Assembly: GCF_023380245.1 (NCBI RefSeq)
Contig: NZ_CP093365.1
Coordinates: 310,001-374,000, forward strand
Direction of reading: 5' to 3'
From: Bombilactobacillus thymidiniphilus
GTDB taxonomy: Bacteria > Bacillota > Bacilli > Lactobacillales > Lactobacillaceae
DNA length: 64,000 bases
Below the pieces are notes generated by a model. It saw only the letters and a program-made list of their open reading frames with translations, searched no databases and was not told where the DNA came from. Shown here one piece after another: positions 1-64,000 of this stretch; position 1 is the stretch's first letter, and each line of letters opens with the position of its first letter. Position numbers and translations under genes: made by a program.

Positions 1-615
1 AGCGGCTTGTCGGAGTAACTTTTTGCGCAAATCATCTGTGGAAACACTATCTGAAACCACAATAATCCTATTAGGTTTAACTGTTTTAGTCCAAGATGTT
101 GCCACTTGACCATGTAACAAACGCGAATCAATGCGTGCCAAAACATAATCAAATTGTCCTGGCGCCCCTTGATTGTTAGCAGGCTTTTTGCTAACAGTCT
201 GCTCTTCAGTTGCATTATCTATTTCTGGGCGCATTTTGACACCATTTTTTGCTTCACCCAAAATATGTGCCGCAATTTCTTGTGCCGAATCCATCGACAT
301 GCGCGCCGAATAAGCTTCGATAAGCATCGGTAAATTAAGCCCTGTAACAATTGCCCATTGATCTTTATGTTCTTCAAACAATGTATTTGCTTGATTAAAA
401 GGAGATCCCCCCCATAAATCAATCAAAAATAAAACTTGCTGTACATCAACAAACTTTGCAATAGCATCAGTTAGATGACGTCTTAAATCATCTGGTCCCT
501 CATCAGGCATGAAAGTCACTGCTTGAACATTTTCTTGTTCACCAAAAATCATGCTCCCCGATTGTAAGATGCCTTTCGCAAAGTTGCCGTGACTGGCAAT
601 GACAATCCCAATCAT
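1..615 (-). CDS. manX: PTS mannose-family IIAB component, 3' end cut by window
   Basis: Phosphotransfer subunit of a mannose/glucose-type PTS; it passes phosphate from HPr to the sugar at the membrane IIC/IID pair. Residues 1-120 are a IIA(man) domain with the phosphohistidine in ASHG (His9) and the WGGSPFN segment near 68-74. A linker near 125-153 leads into IIB, whose [11 protein letters not shown] segment (His168) carries the second phosphohistidine. The 205 codons seen stop at the window edge, so the rest of IIB is missing. The ATG follows a GGGGGCGAG Shine-Dalgarno. A near-consensus cre box lies just upstream. IIC and IID would be expected beyond the window start. Sugar specificity cannot be read from this fragment. 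Confidence 0.93.
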
Positions 616-637
616 TGCTTACTCGCCCCCGCTTCTA

Positions 638-651
638 TTAAATCGCTTTCA
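638..651 (-). promoter_or_regulatory. Candidate cre (CcpA) site upstream of PTS IIAB
   Basis: On the minus strand the site reads TGAAAGCGATTTAA, matching the catabolite-responsive consensus TGNAANCGNWNNCW except for one C. It sits 22 bases before the manX-like ATG, where CcpA binding would affect initiation. A perfect 12-base palindrome (ACACAATTGTGT, 685-696) lies further upstream. CcpA control of mannose PTS genes is well known; binding here is inferred. Confidence 0.45.
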
Positions 652-699
652 TTTACTGCTAAATAAAAACACTTCTCTAAAATAACACAATTGTGTATT

Positions 700-1731
700 T
701 TATAAAAGGCTTTCATTATTATTACAATATTCAAAATCTAAACTAGGATCAGCGTTTAAAGTCAAAGAAGCAAATTGATTTTTTTGGTATTTGATATAAG
801 CATAAGCACCAATCATTGCTGCATTATCTCCGCAAAGACGTAATGGCGGAAAAATCAATTCTACCTGATTAGCCAATTCTTGTTGTAAACGTTCTCGCAA
901 ACCTGAATTAGCCGCAACACCACCCGCAACAATTAATTGTTGTACTGGATATTTATGCAAAGCTTTTTGGGTTTTAGCCAATAAAATATCTAAAATATCA
1001 TTTTGAAAACTAGTTGCGACATCCTTTTTATTAATTGAAATGCCCACTTGTTCAGCATGATGTAACGTATTAATTACCGCGCTCTTAATACCACTGAAAC
1101 TAAAATTCAAATTGTTTTCATGCAACATTGCCCGAGGAAAATTATAAGTGTCTTTTCCTTCATGTGCCCATTGATCGATGGTTTTGCCTGCAGGATAAGA
1201 AATGCCTAACATCCGCCCTACTTTATCATAAGCTTCGCCAACCGCATCATCACGTGTATCTCCTAAAATTTCAAACTCTCCGGCAGCTTTTACATAAACT
1301 AATTCTGTATGACCACCCGACACAACTAATGCTAAAGCCGGATATTTTATTTCCGCGACCAGATTAGCTGCATAAATATGTCCAGCCAAATGATTAACAC
1401 CAATTAGCGGCAAATCATGGGCCCAACTAATCGCTTTAGCAGCCATTAATCCAATCAACAATGAACCAACTAATCCTGGTCCATAAGTGACCGCTACTGC
1501 TGCCAAATCTTGATAATCCACTTGTGCTTCTTTTAAAGCTAGTTTGGTGCAGTGTATAATCTGTTCCACGTGGTGACGACTGGCAACTTCTGGTACAACT
1601 CCGCCAAAGCGTTGGTGACTTTTAATTTGTGTTGCAATGATATTCGACAATACTTCTCGACCATTCTTAACTACAGCCACACTTGTTTCATCACAACTGC
1701 TCTCAAACGCTAAAATTAAAACATCACTCAT
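700..1731 (-). CDS. tsaD: tRNA N6-threonylcarbamoyladenosine synthase subunit TsaD
   Basis: Catalytic ASKHA-fold subunit that transfers threonylcarbamoyl from TC-AMP to A37 of ANN-decoding tRNAs, acting with TsaB and TsaE in the cytoplasm. The 343-residue length is typical. FESSCDET opens the fold at residues 9-16, the metal-binding pair is in NHLAGH (His114, His118), and SGGHTELV and the late [10 protein letters not shown] nucleotide motif are intact. The ATG follows a TAGGGG Shine-Dalgarno. It lies 51 bases downstream of tsaB on the same strand, so the two are probably cotranscribed. The rimI acetyltransferase gene often found between them in Firmicutes is absent here. Confidence 0.97.
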
Positions 1732-1782
1732 TATTTTTACCCCTATATTTAAATTTCAAATAACTTTGTGTGCAACAACCCC

Positions 1783-2508
1783 TTAAACATCTTGAATATA
1801 ATTATTATTTTTCAAAACTTCCGTAGATTGCTTTTGTGCCCAAAGCATTTCAGCTTGTGTTTGGCGCAAATATTCTGGCACAAATTGATCAATATCTTCA
1901 ACAATTGGCGACTTAAAACCAATATCAACTAACGATTGTCCCGTAGGAATATTATCTTCTACAATTTTAGCGTCTGGATAAGTTGCTAAAATTTGGTTGC
2001 GATAAACATCCATGCCTTGTCCAATAAAACATAATGGTTGATGTAATTTTTGTAATTCAGCTAATAGATCTAACAATGCAATATGCGAATCTTGTAAAAC
2101 ATTCTGCAAATCGCCAGCAGCGTCTTCTTGGTAAACACCAGCAAAAACATTTCCATTTCGTGCATCAAAAAATGGCACAATGCAACCTGAAAAATCACGA
2201 ACATTTCGGGCTAAAACTGCCAAACTTGATACACCGACTAATTGTGCATCTAAAGTCCATGCCAACATTTTGGCTGTCGTCACGGCTAATCTGATGCCCG
2301 TGAAAGAACCCGGTCCCTGTGCTACAATAATTCGATCGATATCGCTTTGTTTAAAACCTGTTTGTTTGACTACAGTGTCAATAGCTGGCATCAATTTTAC
2401 ACTGTGTGATTTCATCCCAACATCTAAAGCTTGGGCGATTATTTTTTGATCAACAGCTGTCGCAATCGTCAATGGTGCTGCTGAAGTGTCAATTGCCAAA
2501 ATATTCAT
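1783..2508 (-). CDS. tsaB: t6A modification protein TsaB
   Basis: Inactive ASKHA paralogue that dimerises with TsaD and supports threonylcarbamoyl transfer to tRNA. The N-terminus MNILAIDTSAAPLTIA and the GPGSFTGIRLAVTTAK segment (about residues 66-81) are diagnostic of the YeaZ/TsaB family. At 241 residues it has the usual length. The ATG has a good AAGGAG Shine-Dalgarno. It starts the tsaB-tsaD pair. A weak terminator-like hairpin separates it from folT upstream. Confidence 0.96.
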   Translation of the reverse strand: MNILAIDTSAAPLTIATAVDQKIIAQALDVGMKSHSVKLMPAIDTVVKQTGFKQSDIDRIIVAQGPGSFTGIRLAVTTAKMLAWTLDAQLVGVSSLAVLARNVRDFSGCIVPFFDARNGNVFAGVYQEDAAGDLQNVLQDSHIALLDLLAELQKLHQPLCFIGQGMDVYRNQILATYPDAKIVEDNIPTGQSLVDIGFKSPIVEDIDQFVPEYLRQTQAEMLWAQKQSTEVLKNNNYIQDV

Positions 2509-2565
2509 AAAAAACTCCTTAATATTAACATATTAGCACAACTTACTATTTAAATATTGAGACCA

Positions 2566-2593
2566 TTAAAAAAAGAGTTCGGCTAAGAACCCC
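2566..2593 (-). terminator. Probable terminator of folT
   Basis: On the minus strand a GTTC/GAAC stem with a six-base TTAGCC loop is followed by TCTTTTTTT, 22 bases after the folT stop. The stem is short, so efficiency is uncertain. Confidence 0.5.
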
Positions 2594-2614
2594 CTGTTTA
2601 ACCCACATTACTTA

Positions 2615-3124
2615 TTAGTAATTGTGTTTTTGTAACCAAGTGAAAACTATTGATAAAACAAAAGTTTGAATAGGAATAAAAATCAATTCTTTGAAAAGAC
2701 GAATTTTGAACAAAGTGATAAACGAAATATTGCTCAACATGCTAACCCATACAGTATTCAAAACTAAATTGACCAATAAATTAGTCAGTGTAACCGTTAA
2801 TGCTAGTCGCCTCCAAGACACGTTTTTATCATGCAACATGAAGCCATATATTACGCCGGTAACCATGGCTGATAGCGTAAATCCCCAGAAAAATCCCCCC
2901 TGTGGCGGAAAAATAACATTAGCTAAAATATCAGCTACCAAACTGGATAACACTGCTTTAAATGGTCCAAAGTAATAACCAATCAAAGCCACCACGATAA
3001 AACTTAAGCCAACTTTTAAAAAACTTGGTCCGATTGTTAGACGACCAAAAATAATTTGCAAAGCCGTCAAAGCACCTAACCACGTTAAAGCCAGTGTTTT
3101 ATTTTCTAACCGTAAATTATTCAT
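2615..3124 (-). CDS. folT: Folate ECF transporter S component
   Basis: Substrate-binding membrane subunit of an energy-coupling factor transporter for folates; it would share the EcfA1/A2/T module encoded at 50018-52480. The protein of about 169 residues has five to six hydrophobic helices and the folate S-component pattern (ALQIIFGRLTIGPSFLKVGLSFI near the N-terminus, PPQGGFFWGF near the middle). I start at the ATG at 3124, nine bases from AAAGGAG. The in-frame ATG at 3133 directly abuts the Shine-Dalgarno and cannot use it. Upstream is a tetrahydrofolate riboswitch-like leader, which agrees with the substrate assignment. Confidence 0.9.
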   Translation of the reverse strand: MNNLRLENKTLALTWLGALTALQIIFGRLTIGPSFLKVGLSFIVVALIGYYFGPFKAVLSSLVADILANVIFPPQGGFFWGFTLSAMVTGVIYGFMLHDKNVSWRRLALTVTLTNLLVNLVLNTVWVSMLSNISFITLFKIRLFKELIFIPIQTFVLSIVFTWLQKHNY

Positions 3125-3133
3125 TTCCAGCAT

Positions 3134-3256
3134 CTCCTTTGGGAGCTGCCACTATGATCGTGGCGAATGCGAAAATAAAACCGCAAGCACAAGGCTTTTC
3201 GTCCAATGTTCACATTCCGTTCCATCGGCACTTAACGCTTTATTTTCTACTCCAAG
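3134..3256 (-). promoter_or_regulatory. Tetrahydrofolate riboswitch-like leader of folT
   Basis: The folT leader carries the signature pieces of the THF aptamer in order: GGAGTAG, a 9-bp helix pairing 3239-3247 with 3171-3179, GCGTTAAGTG, GGAATGT, ACGAAAAGC and GCATTCGCC. Downstream is a GCCAC/GTGGC hairpin (3148-3164), then GCTCCC immediately before the AAAGGAG ribosome site. CTCC can pair either with the aptamer's 5' GGAG or with the Shine-Dalgarno, suggesting control of translation initiation. The identification rests on motif recall plus gene context; ligand and switch direction are inferred. Confidence 0.78.
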
Positions 3257-3269
3257 ATTTATAACCAAA

Positions 3270-3289
3270 TTACTTTACCATAAAAGTAA
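3270..3289. repeat. Inverted repeat between folT leader and asparaginase
   Basis: TTACTTT and AAAGTAA form perfect 7-base arms around a 6-base centre in the divergent intergenic region. The position suits an operator for one or both flanking genes, but no regulator is identifiable from the window. Confidence 0.4.
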
Positions 3290-3336
3290 CTCTACGTGTT
3301 AAAATTGGCAATATTAAGAAAAGAGTGTGGCTTATT

Positions 3337-4305
3337 TTGACTAAAAAAATATTAATTTTGCATACTGGCGGAACTATTTCCATGTCCGAAGATAAAAATG
3401 GCAAAATCAAACCGAATGCCAAGCATCCTTTAGCTAATCTGAAAATCACTGACAACGATCAATTAAAGTTGGTAACCGAAGAAATTTTCAATTGTCCATC
3501 GCCGCATATGACACCTGATAAAATGCTGCGCTTGACTAAACGATTACGTAAAGCTGAACAAGAAGGCTTTTTTGGTGCTGTTGTTACTCATGGTACAGAT
3601 ACACTAGAAGAAACAGCTTTCTTTTTAGATTTGACATTGTCTACCAATATGCCAATAGTGGTAACTGGTGCGATGCGCTCATCTAATGAAATCGGTAGTG
3701 ACGGTTTGTATAATTTCAAATCAGCTATTCAGGTTGCTAGTGCTGATGTGTCAAGAAATCAAGGCGTTGTCGTAGTTATGAACGATGAGATTCATTCGGC
3801 ACGCTATGTCACTAAAACACATACCACTAATGTAGCAACCTTTCGCACACCAACTTTTGGACCTATTGGTATTATTTCAGATAATCACGTCGATTATGTG
3901 CAAAAAAGCATTCCTGAAAAACATTTAGCAATTGAAACAGTTAGTTCGGGTATTTATTTAATTAAGGCTTATGCAGGCATGACTGGTGAATTATTAGCCG
4001 TTTTAAATCAGCCCTCTACTAAGGGAATTGTCATTGAAGCTTTAGGTGCTGGTAATATGCCACCACAAGCCTTGCCCGCTCTATCACAGTTATTAAAACA
4101 AAATATTCCAGTTATTTTAGTATCGCGCTGTTTTAATGGCATTGCTGAACCAGTTTATGATTATGAAGGTGGCGGTGCTAATCTGAAAAAAATGGGTGTT
4201 ATCTTTTGTCGTGGTCTGAACGGACAAAAAGCACGGATCAAATTATTAGTCGGCGTTAGTGCTGGACTAAAAGATAAACAACTTAAAAATTATATTAATA
4301 GCTAA
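3337..4305 (+). CDS. ansA: L-asparaginase (type I-like, cytoplasmic)
   Basis: Hydrolyses L-asparagine to aspartate and ammonia. The first active-site threonine is in ILHTGGTIS at residues 7-15 and the second in THGTDTLEET; GAMRSSNEIGSDGLYN is also conserved. There is no signal peptide, so it should act in the cytoplasm. I use the TTG at 3337, 11 bases after AAAAGAG, which yields MTKKILILHTGGT as in the family. A GTG at 3325 is an alternative start adding four residues, but it lacks a Shine-Dalgarno. The gene stands alone, divergent from folT. Confidence 0.93.
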   Translation: MTKKILILHTGGTISMSEDKNGKIKPNAKHPLANLKITDNDQLKLVTEEIFNCPSPHMTPDKMLRLTKRLRKAEQEGFFGAVVTHGTDTLEETAFFLDLTLSTNMPIVVTGAMRSSNEIGSDGLYNFKSAIQVASADVSRNQGVVVVMNDEIHSARYVTKTHTTNVATFRTPTFGPIGIISDNHVDYVQKSIPEKHLAIETVSSGIYLIKAYAGMTGELLAVLNQPSTKGIVIEALGAGNMPPQALPALSQLLKQNIPVILVSRCFNGIAEPVYDYEGGGANLKKMGVIFCRGLNGQKARIKLLVGVSAGLKDKQLKNYINS

Positions 4306-4341
4306 TTTTTAATCATCATCTAATAGTTAATTAATTTAGCA

Positions 4342-4371
4342 TTGCTATTTGTTTCAATAGAGGCTTACAAT
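4342..4371 (+). promoter_or_regulatory. Possible promoter of the amidohydrolase gene
   Basis: TTGCTA (4342-4347) and TACAAT (4366-4371) are separated by 18 bases, 40 bases before the ATG at 4411. The matches are partial but spacing and position are suitable. Confidence 0.4.
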
Positions 4372-4410
4372 ATACCCAATTACACTTAATCTTTGAGGGG
4401 GAGTATCATT

Positions 4411-5601
4411 ATGACACAGACTTTATTTTCCAAATTAAAACTATTCGACGGATGCAACGACGCAATTCAAGATGATAGCTGGATCTTAGTCGATGATCAA
4501 ACCGGTAAAATTGTGACAGTTGGACAAGATATTAACACTGCTCCAACCGCAACAAACCAAGTTTCATTGAATAATCAATATGTAATGCCTGGTTTAATTA
4601 ATGCTCATACGCATATGGTAATGGACCCACTTACTAGCGATGGTGCTACAGGTGATAACGTGGTAGCTGCTACAGTTCGAGCAGTACAAAATTTGCATAC
4701 TTTGTTAAAGTCAGGTGTTACTTACATTCGCGAATGCGGAAGTAGCTATGATATTGATATTGTTTTAGCGCAATTAGTCGCTGAAAATAAGATAAACAAT
4801 GCACCAGATATTATGCCTTCTGGGCGACCTTTTTCAATGACTGGTGGACATGGTGATATGCCAAATTTTGGACATTTAGTAGACTCACCTGATGAAATGC
4901 GCAAAGCTGTTCGTCAAGGTTTGAAAAAAGGTGCTCAATCAATTAAAGTTATGGCAACTGGTGGTGTCATGACGCCTAATGATTTCATGGATGATCCGCA
5001 ATTAAGTGAAACAGAAATCAACGTAGCAGTAACTGAAGCCCACCATAAAAATCGTATTGTAGCAGCACATGCTGAAGGAAATCCTGGTATTTTAAATGCT
5101 ATTAAAGCTGGTGTTGATAGTATTGAACATGGTTTTTATGTTAATGATGAAGAAATTGATTTAATGTTAAAACAAAATACTTTTTTGACGCCAACCATTG
5201 TCGCTGATTGGGCGATTGCCAACTATGGACCAGGCAAAATTCCCGATTGGGAAGTTGCCAAAGCGCAAGCTGCACTAGACGATTTGAAGCGCAACATTTA
5301 TCATGCTCATCAACGTGGTGTAGCGATCACTCTCGGAACCGACGCAGGAACACCATTTAATACTTTTGCCATGACTGCCGTAGAATTACAGTTATTAGTT
5401 GAACTAGGTTTTAGTAATTTTGAGGCTTTACAAACTAGTCAAAATTCTGCTAAATTAATGCAGATTGCTGATGAATATGGCACTTTGGAATCAGGTAAAT
5501 ATGCAGACTTTTTAGTAATCGGGCGTAATCCATTGCAAGATATTACTGCTGTTCAACAAAACGACAAGAAAGTATTCAAAAAAGGCCAACAGATGTATTA
5601 A
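4411..5601 (+). CDS. Metal-dependent amidohydrolase (imidazolonepropionase/prolidase-like)
   Basis: Member of the amidohydrolase superfamily of TIM-barrel metal hydrolases. The metal ligands are visible in order: HTHMVMD (HxH after strand 1), the lysine of IKVMATGG, AAHAEGN, SIEHG, and the aspartate of LGTDAGTP. The N- and C-terminal segments form the usual beta-sandwich, ending in ADFLVIGRNPL. The ATG at 4411 lies nine bases after a strong GAGGGGGA. The 396-residue length is normal. The likely substrate is a cyclic amide or a Xaa-Pro-type dipeptide, but it cannot be fixed from sequence. It is a single-gene unit closed by a strong terminator. Confidence 0.88.
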   Translation: MTQTLFSKLKLFDGCNDAIQDDSWILVDDQTGKIVTVGQDINTAPTATNQVSLNNQYVMPGLINAHTHMVMDPLTSDGATGDNVVAATVRAVQNLHTLLKSGVTYIRECGSSYDIDIVLAQLVAENKINNAPDIMPSGRPFSMTGGHGDMPNFGHLVDSPDEMRKAVRQGLKKGAQSIKVMATGGVMTPNDFMDDPQLSETEINVAVTEAHHKNRIVAAHAEGNPGILNAIKAGVDSIEHGFYVNDEEIDLMLKQNTFLTPTIVADWAIANYGPGKIPDWEVAKAQAALDDLKRNIYHAHQRGVAITLGTDAGTPFNTFAMTAVELQLLVELGFSNFEALQTSQNSAKLMQIADEYGTLESGKYADFLVIGRNPLQDITAVQQNDKKVFKKGQQMY

Positions 5602-5630
5602 AAAAAGACTTCCCACGGAAGTCTTTTTTT
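5601..5630. terminator. Bidirectional intrinsic terminator
   Basis: A 13-bp stem (AAAAAAGACTTCC with GGAAGTCTTTTTT) around a three-base loop lies between two convergent genes and ends in T-runs on both strands. It overlaps the stop codons of the amidohydrolase and of the NCS2 permease. Confidence 0.92.
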
Positions 5631-6912
5631 ATGCCAACAATGCCGTACATACTAATTCAATTAAAAATAACAAGCTCAAACACCACATAGTTTTACTAAT
5701 TTGCTTAATTTTAGATGCAGCCATTTTAGCAATAGGATAGCTAATAAAGCCAAAAGCCAATCCTGTGGCAATACTGCCTGTCAAAGGAATTAAAACAATA
5801 ATCAAAAAGGCTGGAAACCATTCACTTAAATCATGCAAATCAATCGTCGCCAACTGTTGCATCATTAAAGCTCCTGTAATAATAATAACCGGTGCAATCG
5901 CCGCTTGTGGAACAAATTTAAGCAATCCAACAACAAACAAAGATATCGCAAACAAAAAACTAGCTACTAAAGCAGTTAAACCAGTTTTTCCTCCACTTTC
6001 AATGCCAGAAGCACTTTCAGCGGCAGCTACTGTCGGACTAGTACCCATAAAACCGGACAAAAAAGCAGTCAACGCACTACTTTGAAATCCTTTGGTAAAC
6101 TTATTTTGGTCTGGCAACAAACCGGACAATAACCCCATTGACTCAAATACTAAAATCATCGTCATGGAAAAGACTGCTAGCCAAAAAGATAAATTTAATA
6201 AGTGACTAAAATCGCCTTGATTAAAAAGTTGCCCAAAATGATGCAATTGCTTTAAATTAACATTCACATTTTGCCCTTTAACACCGGCAAAATAAGCTAA
6301 CAAACTAGTTAATATAATACCAATTACAAAACTGCCGGGTATTTTTTTTAAATATAAAATTAAAGTAATAGCTAAGCCAAACAATGCTAATAAAGTGGCT
6401 GGCGATTGCAAATTACCCAATGCTAGTAAAGAACCATTTTTACCAGCCACAATTAAGTTTGCTTTCTCTAAACCTAATTCTACCAAAAATAAGCCAATAC
6501 CTGCAGTAATACCAGCTTTTAGTGTATGTGGAATACTTCGTGCCAATAAACCACTGAGCGGTGTGAAAGCAATAATCAAATAAAGCAAACTACTGATTAT
6601 CGAAACTGCTAGTGCTTCTTGCCAAGTAAAATGAAGTCCAACTACTAAAGTGTACGTAAAAAAAGCATTAACTCCCATTCCTGGGGTCAAAATAACTGGC
6701 GCATCTGCCCACAAAGCCATGATGGCACAACCAATTATTGAAATGAATATTGTCGCAAAAATACTCAAATTAATTGGTATACCAGCATCTTTTAAAATCA
6801 GTGGATTAACCACAATGATATAAGAAATCGCAAAAAAACTAGTAATTCCAGCAATCAATTCTGTTTTAATATCTAATTGCGAAGAGCGCAGCCGTTGTAA
6901 TATTTTTTTCAA
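5629..6912 (-). CDS. NCS2-family purine (adenine/guanine/hypoxanthine) permease
   Basis: Integral membrane purine base:proton symporter of the AzgA/PbuG branch. At 427 residues it has about 12-14 hydrophobic segments. Branch markers are ITSFFAISYIIVVNPLIL near the N-terminus, TPGMGVNAFFTY, and the later GTSPTVAAAESASGIESGGKTGLTA loop. The start is a TTG preceded by AAGGATG. The next gene upstream is a nucleoside transporter with its own terminator, so purine base and nucleoside uptake are neighbours but probably separate transcripts. The exact base preference is not readable. Confidence 0.93.
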   Translation of the reverse strand: MKKILQRLRSSQLDIKTELIAGITSFFAISYIIVVNPLILKDAGIPINLSIFATIFISIIGCAIMALWADAPVILTPGMGVNAFFTYTLVVGLHFTWQEALAVSIISSLLYLIIAFTPLSGLLARSIPHTLKAGITAGIGLFLVELGLEKANLIVAGKNGSLLALGNLQSPATLLALFGLAITLILYLKKIPGSFVIGIILTSLLAYFAGVKGQNVNVNLKQLHHFGQLFNQGDFSHLLNLSFWLAVFSMTMILVFESMGLLSGLLPDQNKFTKGFQSSALTAFLSGFMGTSPTVAAAESASGIESGGKTGLTALVASFLFAISLFVVGLLKFVPQAAIAPVIIITGALMMQQLATIDLHDLSEWFPAFLIIVLIPLTGSIATGLAFGFISYPIAKMAASKIKQISKTMWCLSLLFLIELVCTALLA

Positions 6913-6976
6913 AAGTAATCATCCTTTTACAACAATCATCTGAATTTTTAAAGCAAGTAACACTCAGATTATAACC

Positions 6977-7013
6977 AAAAAAATAAAGCCTGAAAAACAA
7001 GTTTTCAAGGCTT
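6977..7013 (-). terminator. Terminator of the nucleoside transporter gene
   Basis: On the minus strand AAGCCTTGAAAA pairs with TTTTTCAGGCTT and is followed by an AT-rich run with seven T residues, 16 bases past the stop of the gene at 7029. Confidence 0.85.
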
Positions 7014-7028
7014 CAACAAGATGTCATT

Positions 7029-8234
7029 TTACCACACAAACAAACCTACAGTGGCTGCCGACATCAGTGAAACTAAAATTCCCGAAATTAATAATAAGCC
7101 AATATTTTTAGCAATATAATTATTTTTTTCGCGATCTACTAAATCTTTATAAGCTCCGATTATCATTCCAATGGTTGATAAGTTAGCAAACGAAGTTAGA
7201 AAAACAGTAATAACAGCTTGATAATGTGGAGCAAACGACCTAATAGACTTAGCAATATCACCCATGACGACAAATTCATTAGTGACTAGTTTGGTTCCCA
7301 TGTACTGTGCCAATTGAAAAGCGTCGCTAGGATTTAAGCCCATTAACCAAGCAAATGGGAACATCACAATACCTAAAATATGTTCTAAGCTTAACCATGG
7401 ATGAATCAAGCCTAATATTTTGTCTGCTAAGGCAGCCAACGCAACAAAAGCAACAACATTAGCAAAAATGATCAAGATCAATTTACCCGAAGCTGCGATT
7501 GAATCACCTAAAAATGAGAAAAATGGTTCTCTTTCTTCAGATTGATCGTCATCTTTCATAGTGGCAATGACATCGTCTTCTGGTTGCACACTGACTGGAT
7601 TCAAGATATTTGTGACAATAATCGCATTGATAATATTGACTGGAATCGCCGTCAACACATATTGTCCAGGCACCAGCTTGGTATAAGCACCGACGATGGA
7701 AGCCGTAATACAACTCATGGACATCATAGCCACTGTTAAATTACGTTCTTTCGTCATTTTATTTAATTGTAAACCTGACACTGCTAAAGCTTCCGTATTA
7801 CCCAAAAACATCATTTCTACCGAGAAAAATGATTCAAACTTCGGCTGACCAGTGATCTTAGCAAGACCACGACCGATCCATTTGATAGCCCAAGGTAAAA
7901 AACCAATATAAGTCAAAATATCAAATAATGGCACAATCAACAATATAGGCATCAAAACACTGATTAAAAAGTCCATCTTCTTCACATGTACCATACTAGG
8001 CACTGCAAAAGCAATTCCCGTGTAAGCAACTTGAACTAAGGCATTAAAGCCAGCAGCCGCACCTGAAACAATTGTTCGTCCGATGGGAAATATTGTTAAA
8101 AAACCGGCAATCACCAAATTAATTACCAACATAACCAAGATGGAGCGCCAATGAATAGCTTTCCGATTTTTCGAGAACAAATACGCTACTGCGATAAAAA
8201 CTAGCAAACCTAAAATATTAATTGCTAAAAACAT
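7029..8234 (-). CDS. nupC: Concentrative nucleoside transporter (NupC family)
   Basis: Cation-coupled nucleoside uptake across the plasma membrane. The 401-residue protein has the CNT layout: three N-terminal helices, the gate/core segment containing PILLIVPLFDILTYIGFLP, FFSVEMMFLGNTEALAV, and the C-terminal NPSDAFQLAQYMGTKLVTNEFVVMGDI and TSFANLSTIGMIIGAY blocks. The ATG follows GGAGGAG. It is preceded by a candidate promoter at 8296-8323 and followed by a terminator, so it is probably monocistronic. Confidence 0.93.
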   Translation of the reverse strand: MFLAINILGLLVFIAVAYLFSKNRKAIHWRSILVMLVINLVIAGFLTIFPIGRTIVSGAAAGFNALVQVAYTGIAFAVPSMVHVKKMDFLISVLMPILLIVPLFDILTYIGFLPWAIKWIGRGLAKITGQPKFESFFSVEMMFLGNTEALAVSGLQLNKMTKERNLTVAMMSMSCITASIVGAYTKLVPGQYVLTAIPVNIINAIIVTNILNPVSVQPEDDVIATMKDDDQSEEREPFFSFLGDSIAASGKLILIIFANVVAFVALAALADKILGLIHPWLSLEHILGIVMFPFAWLMGLNPSDAFQLAQYMGTKLVTNEFVVMGDIAKSIRSFAPHYQAVITVFLTSFANLSTIGMIIGAYKDLVDREKNNYIAKNIGLLLISGILVSLMSAATVGLFVW

Positions 8235-8542
8235 AGCTCCTCCATTTTCCTAAAACAAGTATGACAACAACCATATAACCTGAACCTTATTAAATATAAT
8301 ACATTTTTTTGAAGCTCTAGCAATAAAGATTTTCTTTATAATTTTAAAGAAATTTTATATTTGCTACTGTCAGGAAAAGTTTTTTATTTTTAGCAAACAC
8401 TATAAGCAAAATATAACTGCAATACGCCATGATAAGATTGCTCAATTGCCCTCACACAGCTTTAATTTAAATTGTGATAATATATTGATACTAACAAACG
8501 CTGACGGCTTTAAATTCACTAACTATAGCGAAAGGGCTTTTC
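8235..8542. other. Divergent intergenic region, no gene seen
   Basis: This 308-base AT-rich stretch separates nupC from the HD hydrolase. Apart from the candidate nupC promoter I see no coding sequence with a ribosome site, no recognised riboswitch and no clear terminator. Confidence 0.6.
8296..8323 (-). promoter_or_regulatory. Candidate promoter of nupC
   Basis: Minus-strand TTGCTA (8318-8323) and TATTAT (8296-8301) are separated by 16 bases, giving a leader of about 55 bases before the ATG. No purine riboswitch is visible in that leader. Confidence 0.5.
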
Positions 8543-9190
8543 ATGGATTTACAACTTATTATTTCTTACGCACAAAAAATTTTACATTTTGATAGCAGTG
8601 GTCATGATTTTTACCATGCTCAACGGGTTGCCAACACCGCTTGGCAATTATACCAACAAGACCAAGTAGCAGTCGAGCAAAATGTTGAACCACTGATTTT
8701 AGCCACAGGGTATTTGCATGATACTTTGGATGACAAACTAATTTCAGATCTAGCAACCGCTCAAGAACAAGTGCAAATTATCCTACAAAAAACTGGTTTT
8801 GCTACTAAACAACAAAAACAAATTTTAAGCGTCAGTCAACATTTAAGTTATGCTGCTAATTTACAGCACCATTGGAAGTTACCATTATGGGGGCAATACG
8901 TCCAAGATGCAGATCGTTTAGATGCTCTAGGCGCTATCGGAATTGCGCGTGCCTTTGCTTATGGTGGCAAAAATAGTCAAGCCATTTATGATCCGACTAT
9001 TCCTTGCCAAAAATTAACTAATAAAAAGCAATATCGCAAACATTCAACAACCACAATTAATCATTTTTATGAAAAACTATTATTATTAGCTTATCAAATG
9101 AATACTCCTGCAGGGTTAAAGCTAGCACAAAAAAGAAAACAATATATGCAACAATTTTTGACAGAATTTTTAGCTGAATGGAACTTTTAA
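8543..9190 (+). CDS. HD-domain metal-dependent phosphohydrolase
   Basis: HD superfamily protein of 215 residues, similar in layout to the YedJ/YpgQ type. Metal ligands are His21 or His25 (SGHDFYHAQRV), His59-Asp60 in YLHDTLDD, and the Asp of VQDADRLDALGAIGIAR. The family hydrolyses nucleotides or other phosphomonoesters; the substrate is unknown here. The start has a modest GAAAGGG site. It is a single gene ended by the bidirectional terminator at 9192-9229. Confidence 0.85.
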   Translation: MDLQLIISYAQKILHFDSSGHDFYHAQRVANTAWQLYQQDQVAVEQNVEPLILATGYLHDTLDDKLISDLATAQEQVQIILQKTGFATKQQKQILSVSQHLSYAANLQHHWKLPLWGQYVQDADRLDALGAIGIARAFAYGGKNSQAIYDPTIPCQKLTNKKQYRKHSTTTINHFYEKLLLLAYQMNTPAGLKLAQKRKQYMQQFLTEFLAEWNF

Positions 9191-9191
9191 T

Positions 9192-9229
9192 AAATAAACG
9201 CTTCTATCAATTAATAGAAGCGTTTATTT
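9192..9229. terminator. Bidirectional intrinsic terminator
   Basis: AAATAAACGCTTCTAT pairs perfectly with ATAGAAGCGTTTATTT around a CAATTA loop between the convergent HD and thioesterase genes. Confidence 0.92.
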
Positions 9230-9958
9230 TCGATCTTGCCATTTAATCTGTGCTTGGGCGTTAGCACCTGTATTAGACTCAATTTGATGATGAGAAATAT
9301 TGTCATCTAGTAAACATTTGCTCTGCACAATATCTCCATATTGTACTTCGCGATCGTATTTAATATCTAAGGTTGCTATTTGATGTGTGCGCAAAAATTC
9401 CATCGATAATGCATCCAACATCCAGTCCAAATAAATAGAATTGTTAACGTGCCCATTGACATCAATATCAAAAAAGCGGGTTCGATAAGTTTTAGCTTCC
9501 ACAGGATATTCCACAATATCTAGTCTTGGAAAACGTTGAATATTTGCCGAATAAGGGCAGCCTAGTTGTGCCATAATTTCTGGATCAATGCTCACCATTT
9601 TCCGATCTTGTATGCGCAACATAATCCAATTGCTGGTTAAGCGTAATAATTCATTATTAGCAGTATCTTGCACAATAAATGAGCGATAGCAAAAGAATTT
9701 ATTGTAGCTGTCAGCAGTTGTCGTAATAATAATCTGCTCATCTAATTGAGGAAAACGCGTTACTTCTAGATGATATTTAGTTACCACCCAGCCAAAACCA
9801 CGGGCGACCATTTGCTGGGAGTCAATACCTGCAGCATGCAATTGATGTTCTGAAACTGCCAAAATAATATTAAATAGAGCAGACAAATTCATATCTTTCG
9901 TGGAATTCGTGCTATAAAACTGAATGGTTTGCCGTTCAGTATAAGTAGGTACTGTCAT
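9224..9958 (-). CDS. Acyl-ACP thioesterase (FatA/FatB-like)
   Basis: Releases fatty acids from acyl carrier protein. Two hot-dog folds are expected in 244 residues; the catalytic segment DIDVNGHVNNSIYLDWMLDAL lies in the second half, and GFGWVVTKYHLEVTRFPQ in the first is typical. I start at the ATG at 9958, eight bases after GGAG. An in-frame upstream ATG at 10042 would run through the end of rsmI and has no support. Only one base separates it from the rsmI stop, so it is the last gene of the holB-yabA-rsmI operon. Confidence 0.92.
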   Translation of the reverse strand: MTVPTYTERQTIQFYSTNSTKDMNLSALFNIILAVSEHQLHAAGIDSQQMVARGFGWVVTKYHLEVTRFPQLDEQIIITTTADSYNKFFCYRSFIVQDTANNELLRLTSNWIMLRIQDRKMVSIDPEIMAQLGCPYSANIQRFPRLDIVEYPVEAKTYRTRFFDIDVNGHVNNSIYLDWMLDALSMEFLRTHQIATLDIKYDREVQYGDIVQSKCLLDDNISHHQIESNTGANAQAQIKWQDRK

Positions 9959-9959
9959 C

Positions 9960-10832
9960 TTATTTCTCCAATCCATGATAAACATCATAAACATGCTTAC
10001 GCGGTAGCTGATATTGTTGGGCAATTTCTTTGATAGCGGCATTGGGCTTTTGCCCTTGCTTAATTTGTTTTGTAACTAAATCCACCAATTTTTCATCGGT
10101 AATAGTCATATTTACCAAAGCAGCAGGCTTGGCTTGTACTATGATCACATATTCGCCACGCGGTTCATGCTGGCTAAAATATTCTTGCACCTGCGCTACA
10201 CTGCCTCGCAAAAAAGCTTCGTGTACCTTAGTTAGTTCGCGTGCTAGCACCACTTGACGCTGATCCCCAACTGCATTTTGTAAAGCCTGTAAGGTTTTCT
10301 TGATGCGATAAGGTGATTCATACAAAATAAAAGTTGCTGTTAATTCTGCCAATTTGGCTAATTCTTGGCGCACAGCGCTACTTTTACGCGGTAAAAAGCC
10401 ATAAAAATAAAAAGGTTGGGGCAATAGGCCAGAAGCAATTAAAGCCGTTAATGCCGCATTAGGCCCTGGTAAGGGAATGACCGGGATCTGCTTTTCAATA
10501 CATAAAGCAACCAATTCTTGCCCTGGATCACTGATGGAAGGCATCCCTGCATCGCTAACTTGGGCAATATTCAAACCCGCCTGCAACTTTTGGAGTAACT
10601 CAGGTAAACGTTGTTGCGTATTGTGCTCATGAAAACTAAGCTGTTTGGTTTTAATTTGAAAATGATTTAACAATTTTTGCGTATTACGCGTATCTTCAGC
10701 TGCAATCAAGTCCACTTCATTTAAAGTAGCCACAGCACGCGGACTCATATCCTGCAAATTACCAATAGGCGTGGGCACCAAAAATAAGCTACCCGAATTG
10801 CTTTGTTGAAAACTACTCATTTCAGCAATCAT
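9960..10832 (-). CDS. rsmI: 16S rRNA (cytidine-1402-2'-O)-methyltransferase RsmI
   Basis: SAM-dependent 2'-O-methylation of C1402 in the 30S decoding centre. The tetrapyrrole-methylase fold is recognisable from LFLVPTPIGNLQDMSPRA at the N-terminus, AAEDTRNTQKLL, and VSDAGMPSISDPG (Gly-rich SAM loop). It has 290 residues. Its ATG overlaps the yabA stop (TAATG), indicating translational coupling. Order holB-yabA-rsmI is conserved in Firmicutes. Confidence 0.95.
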   Translation of the reverse strand: MIAEMSSFQQSNSGSLFLVPTPIGNLQDMSPRAVATLNEVDLIAAEDTRNTQKLLNHFQIKTKQLSFHEHNTQQRLPELLQKLQAGLNIAQVSDAGMPSISDPGQELVALCIEKQIPVIPLPGPNAALTALIASGLLPQPFYFYGFLPRKSSAVRQELAKLAELTATFILYESPYRIKKTLQALQNAVGDQRQVVLARELTKVHEAFLRGSVAQVQEYFSQHEPRGEYVIIVQAKPAALVNMTITDEKLVDLVTKQIKQGQKPNAAIKEIAQQYQLPRKHVYDVYHGLEK

Positions 10833-11161
10833 TACACACCCCGCTCACCATAAATAACATCTAAACAAAAAGCACATTCTTCTTTATTTTCTCGGTGCGC
10901 GCCATACATCACAGTACAGACATGAAAACCTTCTTCATATAATTTTTCTAGAGTTCGCCGTGCTTCAGGTAATTGCGGAGTGGTTTTGTCATTATCAATT
11001 TCCGCTAAACGCTGACGCAAATGATCATTTTCAATTTTAAACTCGGCATTTTCTTCCAAAATGTGCGAGATAATATCTTTCATTTCAATTAATTTTCGTG
11101 TTAAATCCTGTGAAGACTGTTGCAGCTCTTCGAATTTAGCATAATAATCTTTTTGCTCCAT
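10832..11161 (-). CDS. yabA: Replication initiation control protein YabA
   Basis: Negative regulator of DnaA that bridges DnaA and the DnaN clamp. The protein has an N-terminal coiled coil (about residues 1-60, heptad-rich EELQQSSQDLTRKLIEMKDIISHIL) and a C-terminal zinc site in HVCTVMYG...ECAFCLD. I choose the ATG at 11161, seven bases after GAGG; a TTG two codons earlier is less likely. The start overlaps the holB stop. Confidence 0.93.
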   Translation of the reverse strand: MEQKDYYAKFEELQQSSQDLTRKLIEMKDIISHILEENAEFKIENDHLRQRLAEIDNDKTTPQLPEARRTLEKLYEEGFHVCTVMYGAHRENKEECAFCLDVIYGERGV

Positions 11162-11163
11162 AA

Positions 11164-12096
11164 TCAACCTCGCTTGCTTAGATTTGTCGCCTGTAAAGCT
11201 AGTTGTTCTAAACTATTTTGTAAACTGACATTCGCTGTCCACAATTGTTTCGCATGCAAAAAAGCCATCGTTATTTGCTTAGCCCACTGCAACTTCACAT
11301 GATCATCAACCGCTTGATTCAACTGTTGAGAAAAATACCATTCCATTAAACTCAACAATAACTGTTGCTGTAAGCGATTTTCCACAGCAGGTAAAATTGT
11401 CGTACTTACGGCAATAAAAGCTTGCCACGGATTATGAGCTAATTGTTGTACCCAAGTTTGTGCCACTTGCTTAAGTTGCTTAAATTTATCCCCAGCAATA
11501 TTCGCCATTAGCTCATCTTCTAAATGGGCTTGCTGAATAATAGTTAAATCATTATCAGAATAGCCTTTTTCCTGTAAATCAACTTGTAAATTGGTATCAA
11601 CACTATCTGCCAGTGATAAGATTTGCACCCTTGATTGAATCGTCGGTAATACTGCTATGACACTTTTCGTCAGCAACAAGGCGGTGACTTTGCCAACAGG
11701 ATCTTCCAGAAATTTTAATAAACTATTAGCAGCACTAGTAGTCAATTTTTCTGCTTGCTTGATCAGTAGAATTCGTCCCGATGCCTCAACGCTAGTTTGC
11801 TCTAACTCACGCTTAGCTTCCCGAATATCATCCACTCCTAAACTTTTTTTATCAGTTGCTAAAGTCAAAACATCAGGAAAATCATTATTTTGAATACGTT
11901 GACAAAAATTACATTGCAGACAAGGATACCCTTCTTTAGCGTGCGGACAAAATAAAGCTTGCATGAACCATATCCCCACGCGCTGCACCTGTGCTTGATT
12001 AGAGCCTGTGAATAAATAGGCATGAACTACATGCTGCGTTGTGATTGTCTTTGCTAGTTCAGCGGTAATTTGTGGTTGCTCTTGGACAATTGTCAT
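11164..12096 (-). CDS. holB: DNA polymerase III delta' subunit
   Basis: Clamp-loader subunit that works with tau/gamma (dnaX, 14060) and delta to load the sliding clamp. The AAA+ fold is degenerate: HAYLFTGSNQAQVQRVG replaces a functional Walker A, as usual for delta'. The zinc cysteines C-L-Q-C-N-F-C are present, and KLTTSAANSLLKFLEDP is conserved. The ATG overlaps the darA stop (TGATG). It has 310 residues. Confidence 0.94.
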   Translation of the reverse strand: MTIVQEQPQITAELAKTITTQHVVHAYLFTGSNQAQVQRVGIWFMQALFCPHAKEGYPCLQCNFCQRIQNNDFPDVLTLATDKKSLGVDDIREAKRELEQTSVEASGRILLIKQAEKLTTSAANSLLKFLEDPVGKVTALLLTKSVIAVLPTIQSRVQILSLADSVDTNLQVDLQEKGYSDNDLTIIQQAHLEDELMANIAGDKFKQLKQVAQTWVQQLAHNPWQAFIAVSTTILPAVENRLQQQLLLSLMEWYFSQQLNQAVDDHVKLQWAKQITMAFLHAKQLWTANVSLQNSLEQLALQATNLSKRG

Positions 12097-12422
12097 CAAA
12101 AATGCACCATCTGATCCATTGGCATTATAAATACCGTAGCACCACCGACGGCTACTTCAATCGGCTGCTCTGGCAATTCTCCCAACATGCTTGTGGCAAT
12201 TGCTGTTGAAATAAATTCATGACGTGCTTGCGAATTTTCTTTGATAATCGCTAATAGCTCAGGTAAAACTTCATCTTCAATTCCCATCATAAAAGTAGAA
12301 TTACCATTTCGCAAGAAACTTCCGGTTGTAGATAAACGCGTCGACTGAATCTTAGCAGCTGTCAAAGCCTTTCTCAAACGAGCATGATCTTTATCTTGAA
12401 CAACAGCAATAACTAATTTCAT
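12096..12422 (-). CDS. darA: Cyclic-di-AMP receptor DarA/PstA (YaaQ)
   Basis: PII-like trimeric signal protein that binds c-di-AMP. The 108-residue sequence MKLVIAVVQDKDHARL...RLSTTGSFLRNGNSTFMMGIE is diagnostic, as is the C-terminal VAVGGATVFIMPMD. The conserved position between tmk and holB matches Bacillus and Listeria. Its downstream partner is not known. Four bases separate it from tmk. Confidence 0.94.
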   Translation of the reverse strand: MKLVIAVVQDKDHARLRKALTAAKIQSTRLSTTGSFLRNGNSTFMMGIEDEVLPELLAIIKENSQARHEFISTAIATSMLGELPEQPIEVAVGGATVFIMPMDQMVHF

Positions 12423-12426
12423 TTTC

Positions 12427-13059
12427 TTACCCCTTCATAAAATCTAAAATAGTCGAAAGACTATCAGCGACAACATCTTCCGGCTTTTGCTGCGCAGCAA
12501 TTTTTTTGATTCGCTCTGGATTTTGTTGACATATCTGTGAGTAACCTGTTTGCACGCGTTGATAAAACAACCAATCTTCTTGTTCCAAGCGATCAGGTGT
12601 TAACGCGGTACTTTTTTGAATACGTTGAAGCCCAATTTTAGGATCCAAATCAAAATAAAGTGTCAAAGCAGGCATCACTTGTTGTGTAGCAAATTCATTT
12701 AAGCTAGCAATCTTATCCATTCCTAGTTGCCGCCCTGCACCTTGATAAGCAACGGAACTATCCACATAGCGATCGCTGAGCACAATCTTATCAGCTGCTA
12801 AAGCCGGTAAAATAACATCTGTTAAGTGCTGGCGTCTTTGCGCAGCATACAATAAAGCTTCCGTCCACGCGTCCATCTCCGTATTATCGTTATCTAAAAT
12901 AATTGCTCTTATTTTTTCAGAAATAATACTGCCACCAGGCTCGCGCGTCAATAAGACTGTTTTATGTGTTCGTTCTTCTAACAAAGGTACCAGCGCTTGA
13001 GCGGCGGTGGATTTTCCCGAACCATCGGGACCTTCTAGCGAAATAAAAATTCCTGCCAC
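12427..13059 (-). CDS. tmk: Thymidylate kinase
   Basis: Phosphorylates dTMP to dTDP. Walker A is GPDGSGKST at residues 10-18; the DR(Y/H) motif is SDRYVDSSVAYQG, and LTREPGG binds dTMP. The protein has 210 residues and a GTG start. It leads the tmk-darA-holB-yabA-rsmI-thioesterase operon. Confidence 0.96.
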   Translation of the reverse strand: MAGIFISLEGPDGSGKSTAAQALVPLLEERTHKTVLLTREPGGSIISEKIRAIILDNDNTEMDAWTEALLYAAQRRQHLTDVILPALAADKIVLSDRYVDSSVAYQGAGRQLGMDKIASLNEFATQQVMPALTLYFDLDPKIGLQRIQKSTALTPDRLEQEDWLFYQRVQTGYSQICQQNPERIKKIAAQQKPEDVVADSLSTILDFMKG

Positions 13060-13098
13060 TGCGTTTCCTACTTTCTAAAATTGATAATCTCATTTTAC

Positions 13099-13128
13099 AA
13101 AAAAAGCCTACCTAAGTGGTAGCTTTTT
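13099..13128 (-). terminator. Terminator after recR
   Basis: Minus-strand AAAAAGCTACC pairs with GGTAGGCTTTTTTT around a short loop directly after the recR stop, separating the dnaX-ybaB-recR unit from tmk. Confidence 0.85.
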
Positions 13129-13728
13129 CTAAATTTGCTGACGCCCATCAACTGCTCGCTGCAGAGTCATTTGGTCAGCGTATTCAATATCGGCGCCGAC
13201 CGCCAAGCCATGCGCTAAACGTGTTACTTTAATCTGCGCCGGCTTAATCAGTTTTGCCAAATACATTGCAGTAGCTTCACCTTCTGAAGTGGCATTAGTT
13301 GCTACAATAACTTCAGTTATTAAATCATCATGCTGTAAGCGTTCCACTAATTGCTTAATCCGCAAATCATCTGGACCAATACCATTGACAGGCGATAAAA
13401 CACCGCCTAAAACGTGATACAAACCATTATAGCTATGCATATTTTCTAAAGCCATAATATCTTTAGGCTGTTCTACAACCAAGATTTGCGTTTGATCACG
13501 TTGTTCATTAGCACAAATCTCACAAGGCTCTTGATCGGTAATATTGCCACAAATATGACAATAATGTAATTTAGTTTGCACTTCTTGCAAGGCTTGGGAA
13601 AACTCGCCAACATCTTCTTGATCCATATTAATGGTAAAAAAAGCTAAGCGTGTAGCCGTTTTTTCACCAATACCTGGCAATTTCATATAAGATTCAATTA
13701 AACGTGTTACTGGTTTTGGATATTGCAT
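13129..13728 (-). CDS. recR: Recombination mediator RecR
   Basis: Forms a ring clamp with RecO/RecF to load RecA at gaps. Residues 1-50 hold the HhH motif ([14 protein letters not shown]), four zinc cysteines lie at 57, 60, 69 and 72, and the Toprim domain includes [14 protein letters not shown]. The length of 199 is standard. Third gene of dnaX-ybaB-recR. Confidence 0.97.
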
Positions 13729-13739
13729 CCGCTCACCCC

Positions 13740-14048
13740 TTAAAATCCTGGTGTATATTTACCTAAAGTCTGTTCTGCTTGTTGATCAATTTGTGTCATT
13801 GCACTATTAACCGCCATAATAATCAAATCCTGCAACATATCTGGATCATCAGGATCTAGCGCCTCTGGTTTAATTTGTAAATCCTTCAATTGACGTGCAC
13901 CGCTAAATGTTGCCACAACTGCATCATCAGCACTTTTACCAACAAAATCAGTTTGATTTAATTGTTCTTGGGCTTGTGCCATATCTTTTTGCAGTTTTTG
14001 AGCCTGCTTAATCATATTCTGCATATTTCCTGGAAATTGTGGTTTCAT
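13740..14048 (-). CDS. ybaB: YbaB/EbfC nucleoid-associated protein
   Basis: Small DNA-binding protein of 102 residues, a homodimeric tweezer-shaped fold. [19 protein letters not shown] forms the N-terminal helix and [24 protein letters not shown] the sheet. Its place between dnaX and recR is nearly universal. Confidence 0.95.
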
Positions 14049-14059
14049 TATTTTCTCCT

Positions 14060-15772
14060 TTAATCATGTTTAACTTCAACCAAATCAGTGCCAAATAAAT
14101 TTTGTGCCTGTTCAACTAAATTACTGGTTGCTTGCTTTTCTTGTGGATCATCTGGCGCAGCTATGGGCATTTCATGATTTTGTAAAAACTTTTGGCGAAT
14201 TTTTGGCCAATCTTCTGCTGCTACTAATATAACATCAGCATCGTTTTGCAACAATCGATCCAGGTTTGTTTTGAGCATTGTCATCATTTCTTGATTGCTC
14301 ATCACCCGCTCAAACCAAACCGCATAATCAAATGCCACAATTACACCATCAGCACTAGCAGCAACAGGCTTGGAAACTTTCATCACCGCTTTTTGCGTTA
14401 CGTTCAACATGCTCATCAAATCCGGCCAACAATCTTGTACTTGATTTAAAGCTTTTCTAGTAGCTTGCTGTAAAATTTGATTAATTTTCACTTGATCAAC
14501 ATGAACGGCTTTATTTTTTGGCGCAGGCTTAACTTTTTTTGATGTCGTGGATGCCATCGGTTTTGTCTCTTTGACTTCATCGTTTTGTAAAGCAGTAACT
14601 TGCTCTTGCAATGATGTAATTTTTTGTTGTAATTCTTTGACTTGTAAATCTGCAGATGTATCAGTGCCTTCTACAGCAGGAGCAGGTTGCATGGCTTCCA
14701 CTAATTGCACTGTCAAAACTTCTAAATAAATCAACGGACGATCAGCATTTTTTAAATCTTGTTGGGTTTGAGAAACTTGCGTAATAATAGTATATAACTG
14801 TTGCTTAGTGACTTGTTCTTGCAATTGCATTAAAGTTTCTGGCAAAACTAATGATTGTGCAGCATCAATTAAATTCGGGTCTGACTTTGTCAACAATAAA
14901 TCGCGCGCCACTTCAATCACAGAATCACAAAAACGCAGTGCTGAACGACCACTATTCATAATGTCATGCAAATTTTGTAAACTTTTAGCTGCATCTTTGA
15001 TAAAAACAGCTTGAAAATAAGCCACTAATTGTTGCTCATCTAAAGCTCCCGTTACTTGTAACGCATTAGCTAAAGTTAATTTCTGCAAGTCCAAGGCAAG
15101 TGCTTGATCAAGCATACTTAAAGCATCTCGCATACCACCTTGAGCAGCCTGGGCAATTAGTTGCACACCTTTAACATCATAATCTAACTCTTTTTCTTTT
15201 AAAATGAATTCCATGCGCGCAATTAAGTCACTCGTTGGAATCCGCCGAAAATCAAAGCGCTGCGTTCGCGAAATAATTGTCGCTGGAATTTTTTGCGGTT
15301 CTGTAGTCGCTAAAATAAAAATAACTTTGGCAGGAGGTTCTTCTAAAGTTTTTAAAAGGGCATTGAACGCTCCAGTGGATAACATATGGACTTCATCAAT
15401 AATATAAACCTTATATTCAGCTTGGGTGGGAGCATATTTAACCTTGTCACGAATATCACGAATTTGTTCCACGCCATTATTAGAAGCAGCGTCAATTTCC
15501 AAAACATCATTTAGGCTGCCTGCATTAATTGCCTGACAAATCGCACATTGGTTACATGGCTCACCAGCTTGTTGTTGGGGACAATTAACAGCTTTGGCCA
15601 AAATTTTGGCGCACGAAGTTTTTCCCGTGCCCCGCGAGCCTGTAAATAAATAAGCATGACTGACTTGATCAGTCGCTACGGCATTTTTTAAAGTTTGCGT
15701 AATAGCACTTTGCCCAGTAACATCCTCAAAAGTTTGCGGTCGCCAGACACGATACAAAGCTTGATAAGCCAT
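14060..15772 (-). CDS. dnaX: DNA polymerase III tau (gamma) subunit
   Basis: Clamp-loader motor ATPase and replisome organiser. Walker A is GSRGTGKT (45-52), zinc cysteines lie near 64, 73, 76 and 79, Walker B is DEVH (126-129), and the sensor is in LATTEPQKIPATIISRTQRFDF. The full 570-residue product is tau. A lysine/proline-rich linker near 400-430 leads into the polymerase-binding C-terminal domain. In that linker an A7 run (14534-14540) occupies two lysine codons; a -1 slip would end translation after residue 414, at the size of an E. coli-type gamma. The ATG has a normal AAGGGAG site. Confidence 0.97.
   Translation of the reverse strand: MAYQALYRVWRPQTFEDVTGQSAITQTLKNAVATDQVSHAYLFTGSRGTGKTSCAKILAKAVNCPQQQAGEPCNQCAICQAINAGSLNDVLEIDAASNNGVEQIRDIRDKVKYAPTQAEYKVYIIDEVHMLSTGAFNALLKTLEEPPAKVIFILATTEPQKIPATIISRTQRFDFRRIPTSDLIARMEFILKEKELDYDVKGVQLIAQAAQGGMRDALSMLDQALALDLQKLTLANALQVTGALDEQQLVAYFQAVFIKDAAKSLQNLHDIMNSGRSALRFCDSVIEVARDLLLTKSDPNLIDAAQSLVLPETLMQLQEQVTKQQLYTIITQVSQTQQDLKNADRPLIYLEVLTVQLVEAMQPAPAVEGTDTSADLQVKELQQKITSLQEQVTALQNDEVKETKPMASTTSKKVKPAPKNKAVHVDQVKINQILQQATRKALNQVQDCWPDLMSMLNVTQKAVMKVSKPVAASADGVIVAFDYAVWFERVMSNQEMMTMLKTNLDRLLQNDADVILVAAEDWPKIRQKFLQNHEMPIAAPDDPQEKQATSNLVEQAQNLFGTDLVEVKHD
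14533..14540 (-). other. Candidate -1 frameshift site (A7) in dnaX
   Basis: The codons TCA AAA AAA GTT AAG give a heptamer A AAA AAA in the correct phase for tandem slippage. After a -1 shift the next codons are AGT TAA, so the product ends as Ser411-Lys-Lys-Ser414. I see no strong upstream Shine-Dalgarno or downstream stem. Slippage during transcription, as in Thermus dnaX, would be an alternative route. Confidence 0.5.
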
Positions 15773-15818
15773 TATTTACTCCCTTCTGAACCTATTACAA
15801 ATTATTGTAGCAGATATT

Positions 15819-15848
15819 AAAAAACTCCTAGCTCGAAAGCTAAGAGTG
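15819..15848 (-). terminator. Terminator of the SRP RNA gene
   Basis: Minus-strand CTCTTAGCT and AGCTAGGAG enclose a TTCG loop and are followed by six T residues, a textbook rho-independent terminator. Confidence 0.92.
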
Positions 15849-15856
15849 TTAAAAGT

Positions 15857-15951
15857 CATATCAAAAGGCACATGATCAAACATACTTAGTGCTGCTTTCT
15901 CTCGAACCTGACACGATTCGTAAGCCAACCATTGCCTCCGGCCTTACGGCA
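15857..15951 (-). ncRNA. ffs: Signal recognition particle RNA, small (4.5S-like) form
   Basis: RNA scaffold of SRP, which binds Ffh and directs cotranslational targeting. Domain IV is visible as GTCAGG, a TTC-GAGA-GAA tip (GNRA tetraloop) and AAGCAGCAC, giving the asymmetric and symmetric loops contacted by the Ffh M domain. Flanking arms pair as a rod: GGCA with TGCC, ATGGTT with GATCAT, CTTA with TAAG, GTG with CAC. No Alu domain is evident. Ends are estimated from the promoter and terminator. The site between tadA and dnaX is typical of lactobacilli. Confidence 0.9.
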
Positions 15952-15957
15952 CCTATA

Positions 15958-15986
15958 ATTATAGGATATTAGGGCTTGGTTGGCAA
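15958..15986 (-). promoter_or_regulatory. Promoter of ffs
   Basis: TTGCCA (15981-15986) and a perfect TATAAT (15958-15963) with 17-base spacing predict a start near 15951. This is one of the strongest vegetative promoters in the window, as expected for a stable RNA. Confidence 0.88.
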
Positions 15987-16022
15987 GACTTCAATCTGTA
16001 AAATAAAGATTAATTCTAATCA

Positions 16023-16517
16023 TTATTTACGTTCTCTTTGGCGGCGGCGGATTTCGCGAAAAAAGTTGGTTAACAAATTGGCACATTGCCTTTCTAAAAT
16101 CCCACTATATAAATTAGGATGGTGATTATACGGCAAAGTAAATAAATTTACTAAAGATCCCAGTGAACCAGCTTTAGGGTCGAAAGCGCCAAAAACAACA
16201 TTGCGCAATCGACTGTTAATAATTGCACCAGCACACATCGCACAAGGTTCCAGGGTTACAAAAATAGAACAATTTTCTAAACGCCAGCTGCCTAATTGTT
16301 GACAAGCTTGTTCAATTGCAATTAATTCTGCATGTGCTAGACTATTTTGCTGCATCTCACGGCGATTGTAGCCTGTGGCAATAATTTTTTTAGTTTGATC
16401 GTCCACAATTACCGCACCAATGGGCACTTCAGCTAAAGCTTGGGCTTTATGAGCAACTTTAATAGCTTCTTGCATAAAAAATTCCAGTTCAGTGGAAGAA
16501 TAAAGTTCTTCAATCAT
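16023..16517 (-). CDS. tadA: tRNA-specific adenosine deaminase TadA
   Basis: Converts A34 to inosine in tRNA-Arg(ACG). The zinc/catalytic motifs are HAELIAIEQA (His and the proton-shuttling Glu) and PCAMCAGA. It has 164 residues, the usual size. The ATG overlaps the end of the upstream methyltransferase gene by eight bases and its Shine-Dalgarno is weak, so coupling is likely. Confidence 0.95.
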   Translation of the reverse strand: MIEELYSSTELEFFMQEAIKVAHKAQALAEVPIGAVIVDDQTKKIIATGYNRREMQQNSLAHAELIAIEQACQQLGSWRLENCSIFVTLEPCAMCAGAIINSRLRNVVFGAFDPKAGSLGSLVNLFTLPYNHHPNLYSGILERQCANLLTNFFREIRRRQRERK

Positions 16518-17118
16518 GATTTTTTACACTCTGAATCACATAATAACCCTTGTCACGCGCTACAATCGTCGCGTTGCCAAAAGCTTGCTGCATGATTTTT
16601 TGGTAGGAAGACGCTCCTTGTTTTTTCTGTACCACAATCCATAGTTGACCACCTTTTTGCAGATGCTGTGGCGCCTGAGTCAGCATCGTTGTGATCACTT
16701 TTTTGCCAGCACGAATCGGCGGATTAATATAAATAGCGGCAAAATCAGTTGTGACTACCTGTTGATAAATATCCGAGATGCTAATGTGGACATTATTGAT
16801 ACGATTAGCTGTAGCATTTTTTTGCGCTAGCGCCACCGCGCGCTCATTAACATCTACCATAGTAACTTGGCGCTGCGTTTCTTTGGCTAAAGTTAAGCCA
16901 ATCGGACCATAGCCACACCCTAAGTCTAGTAAAGCCCCCTCCGGTAAATTACTTAAATCCATGGCTGCTAATAAAGCGCGTGTGCCATAATCCACAGTCT
17001 GCTTGGAAAAAACACCGCTATCTGTAGTAAATTGCAATTCTTGTTGACGTAAGTTGAATGTAAAATTTTGATACGCATGGTCGGTGGTTGGTTGACTAGT
17101 AAAATATTGTTCTGCCAC
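16510..17118 (-). CDS. RsmC/YbxB-like class I SAM methyltransferase
   Basis: Resembles 16S rRNA G1207 methyltransferases. SAM-binding LLDLGCGYGPIGLTLA and the catalytic N-P-P-[IF] motif (INPPIRAGKKV) are present, and LQFTTDSGVFSKQTVDYGTRALL is family-typical. I start at GTG 17118, seven bases after AAGGA, giving MAEQYF as in YbxB; an ATG six codons upstream lacks a ribosome site. About 202 residues. Probably cotranscribed with tadA. Confidence 0.9.
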   Translation of the reverse strand: MAEQYFTSQPTTDHAYQNFTFNLRQQELQFTTDSGVFSKQTVDYGTRALLAAMDLSNLPEGALLDLGCGYGPIGLTLAKETQRQVTMVDVNERAVALAQKNATANRINNVHISISDIYQQVVTTDFAAIYINPPIRAGKKVITTMLTQAPQHLQKGGQLWIVVQKKQGASSYQKIMQQAFGNATIVARDKGYYVIQSVKNHD

Positions 17119-17287
17119 AAAATCATCCTTATACATATTGATTTAATTTAAAAACATCGTCTAGGCTAGAATAATGCCGATTAATGATTAAAGCTATTAT
17201 TATTTTACTCAGCTATTTTCTACTTGGCAACTGCTTTGTTTAAGGATTGATTAATTAATCTACTATTTTCACAGCGCTCTCCAGCAC

Positions 17288-17319
17288 AAAAAGCTAAACT
17301 AGAATTCTGGTTTAGCTTT
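17288..17319 (-). terminator. Terminator after small membrane ORF
   Basis: AAAGCTAAAC and GTTTAGCTTT enclose a TAGAATTCTG-type loop, with TTTTTG following on the minus strand, six bases after the stop of the 28-codon ORF. A dedicated terminator suggests that something upstream is really transcribed. Confidence 0.8.
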
Positions 17320-17325
17320 ACCAAA

Positions 17326-17412
17326 TTAAACAGCTTTAAATAAAATGACATAAATAAGTAATCCACCAGTAAAACTCACAACTGCACAAATAGTTATCAA
17401 CCACTTAATCAT
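17326..17412 (-). CDS. Putative 28-residue membrane peptide
   Basis: I do not recognise this peptide. It reads M-I-K-W-L-I-T-I-C-A-V-V-S-F-T-G-G-L-L-I, then YVILFKAV: a short basic start and one continuous hydrophobic segment with a central Thr-Gly-Gly. GAGG sits five bases before the ATG and a strong terminator follows at once. It lies alone between rplL and the methyltransferase operon. Single-helix peptides of this size can be small regulators, membrane-complex subunits or type I toxins; it lacks the C-terminal charged tail of Fst-type toxins. Coding status is inferred from the ribosome site, hydrophobicity and terminator. Confidence 0.5.
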   Translation of the reverse strand: MIKWLITICAVVSFTGGLLIYVILFKAV

Positions 17413-17570
17413 CACAACCTCAACATTAATCTAGTTTGCTGCTATTTTGACAACTAACAAAATCATCGTTCACATCTTTGATACTATCTTTATCAAAAGA
17501 AAAATTAGCTTTAAGGCACTTATCTATTAAAAGTCGCATTAAGTAATTTTCTTCTTAGTTTTTCAAACAC
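17413..17570. other. Intergenic DNA upstream of the small membrane ORF
   Basis: Together with 17137-17287 this is AT-rich non-coding sequence. I find no convincing promoter pair or structured RNA here apart from TTGTCA-like boxes without a well-spaced -10. Confidence 0.4.
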
Positions 17571-17604
17571 AAAAAAACACAACCACTAAATTGTAGTTGT
17601 GTTT
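17571..17604 (-). terminator. Terminator of rplJ-rplL
   Basis: Minus-strand AAACACAACTAC pairs with GTGGTTGTGTTT and is followed by seven T residues, shortly after the rplL stop. Confidence 0.9.
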
Positions 17605-17622
17605 GACAATCATTTATAATGA

Positions 17623-17991
17623 TTATTTCAAAGTTACGCTTGCGCCAACTTCTTCAAGTTTTGCTTTCATTTCGTCAGCATCAGCTTGAGCTACGCCTTC
17701 TTTAACAACAGAAGGTGCTTTGTCAACCAAGTCTTTGGAATCTTTCAAGCCTAAACCTGTGATTTCACGAACAGCCTTGATGACCTTAACTTTTTCTTGA
17801 CCTACTTCAGTCAATTCAACGTCGAATTCGTCTTTTGCTGCAGCAGCATCGCCACCAGCAGCACCAGCAACTGCAACTGGAGCAGCAGCTGAAACATCAA
17901 ATTCTTCTTCGATAGCCTTTACTAAGTCGTTTAAATCAGAAATGCTTGCTTCTTTTAAGGAAGCGATAATTGAGTCTTTATCGAAAGCCAT
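17623..17991 (-). CDS. rplL: Ribosomal protein L7/L12
   Basis: Stalk protein that recruits and activates translational GTPases; multimers bind L10. The 122 residues show the N-terminal dimerisation domain, an Ala/Gly-rich hinge ([19 protein letters not shown]) and the C-terminal domain with [26 protein letters not shown]. It follows rplJ in the same transcript. Confidence 0.98.
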
Positions 17992-18028
17992 TTTTATTCC
18001 TCCAATGAGTTTGTAATTTAATAATTAA

Positions 18029-18538
18029 TTAAGCAGCGTCGCCATCTTCATTGTTTTTGTCAATGATAGCTTGAAGTGCATAAGCAACTTTGCGGACAGG
18101 ATCTTGCAACATTGAAGCAAGAGTTGCCAACAATTCGTCTTGACTTGGCATGTGAGCATATTCATCAATCTTGGCTAAGCTTTGAACTTCGCCTTCGATG
18201 ACGCCACCTTTGATTTCTAATACATCTGCATCTTCAGCAAATTTAGAAATCGTTTTAGCAGCAACAATCGGATCTTCGTATGAAAATGCAACAGCTGTTG
18301 GACCAGTAAAGACTTCATCTAAACCTTCAAAACCAGCTTTTTGAGCTGCACGACGCAAAATGGAGTTTTTGATAACTTTCATTTCTACGTCAGCTTCGTG
18401 TAATTGATGACGTAAGTCAGTTACTTGCGCAACGTCAAGTCCTAAATAGTCAACAACGATCACTGATTGTGCACGAGTCATCTTATCAGCAACTTCATCA
18501 ACTAATTCTTGTTTTAATTTAAGAACTGCATCTTTCAC
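18029..18538 (-). CDS. rplJ: Ribosomal protein L10
   Basis: Base of the ribosomal stalk; binds 23S rRNA and L7/L12 dimers. It has 169 residues with a GTG start behind GGAGGTG. MTRAQSVIVVDYLGLDVAQVTDLR and the C-terminal L7/L12-binding helix are recognisable. A structured leader upstream should allow repression by L10-L12. Confidence 0.98.
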   Translation of the reverse strand: MKDAVLKLKQELVDEVADKMTRAQSVIVVDYLGLDVAQVTDLRHQLHEADVEMKVIKNSILRRAAQKAGFEGLDEVFTGPTAVAFSYEDPIVAAKTISKFAEDADVLEIKGGVIEGEVQSLAKIDEYAHMPSQDELLATLASMLQDPVRKVAYALQAIIDKNNEDGDAA

Positions 18539-18562
18539 TTGATTTCACCTCCATAATTATTT

Positions 18563-18666
18563 CTACCTAAAATTAAAGGACATCATGTCCAAGACACAAT
18601 GCCCAACTTGTTCAGCATCTAGCCTCGGCAGGATATTAAGGCAACAGCCACCTGAGTCTTAGGTAG
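18563..18666 (-). promoter_or_regulatory. L10 autoregulatory mRNA leader
   Basis: The rplJ leader folds with an 8-bp closing helix (CTACCTAA at 18659-18666 pairing with TTAGGTAG at 18563-18570). Inside it are GACTCAGGTGGCTG and CCTGCCGAGGCTAGATGCTGAACAAG, the conserved pieces of the Firmicutes L10 leader that mimic the rRNA binding site. Excess L10-L12 complex would bind and reduce rplJL expression. Confidence 0.85.
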
Positions 18667-18677
18667 TTCATTATGAT

Positions 18678-18706
18678 AATTTAACATTAATTAATGTCTT
18701 AGTCAA
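18678..18706 (-). promoter_or_regulatory. Probable promoter of rplJL
   Basis: TTGACT (18701-18706) lies 17 bases from TAAATT (18678-18683), just upstream of the L10 leader and overlapping the rplA stop codon. The -10 match is imperfect. Confidence 0.5.
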
Positions 18707-19382
18707 AGGAAACTTTGACACCAGGACCAAATGTTGAAGTCAAGTTAACGGATTTAACATATTGACCTTTAACTGTTGCAGGACGAGCCTTTAAAACAAC
18801 AGCATTGAAAGCATTAAAGTTTTCAACTAGCTTATCAGTACTGAAAGATACTTTACCTAATGGTGCATGAATTAAACCTTGAGCATCAGCACGGTAAGTT
18901 ACTTGTCCAGCTTTAATGTCTTGCACAGCTTTAGTAACATCCATCGTAACGGTACCCGTCTTAGGGTTCGGCATTAAACCTTTAGGTCCCAAAACGCGTC
19001 CTAAACGACCAACTTTAGCCATCATTTTTGGTGTTGCGACAACAACATCAAAATCTAACCAGCCATCACTAATCTTGTCCACTAAGTCATCAGCGCCAAC
19101 AAAGTCAGCACCTGCTGCTTCAGCTTCTTTAGCTTGATCGCCTTCAGCAAATACGACGACACGCTGAGTTTTACCGGTACCATTAGGCAAAACCATTGCA
19201 CCTCGAATTTGTTGATCAGCTTGTTTAGTATCTAAGTTCAAGTTATAAGCTACTTCGACTGTTGCATCAAAGTTAGCGTAATTGATTTTTTGTAATAATT
19301 CAATTGCTGCTTTTGGTTCGTACAATTTGCTAGAATCAACTTGTTTAGCAGCTTCTAAATATTTCTTTCCATGTTTAGCCAC
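18699..19382 (-). CDS. rplA: Ribosomal protein L1
   Basis: Forms the mobile L1 stalk that guides E-site tRNA release and represses its own operon. It has 227 residues with a GTG start behind GGAGG. Conserved [22 protein letters not shown] is intact. It follows rplK, with an L1-site-like hairpin in the 91-base gap. Confidence 0.98.
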
Positions 19383-19404
19383 GTGTTAGTTCCTCCTTGT
19401 GATT

Positions 19405-19433
19405 GTGGTCAAGTGGGGTTTTACCCCTCCCAC
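19405..19433 (-). promoter_or_regulatory. Second L1-binding-site mimic, between rplK and rplA
   Basis: The minus strand shows GTGGGAGGGG, a TAAAA loop, CCCC, ACTTGA and CCAC. The layout is the same as the rplK leader element and resembles the L1 site of 23S rRNA (GGTGGGAGG ... ACCACC). It lies about 20 bases before the rplA start, where bound L1 could limit rplA translation. No T-run follows, so it is not a terminator. Confidence 0.62.
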
Positions 19434-19473
19434 TTTGACAAGCCTTTTGGGCAATTAGCTTCAAATTATGAAA

Positions 19474-19899
19474 TTAGCCTTCGACTGTGAAGCCCATACT
19501 TCTTGCAGTACCTTCAACCATGCGCATTGCTGCTTCCACGTCGTTAGCATTCAAGTCCTTTAACTTAGTTTCAGCAATTTCTTTGACTTGATCTTTAGTA
19601 ACCTTAGCTACCTTTTCATCACGAGGATTTCCGGAACCCTTCTTCACACCAGCTGCTTGCATTAATAACACAGCTGCCGGGGGAGTCTTGGTAACAAATT
19701 CAAAAGAACGATCTTCATACACAGTGATGACAACAGGAATAACCATTCCTTTTTGATCAGCTGTGCGCGCGTTGAAATCTTTCGTAAATTCAACGATATT
19801 AATACCAGCTTGTCCTAATGCAGGACCAACTGGAGGTGCTGGAGTTGCTGCTCCACCAGGGATTTGCAACTTAACAACATTTGCAATTTTTTTAGCCAC
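19474..19899 (-). CDS. rplK: Ribosomal protein L11
   Basis: Part of the GTPase-associated centre, required for stringent-factor activation. I start at GTG 19899 behind GGAGGT, giving 141 residues ([16 protein letters not shown]), the standard length; longer in-frame starts would run through the leader. The proline-rich N-terminal [20 protein letters not shown] is intact. Confidence 0.98.
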
Positions 19900-19925
19900 G
19901 GTACATACCTCCTTAAGTCCGTGAT

Positions 19926-19960
19926 GTGGTAAAAGATGGGAATAATATTTTCCCTCCCAC
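19926..19960 (-). promoter_or_regulatory. L1-binding-site mimic in the rplK leader
   Basis: GTGGGAGGG and CCCATCTTTTACCAC form two short helices around an asymmetric loop, closely resembling the L1 site of 23S rRNA. This is the expected target for L1 autoregulation of the rplK-rplA operon. It lies 26 bases before the rplK start. Confidence 0.72.
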
Positions 19961-20021
19961 AGACATGTCAAATGACACACTAAGTGATTATAGCATCAAT
20001 TATCATCAACAACAAGTCAAA

Positions 20022-20558
20022 TTATACGCGTTGGACTTTATCGTAATCTAATTCGGTTTCGGTTAATCGATCAAACATATTAACTTCCACTTTAACTTTG
20101 CCTTGTTCATTATTAATATCAGTTACTTTACCTTCCATGCCCGCAAAAGCACCATTAGCAATCTTGACAAACTCGCCAACCTCTAAATCAATATCATAGC
20201 TAGTTTGATTGGCTTTCATACTGCGCAAAATATTGTCAGCTTCTTCTGGTAATAACGGTGCCGGCTTACTACCAGCACCGTGACTACCGACAAAACCAGT
20301 TACTCCCGGTGTATTTCGCACCACAAACCAAGATTCATCAGACATCACCATTTCAACGAGTACATAACCTGGAAATGTTTTTTTAAGTTCAGTCTTAATT
20401 TGACCATTTTTATTTTCTGTTTCTTCTTCTTCAGGAACTACAGCTTGAAAAATATAATCTTCCATGCCCATTGACTGCGCCCGAGATTCCAAATTTTCCT
20501 TAACGCGATTTTCATAACCAGAATAAGTATGCAAAACATACCATAATTTATCTGCCAT
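20022..20558 (-). CDS. nusG: Transcription elongation factor NusG
   Basis: Binds RNA polymerase and modulates pausing and coupling to translation. The NGN domain (WYVLHTYSGYENRVKENLESRAQSMGM) and the C-terminal KOW domain (VGEFVKIANGAFAGMEGKVTDIN) are both present in 178 residues. It is separated from secE by an intrinsic terminator, unlike the usual tight secE-nusG pair. Confidence 0.97.
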   Translation of the reverse strand: MADKLWYVLHTYSGYENRVKENLESRAQSMGMEDYIFQAVVPEEEETENKNGQIKTELKKTFPGYVLVEMVMSDESWFVVRNTPGVTGFVGSHGAGSKPAPLLPEEADNILRSMKANQTSYDIDLEVGEFVKIANGAFAGMEGKVTDINNEQGKVKVEVNMFDRLTETELDYDKVQRV

Positions 20559-20576
20559 TGTTACTCTCCTTTAAAA

Positions 20577-20609
20577 TAAAAAAACCTCGCTCACACGAAG
20601 TTTTTCTGT
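20577..20609 (-). terminator. Terminator-like hairpin between secE and nusG
   Basis: AAAACTTCG and CGAGGTTTT pair over nine positions (one G-T) and are followed by seven T residues on the minus strand, about 20 bases before the nusG ATG. A TATATT box just upstream could start a short nusG leader, making this either a true end or an attenuator. Confidence 0.75.
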
Positions 20610-20652
20610 CATACATAATTTTAATATAGCAAATTTTTGTTTAAACTACAAA

Positions 20653-20829
20653 TTATTTGTGCATTGCAAAGCTAGTGACCAGTTTAGCGAAGATCCAGTC
20701 ACAAAGTCCCAAAAAGATGGAAAACATGAAAGTTGTCAAAATAACAGTCAGCGTATCATGACGATTTTCTTTGGCAGTCGGCCATTGAACCAATTTCATT
20801 TCTTCTTTAACACTCTTTAAAAACTTCAT
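20653..20829 (-). CDS. secE: Preprotein translocase subunit SecE
   Basis: Essential stabiliser of the SecY channel (secY is at 56069). The 58 residues have the classical short Gram-positive form: an amphipathic N-terminal helix with VKEEMKLVQWPTAKE, then one membrane helix (TLTVILTTFMFSIFLGLCDWIF). It follows rpmG by 11 bases. Confidence 0.96.
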   Translation of the reverse strand: MKFLKSVKEEMKLVQWPTAKENRHDTLTVILTTFMFSIFLGLCDWIFAKLVTSFAMHK

Positions 20830-20840
20830 CTTATAACCTT

Positions 20841-20990
20841 CTATCTAGTTTCTTCATGCACCACATGTTGCTTGCAATATGGACAATATTTTTGGAGACG
20901 TAAACGTTCTTTATGCTCACCACTCAACATCGTACGATAATTACTGACTCCACATCGACTACATACTAAAATTATTTTTCGCTTTTGCAA
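20841..20990 (-). CDS. rpmG: Ribosomal protein L33 (zinc-binding form)
   Basis: 49-residue large-subunit protein. It starts at TTG 20990 behind AGGTGG. Four cysteines (10, 13, 36, 39) form the zinc ribbon: CSRCG and CPYCK. It is the RpmGB-type copy that sits before secE in Firmicutes. Confidence 0.93.
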   Translation of the reverse strand: MQKRKIILVCSRCGVSNYRTMLSGEHKERLRLQKYCPYCKQHVVHEETR

Positions 20991-21032
20991 AATAACCACC
21001 TATATCTTTTTCTGACTATACAGGTTAATAAA

Positions 21033-21620
21033 TCATGTGTCAATACTGTAATGTTGATAAAATTCAAATAATTTATGACGACTTCGACTCACTGCTTGTT
21101 GTACTCGAAAATGCTGCTCATTATCTACAACCTTATCATGCAAAAGCAGATTCAAAGATTTGACTTCAACTAATGACAATTTTTTGATGAACTTGTTAAA
21201 TTCTAAATGTAATAATTCCAATTCAGCTTGTCCGTGAGCAAAAATCCGCCAATCAGATTCTAAATCAGGATTTTGTTCCACTAAGTTGTCCATTGAGATT
21301 GAATTAACATTAGAACGGCGCTTAAAAGCTGCCTGCTGTCGCAATAAATTAGTAATATGGTTTTTTAATCGCATTTTATAAAAACTACCAAAACGCGAAC
21401 CTTGTTGATCGTCGAATAATAAACACGTTGAAAAACAAACTAAACGAGCTTCTTGATACCAATCTTCCCGCTCAAATAACTGCAACCGATACATTTGGCG
21501 CAAACGTTCAATTAATGGAAAATATTTTTGGACTAGGTTTTCTAAAGCAGCTGAATCATTGCTATCACGCACTTGCGCAATCCATTCAGCCTCTTGCAAC
21601 AAAAGTTGGGCTGTCCCCAT
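21033..21620 (-). CDS. sigH: Sigma-70-family sigma factor, SigH/ComX-like
   Basis: Alternative sigma factor of the SigH group, recognised from the fixed order yacP region-sigH-rpmG-secE-nusG. Region 2 is visible (LVQKYFPLIERLRQMY...DWYQEARLVCFSTCLLFDD, FGSFYKMRLKNHITNLLRQ); region 4 is weakly conserved. In lactic acid bacteria such factors drive competence-type genes. The ATG at 21620 has no Shine-Dalgarno and a TATAAT box lies only three bases before it, so the actual start may be a downstream TTG (near residues 7-8) using the GGGGA site. Confidence 0.85.
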   Translation of the reverse strand: MGTAQLLLQEAEWIAQVRDSNDSAALENLVQKYFPLIERLRQMYRLQLFEREDWYQEARLVCFSTCLLFDDQQGSRFGSFYKMRLKNHITNLLRQQAAFKRRSNVNSISMDNLVEQNPDLESDWRIFAHGQAELELLHLEFNKFIKKLSLVEVKSLNLLLHDKVVDNEQHFRVQQAVSRSRHKLFEFYQHYSIDT

Positions 21621-21623
21621 GTA

Positions 21624-21629
21624 ATTATA
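21624..21629 (-). promoter_or_regulatory. TATAAT box directly before sigH
   Basis: A perfect -10 hexamer sits three bases upstream of the annotated ATG; a TTGTTA box lies 19 bases further upstream. If used, transcription would begin inside or just after that ATG. Confidence 0.4.
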
Positions 21630-21689
21630 CTAGCTGATTGCCTCATTTTAACAAATGGGATCTTTTTTGATAACCGAACAAGCGTTTAT

Positions 21690-23081
21690 TTAGTAATTTA
21701 TCATTGGCATATTGTAATACCGATTTTGAACTTGGCGCTTTACTTGGACCTTGGAATGTAAAACATCCACCTGATAAGCAGCCTTGAAGTTAGTCATAGA
21801 ATCATGATTTACCCAAATTATGGTTTTGGGACTCAATTGATCTATTGCTTGTACTTGCAAATGCTGGTCACAATAATCTAGTAATTGGCGTGCTTGTATA
21901 AAACGTTGATCATTCGTCGACGCATTTAATAAAACCAATATAACTTTACGCTTATGCAAATTTGCGGTAACCACCAAACAACAACCAGCTTGCTTGCCAG
22001 TTCCGGTTTTTAACCCCGTTACTTGATAAGCTTTGGTAGCATATTTTTGTCTAGGCAATAATTCATTAGTATTAGCTAAAGTATGTCCTGCAATATTAAC
22101 AGTATCTTTTTGAGCTATGGACAAAATTTCTGGATATTTATTAATTAAATGGTGCACAATAATTACCATATCATGCGCGCTAATTTTATTTTCCGTAACT
22201 GTAACCCGCGGATTATTATTAACACTAGCATCTACACTCACCGGCAATCCTGTTGCATTAACCAATTGACATTGTTGCAAGCCCATTTGTTTAGCCGCGG
22301 CAATCATTTTTTGCACAAAATTTTCTTGGCTACCATACAAATATTCACCGATGGTCATCATTGCATCATTAGCACTAGCTACTAAACTAGCATCTAGTAA
22401 CGATTGGAGTGAATAAGTTTGTCCAACTTGCAAATGAGCATTAGTCAAATCTTTTTTGTCTTTCAAGTTAGTCAAGATGACAGGTGCAGTAATCGGTGTT
22501 TTTAAGGAAAGGTGCTTACTAGTAATGGTGTTATAGACCGTGTAAAGGGCTAACAATTTAGACATTGAAGCTACTGGCAAAGCATCTTGTGCTGTCTTTT
22601 GCCATAAAATTTGCCCGCTATCTTGATCTACTAGTATACCTGCAAAAATATACTGAGCAAAAATAGGGTTATTGACAATGGGTGAAGCCTGTGGTTGATC
22701 CTTGAAAGCTGCTAAATTTTTTTGCTGGAGTAATTGGGCAATATCCGCGGAGCGTTGCTGCAAAATTTCTGGCGTTTTTTGTCGTTGCAATTGTGTGATT
22801 TTGTGTTGTGCGGTTTTAAAATCACCTTGATTAAAGGCTTGTTGCGTCTCTTGTAACTCGCCAATTTGTTGATAAATCGTTGCTGCTTTTTTGAGTGGTA
22901 TTTTGTGAAGTTCTTTTTTAGCTTGCTTTAAATGCCCTTTAGCTAACAAATACTCGCTATGTTTCAAATTTAACTGATTGGTCAGCTGATTGTTATGACA
23001 AGCACTGATTATCCCGATCAGACTAATAATAATTATGAATCGGAAGATAATTGATCGCGTAATTTTTCTAATTGTTTTAAT
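21690..23081 (-). CDS. D-alanyl-D-alanine carboxypeptidase-like lipoprotein (ATT start proposed)
   Basis: Serine peptidase of the DacA/PBP5 type, trimming peptidoglycan pentapeptides. Counting from the first ordinary start (TTG 22967), the motifs are S134-M-S-K137, S198-A-N and K320-T-G. A Gln/Lys-rich helical segment of about 95 residues precedes the catalytic domain. Upstream and in frame, the reading frame encodes a complete lipoprotein signal: basic KTIRKITR, a hydrophobic FIIIISLIGI stretch and the lipobox ISAC. No ATG, GTG or TTG precedes it before a TGA at 23085-23087. ATT codons at 23081 or 23051 are the candidate starts, overlapping the end of yacP. Confidence 0.78.
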   Translation of the reverse strand: MKTIRKITRSIIFRFIIIISLIGIISACHNNQLTNQLNLKHSEYLLAKGHLKQAKKELHKIPLKKAATIYQQIGELQETQQAFNQGDFKTAQHKITQLQRQKTPEILQQRSADIAQLLQQKNLAAFKDQPQASPIVNNPIFAQYIFAGILVDQDSGQILWQKTAQDALPVASMSKLLALYTVYNTITSKHLSLKTPITAPVILTNLKDKKDLTNAHLQVGQTYSLQSLLDASLVASANDAMMTIGEYLYGSQENFVQKMIAAAKQMGLQQCQLVNATGLPVSVDASVNNNPRVTVTENKISAHDMVIIVHHLINKYPEILSIAQKDTVNIAGHTLANTNELLPRQKYATKAYQVTGLKTGTGKQAGCCLVVTANLHKRKVILVLLNASTNDQRFIQARQLLDYCDQHLQVQAIDQLSPKTIIWVNHDSMTNFKAAYQVDVLHSKVQVKRQVQNRYYNMPMINY

Positions 23082-23560
23082 TGGTCATTACCCCACGGGA
23101 TATTTCGTTGTAAATCTTGATTGAAACGCTGTTGGCTTTCATCATGTAATTCTTTTTCCATTTCTTGGATGCGCTTATATAACTCATACGATGGCAAACG
23201 ACTAGCTCCGCGTGCAAAAACAGTCCATTGGACAGCTTGATCAGAAGTCACCACCGTTACTTGATTTGTAATTAAATTTAATTCATTGCTCAAATTTTGA
23301 ATATACGTATCGGCAGTAACATCTTCGGCAGTAAAAATAACATCCAAATCCCATTTTTTAAATTGTTCCTTGATGCCGGGTACATACATCGCATCAAAAA
23401 CCACAATGACTTGACCTTCAAAAAATTTACGATAGTTAGCTAGCGTTGCTAACAACTGATCGCGCGCTTCTTCCAAGCGATTGTGCTTTTTTAATTGCTT
23501 AAGTTTAGGCCAAGTACCAATCACATTATAGCCATCAACGATCAAAATTTGCTTTTTCAT
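23033..23560 (-). CDS. rae1: NYN-domain ribonuclease Rae1 (YacP)
   Basis: PIN/NYN-fold endoribonuclease that in Bacillus cleaves mRNA on translating ribosomes. It has 175 residues with catalytic acidic residues in LIVDGYNVIGTWP, VVFDAMYV and VTSDQAVQ. The cluster gltX-cysS-mrnC-rlmB-yacP-sigH is the conserved Firmicutes order. Its last codons appear to overlap the signal peptide of the downstream lipoprotein. Confidence 0.93.
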   Translation of the reverse strand: MKKQILIVDGYNVIGTWPKLKQLKKHNRLEEARDQLLATLANYRKFFEGQVIVVFDAMYVPGIKEQFKKWDLDVIFTAEDVTADTYIQNLSNELNLITNQVTVVTSDQAVQWTVFARGASRLPSYELYKRIQEMEKELHDESQQRFNQDLQRNIPWGNDQLKQLEKLRDQLSSDS

Positions 23561-23562
23561 GA

Positions 23563-24330
23563 TTAATTAGTGCTCCGACTGCGCAAAGCTTGGTATAACA
23601 AAACACCGGCAGCAACACTAGCATTTAAACTTTGTACATGACCAACCATGGGGATGGTCAACATTTGATCGACTTGTTTTTTGACTAATGGTGACAACCC
23701 CTTGCCTTCATTACCGATAACAAGCGCCACAGCACCCTTAGCATTCCATTTTTGATAATCAGTACCTTGCATATCAGTACCAAAAATCCAAATTCCTCGT
23801 TCTTTGAGTTCTTTAATCGTCTGTACTAAATTAGTAACCCGCACAATTGGCAAATGTTCAATAGCGCCAGTTGAAGTTTTAGCTACTACGGAAGTGACAC
23901 CAACTGAGCGACGTTTGGGAATAATGATCCCGTTGACGCCTACAGCATCCGCAGTCCGTAAGATCGAACCAAAGTTATGCGGATCATTTAAATTGTCCAA
24001 AATCACAAAGAAGGGCAATTCTTGTTTATTCTGCAAAAGCTGCAGTAAATCGCTTAACTCTGTGTACGCAAAAGGTGTCACCGTCAAAACAATGCCTTGA
24101 TGATTGCCATTATCAGCTAAATCATCCAGCTTTGTCTTGGGCGCATCTTGGATCACTAAATGTTGCTGACGGGCAATTTGCACAACTTCAGTCATAGCAT
24201 CATTGTGCAAACCATGCTGCAAAAAAATTTTATTAACTTTTTGGGGAGCATTCTGGGCACGTAATACTGCCAACGTAGCATGTTTACCAAAAATAATTTC
24301 TGCTTGTTTCTCATTGGAAGTTAAAGTCAC
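23563..24330 (-). CDS. rlmB: 23S rRNA (guanosine-2251-2'-O)-methyltransferase RlmB
   Basis: SPOUT/TrmH-family enzyme. The substrate-binding N-terminal domain begins at [15 protein letters not shown]. The trefoil-knot motifs are [40 protein letters not shown] and [21 protein letters not shown]. It has 255 residues from a GTG behind AGGGGGAA, overlapping the end of mrnC by 20 bases. Confidence 0.95.
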
Positions 24331-24724
24331 TAGTTTTTCCCCCTTCTACTTGTTCGATACACCATTGTGCCATTTCTCGAGTGCGTTTGGTTTGTTGACT
24401 GATTTGCAAATAGCCAAAAATGGCTTCAAAGCCGGTTGATATATTATAAGTCTGCACCGATGTGTTTTTAGCGTGGGTATAACTTTTAGCATTACGACCA
24501 CGTTTAAACACTTCAGCTTCGGTGGGTGTCAAATAATCTTGTTCTTGCATTAAAGCAATTAAAGCCGCTTGTGATTTGGCTGACACAAAATGAGTAGCTC
24601 GCTGCTGTAAGCGATTCACCTTGGTCAATCCTTGTTCTAGTAAGTGTTGGCGCACATAAACTTCCCAGACCGCATCGCCCAGATAAGCTAAAGTCACGCC
24701 ATTTAATTGTTGATAATCAATCAT
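24311..24724 (-). CDS. mrnC: Mini-ribonuclease III
   Basis: RNase III catalytic domain without the dsRNA-binding domain; it matures 23S rRNA ends in Bacillus. In 137 residues, [17 protein letters not shown] and FKRGRNAK correspond to the family signatures, and the acidic [10 protein letters not shown] supplies the second metal site. Overlaps the cysS stop by four bases (ATGA). Confidence 0.95.
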
Positions 24725-26130
24725 TTTTTATGCCACCGCGTTCCTTGAGGAGTATCTTCCAAAATAATATCCATCGCTTGCAATTGATCACGTAATTGAT
24801 CGCTCAACGTGAAATTTTTTGCTGCCCGTGCTCGATCGCGCTTTTTGATCAATTCTTCTATTTGTGCATCTAAATTAGACACTGCAGTTAATTCAACACC
24901 AAAAATCTGCACTAATTGACTAAATTTGGTTGCTAATTGCTGAATATTTTGCTGATTCACATTTTTTCGATTACTATAATTATTCAGCAAATGCACAATT
25001 TCAAATAGATCGCTCAACGCATTTTGCACATTAAAATCATCATCCATGTGTTGAATAAACTGCTGTTCAATGTTTTGCAATTCTTGCTCAACAATCGGAT
25101 CAAAAGAAGCTTGTTCGATCTCATCTTGCCGAAATAATAAATTTTTCCAAGCTGTTTGCAAACGTTTCAAATTATCTTGTGCCGTTTGCAAATTAGCCAT
25201 AGAATATTGCAATGGACGCCGATATTGCGTTGAAGATAAGAAAAAGCGCAATACTTGGTGATCAACTTCTTGCAATAATTCATGTACGGTCACAAAATTG
25301 CCCAACGACTTACTCATTTTTTCATTATCTGCGCCAATCGTCACAAAACCGTTGTGCATCCAATAATTAACGAATTTTTGTCCTGTTTGAACTTCACTTT
25401 GAGCAATTTCATTCTCATGGTGTGGAAAAACCAGATCTTCGCCACCCGCATGAATATCAATAGTTGCACCTAAATATTTGGTTGCCATAACTGAACATTC
25501 AATATGCCAACCCGGTCTTCCGGCACCCCATGGTGAATTCCAAGCAATTTCACCAGTTTTAGCTTTTTTCCAGAGTGCAAAATCAATCGGATCTTGTTTA
25601 CGTGCTGTTTCTTGTGCATTAATATGCTGGCTGGCACCATGTTCTAGATCATCAATGTTTTGCCCAGAAAGTTGTCCATAATTAGCAAACTTGCGAGCAC
25701 GATAATAGACATCACCAGCGCTTTCATAAGCCATATCTTTGGCTATTAAATCAGTAATAAATTCAATAATCGCCGTCATATTTTCGGTAGCACGCGGATT
25801 AGCTGTCGCTGGCTCAATATTTAATTGAGCGACATCTTGTTGGTAAGCCGTAATATATTGTTGCGCTAACACCAATGGTTTGAGTTGCTGTTGCTTAGCT
25901 GCTGCAATAATTTTGTCATCGATATCTGTAAAATTAGAAACATATTGCACTTGATATCCACGATACTCCAAATAACGGCGCACAGTATCAAAAGCAGAAA
26001 TAGAACGGGCATTGCCGATATGAATATAGTTATAAACAGTTGGTCCACAAACATACATACTGACTTTTTTGTCTACTTGGGGGATGAACTGTTCTTTGGT
26101 CTTAGTTAAAGTATTGAATATTTTCAGCAT
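24721..26130 (-). CDS. cysS: Cysteinyl-tRNA synthetase
   Basis: Class I synthetase charging tRNA-Cys. Zinc-binding Cys28 lies in [16 protein letters not shown] (HIGN signature), KMSKSLGN is the second signature, and the C-terminal DALR-type region is present. It has 469 residues from ATG 26130, which is preceded by AGAGGTG; a GTG three codons earlier is less likely. A terminator-like hairpin lies between gltX and this gene. Confidence 0.96.
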
Positions 26131-26146
26131 TAACCACACCTCTTAT

Positions 26147-26181
26147 TAAAAAACAGCCTATGATAAATCATATGCTGTTTT
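26147..26181 (-). terminator. Terminator-like hairpin between gltX and cysS
   Basis: On the minus strand AAAACAGCATATGAT pairs with ATCATAGGCTGTTTT and runs into TTTTTT, 20 bases before the cysS start. It may end the gltX transcript or lower readthrough to cysS. Confidence 0.78.
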
Positions 26182-26187
26182 GTGATT

Positions 26188-27681
26188 TTATTTTTCTAGT
26201 TGCTGTAGCGTTTGGGTAATATGCTCCTGAGCTTTTTGGTAACCTAATAATTCAATGGCTTCACCAATTCCAGGACCGTGCATGGATCGCGTGGTAGCAA
26301 TACGTACAGGCATAAATAATTTGCGTCCTTTGACACCTGTTTTAGCGCGTGTTTCTTGAATAGCTTGCATAATTTGTGTCGCTGTAAAACGTGGTAAATT
26401 AGCAATTTCATCCTGGAAAGTTGTTAAAGTTGCCATAGCTTCATCTTTTTCTAATTCAGCCATGGCTTCTTCTGAAAGTTGTACCGGATCTGTAAAGAAA
26501 ATATCCGACAATTCCACAATTTGATCAGTGTAACTCATTTGATCTTTGAATAAAGAAACTAAAGAACGTAGCCATTCTAGTGTTTTGGTATCTAAATCTG
26601 CTGAAGCAATTTTACCAGCTGCCAATAAACTAACAATCGACATATCGGTAATTCGGCTCAAATCTGCCGCTTTCACGTACTGGTTATTGACCCACTCTAA
26701 CTTCTTTTGATCAAAAGCAGCAGGTGACTTGCTGAGTCTCTTAGGATCAAATTGCTTAATAAATTGTTTTTGGTTGAAAATTTCATCTTCCCCAACTGGT
26801 GACCAGCCTAATAATGTAATAAAGTTAAACATTGCCTCTGGCAAATAGCCGCGTTGACGATATTGCTCGATAAATTGCAAAACCGTTTCATCACGTTTAC
26901 TTAATTTTTTGCCTGTTTCACTATTAATAATCAAAGTCATATGCCCAAAAGTTGGTGCTTGCCAACCCAAATAGTCATAAATCATCAATTGCTTGGGCGT
27001 ATTAGCAACGTGGTCATCGCCTCGTAAAACATGAGAAATTTCCATTAAGTGGTCGTCAATCACCACAGCAAAATTATAAGTCGGCATACCATCGCGTTTT
27101 TGAATTACCCAATCACCACCGATTGAATCAGAAGCAAACTGAACATTGCCTTTAACCATATCATTCCATTCAAAGATTTTATTTTCCGGAACTTTGATTC
27201 GAATGACTGGTTTAATTCCTTGAGCCTGCGCTTTTTCAATAGTGGCTTGGCGCTCCTCATCTGTCATACCAGCAAATTCGTTTTCATAATGAGGCATGAC
27301 GCCACGCGCTTTTTGGGCTTCTCGTTGTTGCGCTAATTCTTCTTCAGTCTTATAAGATTCATAAGCTACACCTGCATCTAATAATTGCTGAATATATTTT
27401 TGGTAGATAGCTTGACGTTCAGATTGACGATAAGGACCAAAATCGCCACCAACATCAGGTCCTTCGTCCCAGTCAATTCCTAACCACTTTAAGTTTTCTA
27501 ACTGACTTTGTTCGCCACCAGTTACATTTCTTTTAATATCGGTATCTTCAATCCGAATAACAAAAGTTCCTTTATTATGACGCGCAAATAAGTAGTTAAA
27601 TAGCGCTGTCCGCGCATTACCAATATGCAAATGACCAGTGGGACTTGGTGCATAACGCACCCGAATTTTATTATCAGTCAA
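26188..27681 (-). CDS. gltX: Glutamyl-tRNA synthetase
   Basis: Charges tRNA-Glu and, in organisms lacking GlnRS, also tRNA-Gln. Class I signatures are [21 protein letters not shown] and [12 protein letters not shown]. The 497-residue length is usual. It starts at a TTG nine bases after GAGGA. An extended -10 (TGCTACAAT, 27796-27804) lies about 115 bases upstream. No T-box elements are seen in that leader. Confidence 0.96.
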
Positions 27682-27812
27682 AACTAAATTCCTCTTTCTT
27701 AAATAAAGATTACTATTACATCAGCTTAAACACTTTTCCTTAAATGTCAAAACCGAAAAGTCAGCGTTATAATCTTCGCTTTTAGCACATATAAAATTGT
27801 AGCATACTATTA

Positions 27813-29195
27813 TCAATAATTACCAAATACTCTTTTAATCGCTTCATTGACTGTTTTAACACCAACTAATTCAATATCAGGATAATCACGTGCTTGTAAT
27901 TTATTATTAGCTGGCAAATAAATCTTTTGAAAGCCTAATTTCTCTGCTTCTTTAATACGTTGATCAAGCAAATTAACTCGTCTAACCTCACCTGTCAAGC
28001 CGATTTCTCCCACAAAACATTCATCGGCAGCCAAACTTTTGTTTTTGTAGCCGGAAACAATGGCCAAAGCCATAGCTAAATCAATGGCTGGCTCATCTAA
28101 ATGAACACCACCAGTTGCTTTCAAATAGGCATCTTGGTTTTGTAACAAGATATTAGAATGCTTCTCTAAAACCGCCATAATTACAGCAACACGATTATGA
28201 TCTAAACCTGTGGTGGTACGCTTAGCAGTACCATAAAGCGTGGGCGCAGTTAAGGCCTGGATTTCTACCAAAATAGGGCGTGTTCCTTCCATCGAAACGA
28301 CCACGGCAGATCCTGTAGAATCTAACAAACGCTCTTCCAGAAAAATTTCTGATGGATTACTAACTTCTTTCAATCCTTCATTGACCATTTCAAACATCCC
28401 AATTTCATTGGTTGAGCCAAAGCGATTTTTAACGGATCGCAACAAGCGATAATTATAGTGCTCATCACCTTCAAAATACAAAACCGTATCCACCATATGT
28501 TCCAAAATTTTAGGACCAGCAATGGCTCCACCTTTAGTCACATGACCAACCACAAAAACAGTTACTCCTTGTTGCTTAGCAATATTCATTAATTCTGCCG
28601 TTACTTCACGGATTTGCGAAACACTGCCGATTGCCGAAGCCAATTCTGGCTCATTCATTGTTTGAACTGAATCAATTATTAAATAATCAGGTTTTTGGGT
28701 GGCAACAGTGGCGCGAATTTGAGCCATATCTGTTTCTGGATAAAGATACAAATTATCACCAGTTACTTGTAAGCGATTTGCGCGTAACTTAATTTGCGCA
28801 GCACTTTCTTCACCAGAAACATACAAAACTTTGCCACCACTTTGTTCTAATTGTCCGGAAACTTGCAATAATAAAGTTGATTTACCAATTCCTGGATCGC
28901 CACCAATCAAAATCAGTGAACCTTGGACAATGCCACCGCCTAAAACACGATTTAACTCGGGCATACCCGTTTTTACACGTGTTTTTTCATCGTAAACCAC
29001 GTCGCGTAATTTAGTAGGGACATTTTCGGCAGCATTACTATTTTTTTGCCGACTAGGCGTCGCTTTTTTATTAACTGGATGTTCAATTTCTTCAACTAAT
29101 TGATTCCATCCGCCACAATTGGGACAACGCCCCAACATGCGCGGTGAAATATATCCACAATTTTGACAAACAAAACGCGTTTTTACTTTTGCCAT
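27813..29195 (-). CDS. radA: DNA repair protein RadA
   Basis: RecA-like helicase promoting branch migration. An N-terminal zinc finger (FVCQNCGYISPRMLGRCPNCGGW), Walker A GGDPGIGKST, the RadA-specific KNRFG motif and a Lon-like C-terminal domain are all present in 460 residues. It follows the dUTPase by nine bases; dut-radA-gltX is a conserved Firmicutes order. Confidence 0.97.
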   Translation of the reverse strand: MAKVKTRFVCQNCGYISPRMLGRCPNCGGWNQLVEEIEHPVNKKATPSRQKNSNAAENVPTKLRDVVYDEKTRVKTGMPELNRVLGGGIVQGSLILIGGDPGIGKSTLLLQVSGQLEQSGGKVLYVSGEESAAQIKLRANRLQVTGDNLYLYPETDMAQIRATVATQKPDYLIIDSVQTMNEPELASAIGSVSQIREVTAELMNIAKQQGVTVFVVGHVTKGGAIAGPKILEHMVDTVLYFEGDEHYNYRLLRSVKNRFGSTNEIGMFEMVNEGLKEVSNPSEIFLEERLLDSTGSAVVVSMEGTRPILVEIQALTAPTLYGTAKRTTTGLDHNRVAVIMAVLEKHSNILLQNQDAYLKATGGVHLDEPAIDLAMALAIVSGYKNKSLAADECFVGEIGLTGEVRRVNLLDQRIKEAEKLGFQKIYLPANNKLQARDYPDIELVGVKTVNEAIKRVFGNY

Positions 29196-29204
29196 TTTTG
29201 CTCC

Positions 29205-29741
29205 TTACTGACCTGATGAACCAAAACCACCCTTTCGTTGCTGGCTACTTTGCTGATCATCAGTCGTTATTAAATATTTCGTGAAAATGCCCTGACAGAT
29301 GCGCTCACCCTTTCTGATTAAGCGATCTGCAGGCCAAAAATTAGCCATCTGCACAAAAATCTCACCTTCATTATTGTCATTGCCGTAGTAATCAGCATCA
29401 ATCACACCAACTGAATTAGGCAAAATCAAGCCACGTTTTAGTGGACCACTGGAGCGACTGACCAATAGCAAAACTTCGTCAGATGGTAATTTAACTTTCA
29501 AGCCAGTTGGAACTAACACTGGCGTTAGCTCGTTTGCTACTTGCGCTAACAAATCCGAATTGGGCGCCTGTTTATGTCGCGGCATCAAATATTTCAGAAA
29601 ATTAGGTTTAAACATAGCTGGTACTATAAAATCTTCGGCTGCTTCTAAATCATATCCTGCTGCATGTTTTGTCTGCCTTTGAGGTAAATTAATATTTTGA
29701 TTTTGATAACGCGTCACTACTTCAAATTTACGCTCCACCAT
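29205..29741 (-). CDS. dut: Trimeric dUTP diphosphatase
   Basis: Hydrolyses dUTP to dUMP, limiting uracil in DNA. Conserved motifs in order are HAAGYDLEAAED, LLVSRSSGPLKRGLILPNSVGVIDADYYGND, and RKGERICQGIF, with a glycine-rich C-terminal arm (GGFGSSGQ). I start at ATG 29741, eight bases from GGAGG, giving 178 residues. An insertion near 50-75 (FLKYLMPRHKQAPNSD) makes it slightly longer than the common 150-residue forms. Confidence 0.92.
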   Translation of the reverse strand: MVERKFEVVTRYQNQNINLPQRQTKHAAGYDLEAAEDFIVPAMFKPNFLKYLMPRHKQAPNSDLLAQVANELTPVLVPTGLKVKLPSDEVLLLVSRSSGPLKRGLILPNSVGVIDADYYGNDNNEGEIFVQMANFWPADRLIRKGERICQGIFTKYLITTDDQQSSQQRKGGFGSSGQ

Positions 29742-29861
29742 TTTGCTAACCTCCATTAGTCTATTCCAGTAGAATAACATAAATATATGGCTATCCACTG
29801 TACCTATTTTACCTTTTTGGGTTATCATGAAACTAAAATCAGCAAAGTGAGGTCAGCGTTA

Positions 29862-30167
29862 ATGGATATTGATTTAGATAATGGTTTGATTGTACAAAAA
29901 AACGAACAAGATACCCTTATTGGGCAGTTACATTTTACTTTTTTACCCGGCAAAAAAGTACTCAGTATTGATCAAGTATTTGTTGATCCACAGTTTCGTA
30001 ATCAAGGCTGGGCACGCAAGATTTTGCAGGCAAGTATTGATTTAGCTCAAGAAAAAAATTATAAAATTATGCCGGTTTGTCCTTACGCAAAAGCTGTTTT
30101 TAAACATGAAAAAGCATTACAAATTCTATTAGCCACTCCTGAGGTAGATCATAATGAAGCAAAATAG
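29862..30167 (+). CDS. Short GNAT-fold N-acetyltransferase (YjdJ type)
   Basis: 101-residue COG2388-like protein. The acetyl-CoA loop is [22 protein letters not shown], and the C-terminal [15 protein letters not shown] is typical. I start at ATG 29862, nine bases after GAGGT; an earlier in-frame ATG at 29787 lies in the divergent promoter region. The substrate is unknown. It overlaps rpiA by 14 bases. Confidence 0.88.
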
Positions 30168-30840
30168 ACTCAAACAAGATGCCGGTGTAAAAGCTGTTGA
30201 TTTTATTAAATCCGGCATGACAATTGGTTTAGGAACTGGTTCGACTGTCACTTATTTAGTCGAAGAATTAGGCAAACGCGTGCAATCTGGACAACTGGAC
30301 GTTGATTGTGTAGCTACATCACAGCGAACTTTTGAACAAGCCAGCAACTTAGGCATTAAAATGCACGCATTAAGCGACGTCAACCAAATCGATCTAACCA
30401 TTGACGGAGCTGATGAAATTGATCTGAATTTTCAAGGTATCAAAGGTGGAGGAGCTGCTCAAACTTACGAAAAAATCGTTGCTTTAAACTCGCAAAAAAA
30501 TATTTGGATTGTTGACGAAAGTAAAATGGTTGATCAGCTGGGAGCTTTCCCCTTGCCTTTAGAAGTAGTTCCCTTTGGTTGGAAACAGCTATTTGATCGC
30601 TTGCATAAAGAAAATTTAAATCCTCACTTACGTTGTGATGAAAAACATCAGCCTATTTTAACTGATATGAATAATTACGTAATTGATCTGTATTTACAAA
30701 AAATTATGCATCCACATTTATTGGCTAATTGGTTAAATCAACAAACTGGCATCATCGAACATGGTTTATTCTTAGATTTAGTCAATACGGTCATTGTCGG
30801 GCGCTTATACGGTCCTGAAGCTATTGAAAATGTACGCTAA
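30154..30840 (+). CDS. rpiA: Ribose-5-phosphate isomerase A
   Basis: Interconverts ribose-5-P and ribulose-5-P. Signatures [27 protein letters not shown] and KGGGAA are clear. It has 228 residues. GAGGT precedes the ATG inside the end of the GNAT gene, so the two are cotranscribed. Confidence 0.96.
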
Positions 30841-30913
30841 AGGACTAGTCAAGTCGACGAATTTAAGCTATAGTTAATATTAGCTTTCTTTAATTTTAAT
30901 TTGGAGGTTTATC

Positions 30914-32257
30914 ATGACTCAAGCAATTAAAGCAACCGATTTGGCCAAATTCCAAGCTGATCTGGCACAAGTTCCGGCTGCCAATACTATTCAAAATAGT
31001 GTTACAACTAATGGTATTTATAAGGCTAGTGAAACTTTAGCAGCCAAAGTGGCAATGGATCCCACTTTTTCGATTGATCTAACCACCGGAAAAGTGGCTG
31101 ATCAGCAACGTTCTGGTCTATGCTGGGTCTTTGCAGCTTTAAATACTTTAAGACATCCGATGCAAGCTAAGTTTAAAATCAAAGATTTCGAGCTTTCACA
31201 AGGTTATATGTTTTTCTGGGATAAGTTAGAAAAGTCCAATTATTTCTACGAAAATGTTATCAATACGGCAGACTTAAAAATTGGCGATCGTAAAGTTGAT
31301 TTCTTGATGACAACCCCGCAACAAGATGGCGGACAATGGGATATGGTCTGTGCCCTATTCGAAAAATACGGCGTGGTTCCAAAAAGTGTGATGCCAGATA
31401 CTGCTAGTCGGAGTAACTCTTCAGAATTAAACCAAGTTTTAAATACGAAACTGAGAAAAGATGCCGTACAATTACGCAAATGGTGCGCTGAAGGTATGCC
31501 TGCAACAGAAATTGCTGACCGCAAAGAAAAGATGTTAAGTGAAATCTATCGCATATTGACTTATGCATTGGGACAGCCACCAGTACAGTTTGACTGGTCT
31601 TATCGTGATGATAACAATGAGTTTCATTCCGAAAAAAATATTACCCCACAAGAATTTTATAAGAAATACATTGATCTAAATTTACCTGATTATTTATCCG
31701 TTATTAATGCACCAACTACTGATAAACCATATAATCATGTTTATACCGTGGAACTTTTAGGCAATGTTGTTGATGGACGTCCTGTTCGTCATTTAAATCT
31801 TGATTTGGATACTTTTAAACAAAGTGCTATCAAACAATTGCAATCGGGTGAAGCAATCTGGTTTGGTAGTGATGTTTCACAAATGTCTGATCGCCAGCTA
31901 GGCATTTTAGATACTAATATTTATGATCTAAATGGTTTATTTGGCATTGATCTGGAAATGACTAAAGCCCAACGTTTAGATTACGCTGAAAGCATGATGA
32001 ATCACGCTATGGTCCTTACTGGTGTAGATTTAGACGAAAACGGCAAAGCAACTAAGTGGAAAGTCGAGAATTCTTGGGGCGAAAAAGTTGGTACCAAAGG
32101 CTACTTTGTCATGAGTGATGCTTGGTTTGACCAATTTGTTTATCAATTAGTTATTCAAAGAAAATATCTACCTGAAACCGCACAAAAAGTCTATGACCAA
32201 GAAAAAGATACGCCAAAGGTTTTAGCTCCTTGGGATCCAATGGGTGCTTTAGCATAA
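30914..32257 (+). CDS. pepC: Aminopeptidase C (bleomycin hydrolase family)
   Basis: Cytosolic hexameric cysteine aminopeptidase used by lactic acid bacteria in peptide catabolism. Cys70 lies in QQRSGLCWVFAALN, the histidine in MMNHAMVLTGVDLD, and the asparagine in WKVENSWGE. It has 447 residues and a GGAGG site. A single-gene unit with a strong terminator. Confidence 0.97.
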   Translation: MTQAIKATDLAKFQADLAQVPAANTIQNSVTTNGIYKASETLAAKVAMDPTFSIDLTTGKVADQQRSGLCWVFAALNTLRHPMQAKFKIKDFELSQGYMFFWDKLEKSNYFYENVINTADLKIGDRKVDFLMTTPQQDGGQWDMVCALFEKYGVVPKSVMPDTASRSNSSELNQVLNTKLRKDAVQLRKWCAEGMPATEIADRKEKMLSEIYRILTYALGQPPVQFDWSYRDDNNEFHSEKNITPQEFYKKYIDLNLPDYLSVINAPTTDKPYNHVYTVELLGNVVDGRPVRHLNLDLDTFKQSAIKQLQSGEAIWFGSDVSQMSDRQLGILDTNIYDLNGLFGIDLEMTKAQRLDYAESMMNHAMVLTGVDLDENGKATKWKVENSWGEKVGTKGYFVMSDAWFDQFVYQLVIQRKYLPETAQKVYDQEKDTPKVLAPWDPMGALA

Positions 32258-32259
32258 CG

Positions 32260-32293
32260 AAAACACGCTAGTTAAATAACTAGCGTGTTTTTT
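32260..32293. terminator. Bidirectional intrinsic terminator
   Basis: AAAACACGCTAGTTA pairs with TAACTAGCGTGTTTT around a two-base loop between convergent pepC and aroK. Confidence 0.92.
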
Positions 32294-32766
32294 ATTTGTT
32301 GCACAACTTGTTTTGGGAAACAATGATCCGTAGTAATAATTAAATCTGCCATCTGCTCGTAATAAGCCTGACGTTGCCGTTTTAATGCAGTAATTTGTGC
32401 TTGTGACTTAGCCAAAGGACGTGTAGCAGTAGCATTGATACGCTGCCATAAAGTAGTATTTTGTGCTTCCAATAAAATCACCGATGCAGAATCTTTTTGG
32501 AGCAGTTGGCGATTTTCCTGCAAGCTGCTAGTCCCACCACCTAAGGCTAGTACACCATTTTTAGGCAGTACTTCTTTTAAGGCTTTAGTTTCTAGACTGC
32601 GGAAATATTTTTCACCCGAATCTTGAAAAATAGCCGAAATAGATTTTTGAGCAGTAGCACTAATCAGATGATCCAAATCCCAAAAAGACAATTGCAACTC
32701 TGTCGCTAACAACTGACCAATCGTGGTTTTACCACTGCCCATAAAACCATCTAGAATAATCTTCAT
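32272..32766 (-). CDS. aroK: Shikimate kinase
   Basis: Phosphorylates shikimate to shikimate-3-P. Walker A GFMGSGKTT, the shikimate-binding DLDHLI, and GGGTSS are present. It has 164 residues and overlaps the aroA stop (ATGA). The gene end lies inside the terminator hairpin. With aroA and aroC it gives the last three steps to chorismate. Confidence 0.95.
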   Translation of the reverse strand: MKIILDGFMGSGKTTIGQLLATELQLSFWDLDHLISATAQKSISAIFQDSGEKYFRSLETKALKEVLPKNGVLALGGGTSSLQENRQLLQKDSASVILLEAQNTTLWQRINATATRPLAKSQAQITALKRQRQAYYEQMADLIITTDHCFPKQVVQQIKNTLVI

Positions 32767-34064
32767 AAACGTGCTCCTAGAAGTTTCTTTAAAGTTGTCA
32801 AAAACCGCGGGTAAGAAATAGCAATCGCAGCTTCATTATTTAAGGTTAGCGGAGCATCACTATTTAATGCAGCGATAATCAACATCATACCAATACGATG
32901 ATCGCCGTGACTATCTAAGTGTACATCTTGAATGTGCTTTTTTTTAGTACCATCAATAATCCAACCATCTGGCAACTCTTGGATCACCACCCCTAATTTT
33001 TGCAATTCTTGGGCCACAGTCTTTAAGCGATCACTTTCCTTAAAACGTAATTCTTGTGCGCCATTAATCTGACTCACACCGTCGGCGTGAGCCGCTAATA
33101 AAGCAAGTAATGGCAATTCATCAATCAGCGCAGGAATATCTGATTCCGTCAACTGAATAGGTTGCAAGTGACTTGTTTGTATACTGACATCTCCTCGTGG
33201 TTCACCTGGTGCAGTATGCGGAGTGATAGCTATCCTAGCACCCATTTGCTTTAAAACTGTCAAAATTTTGGTTCGTGTTGGATTTAAACCAACATTTTTA
33301 ATGGTTATTTTAGAATGAGGCGTAATGGCTGCAGCAACTAAAAAAAAGGCCGCTGAAGAAATGTCTCCTGGAACATTGATTGGTTGTCCGACTAGAGTAC
33401 CAGTTGAATCCACAGTAATCGTTTGATTAGTTGCATCGGTTACTAAATTAGCTCCAAATTGTTGCAACATTAATTCTGTATGATTGCGCGTAGGCAGCAA
33501 TTCTTGAATTTTAGTTGTTCCTTGAGCTTGTAAAGCTGCCAAAATTATTGCACTTTTTACTTGCGCACTGGCAACTTTCAATTGTATCGTGGTAGATTTT
33601 AAAGATTGTCCTTCAATAACTAACGGCAAATAGCCCTGATTAGTTGTAATATCTGCTCCTAATTGAGCTAGCGGTTGGCTAACTCGCGCCATCGGGCGTC
33701 GCTTGAGTGAATCATCGCCGTTTAAACGAGCCTTAAAATTACTGCCTGCTAATAATCCTAGCAATAAACGGGTTGTCGTACCGGAATTATTCATTTGTAA
33801 AGTATGAAAAGGTTGTCGTAATCCTGCAAAACCTTGCCCATGAATAATTAACGCTTGTTGATTTTGTTCCATATGCACGCCTAAGTCTTTTAAAGCTTTG
33901 CTGGTCGTTTGGCAATCTTCTCCTGTTGCAAAATTACGCAAAATTGTGGTTCCTTGGGCAACTGCGCCAATCATTAAAGCACGATGGGTAATACTTTTAT
34001 CACCAGGAACTTGTATTTGCCCTTGCAAACCATTAACTGCTTGTAACTTCTGTAAATTTAGCAT
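32763..34064 (-). CDS. aroA: 3-phosphoshikimate 1-carboxyvinyltransferase (EPSP synthase)
   Basis: Adds the enolpyruvyl group of PEP to shikimate-3-P. PGDKSITHRALMIGAVAQG at the N-terminus, LNGDDSLKRRPM, and the C-terminal ESDRLK and DHRIGM blocks are intact. The protein has 433 residues from ATG 34064, which overlaps the aroC stop codon. Confidence 0.96.
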   Translation of the reverse strand: MLNLQKLQAVNGLQGQIQVPGDKSITHRALMIGAVAQGTTILRNFATGEDCQTTSKALKDLGVHMEQNQQALIIHGQGFAGLRQPFHTLQMNNSGTTTRLLLGLLAGSNFKARLNGDDSLKRRPMARVSQPLAQLGADITTNQGYLPLVIEGQSLKSTTIQLKVASAQVKSAIILAALQAQGTTKIQELLPTRNHTELMLQQFGANLVTDATNQTITVDSTGTLVGQPINVPGDISSAAFFLVAAAITPHSKITIKNVGLNPTRTKILTVLKQMGARIAITPHTAPGEPRGDVSIQTSHLQPIQLTESDIPALIDELPLLALLAAHADGVSQINGAQELRFKESDRLKTVAQELQKLGVVIQELPDGWIIDGTKKKHIQDVHLDSHGDHRIGMMLIIAALNSDAPLTLNNEAAIAISYPRFLTTLKKLLGARL

Positions 34065-35230
34065 CAATATTCCTGCAATTCTTGGCGATAAGCGGCTACT
34101 TGTTCTTTTAAACGTGTCATATTAGAACCATCGAAAGTTTCAGTGATGATCTGGGCTAATTCGATAGCCACAACACTAGCTACAACAATTGAGGCAGGCA
34201 CAATTGCCGTAGTATCCGAACGCTCTACATTAGCTTTTTGAACCTCTTTAGTCAAAATATTAACTGAGGGTAGCGCACGATATAAAGTAGGTAGTGGCTT
34301 CATAGCGGCATTGATAACTAATGACTGCCCGTTGGTCATGCCTCCTTCAAAGCCGCCTAAATGATTACTCAAACGTCCCCAACCTTTATTTTGATCATAA
34401 CAAATGGCATCCATTACTTGGCTGCCAAGCTGCTGACTGCCAGCAAAACCTTGGCCAAAGCTTACTCCTTTGATCGCATTTACACCCATGACTGCACCAG
34501 CCAGTTTAGCATCTAATTTAGTATCCCAACTTGTGTAACTTCCCAAACCAGCAGGTACATTTTCAACGACAACGCGGACAACTCCCCCCACTGTATCACC
34601 ATCTTTTTTGGCTGTATCAATCAATTCATGAATTTCTTCCACTTTCGTCTGATCTAAAATACGCAAGTCATTTTGGCTAAGTAAATCTCGCATAATAGTA
34701 ATCGGTGGCAACTCTTCCAAACTAGCATTAACATTGCCTACTTGTTGAACATACCCTACTATATCAATATCAAGCTGCGCTAATAATTGCTGACAAATAT
34801 TACCAATGGCTACACGCATCGCCGTTTCTCGTGCTGAAGAACGCTCCAAAACATTACGTAAATCACGCTGGCGATACTTCATACCACCAACTAAATCGGC
34901 ATGTCCTGGACGCGGACGTGTCACTTGCCGCAAAGTATTTCGCTCATTAGCCGGCTGAAGCGGATCCATATTGTCTTGCCAATGTGCAAAATCTTTATTC
35001 AAAATTGTTAAAGCTAGTGGCGATCCTAATGTAACTGAGTGTCGCAAACCACCAACAATTTTAACTTGATCATGCTCAATTTTTTGGCGATTACCACGGC
35101 CGTAACCGCCTTGTCGCGCTGTCAAAGCAGCATTAATTTGTGCTACATCAATCTCTAAACCGGCAGGCAAGCCATTAATAATCCCCGTCAGCTGCGGTCC
35201 ATGAGATTCTCCTGCTGTCATGTAAAACAA
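34064..35230 (-). CDS. aroC: Chorismate synthase
   Basis: FMN-dependent last step of the shikimate pathway. TAGESHGPQLTGIINGLPAG, the RPGHADL segment and RSSARETA are diagnostic. It starts at TTG 35230 behind GTAGGT, giving MFYMTAGESHG in line with the family; the ATG three codons later has no ribosome site. It has 388 residues. Confidence 0.96.
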   Translation of the reverse strand: MFYMTAGESHGPQLTGIINGLPAGLEIDVAQINAALTARQGGYGRGNRQKIEHDQVKIVGGLRHSVTLGSPLALTILNKDFAHWQDNMDPLQPANERNTLRQVTRPRPGHADLVGGMKYRQRDLRNVLERSSARETAMRVAIGNICQQLLAQLDIDIVGYVQQVGNVNASLEELPPITIMRDLLSQNDLRILDQTKVEEIHELIDTAKKDGDTVGGVVRVVVENVPAGLGSYTSWDTKLDAKLAGAVMGVNAIKGVSFGQGFAGSQQLGSQVMDAICYDQNKGWGRLSNHLGGFEGGMTNGQSLVINAAMKPLPTLYRALPSVNILTKEVQKANVERSDTTAIVPASIVVASVVAIELAQIITETFDGSNMTRLKEQVAAYRQELQEY

Positions 35231-35239
35231 TATTTATAC

Positions 35240-36409
35240 CTACTTTCTTTCTAAATATGAAATACCCCAACTCAGTAACACTGCTGCTCCGGCGAAAAAC
35301 AATTCACAACATAAAGCTGTATGAATATTTATTTGGGCTAACCTACCCGTAATTAAAGGTACTGAAAAGGAAGCTAAACTACCAAATAGATAGTAATAAC
35401 TCGTTAAAAATCCGCTTTTGGCCGGGTTAATTTTTATTAATAGCGTCAACCCTAACTGCATAATCCCATTAGCACAACTAAAACCGATTAGAAAACTAAC
35501 ACTACTCAAAAACCAAAATTGCTTTGTCTGCAATAAAATTGATATTGCAACCAGCGTTACTAAATTGAAATAAAATAATAAATGACGGTCTTTAATTTTG
35601 CTTTTGGACAACATGAATAAAGTTATAACGCCGACAATTGAACCTAAACTATAGCTAGACATCAAAGCATGGCTCATTGCGCTAGAATAATGTAAAACTT
35701 GTTGCGCATATAATGTAATCCACTGAGTAAATCCCAACATCAAGGCCATTGACGCATAGCCATATCCACCTAATAATATGAACAATATAATTTTTTTATT
35801 TATCGGCAATGATATAATATTTTGTGCGTAATTTACATCAGTCTCAGAATTCTCACTAGGAAACTGTGCTGTTAAAATAATTCCTAAATTAACCACAATC
35901 AATAGGCCCATGATAATAAAAGACCATCCATACCACCATTTTTGCCATTGCAAAAAGACCACTAACCAAGGCAAAGTGAACTCTCCAACAGCCATAAAAC
36001 CTTTAATCAAAATAGTGGCATACCCTGCACCTTGTTTCAAGGTAACTAAAGTTGGATAAGTACCAGCATCTAAAAAAGAATTCCCCAAACCAGCCAGCAT
36101 GGTTAAAATGTATAAGATAGCTATTTGCTGAAACCAGATGATACCCCAAGCAAATCCTAAATAGCATAACATAGCACAGACAATCAATTTTTGCGCCGGT
36201 AAACGGTCAGCCAAGTAACTTGTCAATAAATAACCGATTAAACGACCGATACCCATCCCCGAAACGATAAAAGCGATTTGAACTACAGGAATTTGCCAAC
36301 TATGACTCAAATTAGCCATATTTTGTGCAATAATTACTAGGCTAAAACCGTGAATCAAATAATTAAAATATAGCCCCCATTCTAGTTTTAGCATTTGTTT
36401 TTTCGACAT
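35240..36409 (-). CDS. MFS transporter, unknown substrate
   Basis: Major facilitator protein of 389 residues with about 12 hydrophobic segments. The loop 2-3 motif is GRLIGYLLTSYLADRLPAQK. It lies nine bases upstream of aroC on the same strand and may export or import an aromatic-pathway compound, but nothing in the sequence fixes the substrate. A terminator-like hairpin sits in its leader, just before the ribosome site. Confidence 0.88.
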   Translation of the reverse strand: MSKKQMLKLEWGLYFNYLIHGFSLVIIAQNMANLSHSWQIPVVQIAFIVSGMGIGRLIGYLLTSYLADRLPAQKLIVCAMLCYLGFAWGIIWFQQIAILYILTMLAGLGNSFLDAGTYPTLVTLKQGAGYATILIKGFMAVGEFTLPWLVVFLQWQKWWYGWSFIIMGLLIVVNLGIILTAQFPSENSETDVNYAQNIISLPINKKIILFILLGGYGYASMALMLGFTQWITLYAQQVLHYSSAMSHALMSSYSLGSIVGVITLFMLSKSKIKDRHLLFYFNLVTLVAISILLQTKQFWFLSSVSFLIGFSCANGIMQLGLTLLIKINPAKSGFLTSYYYLFGSLASFSVPLITGRLAQINIHTALCCELFFAGAAVLLSWGISYLERK

Positions 36410-36424
36410 TAGACCACCATTTCA

Positions 36425-36453
36425 ATAAAAAACAGGTATATTAGTTATACCTG
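36425..36453 (-). terminator. Terminator-like hairpin in the MFS-aro leader
   Basis: Minus-strand CAGGTATAACTAATATACCTG is followed by TTTTTT and lies about 10 bases before the GGTGG ribosome site of the MFS gene. No gene ends on this strand upstream, so it may be an attenuator for the MFS-aroC-aroA-aroK operon. Confidence 0.65.
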
Positions 36454-36653
36454 TAGTTACATTAATTATCTTTAGTATATCTTATCAATTATTCAAGGAT
36501 TATGGCGATAATTGGTGCTATAATTTGCAATAATTGTTATATATTGATATATGATCTACTACTAAACAGACCATATCATATCATTTTCCAAATGTTTGGG
36601 AAAGTTGTACTTTAGTGATGCAAAAACAATTATCAAATTAAGGATAAACAATT

Positions 36654-38720
36654 ATGCAAAAATTTAACGAATTGGATACTACCAAAAAAAGTGCCCATAA
36701 TCGATTATCAATGGCCGGAATCTTAGTTGCACTTGGTGTTGTCTATGGTGATATCGGGACTTCACCAATGTATACCATGTCTTCTCTAATTAGAAGCAAT
36801 GGCGGTTTAAGTCATATTTCCACGGATTTCATTTTGGGTTCTGTCTCACTCATTTTTTGGACTTTGACGATCATCACAACAATTAAATACGTTTTAATTG
36901 CTCTGCGTGCCGATAACAATGGTGAGGGTGGTATTTTTGCACTTTATACCTTAGTAAGACGCAAAGCTAAGTGGCTGATTATACCTGCGATGATCGGTGG
37001 AGCAACTTTTCTAGCCGATGGAATGATGACACCTGCTGTCACTGTAACTACCTCTGTGGAAGGTTTAAAGGGCGTTAAGATTTTTCATGGTGTACCTATC
37101 AATAATCAAAATACTGTCATCTTTGCTACACTCATTATCTTATCGATCTTATTTTTTATTCAACGTTTTGGTACAGAGGCCATTGGCAAAGCTTTTGGTC
37201 CTATTATGTTAATTTGGTTTACCTGTTTAGCTTTAAGTGGTTTATATCGTTTATCTGGTGATTGGACTTTTTTACGTGCTTTCAATCCATATTACGCTTT
37301 TAAAGTGCTGATCAGTCCAGAAAATAAAAATGGAATTTTTATTTTAGGCAGTATTTTTCTAGCTACTACCGGTGCTGAAGCTTTATATTCTGATATGGGT
37401 CATGTAGGACGGAATAATATTTATGGTAGTTGGCCATACGTTAAAATTTGTCTACTAATCAACTATTTAGGTCAAGCTGTTTGGATCAACCAAATTAAAG
37501 ATCAAGCAACTTATCAAAAAATAAATAACTTGAATCCCTTTTTTGCTATGGTACCCGAACGCTATCGACTAGCTATGACTTTTCTAGCAGCTATGGCTGC
37601 TGTGATTGCTTCTCAAGCTTTAATTTCTGGTTCTTATACCTTAGTTTCTGAAGCAATCAAATTAAAAATTCTGCCTCGCTTACGTACTGTTTATCCAACT
37701 AATTTTAAGGGACAATTATATATTCCCGCCGTCAATAATATTATTTGGATTATTTGTTTATTTATTGTCTTATTCTTCAAAACTTCTGCACATATGTCTG
37801 CTGCTTACGGTTTGGAAATTACGATTACCATGATCATGACAACTTTACTGTTAAACGCCTGGCTTACTACTACCAGAGTTAACCGCTGGCTGGCTAAGTT
37901 TACTATCGGCTTTTTCTTAACAATTGAATTGATTTTTATTGTGACCAATAGCGTTAAATTCGTTCACGGTGGCTATATTACTTTAGGTATCGCTTTAATT
38001 TTAATCGTGATTATGATCATCTGGCGTTACGGTGAATTACTCAAAAATGACAATACTTTCCATCGCGAATACGTTTCCTTGTTAGCTTATAAAAACCAGC
38101 TTCATGATTTGAGTAACGATCAATCTTTGCCACTATATACGACTAATTTGGTTTATTTGACCAAAATCAAAGATGGCTACAAAATCAAAAAAGATATCCT
38201 TTATTCTATTTTAGACAAACGCCCTAAAAGAGCACAAGTTTACTGGTTTGTAACAGTCAACGTTACCGATAAACCTTATACAACTGCATATAGTGTTGAC
38301 ACTTATGGCACTGATTATATGGTTAATGTGCAATTATATTTAGGTTTTCGAATGGAGCAAAAAGTCAATTTCTTCTTACGACAAATTGTTAACGAAATGA
38401 TGATCAAGAAAGAATTACCACGTCAGCCACAACGCTACACTACTATTCCTGATCGCAGTGTAGGTGATTTTTCTTTTGTTTTAATTCAAGAAATTTTATC
38501 GCCCGATACACAATTAAATAGCGCTAAAAAGAATTTAATTCGTGGGCGCCTGTGGCTCCAAAAATATACTGTCACCCCCACTACTTGGTTTGGACTGTCT
38601 TATAGTGATGTTGTGACTGAACGTGTACCTTTGAAACTCGGGCAAATTCATTCTGATCACCTGCATTTAATCCAACGCGAGCCAATTATTAATTATGATG
38701 ATGAAGATGATGAAGATTAA
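36654..38720 (+). CDS. kup: KUP-family potassium uptake protein
   Basis: Proton-coupled potassium importer. It has 688 residues: 12 membrane helices over about 1-440 and a cytosolic C-terminal domain ending in an acidic tail. Signatures are GVVYGDIGTSPMYTMSSL, GEGGIFALYTLVRR and TGAEALYSDMGHVG. AAGGA precedes the ATG by ten bases. The 230-base upstream region has short inverted repeats but no recognisable c-di-AMP (ydaO) riboswitch. Confidence 0.96.
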   Translation: MQKFNELDTTKKSAHNRLSMAGILVALGVVYGDIGTSPMYTMSSLIRSNGGLSHISTDFILGSVSLIFWTLTIITTIKYVLIALRADNNGEGGIFALYTLVRRKAKWLIIPAMIGGATFLADGMMTPAVTVTTSVEGLKGVKIFHGVPINNQNTVIFATLIILSILFFIQRFGTEAIGKAFGPIMLIWFTCLALSGLYRLSGDWTFLRAFNPYYAFKVLISPENKNGIFILGSIFLATTGAEALYSDMGHVGRNNIYGSWPYVKICLLINYLGQAVWINQIKDQATYQKINNLNPFFAMVPERYRLAMTFLAAMAAVIASQALISGSYTLVSEAIKLKILPRLRTVYPTNFKGQLYIPAVNNIIWIICLFIVLFFKTSAHMSAAYGLEITITMIMTTLLLNAWLTTTRVNRWLAKFTIGFFLTIELIFIVTNSVKFVHGGYITLGIALILIVIMIIWRYGELLKNDNTFHREYVSLLAYKNQLHDLSNDQSLPLYTTNLVYLTKIKDGYKIKKDILYSILDKRPKRAQVYWFVTVNVTDKPYTTAYSVDTYGTDYMVNVQLYLGFRMEQKVNFFLRQIVNEMMIKKELPRQPQRYTTIPDRSVGDFSFVLIQEILSPDTQLNSAKKNLIRGRLWLQKYTVTPTTWFGLSYSDVVTERVPLKLGQIHSDHLHLIQREPIINYDDEDDED

Positions 38721-38722
38721 AT

Positions 38723-38753
38723 TTGACTTAATGTCAACTCCAGGTGCTATCAT
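38723..38753 (+). promoter_or_regulatory. Promoter with 19-bp spacer before alcohol dehydrogenase
   Basis: TTGACT (38723-38728) and TATCAT (38748-38753) are 19 bases apart. The spacer holds ACTCCAGG, resembling the right half of operators bound by NmlR/AdhR-type MerR regulators, and TTGAC/GTCAA arms overlap the -35. Overlong spacers are the hallmark of MerR-activated promoters, so induction by aldehyde or metal stress is possible. Confidence 0.45.
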
Positions 38754-38785
38754 ACAAGCAGCTTTTAATGAAAGGGTAGGATAAT

Positions 38786-39823
38786 ATGAAAGCAGCAATG
38801 TTTGTTAAACCTGGGGAAATTAAAATTGTCGAAACGCCGAAACCGCAAATTCAAAGTGCCAATGATGCCATTATCAAAGTTGTGCGCACTTGTGTATGTG
38901 GTTCAGACTTATGGTGGTATCGTGGACTAAACGATCAAGAACCCAACACTTTTGTTGGTCACGAGGCGATTGGAGTCGTCCAAGAAGTGGGCACTAGTGT
39001 TACAAATATTTGTCCTGGGGACTTCGTGATTGTTCCCTTTACGCATGGTTGCGGTAACTGTATTGCTTGCCAAAATGGCTTTGATGGCAATTGCTTAAAT
39101 CAGCAAAACAGTCGTTATAATACAGGTTATCAAGCTGAATATTTACGTTATAATAATGCCGATTGGGGCTTAGTTAAAATTCCTGGTCAGCCTGACGACT
39201 ATAGCACAGAGCAATTAAATTCCTTGCTAGCTTTATCAGATGTCATGGCTACAGGATATCATGCATCCTGTACTGCTGAAGTCCAAAAAGGTGATACAGT
39301 CGTCGTAATTGGTGATGGTGCCGTCGGATTATGCGGCGTGATTGCTGCTAAATTACGTGGTGCGCAACGAATTATTATCATGAGTCGCCACCAAGATCGT
39401 CAAGAACTAGCTATTGAATTTGGCGCTACAGATATTATTGTTGAACGCGGTGATACTGCCGTGCAAAAAGTAATGGATCTAACTGCAGGCGCTGGTGCTG
39501 ATGCAATTTTAGAATGCGTTGGTACTACACAGTCGCTCCAAACAGCGGTGCAAATTGGTTGTCCTGGGGCGCTTGTTGGTCGCGTCGGTGTCCCTCAACA
39601 AGCCCAAATGGATACAGCCCAATTATTTTGGCATAATACGGGCTTACGTGGCGGTATCGCTTCTGTCACGACTTATGACAAAAATATTTTGTTGCAAGCT
39701 GTTTTAGATCAGCGAATTAATCCCGGTAAAGTCTTCACGCAATCATTTAAGTTGACTGATATTCAACAAGCTTATGAAGCTATGGATCAACGTACAGCAA
39801 TTAAATCCTTAATCACTTTCTAA
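38786..39823 (+). CDS. Zinc-dependent alcohol dehydrogenase
   Basis: Medium-chain dehydrogenase/reductase. Catalytic zinc ligands lie in RTCVCGSDLWWYRG (Cys38) and GHEAIGVV (His59, Glu60). The structural zinc cysteines are 89, 92, 95 and 103. The Rossmann motif is VVVIGDGAVGLCGV. It has 345 residues, close to Tdh/glutathione-independent aldehyde-type ADHs. It is a single-gene unit with an unusual promoter and a strong terminator; the substrate is not known. Confidence 0.93.
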   Translation: MKAAMFVKPGEIKIVETPKPQIQSANDAIIKVVRTCVCGSDLWWYRGLNDQEPNTFVGHEAIGVVQEVGTSVTNICPGDFVIVPFTHGCGNCIACQNGFDGNCLNQQNSRYNTGYQAEYLRYNNADWGLVKIPGQPDDYSTEQLNSLLALSDVMATGYHASCTAEVQKGDTVVVIGDGAVGLCGVIAAKLRGAQRIIIMSRHQDRQELAIEFGATDIIVERGDTAVQKVMDLTAGAGADAILECVGTTQSLQTAVQIGCPGALVGRVGVPQQAQMDTAQLFWHNTGLRGGIASVTTYDKNILLQAVLDQRINPGKVFTQSFKLTDIQQAYEAMDQRTAIKSLITF

Positions 39824-39829
39824 AATCTC

Positions 39830-39865
39830 AAAAGCGACGCTCCTAATGAGAACGTCGCTTTTTTT
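39830..39865. terminator. Bidirectional intrinsic terminator
   Basis: AAAAGCGACG pairs with CGTCGCTTTT, extended inside by CTC/GAG, between convergent genes. Confidence 0.9.
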
Positions 39866-40736
39866 ATTTGGCTTCTTGTAAATAAACAATCTTCGTTTCT
39901 ATTGCAAAACCGGATTTTTGATACAGATTTAAAGCTGGTGTATTATCACCAACCACTCCTATCACACACCGCTTCGCCGCTTTTTGTTGCAATTTATCCA
40001 ACATCTGTTGCATAAAGATCGTGCCATAGCCTCGGTGTTGATCTTTTGGAGCAATAAACAAATCAAAAAAGTAATATTCACTCTCCGCATTAATCGCACA
40101 ATAGCCCACAACCTCTGTTCCACGTTGCAACACAAATTGGATAGTCGCAGGATCTTTTAAGCCACTGGTAATATATTTTTGACTAACGACCAAATCATTG
40201 CCAAAAGCTTGCTGTTCCAAAGTGGCAACCATCACAATCTGTTCTGCCTTTAATTCACCAGTCGTTAATTCTGATTGTTCCATCGACCTGTGGCTGTTTT
40301 GAGCTAAGTTCAAACTCAATTGGTATTCTATTTCTGGAATTGTTAACTGTTCATGGGTCAAAAAGGCTGGGTTAGCGTTTAAAAAGTTTTGTTCTGAAAT
40401 ATATTGCCAATGTTGATACCCATATTGTTGCAAAATTATTTTGATAGTCGCAAGCAACTGGCGACCAACACCTTGCCGTCTAAATTGAGGTGCCACATTG
40501 ATATATAAATCAACCATACCTGCTTTAGGTTCTTCATCTGCATAAATCATGGCCATGCCAACCAAGTAATCGGCTTGATAAGCTAATAAAAAAGTAGGCA
40601 TTTCGGCAAAATAATTAAATTGGTTACTTAAATATGGATCGCGAAATGTGTGATCATATTGATGCACGACTTGTAGTAATTCATTGACAGCAGTCGTTTG
40701 TGCTGGATTTAATTTAGTAACACTAGTTATTTGCAT
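39864..40736 (-). CDS. Tandem GNAT acetyltransferase
   Basis: 290 residues carrying two GNAT folds. The first has INVAPQFRRQGVGRQLLATI (about residues 79-98) and the second FIAPKDQHRGYGTIFMQQML (about 224-243) followed by NTPALNLYQKSGF. Both acetyl-CoA loops look functional. Similar double-GNAT proteins act on small amines or peptides; the substrate here is unknown. The ATG has AAAGGGAG. It borders the AT-rich accessory patch. Confidence 0.9.
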   Translation of the reverse strand: MQITSVTKLNPAQTTAVNELLQVVHQYDHTFRDPYLSNQFNYFAEMPTFLLAYQADYLVGMAMIYADEEPKAGMVDLYINVAPQFRRQGVGRQLLATIKIILQQYGYQHWQYISEQNFLNANPAFLTHEQLTIPEIEYQLSLNLAQNSHRSMEQSELTTGELKAEQIVMVATLEQQAFGNDLVVSQKYITSGLKDPATIQFVLQRGTEVVGYCAINAESEYYFFDLFIAPKDQHRGYGTIFMQQMLDKLQQKAAKRCVIGVVGDNTPALNLYQKSGFAIETKIVYLQEAK

Positions 40737-40785
40737 TAGTTATCTCCCTTTATTCAAAAAATAATTAATTATTTTTTGAATTTGT

Positions 40786-41927
40786 TCACAAAAAAATAAA
40801 ATAAAGTATCAATGTTAAACTAGTAGCCAGTATTCCAGTAAAGATAAATATATATTCAACTTTAAAAAGCGAAAACAAAGCCGTTATTAAAGCAGTTTCA
40901 AAAAACATTAAACAAGCGGTTAAAGTATTAACACTAGATATCAAGGATGTCCTTATCTTATCGTTAGATAAATCTTGAATTACAACATTTAGTGAAGTAT
41001 CAACAAATTCAAAGCCACATTGTAATAAAATTACTGCACTAAATAATATTATATAAATATTTGTTTTTAATATTAAAAAAGCTCCAAGTACCAATACCAA
41101 CGAAGTTTTTATTGCTTTCTGTGCTCCAAAAACACCAGATACTTTACCGATTGATAATGAAGTAAAAGCTGAAAAAGCTAAAGCCACTGTTAAAACAATA
41201 GAGATTTGAAAAGGTGAAAAATGCTTTTCACTTAAAAATAATTGTAAAAAATTAACTAAAACTGATATTGTACTTTGAAATAATGAAATAGTAATGACCA
41301 GTACACTAATTTTCCTGATTTTTAGAGTATTGAATAATTCCTTAATTATCTTAGACACACTATTCTTTTCAAAATCAGAACTGGAACTAATAGTAGTTAA
41401 GTCCAAGAGATATAATATTAGCGCCGCGAAAGCTTGCGTAATAATTTCAATAATAAATATTGATTACCATGATATGGTAGTTAAATATCCGCCGACTAAA
41501 GAACTACACATCTGCGCAAAGATAGTTAAAAATTCAAATAATCCTATTTTGTATTTGTAGCTTTTTTCAGAATCTATTTGAAATAATAAAGTCTGATCAC
41601 TCCCAGAAATTAGTGAAAGGCCAACACCATAAAAAATAAAACCACAGATCAAAGAAAAATAACCCAAATTAAGTAACATCAACACTAAATAAACAACAAT
41701 AAATCCATGCCCTAAAAGCATTACTAACTTAGAGCCTAATTTATCAGTTAGAATTCCAGATGGTAATTCAAATAAAAACATTGCCAAAGTAAGAATAGTC
41801 TGTAAAGCGCCAATTTGAAATGCATTATAACTAAATTTTTTAAATAATTTATCCAAATCGAACGTTCAAAAAATAATGCAGCTACAAATGCATATAAATA
41901 TATATTACTTTTATTTATTCTAAGCAT
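40786..41927 (-). pseudogene. Broken MFS transporter
   Basis: A 12-helix major facilitator gene with two lesions. From ATG 41927 the first membrane helix (NIYLYAFVAALFFERSIWINYL) is read in one frame. At a six-A run (41836-41841) the frame shifts by -1 to KKFSYNAFQIGALQTILTLAMFLFELPSGILTDKLGSKL. A single in-frame TAA (41464-41466) then splits the protein after residue TTISW, and reading resumes as SIFIIEIITQAF to the end at 40786. It starts nine bases after the ABC-GNAT gene and was probably its operon partner. One extra A would repair the first lesion. Confidence 0.82.
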
Positions 41928-41936
41928 TACTCTTTT

Positions 41937-43232
41937 TTATAAATTTCCTTTTCTATTATCGTAAAAATATTCTTTCATGTTAATCGGATATATAACATCT
42001 TTTATTAATTCTATATCATCAACATAAAAAGTATCTTCAGCTACATTCAAGAAAAAAGATTGATTAATTAATACAGGACTCCCAATAATAGTACAATAAT
42101 TTATATAGTCCTTATACATCAATTTGCTTAAATAATTAACACCTTTTTGCCATGCTTTATGACTTTTAGAATTTAAAGATTGCATTGTTTGAATAAAATC
42201 ACTATCATTTCCAAAATAATGATAATGATTCTCCTTCATATTTAATTTATTCAAAAAAGGATGATATAAAGACATTGCACTCCTTACAAAAATAACCTTT
42301 TTTTCATTCTGTAAAATTTTTAAAAATAATAGCTTGGTTGCACCAATTCCCCGGATTTGTGGGTGTATAATTATCCTAGAAATTTTCCTCAAATTGGAAT
42401 TTATATTTTTAAGCGATACTTCAGAAACATTATTAGGATAAGGATAACTAGTAACAGCAACACCCAAAATTTTGTTTTTATATTTTAAACAATAATACTT
42501 ACCACCGTATCTTTCTAAAGTATCACAAGTAGGGTTGTCAAAATAATGATACTGTTCAAAAGGAATTATATCATCATAAGAACCATTAACCACCTCAATA
42601 TCACTACTAAATGGATAGTTACCTCCATCATGGTTGTTTTTAATAATACTGATTTTGGAAAATTCATTTAATTTGACATGCACATCTGGCTGTAAATATT
42701 TTTCTAAATCGTCATTTGTAGTAATAACAACAATTGAAAGTTCACTTTTTCGAATTACTTTCTGTAAATTATAACTAACTATTTGAGCAGTATCTCTATC
42801 TAAAAATGAAGTGAACTCATCTATTAATACTTTTGAAACTCCACTTAAAAGTATCTGTGCCAAATAATATCTAAATTGTTGCCCAGTAGACAAATTTTCG
42901 TAGGGAGTAAGGTACAAATAAGCCTCAGACAGACCCACCATATTTAAGTAGTATAGAGATTTTTCAAAAGGCACATTCAAACTCTCAATAATTGGTATTT
43001 CATTTTCTACTTTTAACGGTACCTTTGAATATCCATATCTTTTTTCAATTGTTCTTCCAATTAATGACTTTCCAGAACCTGAAGGACCACTTATGCAAGT
43101 TATTTGGGCATCTTTTATTAAATCTAAATTAACATCATCATAAATTATTCGTTCTGAATTTGTAATTCCAAACATGTTTTGAATTTTTTTTACATAACTA
43201 GATGAAGAATCTAAATCTACCTTTTTTTTCAT
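41937..43232 (-). CDS. ABC-type ATPase fused to GNAT domain
   Basis: A soluble 431-residue fusion resembling COG2401 proteins (ABC ATPase joined to a predicted acetyltransferase), whose role is not established. Residues 1-195 are an ABC cassette: Walker A GPSGSGKS (49-56), signature LSTGQ (114-118), Walker B KVLIDEF (134-140), D-loop SFLD. The H-loop position reads ITTN, without His. Residues about 220-350 are GNAT-like with IIIHPQIRGIGATKLLFL (287-304). A further 80 residues follow. No membrane segments. GAGG precedes the ATG by eight bases. The AT-rich composition suggests transfer. Its neighbour is a broken MFS gene. Confidence 0.82.
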   Translation of the reverse strand: MKKKVDLDSSSSYVKKIQNMFGITNSERIIYDDVNLDLIKDAQITCISGPSGSGKSLIGRTIEKRYGYSKVPLKVENEIPIIESLNVPFEKSLYYLNMVGLSEAYLYLTPYENLSTGQQFRYYLAQILLSGVSKVLIDEFTSFLDRDTAQIVSYNLQKVIRKSELSIVVITTNDDLEKYLQPDVHVKLNEFSKISIIKNNHDGGNYPFSSDIEVVNGSYDDIIPFEQYHYFDNPTCDTLERYGGKYYCLKYKNKILGVAVTSYPYPNNVSEVSLKNINSNLRKISRIIIHPQIRGIGATKLLFLKILQNEKKVIFVRSAMSLYHPFLNKLNMKENHYHYFGNDSDFIQTMQSLNSKSHKAWQKGVNYLSKLMYKDYINYCTIIGSPVLINQSFFLNVAEDTFYVDDIELIKDVIYPINMKEYFYDNRKGNL

Positions 43233-43421
43233 AATCTAACCTCTAATTATTTTATACTCATCATTTTTATTGATAAAAAAGTAAATATCATTTCTTAGTT
43301 TACTTTTGAAATAGTGAAATATATTCCCTATGGGGATTATGTTCGAATGGTTAATCAAGAATAAATTCAATAATTTTTGATTATCATAACTTATTATGAT
43401 TAATTTCTTTTAAATTAAACC

Positions 43422-43452
43422 AAAAAAAGTCTAAACCTAATTGGTTTAGACT
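43422..43452 (-). terminator. Terminator of gpmA
   Basis: Minus-strand AGTCTAAACC and GGTTTAGACT enclose AATTA and are followed by seven T residues, 33 bases past the gpmA stop. It also insulates the accessory patch from gpmA transcription. Confidence 0.9.
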
Positions 43453-43484
43453 AAATTCAATATAGATGAAACTAATATCTTTGA

Positions 43485-44162
43485 TTAACGCAAAATCAAC
43501 TTATCCACAATTGCTAACCGTTCATCTAATTCATAAACTATCGGCTGGGCATTTCCTACTTCCACGCAATTGATCGCTGTATCACTAATATTTTCCAAAT
43601 ATTTAATTAATGCACGCAAAGTGCTACCATGCGCCACAATTAATTGACTATGCTGTGCTAACAACAATGGTGCCACCGTATCTTGAAAATACGGCACTGT
43701 TCGTTTTAAAGCCATTGCTAAACTTTCTGCTCGAGGCAAAATATCTTTAGGATAACGCTGATAAATACGTTCCTGATCATCAGCCTGCTTTAAAGCCGGT
43801 GGCACACTTTCATAACTGCGTCGCCATTGCGCTACTTGTTGTGCACCATATTCCTGGCGCGTTAATTCCTTATTCAAACCGCGCAATGCTCCATAATGAC
43901 GCTCGTTTAAGCGCCATGACTTAGTTAGTTGGCGATCTACTTGACCACATTCAGCCATAATAACCAGTGCCGTCTGAATAGCTCGTTTTAAAACGGAAGT
44001 ATGCACTTGTTCAAAACTTATTTTTTGTTGCTTTAACAATTGTCCCGCTAGATGCGCTTGCTGTCTGCCCTTTGGCGTCAAATCCACATCTGACCAGCCG
44101 GTATACTCATTTCGCGCATTCGCAATACTTTGTCCATGTCGTACTAAAATTAATTTAACCAT
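43485..44162 (-). CDS. gpmA: 2,3-bisphosphoglycerate-dependent phosphoglycerate mutase
   Basis: Glycolytic interconversion of 3- and 2-phosphoglycerate. The phosphohistidine is in LVRHGQS (His9), and YTGWSDVDLTPKGRQQA, LNERHYGALRG and VAHGSTLRAL complete the signature. It has 225 residues, the standard dPGM size. It has its own terminator. Confidence 0.95.
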   Translation of the reverse strand: MVKLILVRHGQSIANARNEYTGWSDVDLTPKGRQQAHLAGQLLKQQKISFEQVHTSVLKRAIQTALVIMAECGQVDRQLTKSWRLNERHYGALRGLNKELTRQEYGAQQVAQWRRSYESVPPALKQADDQERIYQRYPKDILPRAESLAMALKRTVPYFQDTVAPLLLAQHSQLIVAHGSTLRALIKYLENISDTAINCVEVGNAQPIVYELDERLAIVDKLILR

Positions 44163-44174
44163 TTTTCTTCCTCA

Positions 44175-45116
44175 TCAGAACAATTGATGAACTGTTAGCA
44201 TCAAGATTGGCACCATCACTAAACTAAAGACTGTTGTCGCTGTCACCATAATGGCGGCATAATCGGCATCGGCACCATATAATTTAGCGACTACTGGGGC
44301 ATTAGTCATGACCGGCATGGCGGATTGCAACACAAAAATTTCTTTCATCAAATCAGGAACATGGGCTTGCCAGACTAAAACAAGCATCAAAAGTGGCGCT
44401 AATAAAAAGCGTCCTAAGAAAATCCCGCCCATATCCTTGCTCCAACGAATTTTTTCCAACCCAACTTGGGCTAATTTCATTCCAATGAAAAACATCGATA
44501 AAGGTACCGTCAATGATCCAATATATTTAAAATCTGACATCAAAAAAGATGGCAACTGAATGTGTAATAATACTAAAATAACACCGACCATAAAACCTAA
44601 CAACGGTGGTGAAAAAACTTTTTTCAAAACATCAACAATCCCGAAATGATCGTCACTATCGCCATCCATACGAATTAAGTAAACACCTACTGTCCAAAAA
44701 AAGGTCGTGTTAGCCATATAATAAATTAACACATAAGGTAAACTAGCTTTACCAAATAAAGCCATATTAACGGGTAAACCTACAAAAACTGTATTAGAGT
44801 TAGCAAACATGGACTTAAAAATACCCCGATGTTCGGCATTAATACACAATAGTTTTTGTACACCCCAAGAAACAAAAAATAATAAAGTCATTGAAATAAT
44901 TGGAAAGCGCAAATCCGGAAAAATTTTAATCAATTCTGCACGCGAAAATTGGCCAGTAATAGTCTGAATCATATAACAAGGTAATGCAATTTGCGTAACT
45001 AATTTAGAAACAGTTTTACTGAAATTTTCATCAAACCAGCCTAAATTTGTTAGAATATAACCAACTAGGATCATAACTAAAATGATCAAAACACCACTGA
45101 CACTGTGTAAAAACAA
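44175..45116 (-). CDS. AEC-family transporter (auxin efflux carrier/malate permease fold)
   Basis: Ten-helix membrane permease of about 313 residues. Family signatures are ILVGYILTNLGWFDENFSKTVSKLVTQIALPCYMIQTI near the N-terminus and LQSAMPVMTNAPVVAKLYGADADYAA near the C-terminus. In lactic acid bacteria relatives are often called malate permeases, but the substrate is unproven. I start at TTG 45116, nine bases after AAAGGCGG; a TTG ten codons upstream would contain the ribosome site within the gene. Confidence 0.88.
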   Translation of the reverse strand: MFLHSVSGVLIILVMILVGYILTNLGWFDENFSKTVSKLVTQIALPCYMIQTITGQFSRAELIKIFPDLRFPIISMTLLFFVSWGVQKLLCINAEHRGIFKSMFANSNTVFVGLPVNMALFGKASLPYVLIYYMANTTFFWTVGVYLIRMDGDSDDHFGIVDVLKKVFSPPLLGFMVGVILVLLHIQLPSFLMSDFKYIGSLTVPLSMFFIGMKLAQVGLEKIRWSKDMGGIFLGRFLLAPLLMLVLVWQAHVPDLMKEIFVLQSAMPVMTNAPVVAKLYGADADYAAIMVTATTVFSLVMVPILMLTVHQLF

Positions 45117-45214
45117 TACCAAAAACCGCCTTTCAAAATAAAACAATAATTATATGTTATCATTAATCAGTTCTTTTTTCATAAATCCATCTCGTTTAGT
45201 GAGGGTCACGCACA

Positions 45215-45805
45215 ATGAATCGTCCAATTTCTTTTATGCAATCTTTTAAAAATTATTTACATAAACACGCTGTTATCATCAGTTTTGGTGTTGGCTTGAT
45301 TATCACCGTAGGCTTATTAACTTATCTAATCTTAAACTTTATTTGGATCAATGGCTCAGTTCATGGCAAATCTATGCAACCCAACTTTTATAATGGTGAT
45401 CGTGTGATCGTTTCTCCCCATTCTCCTGTCCAACGTGGTGATATCGTAGTTGTTGATCCACCCGGCACCACGCAAAACAAATTTTTCTTAAAGCGCGTAA
45501 TCGGCTTGCCTAATGAAACAATTTCATCTAAAGATGATACTACTTATATTAATGATCACTCAATTGATGAGCCTTATCTAGATCCTTACAAAGCTAGATT
45601 AGCTCCCAATCAACTGCTCACCAAAAATTACAATTTAAAAGCACTGTTCGGCATTCACAAAATACCTGCTAATAAATATTTTGTGATGGGGGATAATCGG
45701 CGACAATCTGCTGATAGTCGTACTTTTGGTCCAGTTGCTAAGAATCGGATAATTGGTGTTGTTAAAGTACGTTATTGGCCTTTAAATCGTTTTAAAATTT
45801 ATTAA
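45215..45805 (+). CDS. lepB: Signal peptidase I
   Basis: Membrane protease removing Sec signal peptides. A short cytosolic N-terminus and one membrane helix (VIISFGVGLIITVGLLTYLIL) precede the catalytic Ser53 (GKSMQPN) and Lys93 (FFLKRVIGLPNE); GDNRRQSADSRTFG closes the domain. It has 196 residues. GAGGG precedes the ATG. Confidence 0.96.
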   Translation: MNRPISFMQSFKNYLHKHAVIISFGVGLIITVGLLTYLILNFIWINGSVHGKSMQPNFYNGDRVIVSPHSPVQRGDIVVVDPPGTTQNKFFLKRVIGLPNETISSKDDTTYINDHSIDEPYLDPYKARLAPNQLLTKNYNLKALFGIHKIPANKYFVMGDNRRQSADSRTFGPVAKNRIIGVVKVRYWPLNRFKIY

Positions 45806-45808
45806 CAT

Positions 45809-45838
45809 AAAAAAACAGCAATAATATTGCTGTTTTTT
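45809..45838. terminator. Bidirectional intrinsic terminator
   Basis: AAAAAACAGCAATA pairs with ATTGCTGTTTTTT between convergent lepB and the cation transporter gene. Confidence 0.92.
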
Positions 45839-45848
45839 GTAATTTATT

Positions 45849-46766
45849 TTACTCAGATGAACCTTGTCTGCGATCAGCTAATAATTTTTCCTGCAAACCA
45901 CGCTTGTACTCAGCTTGCAAAGTGACATGCCCAATACCATATTGTGTTTTCAGTAGCGTCCCGATTTGTTGATACAATAATTCCAGTTCACTAACATTAA
46001 TATTGTCCTTAATATTGATATGTGCGTCAAAAGCAATCAATTCTTCATCAATCCGCCATAGATGGACATGATGGACACTACTAACTTCTGGAATTTGCAA
46101 TATCGTAGCGCAAATTGCATGCAGGTCTAAATTGGGACTAGCTTCCATCAAGATCGATACCGCCTGTTTCAAGACTTCTAAGGAAGCTTTCATAATCCAA
46201 GCAGCAGTTAAAATAGTTATTACCGGATCAGCCCAATACCAACCAAATAACTTAATTAAAATAGCTGCCACAATGACCCCTACTGAAGATAGTGTATCTG
46301 AAGCCATGTGCAAAAAAGTTGCCTTAATATTTAAATTATTTCGTGCACCTTGCATCATCAATAACATCGAAATTAAATTAGCCGCTAAACCAATTATCGC
46401 CACTACTAACATCATGTTACCATTAATGGCTTGCACTTTGCCTAAACGCTTAATACTTTCTATAATCAACAAGACAGTAATGACAATTAAGACAACCGCA
46501 TTAATAAAAGCTGCCAAGATTTCCGCCCGTTTATAGCCAAATGTCTGACGTTCATCATTGCTTTTCTTAGCAATCAAATGCGTCACAAAAGCTAAAACAA
46601 TCGAAACAGTGTCCTCCATATTATGGAAAGCATCTGAAATCAAACTTAAACTACCGGATAATAATCCACCAATTAATTCAGCCAAAGTAATTAAGATATT
46701 TAAAAGCGTGACTCCTAAAAATTTCAGCGTTGACATATCGCCTTGTACATGATGATGTTCTTCCAT
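45849..46766 (-). CDS. czcD: Cation diffusion facilitator (CzcD-like zinc/cadmium exporter)
   Basis: Proton-antiport metal exporter. A His-rich start (EEHHHVQG) is followed by six membrane helices with the zinc site pairs in LISDAFHNMEDT and ATFLHMASDTLSSVG, and a cytosolic metallochaperone-like C-terminal domain. I start at ATG 46766 behind GGAGGAA, giving 305 residues. The metal is inferred from family. Confidence 0.93.
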   Translation of the reverse strand: MEEHHHVQGDMSTLKFLGVTLLNILITLAELIGGLLSGSLSLISDAFHNMEDTVSIVLAFVTHLIAKKSNDERQTFGYKRAEILAAFINAVVLIVITVLLIIESIKRLGKVQAINGNMMLVVAIIGLAANLISMLLMMQGARNNLNIKATFLHMASDTLSSVGVIVAAILIKLFGWYWADPVITILTAAWIMKASLEVLKQAVSILMEASPNLDLHAICATILQIPEVSSVHHVHLWRIDEELIAFDAHINIKDNINVSELELLYQQIGTLLKTQYGIGHVTLQAEYKRGLQEKLLADRRQGSSE

Positions 46767-46831
46767 CTTAAAATTCCTCCACATGTGAATTTTAAGGTAA
46801 AAATAACCATTATTCAATTATTAAAGTAATT

Positions 46832-46860
46832 AAAAAGATAAGAAGCTAATCTTATCTTGT
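46832..46860 (-). terminator. Terminator of the 69-residue gene
   Basis: Minus-strand AAGATAAGA and TCTTATCTT enclose TTAGCT and end in TTTTT, 12 bases beyond the stop of the gene at 46873. Confidence 0.85.
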
Positions 46861-46872
46861 CTGATTAATATA

Positions 46873-47082
46873 TTAATGAGTATTCTTAGCATTTATTTTA
46901 ATAGGACGATGAATATCTAGCGTCTCTGAGTATTCATTTTGCACCCATTGCTTCATTTTTAAAACAGCTTCTCTGCGCGAAACATTATGACAAACACGTT
47001 TAGTTGTAACCCGTTCGCCACTGATTTTGGTAAATATTCCAATAACCTCATAGTCACTAACAGGTCGGCCAAAAAACAACAT
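46873..47082 (-). CDS. Hypothetical protein, 69 residues
   Basis: I do not recognise this protein. It has no membrane helix or cysteine pair; it is basic with an aromatic N-terminus (MLFFGRPVSDYEVIGIF), a central KRVCHNVSRREAVLKMKQWV amphipathic helix, and a Lys/Asn end. A GGAGGAG site six bases before the ATG and its own terminator support expression. It is divergent from the DUF5067-like gene. Confidence 0.75.
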   Translation of the reverse strand: MLFFGRPVSDYEVIGIFTKISGERVTTKRVCHNVSRREAVLKMKQWVQNEYSETLDIHRPIKINAKNTH

Positions 47083-47227
47083 CGCTTCTCCTCCAAGAAA
47101 ATAATAATTTAAGCAACCAGAATGTTATATCACGTATTCATCATAAATACAACATTAAACTCTGAAATTAAACATTAAAATTTAAATTTTGTAAGTAGAC
47201 TGAATGTTTTAATCGTCGTTAACATTG

Positions 47228-47233
47228 TATAAT
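47228..47233 (+). promoter_or_regulatory. -10 box of the DUF5067-like gene
   Basis: A perfect TATAAT lies 33 bases before the ATG; the -35 position is poor, so an activator or weak promoter is possible. Confidence 0.5.
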
Positions 47234-47265
47234 GATATTATTGTTAAGAATACAGGAGGTAAAAT

Positions 47266-48186
47266 ATGCCTAACAATAATCACCATAATTTTAAAACTAC
47301 GAGAAATAACCAGAAATCTCCAACACCATCAGAGGCTCCACAAACACCAATTAACAATGAGTCTAAAGACATACTCACACCAAAACCAGCTTATCCTAGC
47401 GATAAGCGCCCCAACTATCATGCGCCCCAACCAGCCGAAGCTCCTGTAAAAAACACTGCTGGTAAAAAGACAACACTCACTGCCAATAAGCAACCATCAA
47501 AATCACATAAACCCTGGTATAAAAAACCATTATTTTGGATAATTACCGTAATTGTTATCATTATAACTTTAATTGGTAGTTTTCTAATTTTTCAATCAAG
47601 ACAAGATTCTGAGTCAAATCCACCAGCGCCTAAGCCAGACTTGACATCAAACACATTAAAAAAGAAAAAACCTAATCAAGAAAATATCAAAAAGGCTTCT
47701 AAAGCTTCAGTATCTAGGTCCGTTAACAAATCAACCAATAAAAACAACTCTGAAAATCAACGTAATTTTAAGAATCCCGGTTCTTATTCAGATATGAAAT
47801 ATGAAACTGATGACTTTAAGATTGAAATAGACAATTCCTCGGACGGTGTTAAATTGATTTCCGACACTAACAGTCAGCCCGCTTTATATATACGCTACAC
47901 ATTCACTAATAACTCTAAGAGCGATTTAAAACCGGCAGATATCGTTAATCAAGATATTCAATTAAAACAAAACGAGCAAATCTTAAATACCGATGGTAAC
48001 ATTAATGATGACAGCACTGACGATAAAAATAGACTGGATACTGCACAACAACCTGTCACTCCTGGACAAAGTGCACAAGTGGCAATGATGTATCAAGTGA
48101 ATAACACTAAAGATCAAATTTCAATGTTCTTCATGAATTTAAAAACTAAGCAACCTCTGAGCACTACTCAACCATTTAAACTATAA
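47266..48186 (+). CDS. Membrane-anchored extracellular protein, DUF5067-like
   Basis: 306 residues. Residues 1-85 are a Pro/Asn/Lys-rich disordered cytosolic tail, about 90-110 one membrane helix (PLFWIITVIVIIITLIGSFLIF), about 112-170 a Lys/Ser/Asn-rich linker, and 175-306 an immunoglobulin-like domain (ALYIRYTFTNNSKSDLKPADIV ... VTPGQSAQVAMMYQV) matching the DUF5067/DUF4352 pattern of Firmicutes surface proteins. AGGAGG precedes the ATG. Function unknown. Confidence 0.8.
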   Translation: MPNNNHHNFKTTRNNQKSPTPSEAPQTPINNESKDILTPKPAYPSDKRPNYHAPQPAEAPVKNTAGKKTTLTANKQPSKSHKPWYKKPLFWIITVIVIIITLIGSFLIFQSRQDSESNPPAPKPDLTSNTLKKKKPNQENIKKASKASVSRSVNKSTNKNNSENQRNFKNPGSYSDMKYETDDFKIEIDNSSDGVKLISDTNSQPALYIRYTFTNNSKSDLKPADIVNQDIQLKQNEQILNTDGNINDDSTDDKNRLDTAQQPVTPGQSAQVAMMYQVNNTKDQISMFFMNLKTKQPLSTTQPFKL

Positions 48187-48216
48187 AAACAATGCTTTTA
48201 AAGGCATTGTTTTTTC
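48185..48216 (+). terminator. Terminator of the DUF5067-like gene
   Basis: AAAAACAATGC pairs with GCATTGTTTTT around a TTTTAAAG loop and is followed by T residues. Confidence 0.88.
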
Positions 48217-48240
48217 GTGCTTCTAATTAAAATTATGTAC

Positions 48241-48271
48241 AAAAAAAGCATCAGCAATAACTGATGCTTTT
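48241..48271 (-). terminator. Terminator of rplM-rpsI
   Basis: Minus-strand AAAAGCATCAG and CTGATGCTTTT enclose TTATTG and run into seven T residues, downstream of rpsI. Confidence 0.9.
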
Positions 48272-48304
48272 AATTTCCACAACAACGGCAATAAAAAAAT
48301 AATA

Positions 48305-48697
48305 TTAACGTTTGGAAAATTGTGAAGCTTTACGAGCTTTCTTCAAGCCTGGCTTCTTACGTTCTTTCATACGTGGATCACGAACTAACATGCCTGCGCT
48401 TTTTAAAGGTGCACGAAAGTCAGGATCAACTTCCAACAATGCACGAGCAATACCATGACGGATCGCACCAGCTTGACCGGCAAAACCACCACCACGAACA
48501 TTAACTAAAATGTCATAGCTTTCAGCTGTTTCAGTAATGTCCAAAGGCTGCTTCAAATCTTTAATTAAACTTGCAGATGGAATGTAATCTTCAGCATTCC
48601 GCTTATTAATCGTCACGTTACCTTTACCAGGTACTAAACGTACACGAGCAACTGAGTCTTTACGACGGCCAGTTCCAGAATAAGATACTTGTGCCAA
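48305..48697 (-). CDS. rpsI: Ribosomal protein S9
   Basis: Small-subunit protein whose C-terminal tail ([12 protein letters not shown]) reaches the P-site tRNA. It has 130 residues; [22 protein letters not shown] is diagnostic. It follows rplM by 13 bases. Confidence 0.98.
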
Positions 48698-48710
48698 ATT
48701 TTTATCCTCC

Positions 48711-49154
48711 TTAAACCAACTTATTAATATCTAAAACTTCAGGTTGTTGAGCCATTTGTTTATGTTCAGCTCCAACGTATACATGAAGCTTTTTAAATTG
48801 TTGACGACCAAGAGAATTCTTTGGCAACATTCCGCGAATGGATGTCTCAACTAATCTTTCTGGTTTTTCTGCTAACATTTTACCAGCAGCAGTAGCCTTC
48901 AAACCACCTGGATGATTACTATGATGATAGTAAATCTTTTGGGTAGCTTTTTTACCTGTTAATTTAACTTTGTCAGCATTGATAATAATTACATGATCAC
49001 CAGTATCGACGTTCGGGGTAAATGTTGGCTTATTCTTGCCACGTAAAATCGAAGCAACAACTGAAGATAGACGACCTAAAACAACATCAGTTGCATCAAT
49101 CAGATACCATTTACGTTCAACTTCGCTTGGTTTAGCTAATGGTGTTGTACGCAT
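48711..49154 (-). CDS. rplM: Ribosomal protein L13
   Basis: Early-assembly large-subunit protein of 147 residues. [27 protein letters not shown] is diagnostic. It has a strong own promoter and a structured leader. Confidence 0.98.
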
Positions 49155-49159
49155 TTGTT

Positions 49160-49230
49160 TTCCTCCAATATCTGTGTTTGTTCACACACTCAATAAGTTT
49201 CCGGGGCTCATCGTGGGGCAAACAATACCA
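49160..49230 (-). promoter_or_regulatory. Probable L13 mRNA leader
   Basis: Between the rplM promoter and ATG the leader shows GCCCCACGATGAGCC, a GTTTGCC/GGAAAC pairing and a GTGT/ACAC hairpin just before GGAGG. Firmicutes rplM genes often carry an autoregulatory leader at this place; assignment to that family is from memory and context. Confidence 0.5.
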
Positions 49231-49236
49231 TTTATC

Positions 49237-49265
49237 AGTATACGTTCTAACAATTGAATAGTCAA
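49237..49265 (-). promoter_or_regulatory. Promoter of rplM-rpsI
   Basis: TTGACT (49260-49265) and TATACT (49237-49242) are separated by exactly 17 bases, predicting a start near 49230. The promoter overlaps the intergenic space after truA, so rplM-rpsI can be expressed independently. Confidence 0.82.
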
Positions 49266-49271
49266 CCAGCA

Positions 49272-50018
49272 TCACTCATAAAAAACTTGTTTTAAATACA
49301 ATCCGCTAGCCGGTGCCGTTAAGCGTGCTTGTTGACGATCTTTAACTTCATATAACCGCAAAAAATCGTGTACATCACGTCGACCATTTCCAATATCTAA
49401 TAAAGTTGCTACCATAATGCGCACCATATTATACAAAAAGCCATTACCATGAAACCGAAAGGTTATTTCCCGGGGAAATTCAGCAACATCAACCTCTGCT
49501 CGATAAACTTCACGCACTTTATTTTTAATAACCCCTCCACTAGCTGCAAAACTAGTAAAATCATGCTTTCCCACTATATCTTTCAGAGCAGTTTGAATAC
49601 GCCCTAAGTCTATTTTATAGGGATAATGTCCAGTATATAATCGCAAGAAAGGATCCGTATATCGCCCTAATGCCACACGATATTCATAAATTTTACTTAT
49701 AGTATCAAAGCGTGCATTAAAATCAGCCGCAACTTGTTCACCTGCTACAAATAAAATATCCAATGGCATTAAGCTATTTAAAGCCTTAAGCATGTTTTGA
49801 GCAGGAATATTTCCCGGGTAATTAAAGGAAATAACTTGTCCCTTAGCGTGGACGCCGGCATCTGTACGTCCAGATGCTATTATTTCCACAGGATGTTGCT
49901 TGGTCATTTTTAATAAAGCTGTTTCAATTACACCTTGTACTGTTAAAAGTTGCGGTTGTTTTTGAAATCCATGATAACGGGTGCCATCGTAAGCAATCGT
50001 CATTTTATAATTAGTCAT
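49272..50018 (-). CDS. truA: tRNA pseudouridine synthase A
   Basis: Makes pseudouridine at positions 38-40 of tRNA. The catalytic aspartate is in [18 protein letters not shown]. It has 248 residues from ATG 50018, which overlaps the ecfT stop (TAATG) behind CGGAG. Longer in-frame starts lie inside ecfT. Confidence 0.96.
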
Positions 50019-50815
50019 TAATAACTCCGTAAAATTAATAAAATAATCGTTAATAAACCAAAAGATGTTAGAACTAAGGTATCTGGCTTTTGCCAATGCA
50101 GTTGACGATATTTTGTTCGTCCGGCACTGCCATTATAACCTCGTGCTTCCATGGCAATGGATAGGTCGTAAGCAATATTAAAACTGCTAACAAACAAGGG
50201 AATCAGAATCGGTACAATCGCTTTAATTTGTTTAATAATATTTCCTTCACCAAAATCTACCCCTCGAGCACGTTGGGCGTTCATAATTTTAGTAGTTTCA
50301 TCAGATAACAATGGGATAAATTGTAATGCGATAGACAACATCAATGCTACTTCATCTACTGGAAAATGTATTTTGCGCAAGGGTCGCAATAAATATTCAA
50401 TCGCATCTGACATTTGCAATGGTGTTGTAGTAATTGTCAAAAGTGTTGAGATAAAAATAATTAAGGTAAAACGCAATAAAATAAAAATACCATTGATAAT
50501 GCTAAGCTTAGATAACGATAGAATCCCCCACTGCCAAAAAGGATTACCACCAGGTGTGAAAAAAATTTGTAAAGCTACAGTAAACAAAATCAAAAACAGC
50601 ATGGGACGAACACCCTTAATAAAAAACGTTAAGGAAACTTTTGATAAATACACTGCCCATAAAACGAATAAACCCAATGCTAAATAAGTTGCCCAGTTAT
50701 TTGCTAAAAAAATAATTGCAACAAAAATAAAAGTAGCAATAAATTTAGCACGAGGATCTAATCGATGAATAAGTGAATTTCCCGGCAAATACCGCCCAAC
50801 AATAATTTTACCCAT
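50018..50815 (-). CDS. ecfT: ECF transporter transmembrane subunit EcfT
   Basis: Shared membrane scaffold coupling EcfA ATPases to vitamin S components such as FolT. It has 265 residues with about five to six helices; coupling helices carry the paired Ala-Arg-Gly motifs ([11 protein letters not shown] and [12 protein letters not shown]). It directly follows ecfA2. Confidence 0.96.
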
Positions 50816-50816
50816 T

Positions 50817-51668
50817 TTAACTTCCTAACTCTTTGACTATTTGGTTAACTAAATCTGCCGTGGTAATTGGCAATCGTGCAAACTTAAAACCTCTATCCGC
50901 CAATAAACGTGCAAATTTAGTACTTTCAGGTTGTAATAACTGGTGTTCTTGTAAAAATGTTTTGTCTGTAAAAATTGCTTGTGGCGTATCGTCACGAATT
51001 AACCGTGCTTTTTCCATTACCAACACTTGATTACTGTATTGCGCAACATCTTCCATTTGATGTGAAATTAAAATAATCGTTGTCCCTTGGCGATTTAATT
51101 GCGCAAATAATTCCATCAATTCTTGATGTCCCTTGGGATCAAGACCAGCCGTTGGTTCATCTAAAATTAAAATATCTGGTTGCGATGCTAATACTCCTGC
51201 TATTGCTACTCGGCGCATTTGTCCACCTGATAACTCAAATGGTGATTTTTGTGCGAGTTCCGATGATAAATTAACCTTTTTCAGCATGGTTAAAGCCAAT
51301 TGTTCAGCATCTTTTTCCGCCATACCAAAATTTTTGGGACCAAAACTAATATCTTTAATTACCGTATCTGCAAATAATTGTTGTTCAGGAAATTGAAATA
51401 CTACACCAACTTTTTTACGCAAAGGCTTCAGATGCTTATTTTTAGTTTCAGGCGTAATTATGTGATCAGAAACAGTAATCTTCCCTGCCGTTGGCTTTAA
51501 AAGCGCATTAATATGTTGCACTAACGTTGACTTTCCGCTACCCGTTCTGCCAATTATCGCAGTATAGCTACCGTCTCGAATCTGAAAACTAATATCTTTT
51601 AATCCAGTATAAGCTAATGGACCGTCTGCCTGATAAACATGCGTTACATTTTGGAATATAATTGCCAT
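50817..51668 (-). CDS. ecfA2: ECF transporter ATPase EcfA2
   Basis: ATP-binding subunit: Walker A GRTGSGKST, Q-loop FQFPEQQLFADTV, signature LSGGQMRRVAIAGVL, Walker B ILILDEPTAGLD, H-loop ISHQMEDVAQ. It has 283 residues and overlaps ecfA1 by 25 bases. Confidence 0.96.
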   Translation of the reverse strand: MAIIFQNVTHVYQADGPLAYTGLKDISFQIRDGSYTAIIGRTGSGKSTLVQHINALLKPTAGKITVSDHIITPETKNKHLKPLRKKVGVVFQFPEQQLFADTVIKDISFGPKNFGMAEKDAEQLALTMLKKVNLSSELAQKSPFELSGGQMRRVAIAGVLASQPDILILDEPTAGLDPKGHQELMELFAQLNRQGTTIILISHQMEDVAQYSNQVLVMEKARLIRDDTPQAIFTDKTFLQEHQLLQPESTKFARLLADRGFKFARLPITTADLVNQIVKELGS

Positions 51669-52480
51669 AATTCATCGACCATTTCCTGTTCTGATAGATA
51701 TTTGGAATCAATGTCTATACCTTGTTTGATTAATTCCAATTGAACTTGCTGTGTAAAAGGTGGGTTTAAGCCTAATTTTGCTAATTCTTTAGGATTAGCA
51801 AAAATTTGCTCGACACTGCCACTTTGAATAATTTGACCTTCTTTTAAAACTACTACTTGATCAGCGTGTATTACTTCTGTCATATCATGCGTAATTGATA
51901 AAATGGTGATGCCTAATTCACTTTGTAAATATTGCATGATTTTCATAATATCTTGTCTGCCTTGTGGATCGAGCATACTAGTTGATTCATCCATAATAAT
52001 TATTTGCGGACGTGTAGCAATAACGCCAGCAATAGCTACACGTTGTTTTTGGCCACCGGATAATGTTTGTGGTGCTTTATGAGCAAATTCGAGCATGTTG
52101 ACTTGTTCCAGTGCCCAATTCACAAGTTCCACCATCTGATCTCGAGGTATGCCCAAATTCTCTAACCCAAAGGCAACATCGTCTTCTACAGTCGCACCAA
52201 CAAATTGATGATCAGGATTTTGAAAAATTATCCCAACCTTTTTGCGAATATCCCACACGCTATCAGCAGTCAAAGCCATGCCATCGATAATAATATCGCC
52301 ACTATCAGCAGTCAACAAGCCGTTCAAAAGTCGCGCCAATGTACTTTTACCACTACCATTAACACCAACCACTGCTACCCAAGTATGCGCTAAAATGCGC
52401 AAATTAATGTCTGACAGGGCAGGAACCTTCATCTCATCATAAGTATATGTAACATTCTTTAAATCAATAAGCGTTTTCAT
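51644..52480 (-). CDS. ecfA1: ECF transporter ATPase EcfA1
   Basis: Partner ATPase: Walker A GVNGSGKST, Q-loop FQNPDHQFVGATV, LSGGQKQRVAIAGV, Walker B IIIMDESTSMLD, SITHDMTEV. The Glu-to-Ser change after the Walker B Glu is usual for EcfA1. I start at ATG 52480 (278 residues, MKTLIDLKNVTYTYDE) with GGTGAG close by. The ecfA1-ecfA2-ecfT-truA block follows rplQ, as in most Firmicutes. Confidence 0.95.
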   Translation of the reverse strand: MKTLIDLKNVTYTYDEMKVPALSDINLRILAHTWVAVVGVNGSGKSTLARLLNGLLTADSGDIIIDGMALTADSVWDIRKKVGIIFQNPDHQFVGATVEDDVAFGLENLGIPRDQMVELVNWALEQVNMLEFAHKAPQTLSGGQKQRVAIAGVIATRPQIIIMDESTSMLDPQGRQDIMKIMQYLQSELGITILSITHDMTEVIHADQVVVLKEGQIIQSGSVEQIFANPKELAKLGLNPPFTQQVQLELIKQGIDIDSKYLSEQEMVDELWQLYSKM

Positions 52481-52577
52481 TATCTCACCATAATCTACAT
52501 CCAATTATAGATGTATAATACCATATCAACACACTATTTTTACCAACTTATTACAAATTCCACAAAAAAATCATTCC

Positions 52578-52642
52578 CAAAAAGTAGCGCCGAAGCATTA
52601 GAGCTAGACTTAGTTAAAAACCAACATCATAGCGCTCACTAC
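52578..52642 (-). terminator. Weak terminator-like structure after rplQ
   Basis: AGTA..GCGC and GCGCTACT can pair across a long loop before TTTTT on the minus strand, between rplQ and ecfA1. The long loop makes function doubtful. The rest of 52505-52689 shows nothing I recognise. Confidence 0.35.
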
Positions 52643-52689
52643 TAATTGAAAGAATGATAATTTAAATAGCCATTTAAAAAATTTTATAG

Positions 52690-53070
52690 TTAAACTAATT
52701 CGATGATTGCCATTGGTGCAGCATCACCACGTCTTGGGGCTGTTTTTAAAATACGTGTATAGCCACCTTGACGATCTTGATATCTAGGTGCAATATCACT
52801 AAATAATTTTTGCAAAGTTGATTGTACTACCACTGCATCATCTTCTTCACTAATACTAGCAACTTCATTGCGAAGGTACTTAGAAGCCAAACGACGGGAG
52901 TGTAAGTCACCACGTTTTGCTAAAGTGATCATTTTTTCAGCAGTTCTTCTCACTTCTTTAGCACGAGCTTCAGTCGTTACGATATGCTCATTGATAAATA
53001 AATCAGTTGTCAAATCACGTAACATAGCATCACGCTTATCTGATGCACGACCAAGTTTACGATAACTCAT
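52690..53070 (-). CDS. rplQ: Ribosomal protein L17
   Basis: 126-residue large-subunit protein; [23 protein letters not shown] is diagnostic. Last gene of the alpha operon. Confidence 0.98.
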
Positions 53071-53088
53071 CTTTTTGCCTCCTTATCT

Positions 53089-54024
53089 TTAATCATCTTG
53101 ACGCAATGAAAGTCCTAAGTTAATTAACTTAACTTTTACTTCTTCTAAAGACTTACGCCCTAAATTACGTACTTTCATCATGTCAGCTTCAGATTTATCG
53201 GTTAATTCTTGAACAGTATTAATTCCCGCACGTTTCAAGCAATTATAGGAACGAACTGATAAATCAAGTTCTTCAATGGTCATTTCCAGTTTCTTCTCTT
53301 TACGAGTTTCTTCTTTTTCAACCATCATTTCTGCGTTCTTAGCCGTATCCGTCAGATCCACAAAAATTTCTAGATGCTCAGTCAACACTTTAGCAGCTAA
53401 ACTAATAGCATCTTTAGGTTCAATGGAACCATTTGTCCAAACATCTAACGTCAATTTATCAAAATCGCTACGCTTACCTACTCGAGTGTGTTCAACCTGA
53501 TAATTGACACGAGAAACAGGGGTAAAAATTGAGTCAACAGGTAGAACACTAATTGGAGTTTCATCATTTTTATTTTGGTCAGCTGAAACATAACCTCGAC
53601 CAACCTTAACAGTTAATTGCATATGCAATTGACCGCCTTCAGCAACCGTACAAATATACTGATCAGGATCCAAAATTTCTAAGTCATCATCAGTAATAAT
53701 ATCAGCGGCAGTAACTTTTTTCGGTCCATCAACATTAATTTCAACTTTTTTCTCGTCAGAATGTAACTTCAAAGATAATTTCTTAACATTTAAGACAATC
53801 TCAGTAACATCTTCTAAGACACCATCAATAGTTGTAAATTCATGCAAAACCCCGTCAATTTGAATGTCAGAAACTGCAGTTCCAGGCAGCGATGCTAACA
53901 AAACTCGACGCAAAGAATTACCTAAAGTAGTTCCATAACCGCGTTCTAATGGTTCAATGACGTATTTGCCATAATTATCTGTTTCATCAATTTTTGTAAT
54001 AACAGGTTTTTCAAATTCAATCAT
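53089..54024 (-). CDS. rpoA: RNA polymerase alpha subunit
   Basis: Assembly platform of RNA polymerase. The N-terminal domain ([35 protein letters not shown]) is joined by a short linker to the C-terminal domain with [44 protein letters not shown], which contacts UP elements and activators. It has 311 residues. Confidence 0.98.
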
Positions 54025-54092
54025 TATTTATGTTTTGCCCCTTTCAATAACACTTTCTATCAACAAAAGTTATTCTCATGCACGGGTCAAAA

Positions 54093-54488
54093 CTACACGC
54101 GACGACGCTTTGGTGGGCGTGAGCCATTATGCGGAACTGGAGTAACATCTCTAATAGCAGTAACTTCCAAACCAGTTGTTTGCAATGAACGAATAGCAGC
54201 TTCACGACCAGAACCAGGTCCTTTAACGGCAACTTCAACTGATTTCATGCCATGCTCCATTGATTCTTTAGCTGCAGCTTCACCAGCCATTTGAGCAGCA
54301 AAAGGTGTTGATTTACGACTTCCCTTAAAGCCTAGAGCACCAGCAGAAGACCAAGAAACAGCGTTACCATGAACGTCAGTAATCATAACGATAGTGTTGT
54401 TAAATGTTGAATGAATATGAGCAACACCAGATTCAATATTCTTTTTCACACGTCGCTTACGTGACGTCTTTGCTTTTTTGTTTGCCAT
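54093..54488 (-). CDS. rpsK: Ribosomal protein S11
   Basis: 131-residue platform protein; [17 protein letters not shown] and the C-terminal [15 protein letters not shown] are intact. Confidence 0.98.
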
Positions 54489-54510
54489 GTGGTTGTTACC
54501 TCCTTTTTAA

Positions 54511-54876
54511 TTATTTTTTCTTGCCGGCAATTGCCATTTTCTTACCTTTACGAGTGCGAGCGTTATTTTTAGTGTTTTGCCCACGGACAGGTAAACCACG
54601 ACGATGACGCATACCACGATAAGAACCAATTTCTTGCAATCGTTTAATGTCCATACTTACTTCACGTCGTAAGTCACCTTCGACTTTAATGCCATCAACT
54701 TGCGCACGAATTTGTTCCTCTTGATCAGGAGTCAAATCACGTGTTCTGATATCTTCAGAAATACCTGCAGCAGCCAACACTTTATGAGCAGTAGTATTAC
54801 CAATGCCATAAATGTAGGTCAATGCGACGACAATTCGTTTATCACGAGGTAAATCGATACCTGCAATACGTGCCAT
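54511..54876 (-). CDS. rpsM: Ribosomal protein S13
   Basis: 121-residue head protein contacting P-site tRNA and L5; [25 protein letters not shown] and [22 protein letters not shown] are diagnostic. Confidence 0.98.
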
Positions 54877-54894
54877 ATGCTGTTAACCTCCTTA

Positions 54895-55011
54895 TTAACC
54901 TTGTCTTTGTTTATGCTTAGGATCAGCAGAACAAATAACCATAACGCGACCCTTACGCTTAATAACTTTGCAATGTTCACACATTGGCTTAACTGATGGT
55001 CTAACTTTCAT
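54895..55011 (-). CDS. rpmJ: Ribosomal protein L36 (zinc form)
   Basis: 38-residue large-subunit protein, [20 protein letters not shown]. Zinc ligands Cys11, Cys14, Cys27 and a late His. It lies between infA and rpsM as usual. Confidence 0.97.
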
Positions 55012-55065
55012 AAATAGATCCTCCCATCTAGAAATAACGGACAACCTTTTACTAACACTATTATC

Positions 55066-55284
55066 TTATCTGAAACGGTAAGTAATGCGTCCCTTGGTTA
55101 AGTCATAAGGTGATAATTCTACTGTAACTTTATCACCCGGCAAAATCCTAATGTAGTGCATCCGAATTTTACCAGAAACATGTGCCAATACCGTTGCACC
55201 ATTCTCTAACTTAACTTTGAACATCGCATTTGGCAAAGTATCAGAAATAACACCTTCTACTTCGATTACATCATCTTTAGCCAA
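55066..55284 (-). CDS. infA: Translation initiation factor IF-1
   Basis: 72-residue OB-fold protein binding the A site of the 30[24 protein letters not shown] and the C-terminal [13 protein letters not shown] are intact. The 107 bases up to adk hold no gene. Confidence 0.98.
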
Positions 55285-55391
55285 AAAAGCATCCTCCTGT
55301 TTCTATCTAAACACAAAAATAGTGAGAGCTTGGCACTCACTAGACGATACACTTGGAAAGTGTACCATACTACATCGTAATTGCCAATAAA

Positions 55392-56048
<657 letters not shown>

Positions 56049-56068
56049 TTAACTTCCTCCAAAAACAA

Positions 56069-57376
56069 CTATCTAATAAAACCAACATATTCACGTTTCA
56101 TCAATAAACCTTCGATTTGTCGATTAGTTTCAATTGCTACACCCACAACAATTAACAAACTGGTTCCACCTAAGCCTATTGACTGCGGTAATCCAAAAAT
56201 GTTTGTTGCTAATTGCGGTAACAATGCGATTAAACCAAGAAAGACTGAACCTACAGTGGATAAACGCATTAATAAACCGGAAATATATTTGATAGTTTCT
56301 TTTCCAGGCCAAATACCCGGAATATAAGCTCCCTGCTTTTGCAAATTTTCTGATAATTTTTCAGGATTAACTTGCACAAAAGCATAGAAGAAAGTGAATA
56401 AAACGATTAAGACTGTATACACAATTGAACCAGTCATGGTTTGCAAACTAAAGATATTTTGCAAAACTTGGAACCAAGTATCTCCACCATGCGAGTTCTG
56501 GAAAGCCATCAAAATTGTTGAAGGCGTAACCACTAAGGAACTAGCAAAGATAACTGGAATAACACCAGCGACATTAACTTTCAGTGGTAAATAACTTTCT
56601 GAACCACCACTAGTAGCGCGTCTTGTATACTGAATTGGAACTTTTCGATTAGCTTGTTGAACATAAGTCGTAAATTGAGTAACTAATAAAACAGCAATTA
56701 AAATGAGCACTAAGAACAAAATATTTAACCACAAATCTGATGAATTAGCAGAACTAACAATTCGTTCCTTAACTAACTGATAGACGCCTTGTGGCAAGCG
56801 GGCAACAATACCAGCAAAGATGATCATTGATACACCATTACCAATACCTTTATCCGTTATTTGTTCACCCAACCAAGTCAATAACATTGATCCACCAGTC
56901 ATAATAATTCCTAGTGTGATGAATGTTTGTGCATCAGGCTTAGCAACTAGATGCATTCCCTTCATTGAGCTCAAAGCATTAAAACCGGCTGTAATACCAA
57001 CAGATTGAACAAAAGCTAATACGATTGTCAAGTAACGAGTAACTTGGTTCAGTTTGCGACGCCCAACTTCACCTTGTTTACTCCACTCGACAAATTTAGG
57101 AACAATATCCATTTGGAGTAATTGGATAACAATTTGGGCAGTAATATAGGGAGAAACACCCAAAGAAAAAATAGAATAGTTTGAAAGTCCCCCACCACTT
57201 ACGGTATCTAGCAATGGTACTAATCCAGTAGCACCAAATTTTTCCATTGCTGAGATGTTAATACCCGGAACTGTAATTTGTGCTCCTAAACGATACACTG
57301 CTAAAATTAACAATGTGAAGAAAATCTTCTTACGTATTTCCTTAACTTTTAGAGCATGTTTAAGTGTTCCTAGCAT
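56069..57376 (-). CDS. secY: Protein translocase channel SecY
   Basis: Ten-helix protein-conducting channel. LAVYRLGAQITVPGIN, the plug region, YITAQIVIQLLQMDIVPKFVEW, and FYAFVQVNPEKLSENLQKQGAYIPGIWPG are conserved. It has 435 residues; the ATG overlaps the rplO stop (TAATG). Confidence 0.98.
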   Translation of the reverse strand: MLGTLKHALKVKEIRKKIFFTLLILAVYRLGAQITVPGINISAMEKFGATGLVPLLDTVSGGGLSNYSIFSLGVSPYITAQIVIQLLQMDIVPKFVEWSKQGEVGRRKLNQVTRYLTIVLAFVQSVGITAGFNALSSMKGMHLVAKPDAQTFITLGIIMTGGSMLLTWLGEQITDKGIGNGVSMIIFAGIVARLPQGVYQLVKERIVSSANSSDLWLNILFLVLILIAVLLVTQFTTYVQQANRKVPIQYTRRATSGGSESYLPLKVNVAGVIPVIFASSLVVTPSTILMAFQNSHGGDTWFQVLQNIFSLQTMTGSIVYTVLIVLFTFFYAFVQVNPEKLSENLQKQGAYIPGIWPGKETIKYISGLLMRLSTVGSVFLGLIALLPQLATNIFGLPQSIGLGGTSLLIVVGVAIETNRQIEGLLMKREYVGFIR

Positions 57377-57816
57377 TAAATCACCTCGACAGAACCGCCT
57401 GCAGCCTCAACTGCTTCTTTAGCAGTCTCAGATATTTTGTTTACTTTAAGAGTCAACTTCTTCTTTAATTCACCTTTGCCTAATACTTTAACACCAGCCA
57501 GCTCTTTTTTAATTAGACCAGCTTTGAGTAAAGCAGCAGCATCAACTGTACTACCAGCACGGAATTGATTTAATTGTCCTAAATTAACAATTGCATATTC
57601 TTTACGGTTAATATTGTTAAAACCACGCTTAGGAATCCGACGGAACAACGGCATTTGTCCACCTTCAAAACCTAGACGGGTTTTACCACCACTACGTGCT
57701 AATTGACCTTTTTGTCCACGACCAGAAGTCTTTCCGTAACCGGAAGAAGTTCCACGACCGACACGTTTACGCGCATGACGAGAACCAGTGCTCGTTTGTA
57801 ATTCATGTAACTTCAC
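57376..57816 (-). CDS. rplO: Ribosomal protein L15
   Basis: 146 residues; the Gly/Arg-rich N-terminal tail ([23 protein letters not shown]) threads into 23S rRNA. Precedes and is coupled to secY. Confidence 0.98.
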
Positions 57817-57841
57817 TATTGAGGCACCTCCTTGAATTTAA

Positions 57842-58027
57842 TTATTTAGCTTCTTCAACTTCAACTAAATGAGCAATTTTTAAAACTGCACCCCGAATTG
57901 CTGCATTATCAGGCTTTACAACTGAACTATTAATTCGGCTAAGACCCAATTCTTTAGCAACTTTACGTTGTTCTGGGATGCGGTGCGCAACACTACGCTT
58001 TAAAGTAATCTTGATTTTATTAGCCAT
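57842..58027 (-). CDS. rpmD: Ribosomal protein L30
   Basis: 61-residue protein; [30 protein letters not shown] is diagnostic. Confidence 0.97.
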
Positions 58028-58038
58028 TGTGCACTCTC

Positions 58039-58539
58039 CTAACCTTTAAATTCTTCAGCAGAAATACCACGCAAGTCAGCAACTTCTTGAGCAGTTTTCA
58101 ATTTTGTTAATGCATCCATTGTTGCACGAATCATGTTAATTGGAGTATTGCGACCAAGTGACTTACTTGTAATATCATCAACACCAGCTAGTTCCATAAC
58201 GGCACGTACAGAACCACCAGCAGCAATACCAGAACCAGCAACAGCTGGCTTTAAAAGTACACGACCAGCACCAAATTCACCAATGATTTCATGAGGAATT
58301 GTTGTGCCAACTTTAGGAACTTCAACTAAGTTCTTACGTGCATCATCAACAGCTTTACGAATAGCTTCGGGAACTTCTTGCGCTTTACCAGTACCAAAAC
58401 CAACGTGACCATTTTTATCACCAACGATAACGATAGCTGCAAAACGAAGACGACGACCACCCTTAACAACCTTGGTGATCCGATTAATAGAAACTAAACG
58501 ATCTTCTAATTCTAATTGTGATGGGTCAACAAAAGCCAT
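58039..58539 (-). CDS. rpsE: Ribosomal protein S5
   Basis: 166-residue decoding-fidelity protein. [28 protein letters not shown] and [28 protein letters not shown] are intact. The spectinomycin-contact loop KVVKGGRR is wild-type in appearance. Confidence 0.98.
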
Positions 58540-58557
58540 ATATCTTGTTCCTCCTTT

Positions 58558-58914
58558 CTAGAATTTTAAACCATTTTCACGAGCAGCTTCAGCTAATGCT
58601 TGTACACGACCTTGATATAAATAACCACCACGATCGAAAACAACATCAGTTTTACCAGCTTTAACAGCACGTTCGGCAACTAATTTACCTACTTGACTAG
58701 CTTGCTCAGTTTTGTTACTTGCAGTAACTTCTGAATCTAATGTTGAGGCACTTGCTAGCGTCACACCCGCTACGTCATCAATTAATTGCGCGTAGATGTT
58801 CTTATTAGAACGAAAAACGTTTAAGCGTGGGCGCTCAGCAGTACCAGAGATTTTTGCACGTACCCGACGATGACGTTTAATACGTGTTTTGTTCTTGTCT
58901 GGTTTAGTAATCAC
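58558..58914 (-). CDS. rplR: Ribosomal protein L18
   Basis: 5S rRNA-binding protein of 118 residues. I start at GTG 58914 ([19 protein letters not shown]) six bases from GAGGTG; a GTG three codons upstream overlaps the ribosome site itself. Confidence 0.97.
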
Positions 58915-58950
58915 AATTTCCACCTCATAAATTTAACATTTGACTAGTTA

Positions 58951-59484
58951 TTATTTACCAGTCTTACCTTCTTTGCGACGAATATGTTCGCCAACGTACT
59001 TGATTCCCTTACCTTTATAAGGTTCAGGAGGACGTACATCACGAATTTCTGCAGCAAATTGTCCAACTGCTTGTTTGCTGATACCACTAACATTAATTTG
59101 CGTATTAGCAGGCACATCAACTGTCAAGCCTTCTGGAGTCTCTATTTCAACTGGGTTAGAATAGCCAACATTTAAAATCAACTTGTTACCCTGCTTTTGA
59201 GCACGATATCCAACACCAACTAATTCAAGACCTTTTTGAAATCCTTCAGCCACACCAACAACCATGTTATTGACATTAGCTCTAGTAGTACCATGAATAG
59301 CTTTATCACTTTCATTACTACGTTCAAATTTAACTTGATTACCATCTTGAGTAATCTTGATCTTAGGACTGACAGTTCGAGTCAGTTCACCTTTTGGTCC
59401 CTTGACGGTAACTGTTGCATCATCATTGACGGTAACAGTAACATCTTTAGGAAGATCGATTAGTTTATTTCCAATACGACTCAT
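58951..59484 (-). CDS. rplF: Ribosomal protein L6
   Basis: 177 residues; two related domains, ending in [28 protein letters not shown] near the factor-binding site. Confidence 0.98.
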
Positions 59485-59515
59485 GCTAAGCGCACCTCCT
59501 TGTTTATGTTATTAA

Positions 59516-59914
59516 TTACCAAACGTAGGCAATAACTTCGCCGCCGACTTTTTTATCGCGTGCTTGTCGATCAGTAACAATTCCTTCAGATGTTGAAAGA
59601 ATAGCAATACCTAATCCGTTAAGCACTTTGGGAACGTCATCAGCCTTAACATAATTACGCAGTCCTGGCTTAGAAATTTTCTTTAAACCAGTGATAACAC
59701 GTTCATTATCTTTACTATATTTCAAGTAAACTTTGATTAAACCTTGTTTATGATCATCAATCACTTCATAATCGCGAATAAAACCTTCACGTTTAAGGAT
59801 CTCAGAAATACTTTTCTTCATGTTAGAAGCAGGTACTTCTACTGAAGTATGGCGAACCATATTTGCATTACGAATACGTGTCAAGTAATCCGCAATTGGA
59901 TCTGTCATAGACAT
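59516..59914 (-). CDS. rpsH: Ribosomal protein S8
   Basis: 132 residues; [20 protein letters not shown] and the C-terminal [26 protein letters not shown] are diagnostic. AGGAGG precedes the ATG. Confidence 0.98.
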
Positions 59915-59940
59915 GTGCTGACCTCCTAATTTTTATTTTT

Positions 59941-60126
59941 TTACCAACTAGCTTTTCTCATGCCTGGAATTTGACCTTCATGTGCTAATTCGCGAAGGCA
60001 AATACGGCAAAGCTTAAACTTACGATAAACTGAATGTGGACGACCACAGCGTTCACAACGTGTATAAGCTTGTGATGAAAACTTTGCTGGACGGTGATTC
60101 CGTACAATCTGTGATTTCTTAGCCAA
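59941..60126 (-). CDS. rpsN: Ribosomal protein S14, zinc-binding type Z
   Basis: 61 residues with CxxC...CxxC ([20 protein letters not shown]), the short zinc form kept in the spc operon of Firmicutes. Confidence 0.97.
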
Positions 60127-60146
60127 TAGATTGACCTCCTGTTTTA

Positions 60147-60689
60147 TTACTTAGCAAATGGAACTCCGATTTGAGTTAATAATTCTTTTGATTCTTCGTC
60201 AGTTTGGGCAGTTGTAACAATAACAACATCCATACCGCGAACTTTGCTAACCTTGTCATAATCAATTTCTGGGAAAATTAATTGTTCTTTAATACCCAAA
60301 GTATAGTTACCACGACCGTCAAATGAACGACCATTGACACCATGAAAATCACGAACACGTGGTAAAGAAATATTAATTAACTTATCTAAAAAGTCATACA
60401 TTCTTTCGCCACGCAAAGTAACTTTGGCACCAATTGCCATCCCTTCACGTAAACGAAAACCAGCAATGGATTTCTTAGCTTTAGTAATTAAAGGTTTTTG
60501 TCCAGAAATTAAAGTTAATTCTTCAACTGCACTATCCAAATTTTTGGAATTAGCAACTGCATCACCAACACCCATGTTCAAAACAATCTTTTCGATCTTG
60601 GGTACTTGCATTACTGAAGTATAGTCAAATTTTTCAACTAAACTTGGTACGATTTCTTCAACGTACTTTTTGTGTAAAGCATTTTCCAT
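60147..60689 (-). CDS. rplE: Ribosomal protein L5
   Basis: 5S rRNA-binding protein at the B1b bridge. I start at ATG 60689 (180 residues, [21 protein letters not shown]), the family-standard length; a TTG three codons upstream sits too close to GGAGG. Confidence 0.97.
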
Positions 60690-60714
60690 TTTAGACAAAA
60701 TCCTCCTTTCTTAA

Positions 60715-60963
60715 TTATTTATCTGTCTTATCAGACTTTTCAGCTGCTTCAATAACCTTAACGTTTGATGCATCAAGTGCAGCTTCCATGTCTTTAATTC
60801 CACCATTAGGTTCTGTTTGGGTAGGTTTTTGATGTTTTTTAATCATGTTAACACCCTTAACAACTACCTTATTAGTCTTGGGAAAAGCGCTAATAACAAC
60901 ACCGGTTTTACCCTTATCTTTTCCAGCAATGACTTTAACATTATCACCAGTTTTAACAAACAC
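60715..60963 (-). CDS. rplX: Ribosomal protein L24, short form
   Basis: 82 residues from a GTG start. The KOW motif ([37 protein letters not shown]) is complete, but the C-terminal segment found in the roughly 103-residue Bacillus protein is replaced by an acidic/Lys tail. Similar short L24 proteins are, from memory, usual in lactobacilli, so this is not a truncation. Confidence 0.96.
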
Positions 60964-60994
60964 TGATTACGCACCTCCTTATGAATTTAAAATT

Positions 60995-61363
60995 TTACAA
61001 AACTTCAGGAGCCAATGAAACAATTTTCATGAAATTGTTATCACGTAGTTCACGTGCAACTGGTCCAAAGATACGAGTTCCCTTAGGGGTCTTGTCAGCA
61101 TTAATGATAACCGCAGCATTTTCATCAAAACTGATGTAAGAACCATCAGTACGATGTGAACCAGATACAGTACGGACGATAACGGCTTTTACAACTTCAC
61201 CCTTTTTGACAACGCCACCTGGTGTTGCTTGTTTGACAGTTGCAACAATCACATCACCTACATTAGCTACCTTACGGCCAGATCCACCTAATACTTTAAT
61301 AGTTAATAATTCACGCGCACCTGAGTTATCGGCAACACGTAAACGCGTCTCTTGTTGAATCAA
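60995..61363 (-). CDS. rplN: Ribosomal protein L14
   Basis: 122 residues from a TTG start eight bases after GGAGG ([27 protein letters not shown]). Confidence 0.98.
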
Positions 61364-61403
61364 TTTAGGATCCTCCTCTCATTGTCTTCCGTGCAAAAAT
61401 AAA

Positions 61404-61679
61404 CTAAATCTTAATAGCTTTTTCAACAATATTTAGTAAACGGAAACGTTTCAAACGTGACAAAGGACGAGTTTCCATGATACGAACAATATCGCCAACT
61501 TTTGCTTCATTGTTGTCATCTTGTGCATAATATTTCTTAGAATACCGAACACGTTTACCATAAACAGGGTGATTCTTGTAAGTTTCAACAACAACAGTAA
61601 TTGTTTTATCCATCTTATCAGAAACCACACGACCTTGATATACCTTGCGATGGTTACGAATATTTTCTGTTTCGCTCAA
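61404..61679 (-). CDS. rpsQ: Ribosomal protein S17
   Basis: 91-residue OB-fold protein from a TTG start behind [29 protein letters not shown] and [18 protein letters not shown] are diagnostic. Confidence 0.98.
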
Positions 61680-61696
61680 TTATTTTCTCTCCTTCC

Positions 61697-61894
61697 TTAT
61701 TTGTTTTCTAAATCTTGCTGACGTAACACTGTTTTAATGCGTGCAATATTTTTCCGTACTTGCTTTAATCTTGCAGGATTTTCCAATTGACCTGTTGCTT
61801 GTTGAAAATGCAAGTTAAACAATTCTTCTTTATATTGCGTTTCTTTATCATGCATTTGAGCAGTGGTTAATTGTCTAATTTCACTAGTTTTCAT
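61697..61894 (-). CDS. rpmC: Ribosomal protein L29
   Basis: 65-residue exit-tunnel protein from ATG 61894 ([14 protein letters not shown]), seven bases after AGGTGG and overlapping rplP by 11 bases. Confidence 0.97.
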
Positions 61895-62318
61895 CAGATT
61901 CGCCACCTACTTCCTCACGTTTAACAAACTTAGTCTTGATTGGGAGTTTGTTAGATGCAAGTCTCAAAGCTTCACGAGCAACTTCTTCGGAAACACCACC
62001 GATTTCAAACATGACTTTTTCACGTTTAACAACAGCTACCCAACCAGCAGGTGCACCTTTACCAGATCCCATACGAACACCAACACCTTTAGCGGTGTAG
62101 GACTTATGCGGGAAAATCTTAATCCAAACTTTACCGCCACGCTTCATATAACGAGTCATTGCAATACGAGCTGCTTCAATTTGGCGGTTAGTAATCCAAT
62201 GGGATTCAACAGCTTGTAAACCGTATTCACCAAAAGTCACTTCACGACCACCCTTAGCAGCACCACGCATCTTACCACGAAATTCACGGCGGTGTTTTAC
62301 ACGCTTAGGTACTAACAT
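61884..62318 (-). CDS. rplP: Ribosomal protein L16
   Basis: 144 residues; [21 protein letters not shown] and [21 protein letters not shown] are diagnostic. Confidence 0.98.
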
Positions 62319-62321
62319 CGA

Positions 62322-63008
62322 TTAGTTTCCTCCTTTCACTCCACTATTATTGTTGCGGTTGTTATTACTCTTAGGTTTGTCTGGTAACACTTCACCACGA
62401 TAAATCCAAGTTTTAACACCTAAATTACCGTATGTTGTAGCAGCTTCAACCCAAGCATAGTCAATATCTGCACGTAAAGTATGCAAAGGAACTGTTCCTT
62501 CCGTATGCCATTCAGTACGTGACATATCTGCACCATTCAAACGACCAGAGATTTGTGTTTTGATACCCTTAGCACCAGCACGACGCGTCCGTTGATTAGC
62601 TTGCCGCTGTGCACGACGAAAAGCAATACGAGCTTCTAGTTGACGGGCAATACTTTCACCAACTAATTTAGCATCCAAGTCAGGCTTTTTAATTTCCACA
62701 ATGTTGATGTGGATATTTTTGCCAGTTAGTGTATTTAACTCTTTACGAAGCTTTTCAACTTCAGAACCACCCTTACCAATGACCATACCAGGTTTTGCGG
62801 TGTGAATGGATACATTGATTTTCTTAGCTGCACGTTCAATTTCAATACGTGAAATTGATGCACTAGCTAATCTCTTTTCGATGAACTTACGGATTTTTAA
62901 ATCTTCCAATAAGAACTTAGAAAAGTCTTTTTTATTAGCATACCATTTGGAATCCCAGTCACGAATAACGCCAACACGGAAACCAATCGGATTAATTTTT
63001 TGACCCAC
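62322..63008 (-). CDS. rpsC: Ribosomal protein S3
   Basis: 228 residues from a GTG start. KH domain with [18 protein letters not shown], helicase-active mRNA-entry surface, and an Asn-rich C-terminal tail. Confidence 0.98.
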
Positions 63009-63028
63009 GTTTTTGCCTCCTTATGGTT

Positions 63029-63382
63029 TTATTCTACTTCAGAAACTACAACAGTAACATGACTGGTACGTTTATTGATTGGGGATGCGGAACCCTTAGC
63101 ACGTGGTCTGAAACGTTTCAATGTTGGACCTTCGTTAACATAAGCTTCGCTAACAACCAAATTTTGCACATCTAAGTCATAGTTATGTTCAGCATTTGCA
63201 ATTGCTGATTTTAAGACCTTAGCTACAATTGGTGAACCTGCACGAGGAGTGAATTGTAAAATAGCCAAAGCTTCAGCAGCACTCTTGCCCTTGATTAAAT
63301 CAACAACAAGCCGAGCTTTTCTAGGTGCAATGCGGACTGTTTTAGCAGTTGCGGTTGCAGTTGTAATTTGTTCTTCTGCCAT
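63029..63382 (-). CDS. rplV: Ribosomal protein L22
   Basis: 117 residues; the tunnel-lining beta-hairpin segment is [29 protein letters not shown]. Confidence 0.98.
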
Positions 63383-63399
63383 TATCTAAGCTCTCCTTT

Positions 63400-63678
63400 C
63401 TATGCGCCTGTTCTTTTGTCATCTTTACCATGACCGTGGAAAGTACGTGTTGGCACAAATTCACCTAATTTATGGCCAACCATGTCTTCTTGAACATAAA
63501 CTGGGACATGCTTTCTTCCGTTATAAACTGCGATCGTGTATCCTACAAAACTGGGGAAAATAGTAGAGCGACGTGACCAAGTCTTAATAACTGACTTTTT
63601 CTCTTGATTTGCTTGGGCATCAATTTTTTTCAATAAATGCGCATCAGCAAATGGTCCTTTTTTCAAACTACGACTCAT
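63400..63678 (-). CDS. rpsS: Ribosomal protein S19
   Basis: 92 residues; [19 protein letters not shown] and [17 protein letters not shown] are diagnostic. Confidence 0.98.
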
Positions 63679-63718
63679 CAGACAACCTCCCTTTTCGTTA
63701 TCTTATTTTGCTAAAACT

Positions 63719-64000
63719 TTATTTTCTCTTATTCTTACGATGACGTACGACAAATTTCTCAGAACGTGCACGGCTTGAACGAGTTTTCTTACCAAGAGTT
63801 TTCTTACCCCAAGGAGATAATGGCGATGGACGTCCGATAGGAGCTTTACCTTCACCACCACCATGAGGGTGATCGTTAGGGTTCATTACGGAACCACGAA
63901 CAGTAGGACGAATACCCATCCAACGCTTACGACCTGCTTTACCAATGTTAATCAATTCATGTTGTTCATTACCAACAGACCCAATTGTGGCACGGCAAGC
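63719..64000 (-). CDS. rplB: Ribosomal protein L2, 5' end cut by window
   Basis: Only the C-terminal 93 residues lie in the window; the frame is open to the edge. The peptidyl-transferase-adjacent segment [22 protein letters not shown] with its conserved histidine and the tail [23 protein letters not shown] are intact. Confidence 0.98.

Follow-up and report, generated by a model that had tools for sequence, protein, structure and literature searches.

An intact ABC-GNAT fusion gene among the remnants of a putative ThiF-type peptide cluster in a Bombilactobacillus chromosome

The question raised by this locus is why a gene for an ABC ATPase fused to a GNAT-like domain stands intact in a patch of AT-rich DNA beside a broken exporter gene. 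The window, meaning the whole stretch of DNA that was analysed, comprises 64,000 nucleotides of Bombilactobacillus thymidiniphilus. The preliminary description of the gene regarded it as the best candidate for an undescribed system in the window and proposed self-protection, RNA or protein modification, or defence against phages as its role. The features of the gene are as follows:

41937-43232, minus strand: ABC-GNAT fusion protein, 431 aa, a single intact open frame
42630-43232, minus strand: ABC ATPase domain, residues 1-201, from Pfam ABC_tran and structure matches
42714-42716, minus strand: H-loop position, N173 instead of His in the family alignment; also N in the homologue from genome G881
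42231-42605, minus strand: GNAT domain, residues about 210-334, with HY at 229-230 and HPxxRGxG at 290-297, from structure matches and motif counts
42336-42353, minus strand: CoA-binding loop RGIGAT, shortened by one residue relative to the other members in the family alignment
41940-42230, minus strand: C-terminal tail, residues about 335-431, common to part of the family (alignments A1, A3 and A7)

The first half of the protein is a complete ABC cassette, as had been claimed, with GPSGSGKS at 49-56 (Walker A), LSTGQ at 114-118, IDE at 137-139 and LDR at 144-146. Pfam ABC_tran matches above threshold (1.1e-6), and structure comparison of the domain with MalK and MJ0796 gave Z 15-16. Motifs were counted in the 134 of 186 profile hits that spanned both domains with at least 90 bits which, together with the window protein, made 135 rows; G49, K55, L114, S115, G117, D138 and E139 are invariant in all of them. 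The H-loop histidine was correctly reported as missing, since residue 173 is Asn in the window protein alone whereas the other 134 of the 135 full-length family members, window protein counted, have His. This histidine matters for hydrolysis in ABC proteins. The possibility that the protein is a subunit of an ABC transporter was rejected because Pfam, run on the protein and on three neighbouring frames, recognises no ABC permease, and the adjoining MFS protein is a secondary transporter.

The GNAT part is unproven by sequence alone because its match to Pfam Acetyltransf_1 lies below threshold (E 0.05; 14.3 vs 20.7 bits). Structure prediction supported the domain. An AlphaFold2 model of the whole protein, built from a 15-row alignment (pLDDT 69, pTM 0.62), is weak in the tail (pLDDT <50 at 336-356 and 358-418), and its second half matches the GNAT structure 1y9k with Z 14.1 and an rmsd of 2.9 over 130 aligned residues. 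When the C-terminal 227 residues were modelled alone (43 rows, pLDDT 75, pTM 0.62), comparison with 1y9k, RimI and other GNATs gave Z 13-14.5, and the top Foldseek match was human Naa60 (E 6.6e-6). Because both models match GNAT structures, the fold stands, and the predicted structures show that the C-terminal half is a GNAT domain. In the family alignment this part retains H229, Y230, R286, P291, R294 and G297. R294 and G297 belong to the acyl-CoA loop (R/QxxGxG/A), which is one residue short; the window protein and one other row have a gap at the absent column, which the remaining 133 of the 135 rows fill. What had been called an uncharacterised 80-residue tail can be aligned with the tails of viral and archaeal relatives. 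Judging by the aligned ranges, the GNAT sheet is probably completed by the last strand of the C-terminal model (residues 420-425), which lies in this tail.

Judged by its sequence, the protein belongs to an ABC-GNAT family that is largely viral and common in viruses of bacteria and archaea; within it the protein is divergent and encoded on a chromosome. The best PHROGs profile, phrog_11143 (function unknown), matches at 9.5e-37 over residues 6-337 and so spans both domains, and tblastn matched 78 phage records, every one at less than 60% identity. One phage relative carries the annotation 'MK0520 protein, ABC-type ATPase fused to a predicted acetyltransferase domain'. This annotation makes the proposed likeness to COG2401 plausible; a search for COG2401 in the open literature found nothing useful. 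The ABC-GNAT loci L034-L068 lie mostly on contigs titled Candidatus Bathyarchaeota, and on several Planctomycetes contigs (L069, L070, L072-L074, L078, L079, L081) the GNAT half is a frame separate from the ABC half.

The surroundings of the gene in the window consist of a variable block with two broken neighbours:

38721-43484: variable block between kup and gpm, with adh, a tandem GNAT gene, the MFS remnant, the ABC-GNAT gene and the SBP remnant
40786-41927, minus strand: broken MFS exporter gene, with a frameshift near 41840 and an in-frame stop at 41464-41466
43236-43370, minus strand: 3' end of an SBP-like gene, a remnant immediately before the ABC-GNAT start, missed by the preliminary description

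The block, likewise overlooked in the preliminary description, is missing in four of the five congeners examined (G006 left out), and the fifth carries 2.8 kb of other DNA in its place. The sharply deviating composition noted earlier was confirmed, as the ABC-GNAT gene has a GC of 0.269 (GC3 0.183) vs 0.35-0.43 in 11 other nearby genes; the two MFS fragments (GC 0.26-0.29) belong to the same AT-rich patch. The MFS gene, which starts 9 nt downstream of the ABC-GNAT stop, is indeed the broken partner exporter that had been described. The SBP remnant lies in the 252 bases between the ABC-GNAT gene and gpm and stops 3 bases before the ABC-GNAT start.

Where these pieces came from is suggested by the sole close homologue, which a profile search with the C-terminal halves in 395 genomes of the own order found in G881, a genome of another family of that order (46% identity over 331-333 aa, 4e-96). 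The same kind of search found the gene in only its own genome among 397 of the own family, with no match in six congeners. A search of the class returned one of 398 genomes, again the own genome, and searches in the family of G881 (A6, 18 genomes) and in its genus (1/3 genomes) returned G881. Single-sequence scans of genome and viral collections gained nothing further. The full-protein genome searches scored few candidates per genome (4 each; up to 17 each), so misses are possible there, while nearly all candidates were scored in the C-terminal-half searches.

The window and G881 proteins form a clade with support 100/100 and a stem branch of 2.27 in a 48-row tree; the tree program flagged long branches and unusual composition. 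G881 shares LSTGQ, the H-loop Asn and the shortened CoA loop with the window protein. The latter two traits predate the split of the pair because they are common to both, and for this reason they were rejected as signs of fresh decay. The G881 gene is itself interrupted by one in-frame TGA at codon 45. Over 331 codons the two genes differ by a dN of about 0.45 and a dS of about 1.7, which is near saturation; the low dN/dS fits long selection for an open frame, mostly before decay, and is silent on the present.

In G881 the gene belongs to a cluster that lies on one strand in the order 15-codon ORF, ThiF, SBP-like, ABC-GNAT, PepF-like, MFS and GNAT. The ORF (15 aa, MEIEREDVREMIERS) has a GGAGG ribosome site. 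The ThiF protein (311 aa, Pfam 6e-43) has about 95 residues preceding the ThiF domain; the SBP_bac_5-like protein (432 aa, 8e-7) is under the Pfam cut-off; the PepF-like protein (560 aa) matches TIGR00181 at 1.4e-45, far below the cut-off, and draws a blank in Pfam. The MFS and GNAT proteins match at 2e-40 and 4e-8. The SBP-like and ABC-GNAT genes abut, and the window retains part of this order in ruins: the 3' SBP remnant, the ABC-GNAT gene and the broken MFS gene. The SBP remnant shares 41% identity over 39 aa with the end of the SBP-like protein of G881 (E 0.009 when tblastn covers the whole window), and its local score of 77 exceeds the highest scores of 400 base shuffles (51) and of 211 other tiles of the window (50). 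The window MFS protein is 47% identical to that of the G881 cluster. The loci of the window and of G881 share a common origin, for which this evidence is sufficient; for function it is insufficient.

The rest of the cluster has gone from the window. No ThiF, PepF-like or precursor sequence was recognised in the window, nor any short ORF of the EM..R(S/T) type described below. The own genome contains no cluster-type ThiF, the best match being a 252-aa frame with 27% identity and E 1.8e-15; the SBP matches there are frames of 540 and 551 aa (E 0.002-0.007). The tandem GNAT gene of the block (39864-40736) has host-like GC and no match at E 1e-30 in six congeners. It was considered as a further remnant and rejected on that composition and on its 20% identity (E 0.36) to the G881 GNAT.

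Searches of plasmids with the ThiF and PepF-like proteins led to seven further ThiF loci (L206-L212), found on Lactiplantibacillus plantarum pLL441-1, in Lactococcus garvieae and on two Staphylococcus aureus plasmids, the remaining ones being from Lactococcus lactis, Enterococcus faecalis and Sporosarcina. By sequence matches to the G881 proteins, ThiF is present in all seven, a PepF-like or M3 protein in five (L206, L207 across the plasmid origin, L208, L211 and L212) and an SBP-like protein in three (L208, L210 and L212). L206 and L207 have a protein with the size and place of the SBP-like one; Pfam SBP_bac_5 is above cut-off in the L208 counterpart, below it in L207 and finds nothing in L206. 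L211 is built differently, with an annotated M3 metallopeptidase before ThiF and an ABC transporter after it, and in L209 and L212 a series of small frames follows ThiF. Zinc peptidases of the PepF kind have the motif HExxH. The PepF-like proteins of G881, L. plantarum (L206) and S. aureus (L208), the three examined, read HExxG instead, hence the label pseudo-peptidase. Of the eight ThiF loci, those of G881, S. aureus (L208) and L. lactis (L209) have a separate acetyltransferase gene, and L. plantarum (L206) has a methyltransferase in place of one. The ABC-GNAT gene is present at none of the seven loci (tblastn at 1e-3), and a plasmid search for more cluster members with it found none.

Short ATG ORFs that end in EM..R(S/T) plus at most two residues occur at six loci (L201, L206, L207, L208, L209 and L212), where each precedes ThiF by 100-220 bases; the 2.31 Mb scanned contain no others. 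The motif itself was chosen with the peptides already in view. These amount to five distinct peptides, because L212 repeats the peptide of L208; four of the five read REMxxR(S/T), and the ends are S or T with one TLF. The peptide of pLL441-1 is MLVDEKETREMHRRTLF. At the E. faecalis locus there is a 25-aa ORF that ends in VERT and falls outside the motif. From their sequences and positions the short ORFs are read as candidate RiPP precursors with a C-terminal Ser or Thr, and three plasmid loci are candidate clusters, each with an MFS, methyltransferase or GNAT gene nearby:

L206:7872-13850 (pLL441-1): REMxxR(T/S) ORF, ThiF, SBP-like, PepF-like
L207:5896-8664: REMxxR(T/S) ORF, ThiF, SBP-like, PepF-like
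L208:7870-12680: REMxxR(T/S) ORF, ThiF, SBP-like, PepF-like

Loci of this ThiF/SBP-like/pseudo-PepF/REMxxR(T/S) type on lactobacillus, lactococcus and staphylococcus plasmids represent a candidate RiPP class for which no description was found in the open literature.

Taken together, the data favour, with some confidence, the reading that the ABC-GNAT gene was recruited from the viral family into a ThiF-type RiPP cluster and survives in a decayed copy of that cluster as an acyltransferase for tailoring or self-immunity. In such a cluster ThiF would adenylate the C-terminal Ser or Thr of the short peptide. Without the H-loop His, the ABC domain would probably serve as an ATP-binding clamp that positions the substrate more than as a fast ATPase. 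The GNAT domain would then transfer acyl from acyl-CoA, the usual reaction of its superfamily, to the peptide or to a nucleotide joined to the peptide. This acylation would serve either for tailoring or for immunity, in which processed product is disarmed within the producing cell in the manner of MccE in microcin C; the MFS protein would export the peptide product. That three of the eight loci with ThiF have a separate acetyltransferase gene tips the balance slightly towards immunity over tailoring. Of the roles proposed at the outset, self-protection or modification gains support from the G881 cluster and the window remnants, with the product of the cluster as the likely target.

Several observations speak against the cluster reading. 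A single cluster with an ABC-GNAT gene was found (G881), and there the gene is cut by a stop; no locus was seen with both an intact cluster and an intact ABC-GNAT gene. The lack of ABC-GNAT at the seven plasmid loci, the methyltransferase of L206, the want of a cluster-type ThiF in the own genome and the warnings on the tree point the same way. The window MFS protein is also as close or closer to MFS genes of three own-family genomes (47-64% identity by fragment), and no other cluster gene lies alongside those genes. This led to rejection of a fixed MFS and ABC-GNAT pair. The homologous MFS gene of one own-family genome (G509, L191:6605-7733) is split as well, with two frames and one stop, so the exporter seems to decay repeatedly.

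With precursor, ThiF and PepF-like genes gone from the window and the exporter broken, the window protein makes nothing with its old partners, and today it is either an orphan immunity gene or a gene that has not yet decayed. That it has no present function, being part of a dead cluster and merely without a stop so far, is a serious contender at somewhat less than an even chance, and it is compatible with the preferred account of the past role. The twice-broken MFS gene, the truncated SBP gene, the missing partners in the window, the lack of a cluster-type ThiF in the genome, the interrupted G881 copy and the single match among 397 own-family genomes all agree with it. However, the frame of 1296 bases is open next to an MFS gene with two lesions, and the catalytic-motif residues are kept except for the two clade traits. 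The protein departs at 11 of 55 family-conserved columns plus the gap, fewer than the 17-22 at which six phage rows depart. The low dN/dS also points away from loss of function, though it mostly reflects time before decay. Orphan immunity would explain an intact frame in a dead cluster and chance would explain it too; two lesions vs none is weak evidence.

Another explanation is that the protein still acylates a DNA nucleobase, a Mom-like marking of DNA, and is a stranded phage or plasmid gene with incidental neighbours. A passage of a jumbo-phage review predicts that GNAT coupled with an ABC ATPase makes an uncharacterised acyl modification of a DNA base (PMC7824862). Because this prediction is published, the family is not undescribed, contrary to the earlier suggestion; its chemistry is predicted, and no biochemistry or measurements of it were found in the open literature. 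A survey of neighbourhoods, one of the checks proposed for the gene with MFS, biosynthetic or defence partners in mind, gave ParB-like and terminase genes beside phage relatives, and the ThiF cluster with its MFS gene in G881. An annotated ParB-like gene lies directly upstream in five of the nine phage records fetched (L002, L003, L004, L006 and L011) and is absent there in the other four (L005, L009, L010 and L012). Phages with the ABC-GNAT gene directly after a ParB-like gene are Leptospira LE3, Rhodococcus/Gordonia Jace, Pasteurella Pmp13 and Gordonia NHagos; in Escherichia phage Cyrano a pair of ParB genes is followed by ABC and GNAT as separate genes. In the A1 viral scan one protein cluster was present at 12 of 20 loci, and all three members tested were terminases. 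These neighbours favour action on DNA, as do the retained H229, Y230, R286, P291, R294 and G297. However, neither ParB nor terminase was recognised among the neighbours of the gene in the window, the closest homologue sits in a ThiF cluster of which the window carries remnants, and the long stem branch sets the window/G881 clade apart. DNA acylation by the window protein is therefore considered unlikely.

A separate observation in the family concerns one gene cluster found 3' of the ABC-GNAT gene at four loci, in two same-phylum genomes and two viral contigs, with Amidoligase_2 in both of the members tested:

L007:2968-3810: Amidoligase_2-cluster gene
L008:194-1033: Amidoligase_2-cluster gene
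L015:3645-4517: Amidoligase_2-cluster gene
L022:9459-10322: Amidoligase_2-cluster gene

Such a neighbour hints at an amino-acid-containing modification in that branch of the family.

A more specific version of the cluster reading, which we regard as a long shot, is that a viral nucleobase-acyltransferase was domesticated to act on a peptide-nucleotide. The product would be a Trojan-horse peptide with its C-terminal Thr or Ser joined to a nucleotide, mimicking threonyl- or seryl-adenylate. The ABC-GNAT protein would complete or disarm this product by acylating its base or amino acid, and the peptide would be held in the producer by the SBP-like and pseudo-PepF proteins. If true, the cluster would represent a new class of RiPP, and the chemistry of the viral ABC-GNAT family as a whole would come to light. 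A role in anti-phage defence, also suggested earlier, is very improbable: the gene lies in a genome-variable AT-rich insertion and PADLOC, run on the ABC-GNAT protein only, gave matches to the MADS components mad3 (3.5e-10) and mad8 (3.5e-5), but these are partial and confined to the ABC part (stretches 110-189 and 31-64), phages themselves carry relatives, and the nearest homologue is in a ThiF cluster.

The viral ABC-GNAT family and ThiF peptides are each known, and in the open papers searched their meeting was not found described; passages of papers on BREX, Dnd and azole RiPPs do not deal with this protein. Returning to the acyltransferase of a ThiF-peptide cluster, the value of this reading is that the question of acyl transfer becomes testable, because a family member is tied to a short ribosomal peptide of measurable mass.

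Compared with known systems, the window protein agrees with the phrog_11143 family in ABC-then-GNAT order, profile match, motifs and, in one branch, the C-terminal tail. It differs in being chromosomal, lacking a recognised ParB or terminase neighbour, having Asn in the H-loop and a CoA loop one residue shorter, and in that its nearest kin lies in a ThiF cluster. TmcA and NAT10, which act on RNA cytidine, likewise join an ATPase to a GNAT domain, and both are among the Foldseek matches of the GNAT model. However, these matches reflect the GNAT fold, and the ATPase of TmcA and NAT10 is helicase-like, not ABC.

The ThiF-RiPPs of Gram-positive bacteria, as described in passages on the enterofaecin and GRC types (PMC12250964) and the ind cluster (PMC12150305), mention no ABC-GNAT, SBP-like protein or REMxxR(T/S) precursor. 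They share with the G881-type loci a short precursor with a ThiF-like adenylyltransferase, an accessory peptidase, a transporter and an N-terminal stretch before the ThiF domain, which in known ThiF enzymes holds a recognition element. Microcin C (MccB, MccC, MccE) differs in that the short ORFs of G881 and of the plasmids have S, T or TLF at their ends instead of Asn, the SBP-like and PepF-like proteins are extra, ABC-GNAT is not MccE, and the window is without ThiF and precursor, its exporter MFS being there but broken. The ThiF, MFS and GNAT genes of the G881 cluster nevertheless have their counterparts in microcin C, where the GNAT domain of MccE, in the sections consulted of PMC7157772 and PMC12250964, acetylates the processed toxin and so protects the producer. 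The two appear to share a logic of short ribosomal peptide, adenylation, export and immunity by acetylation.
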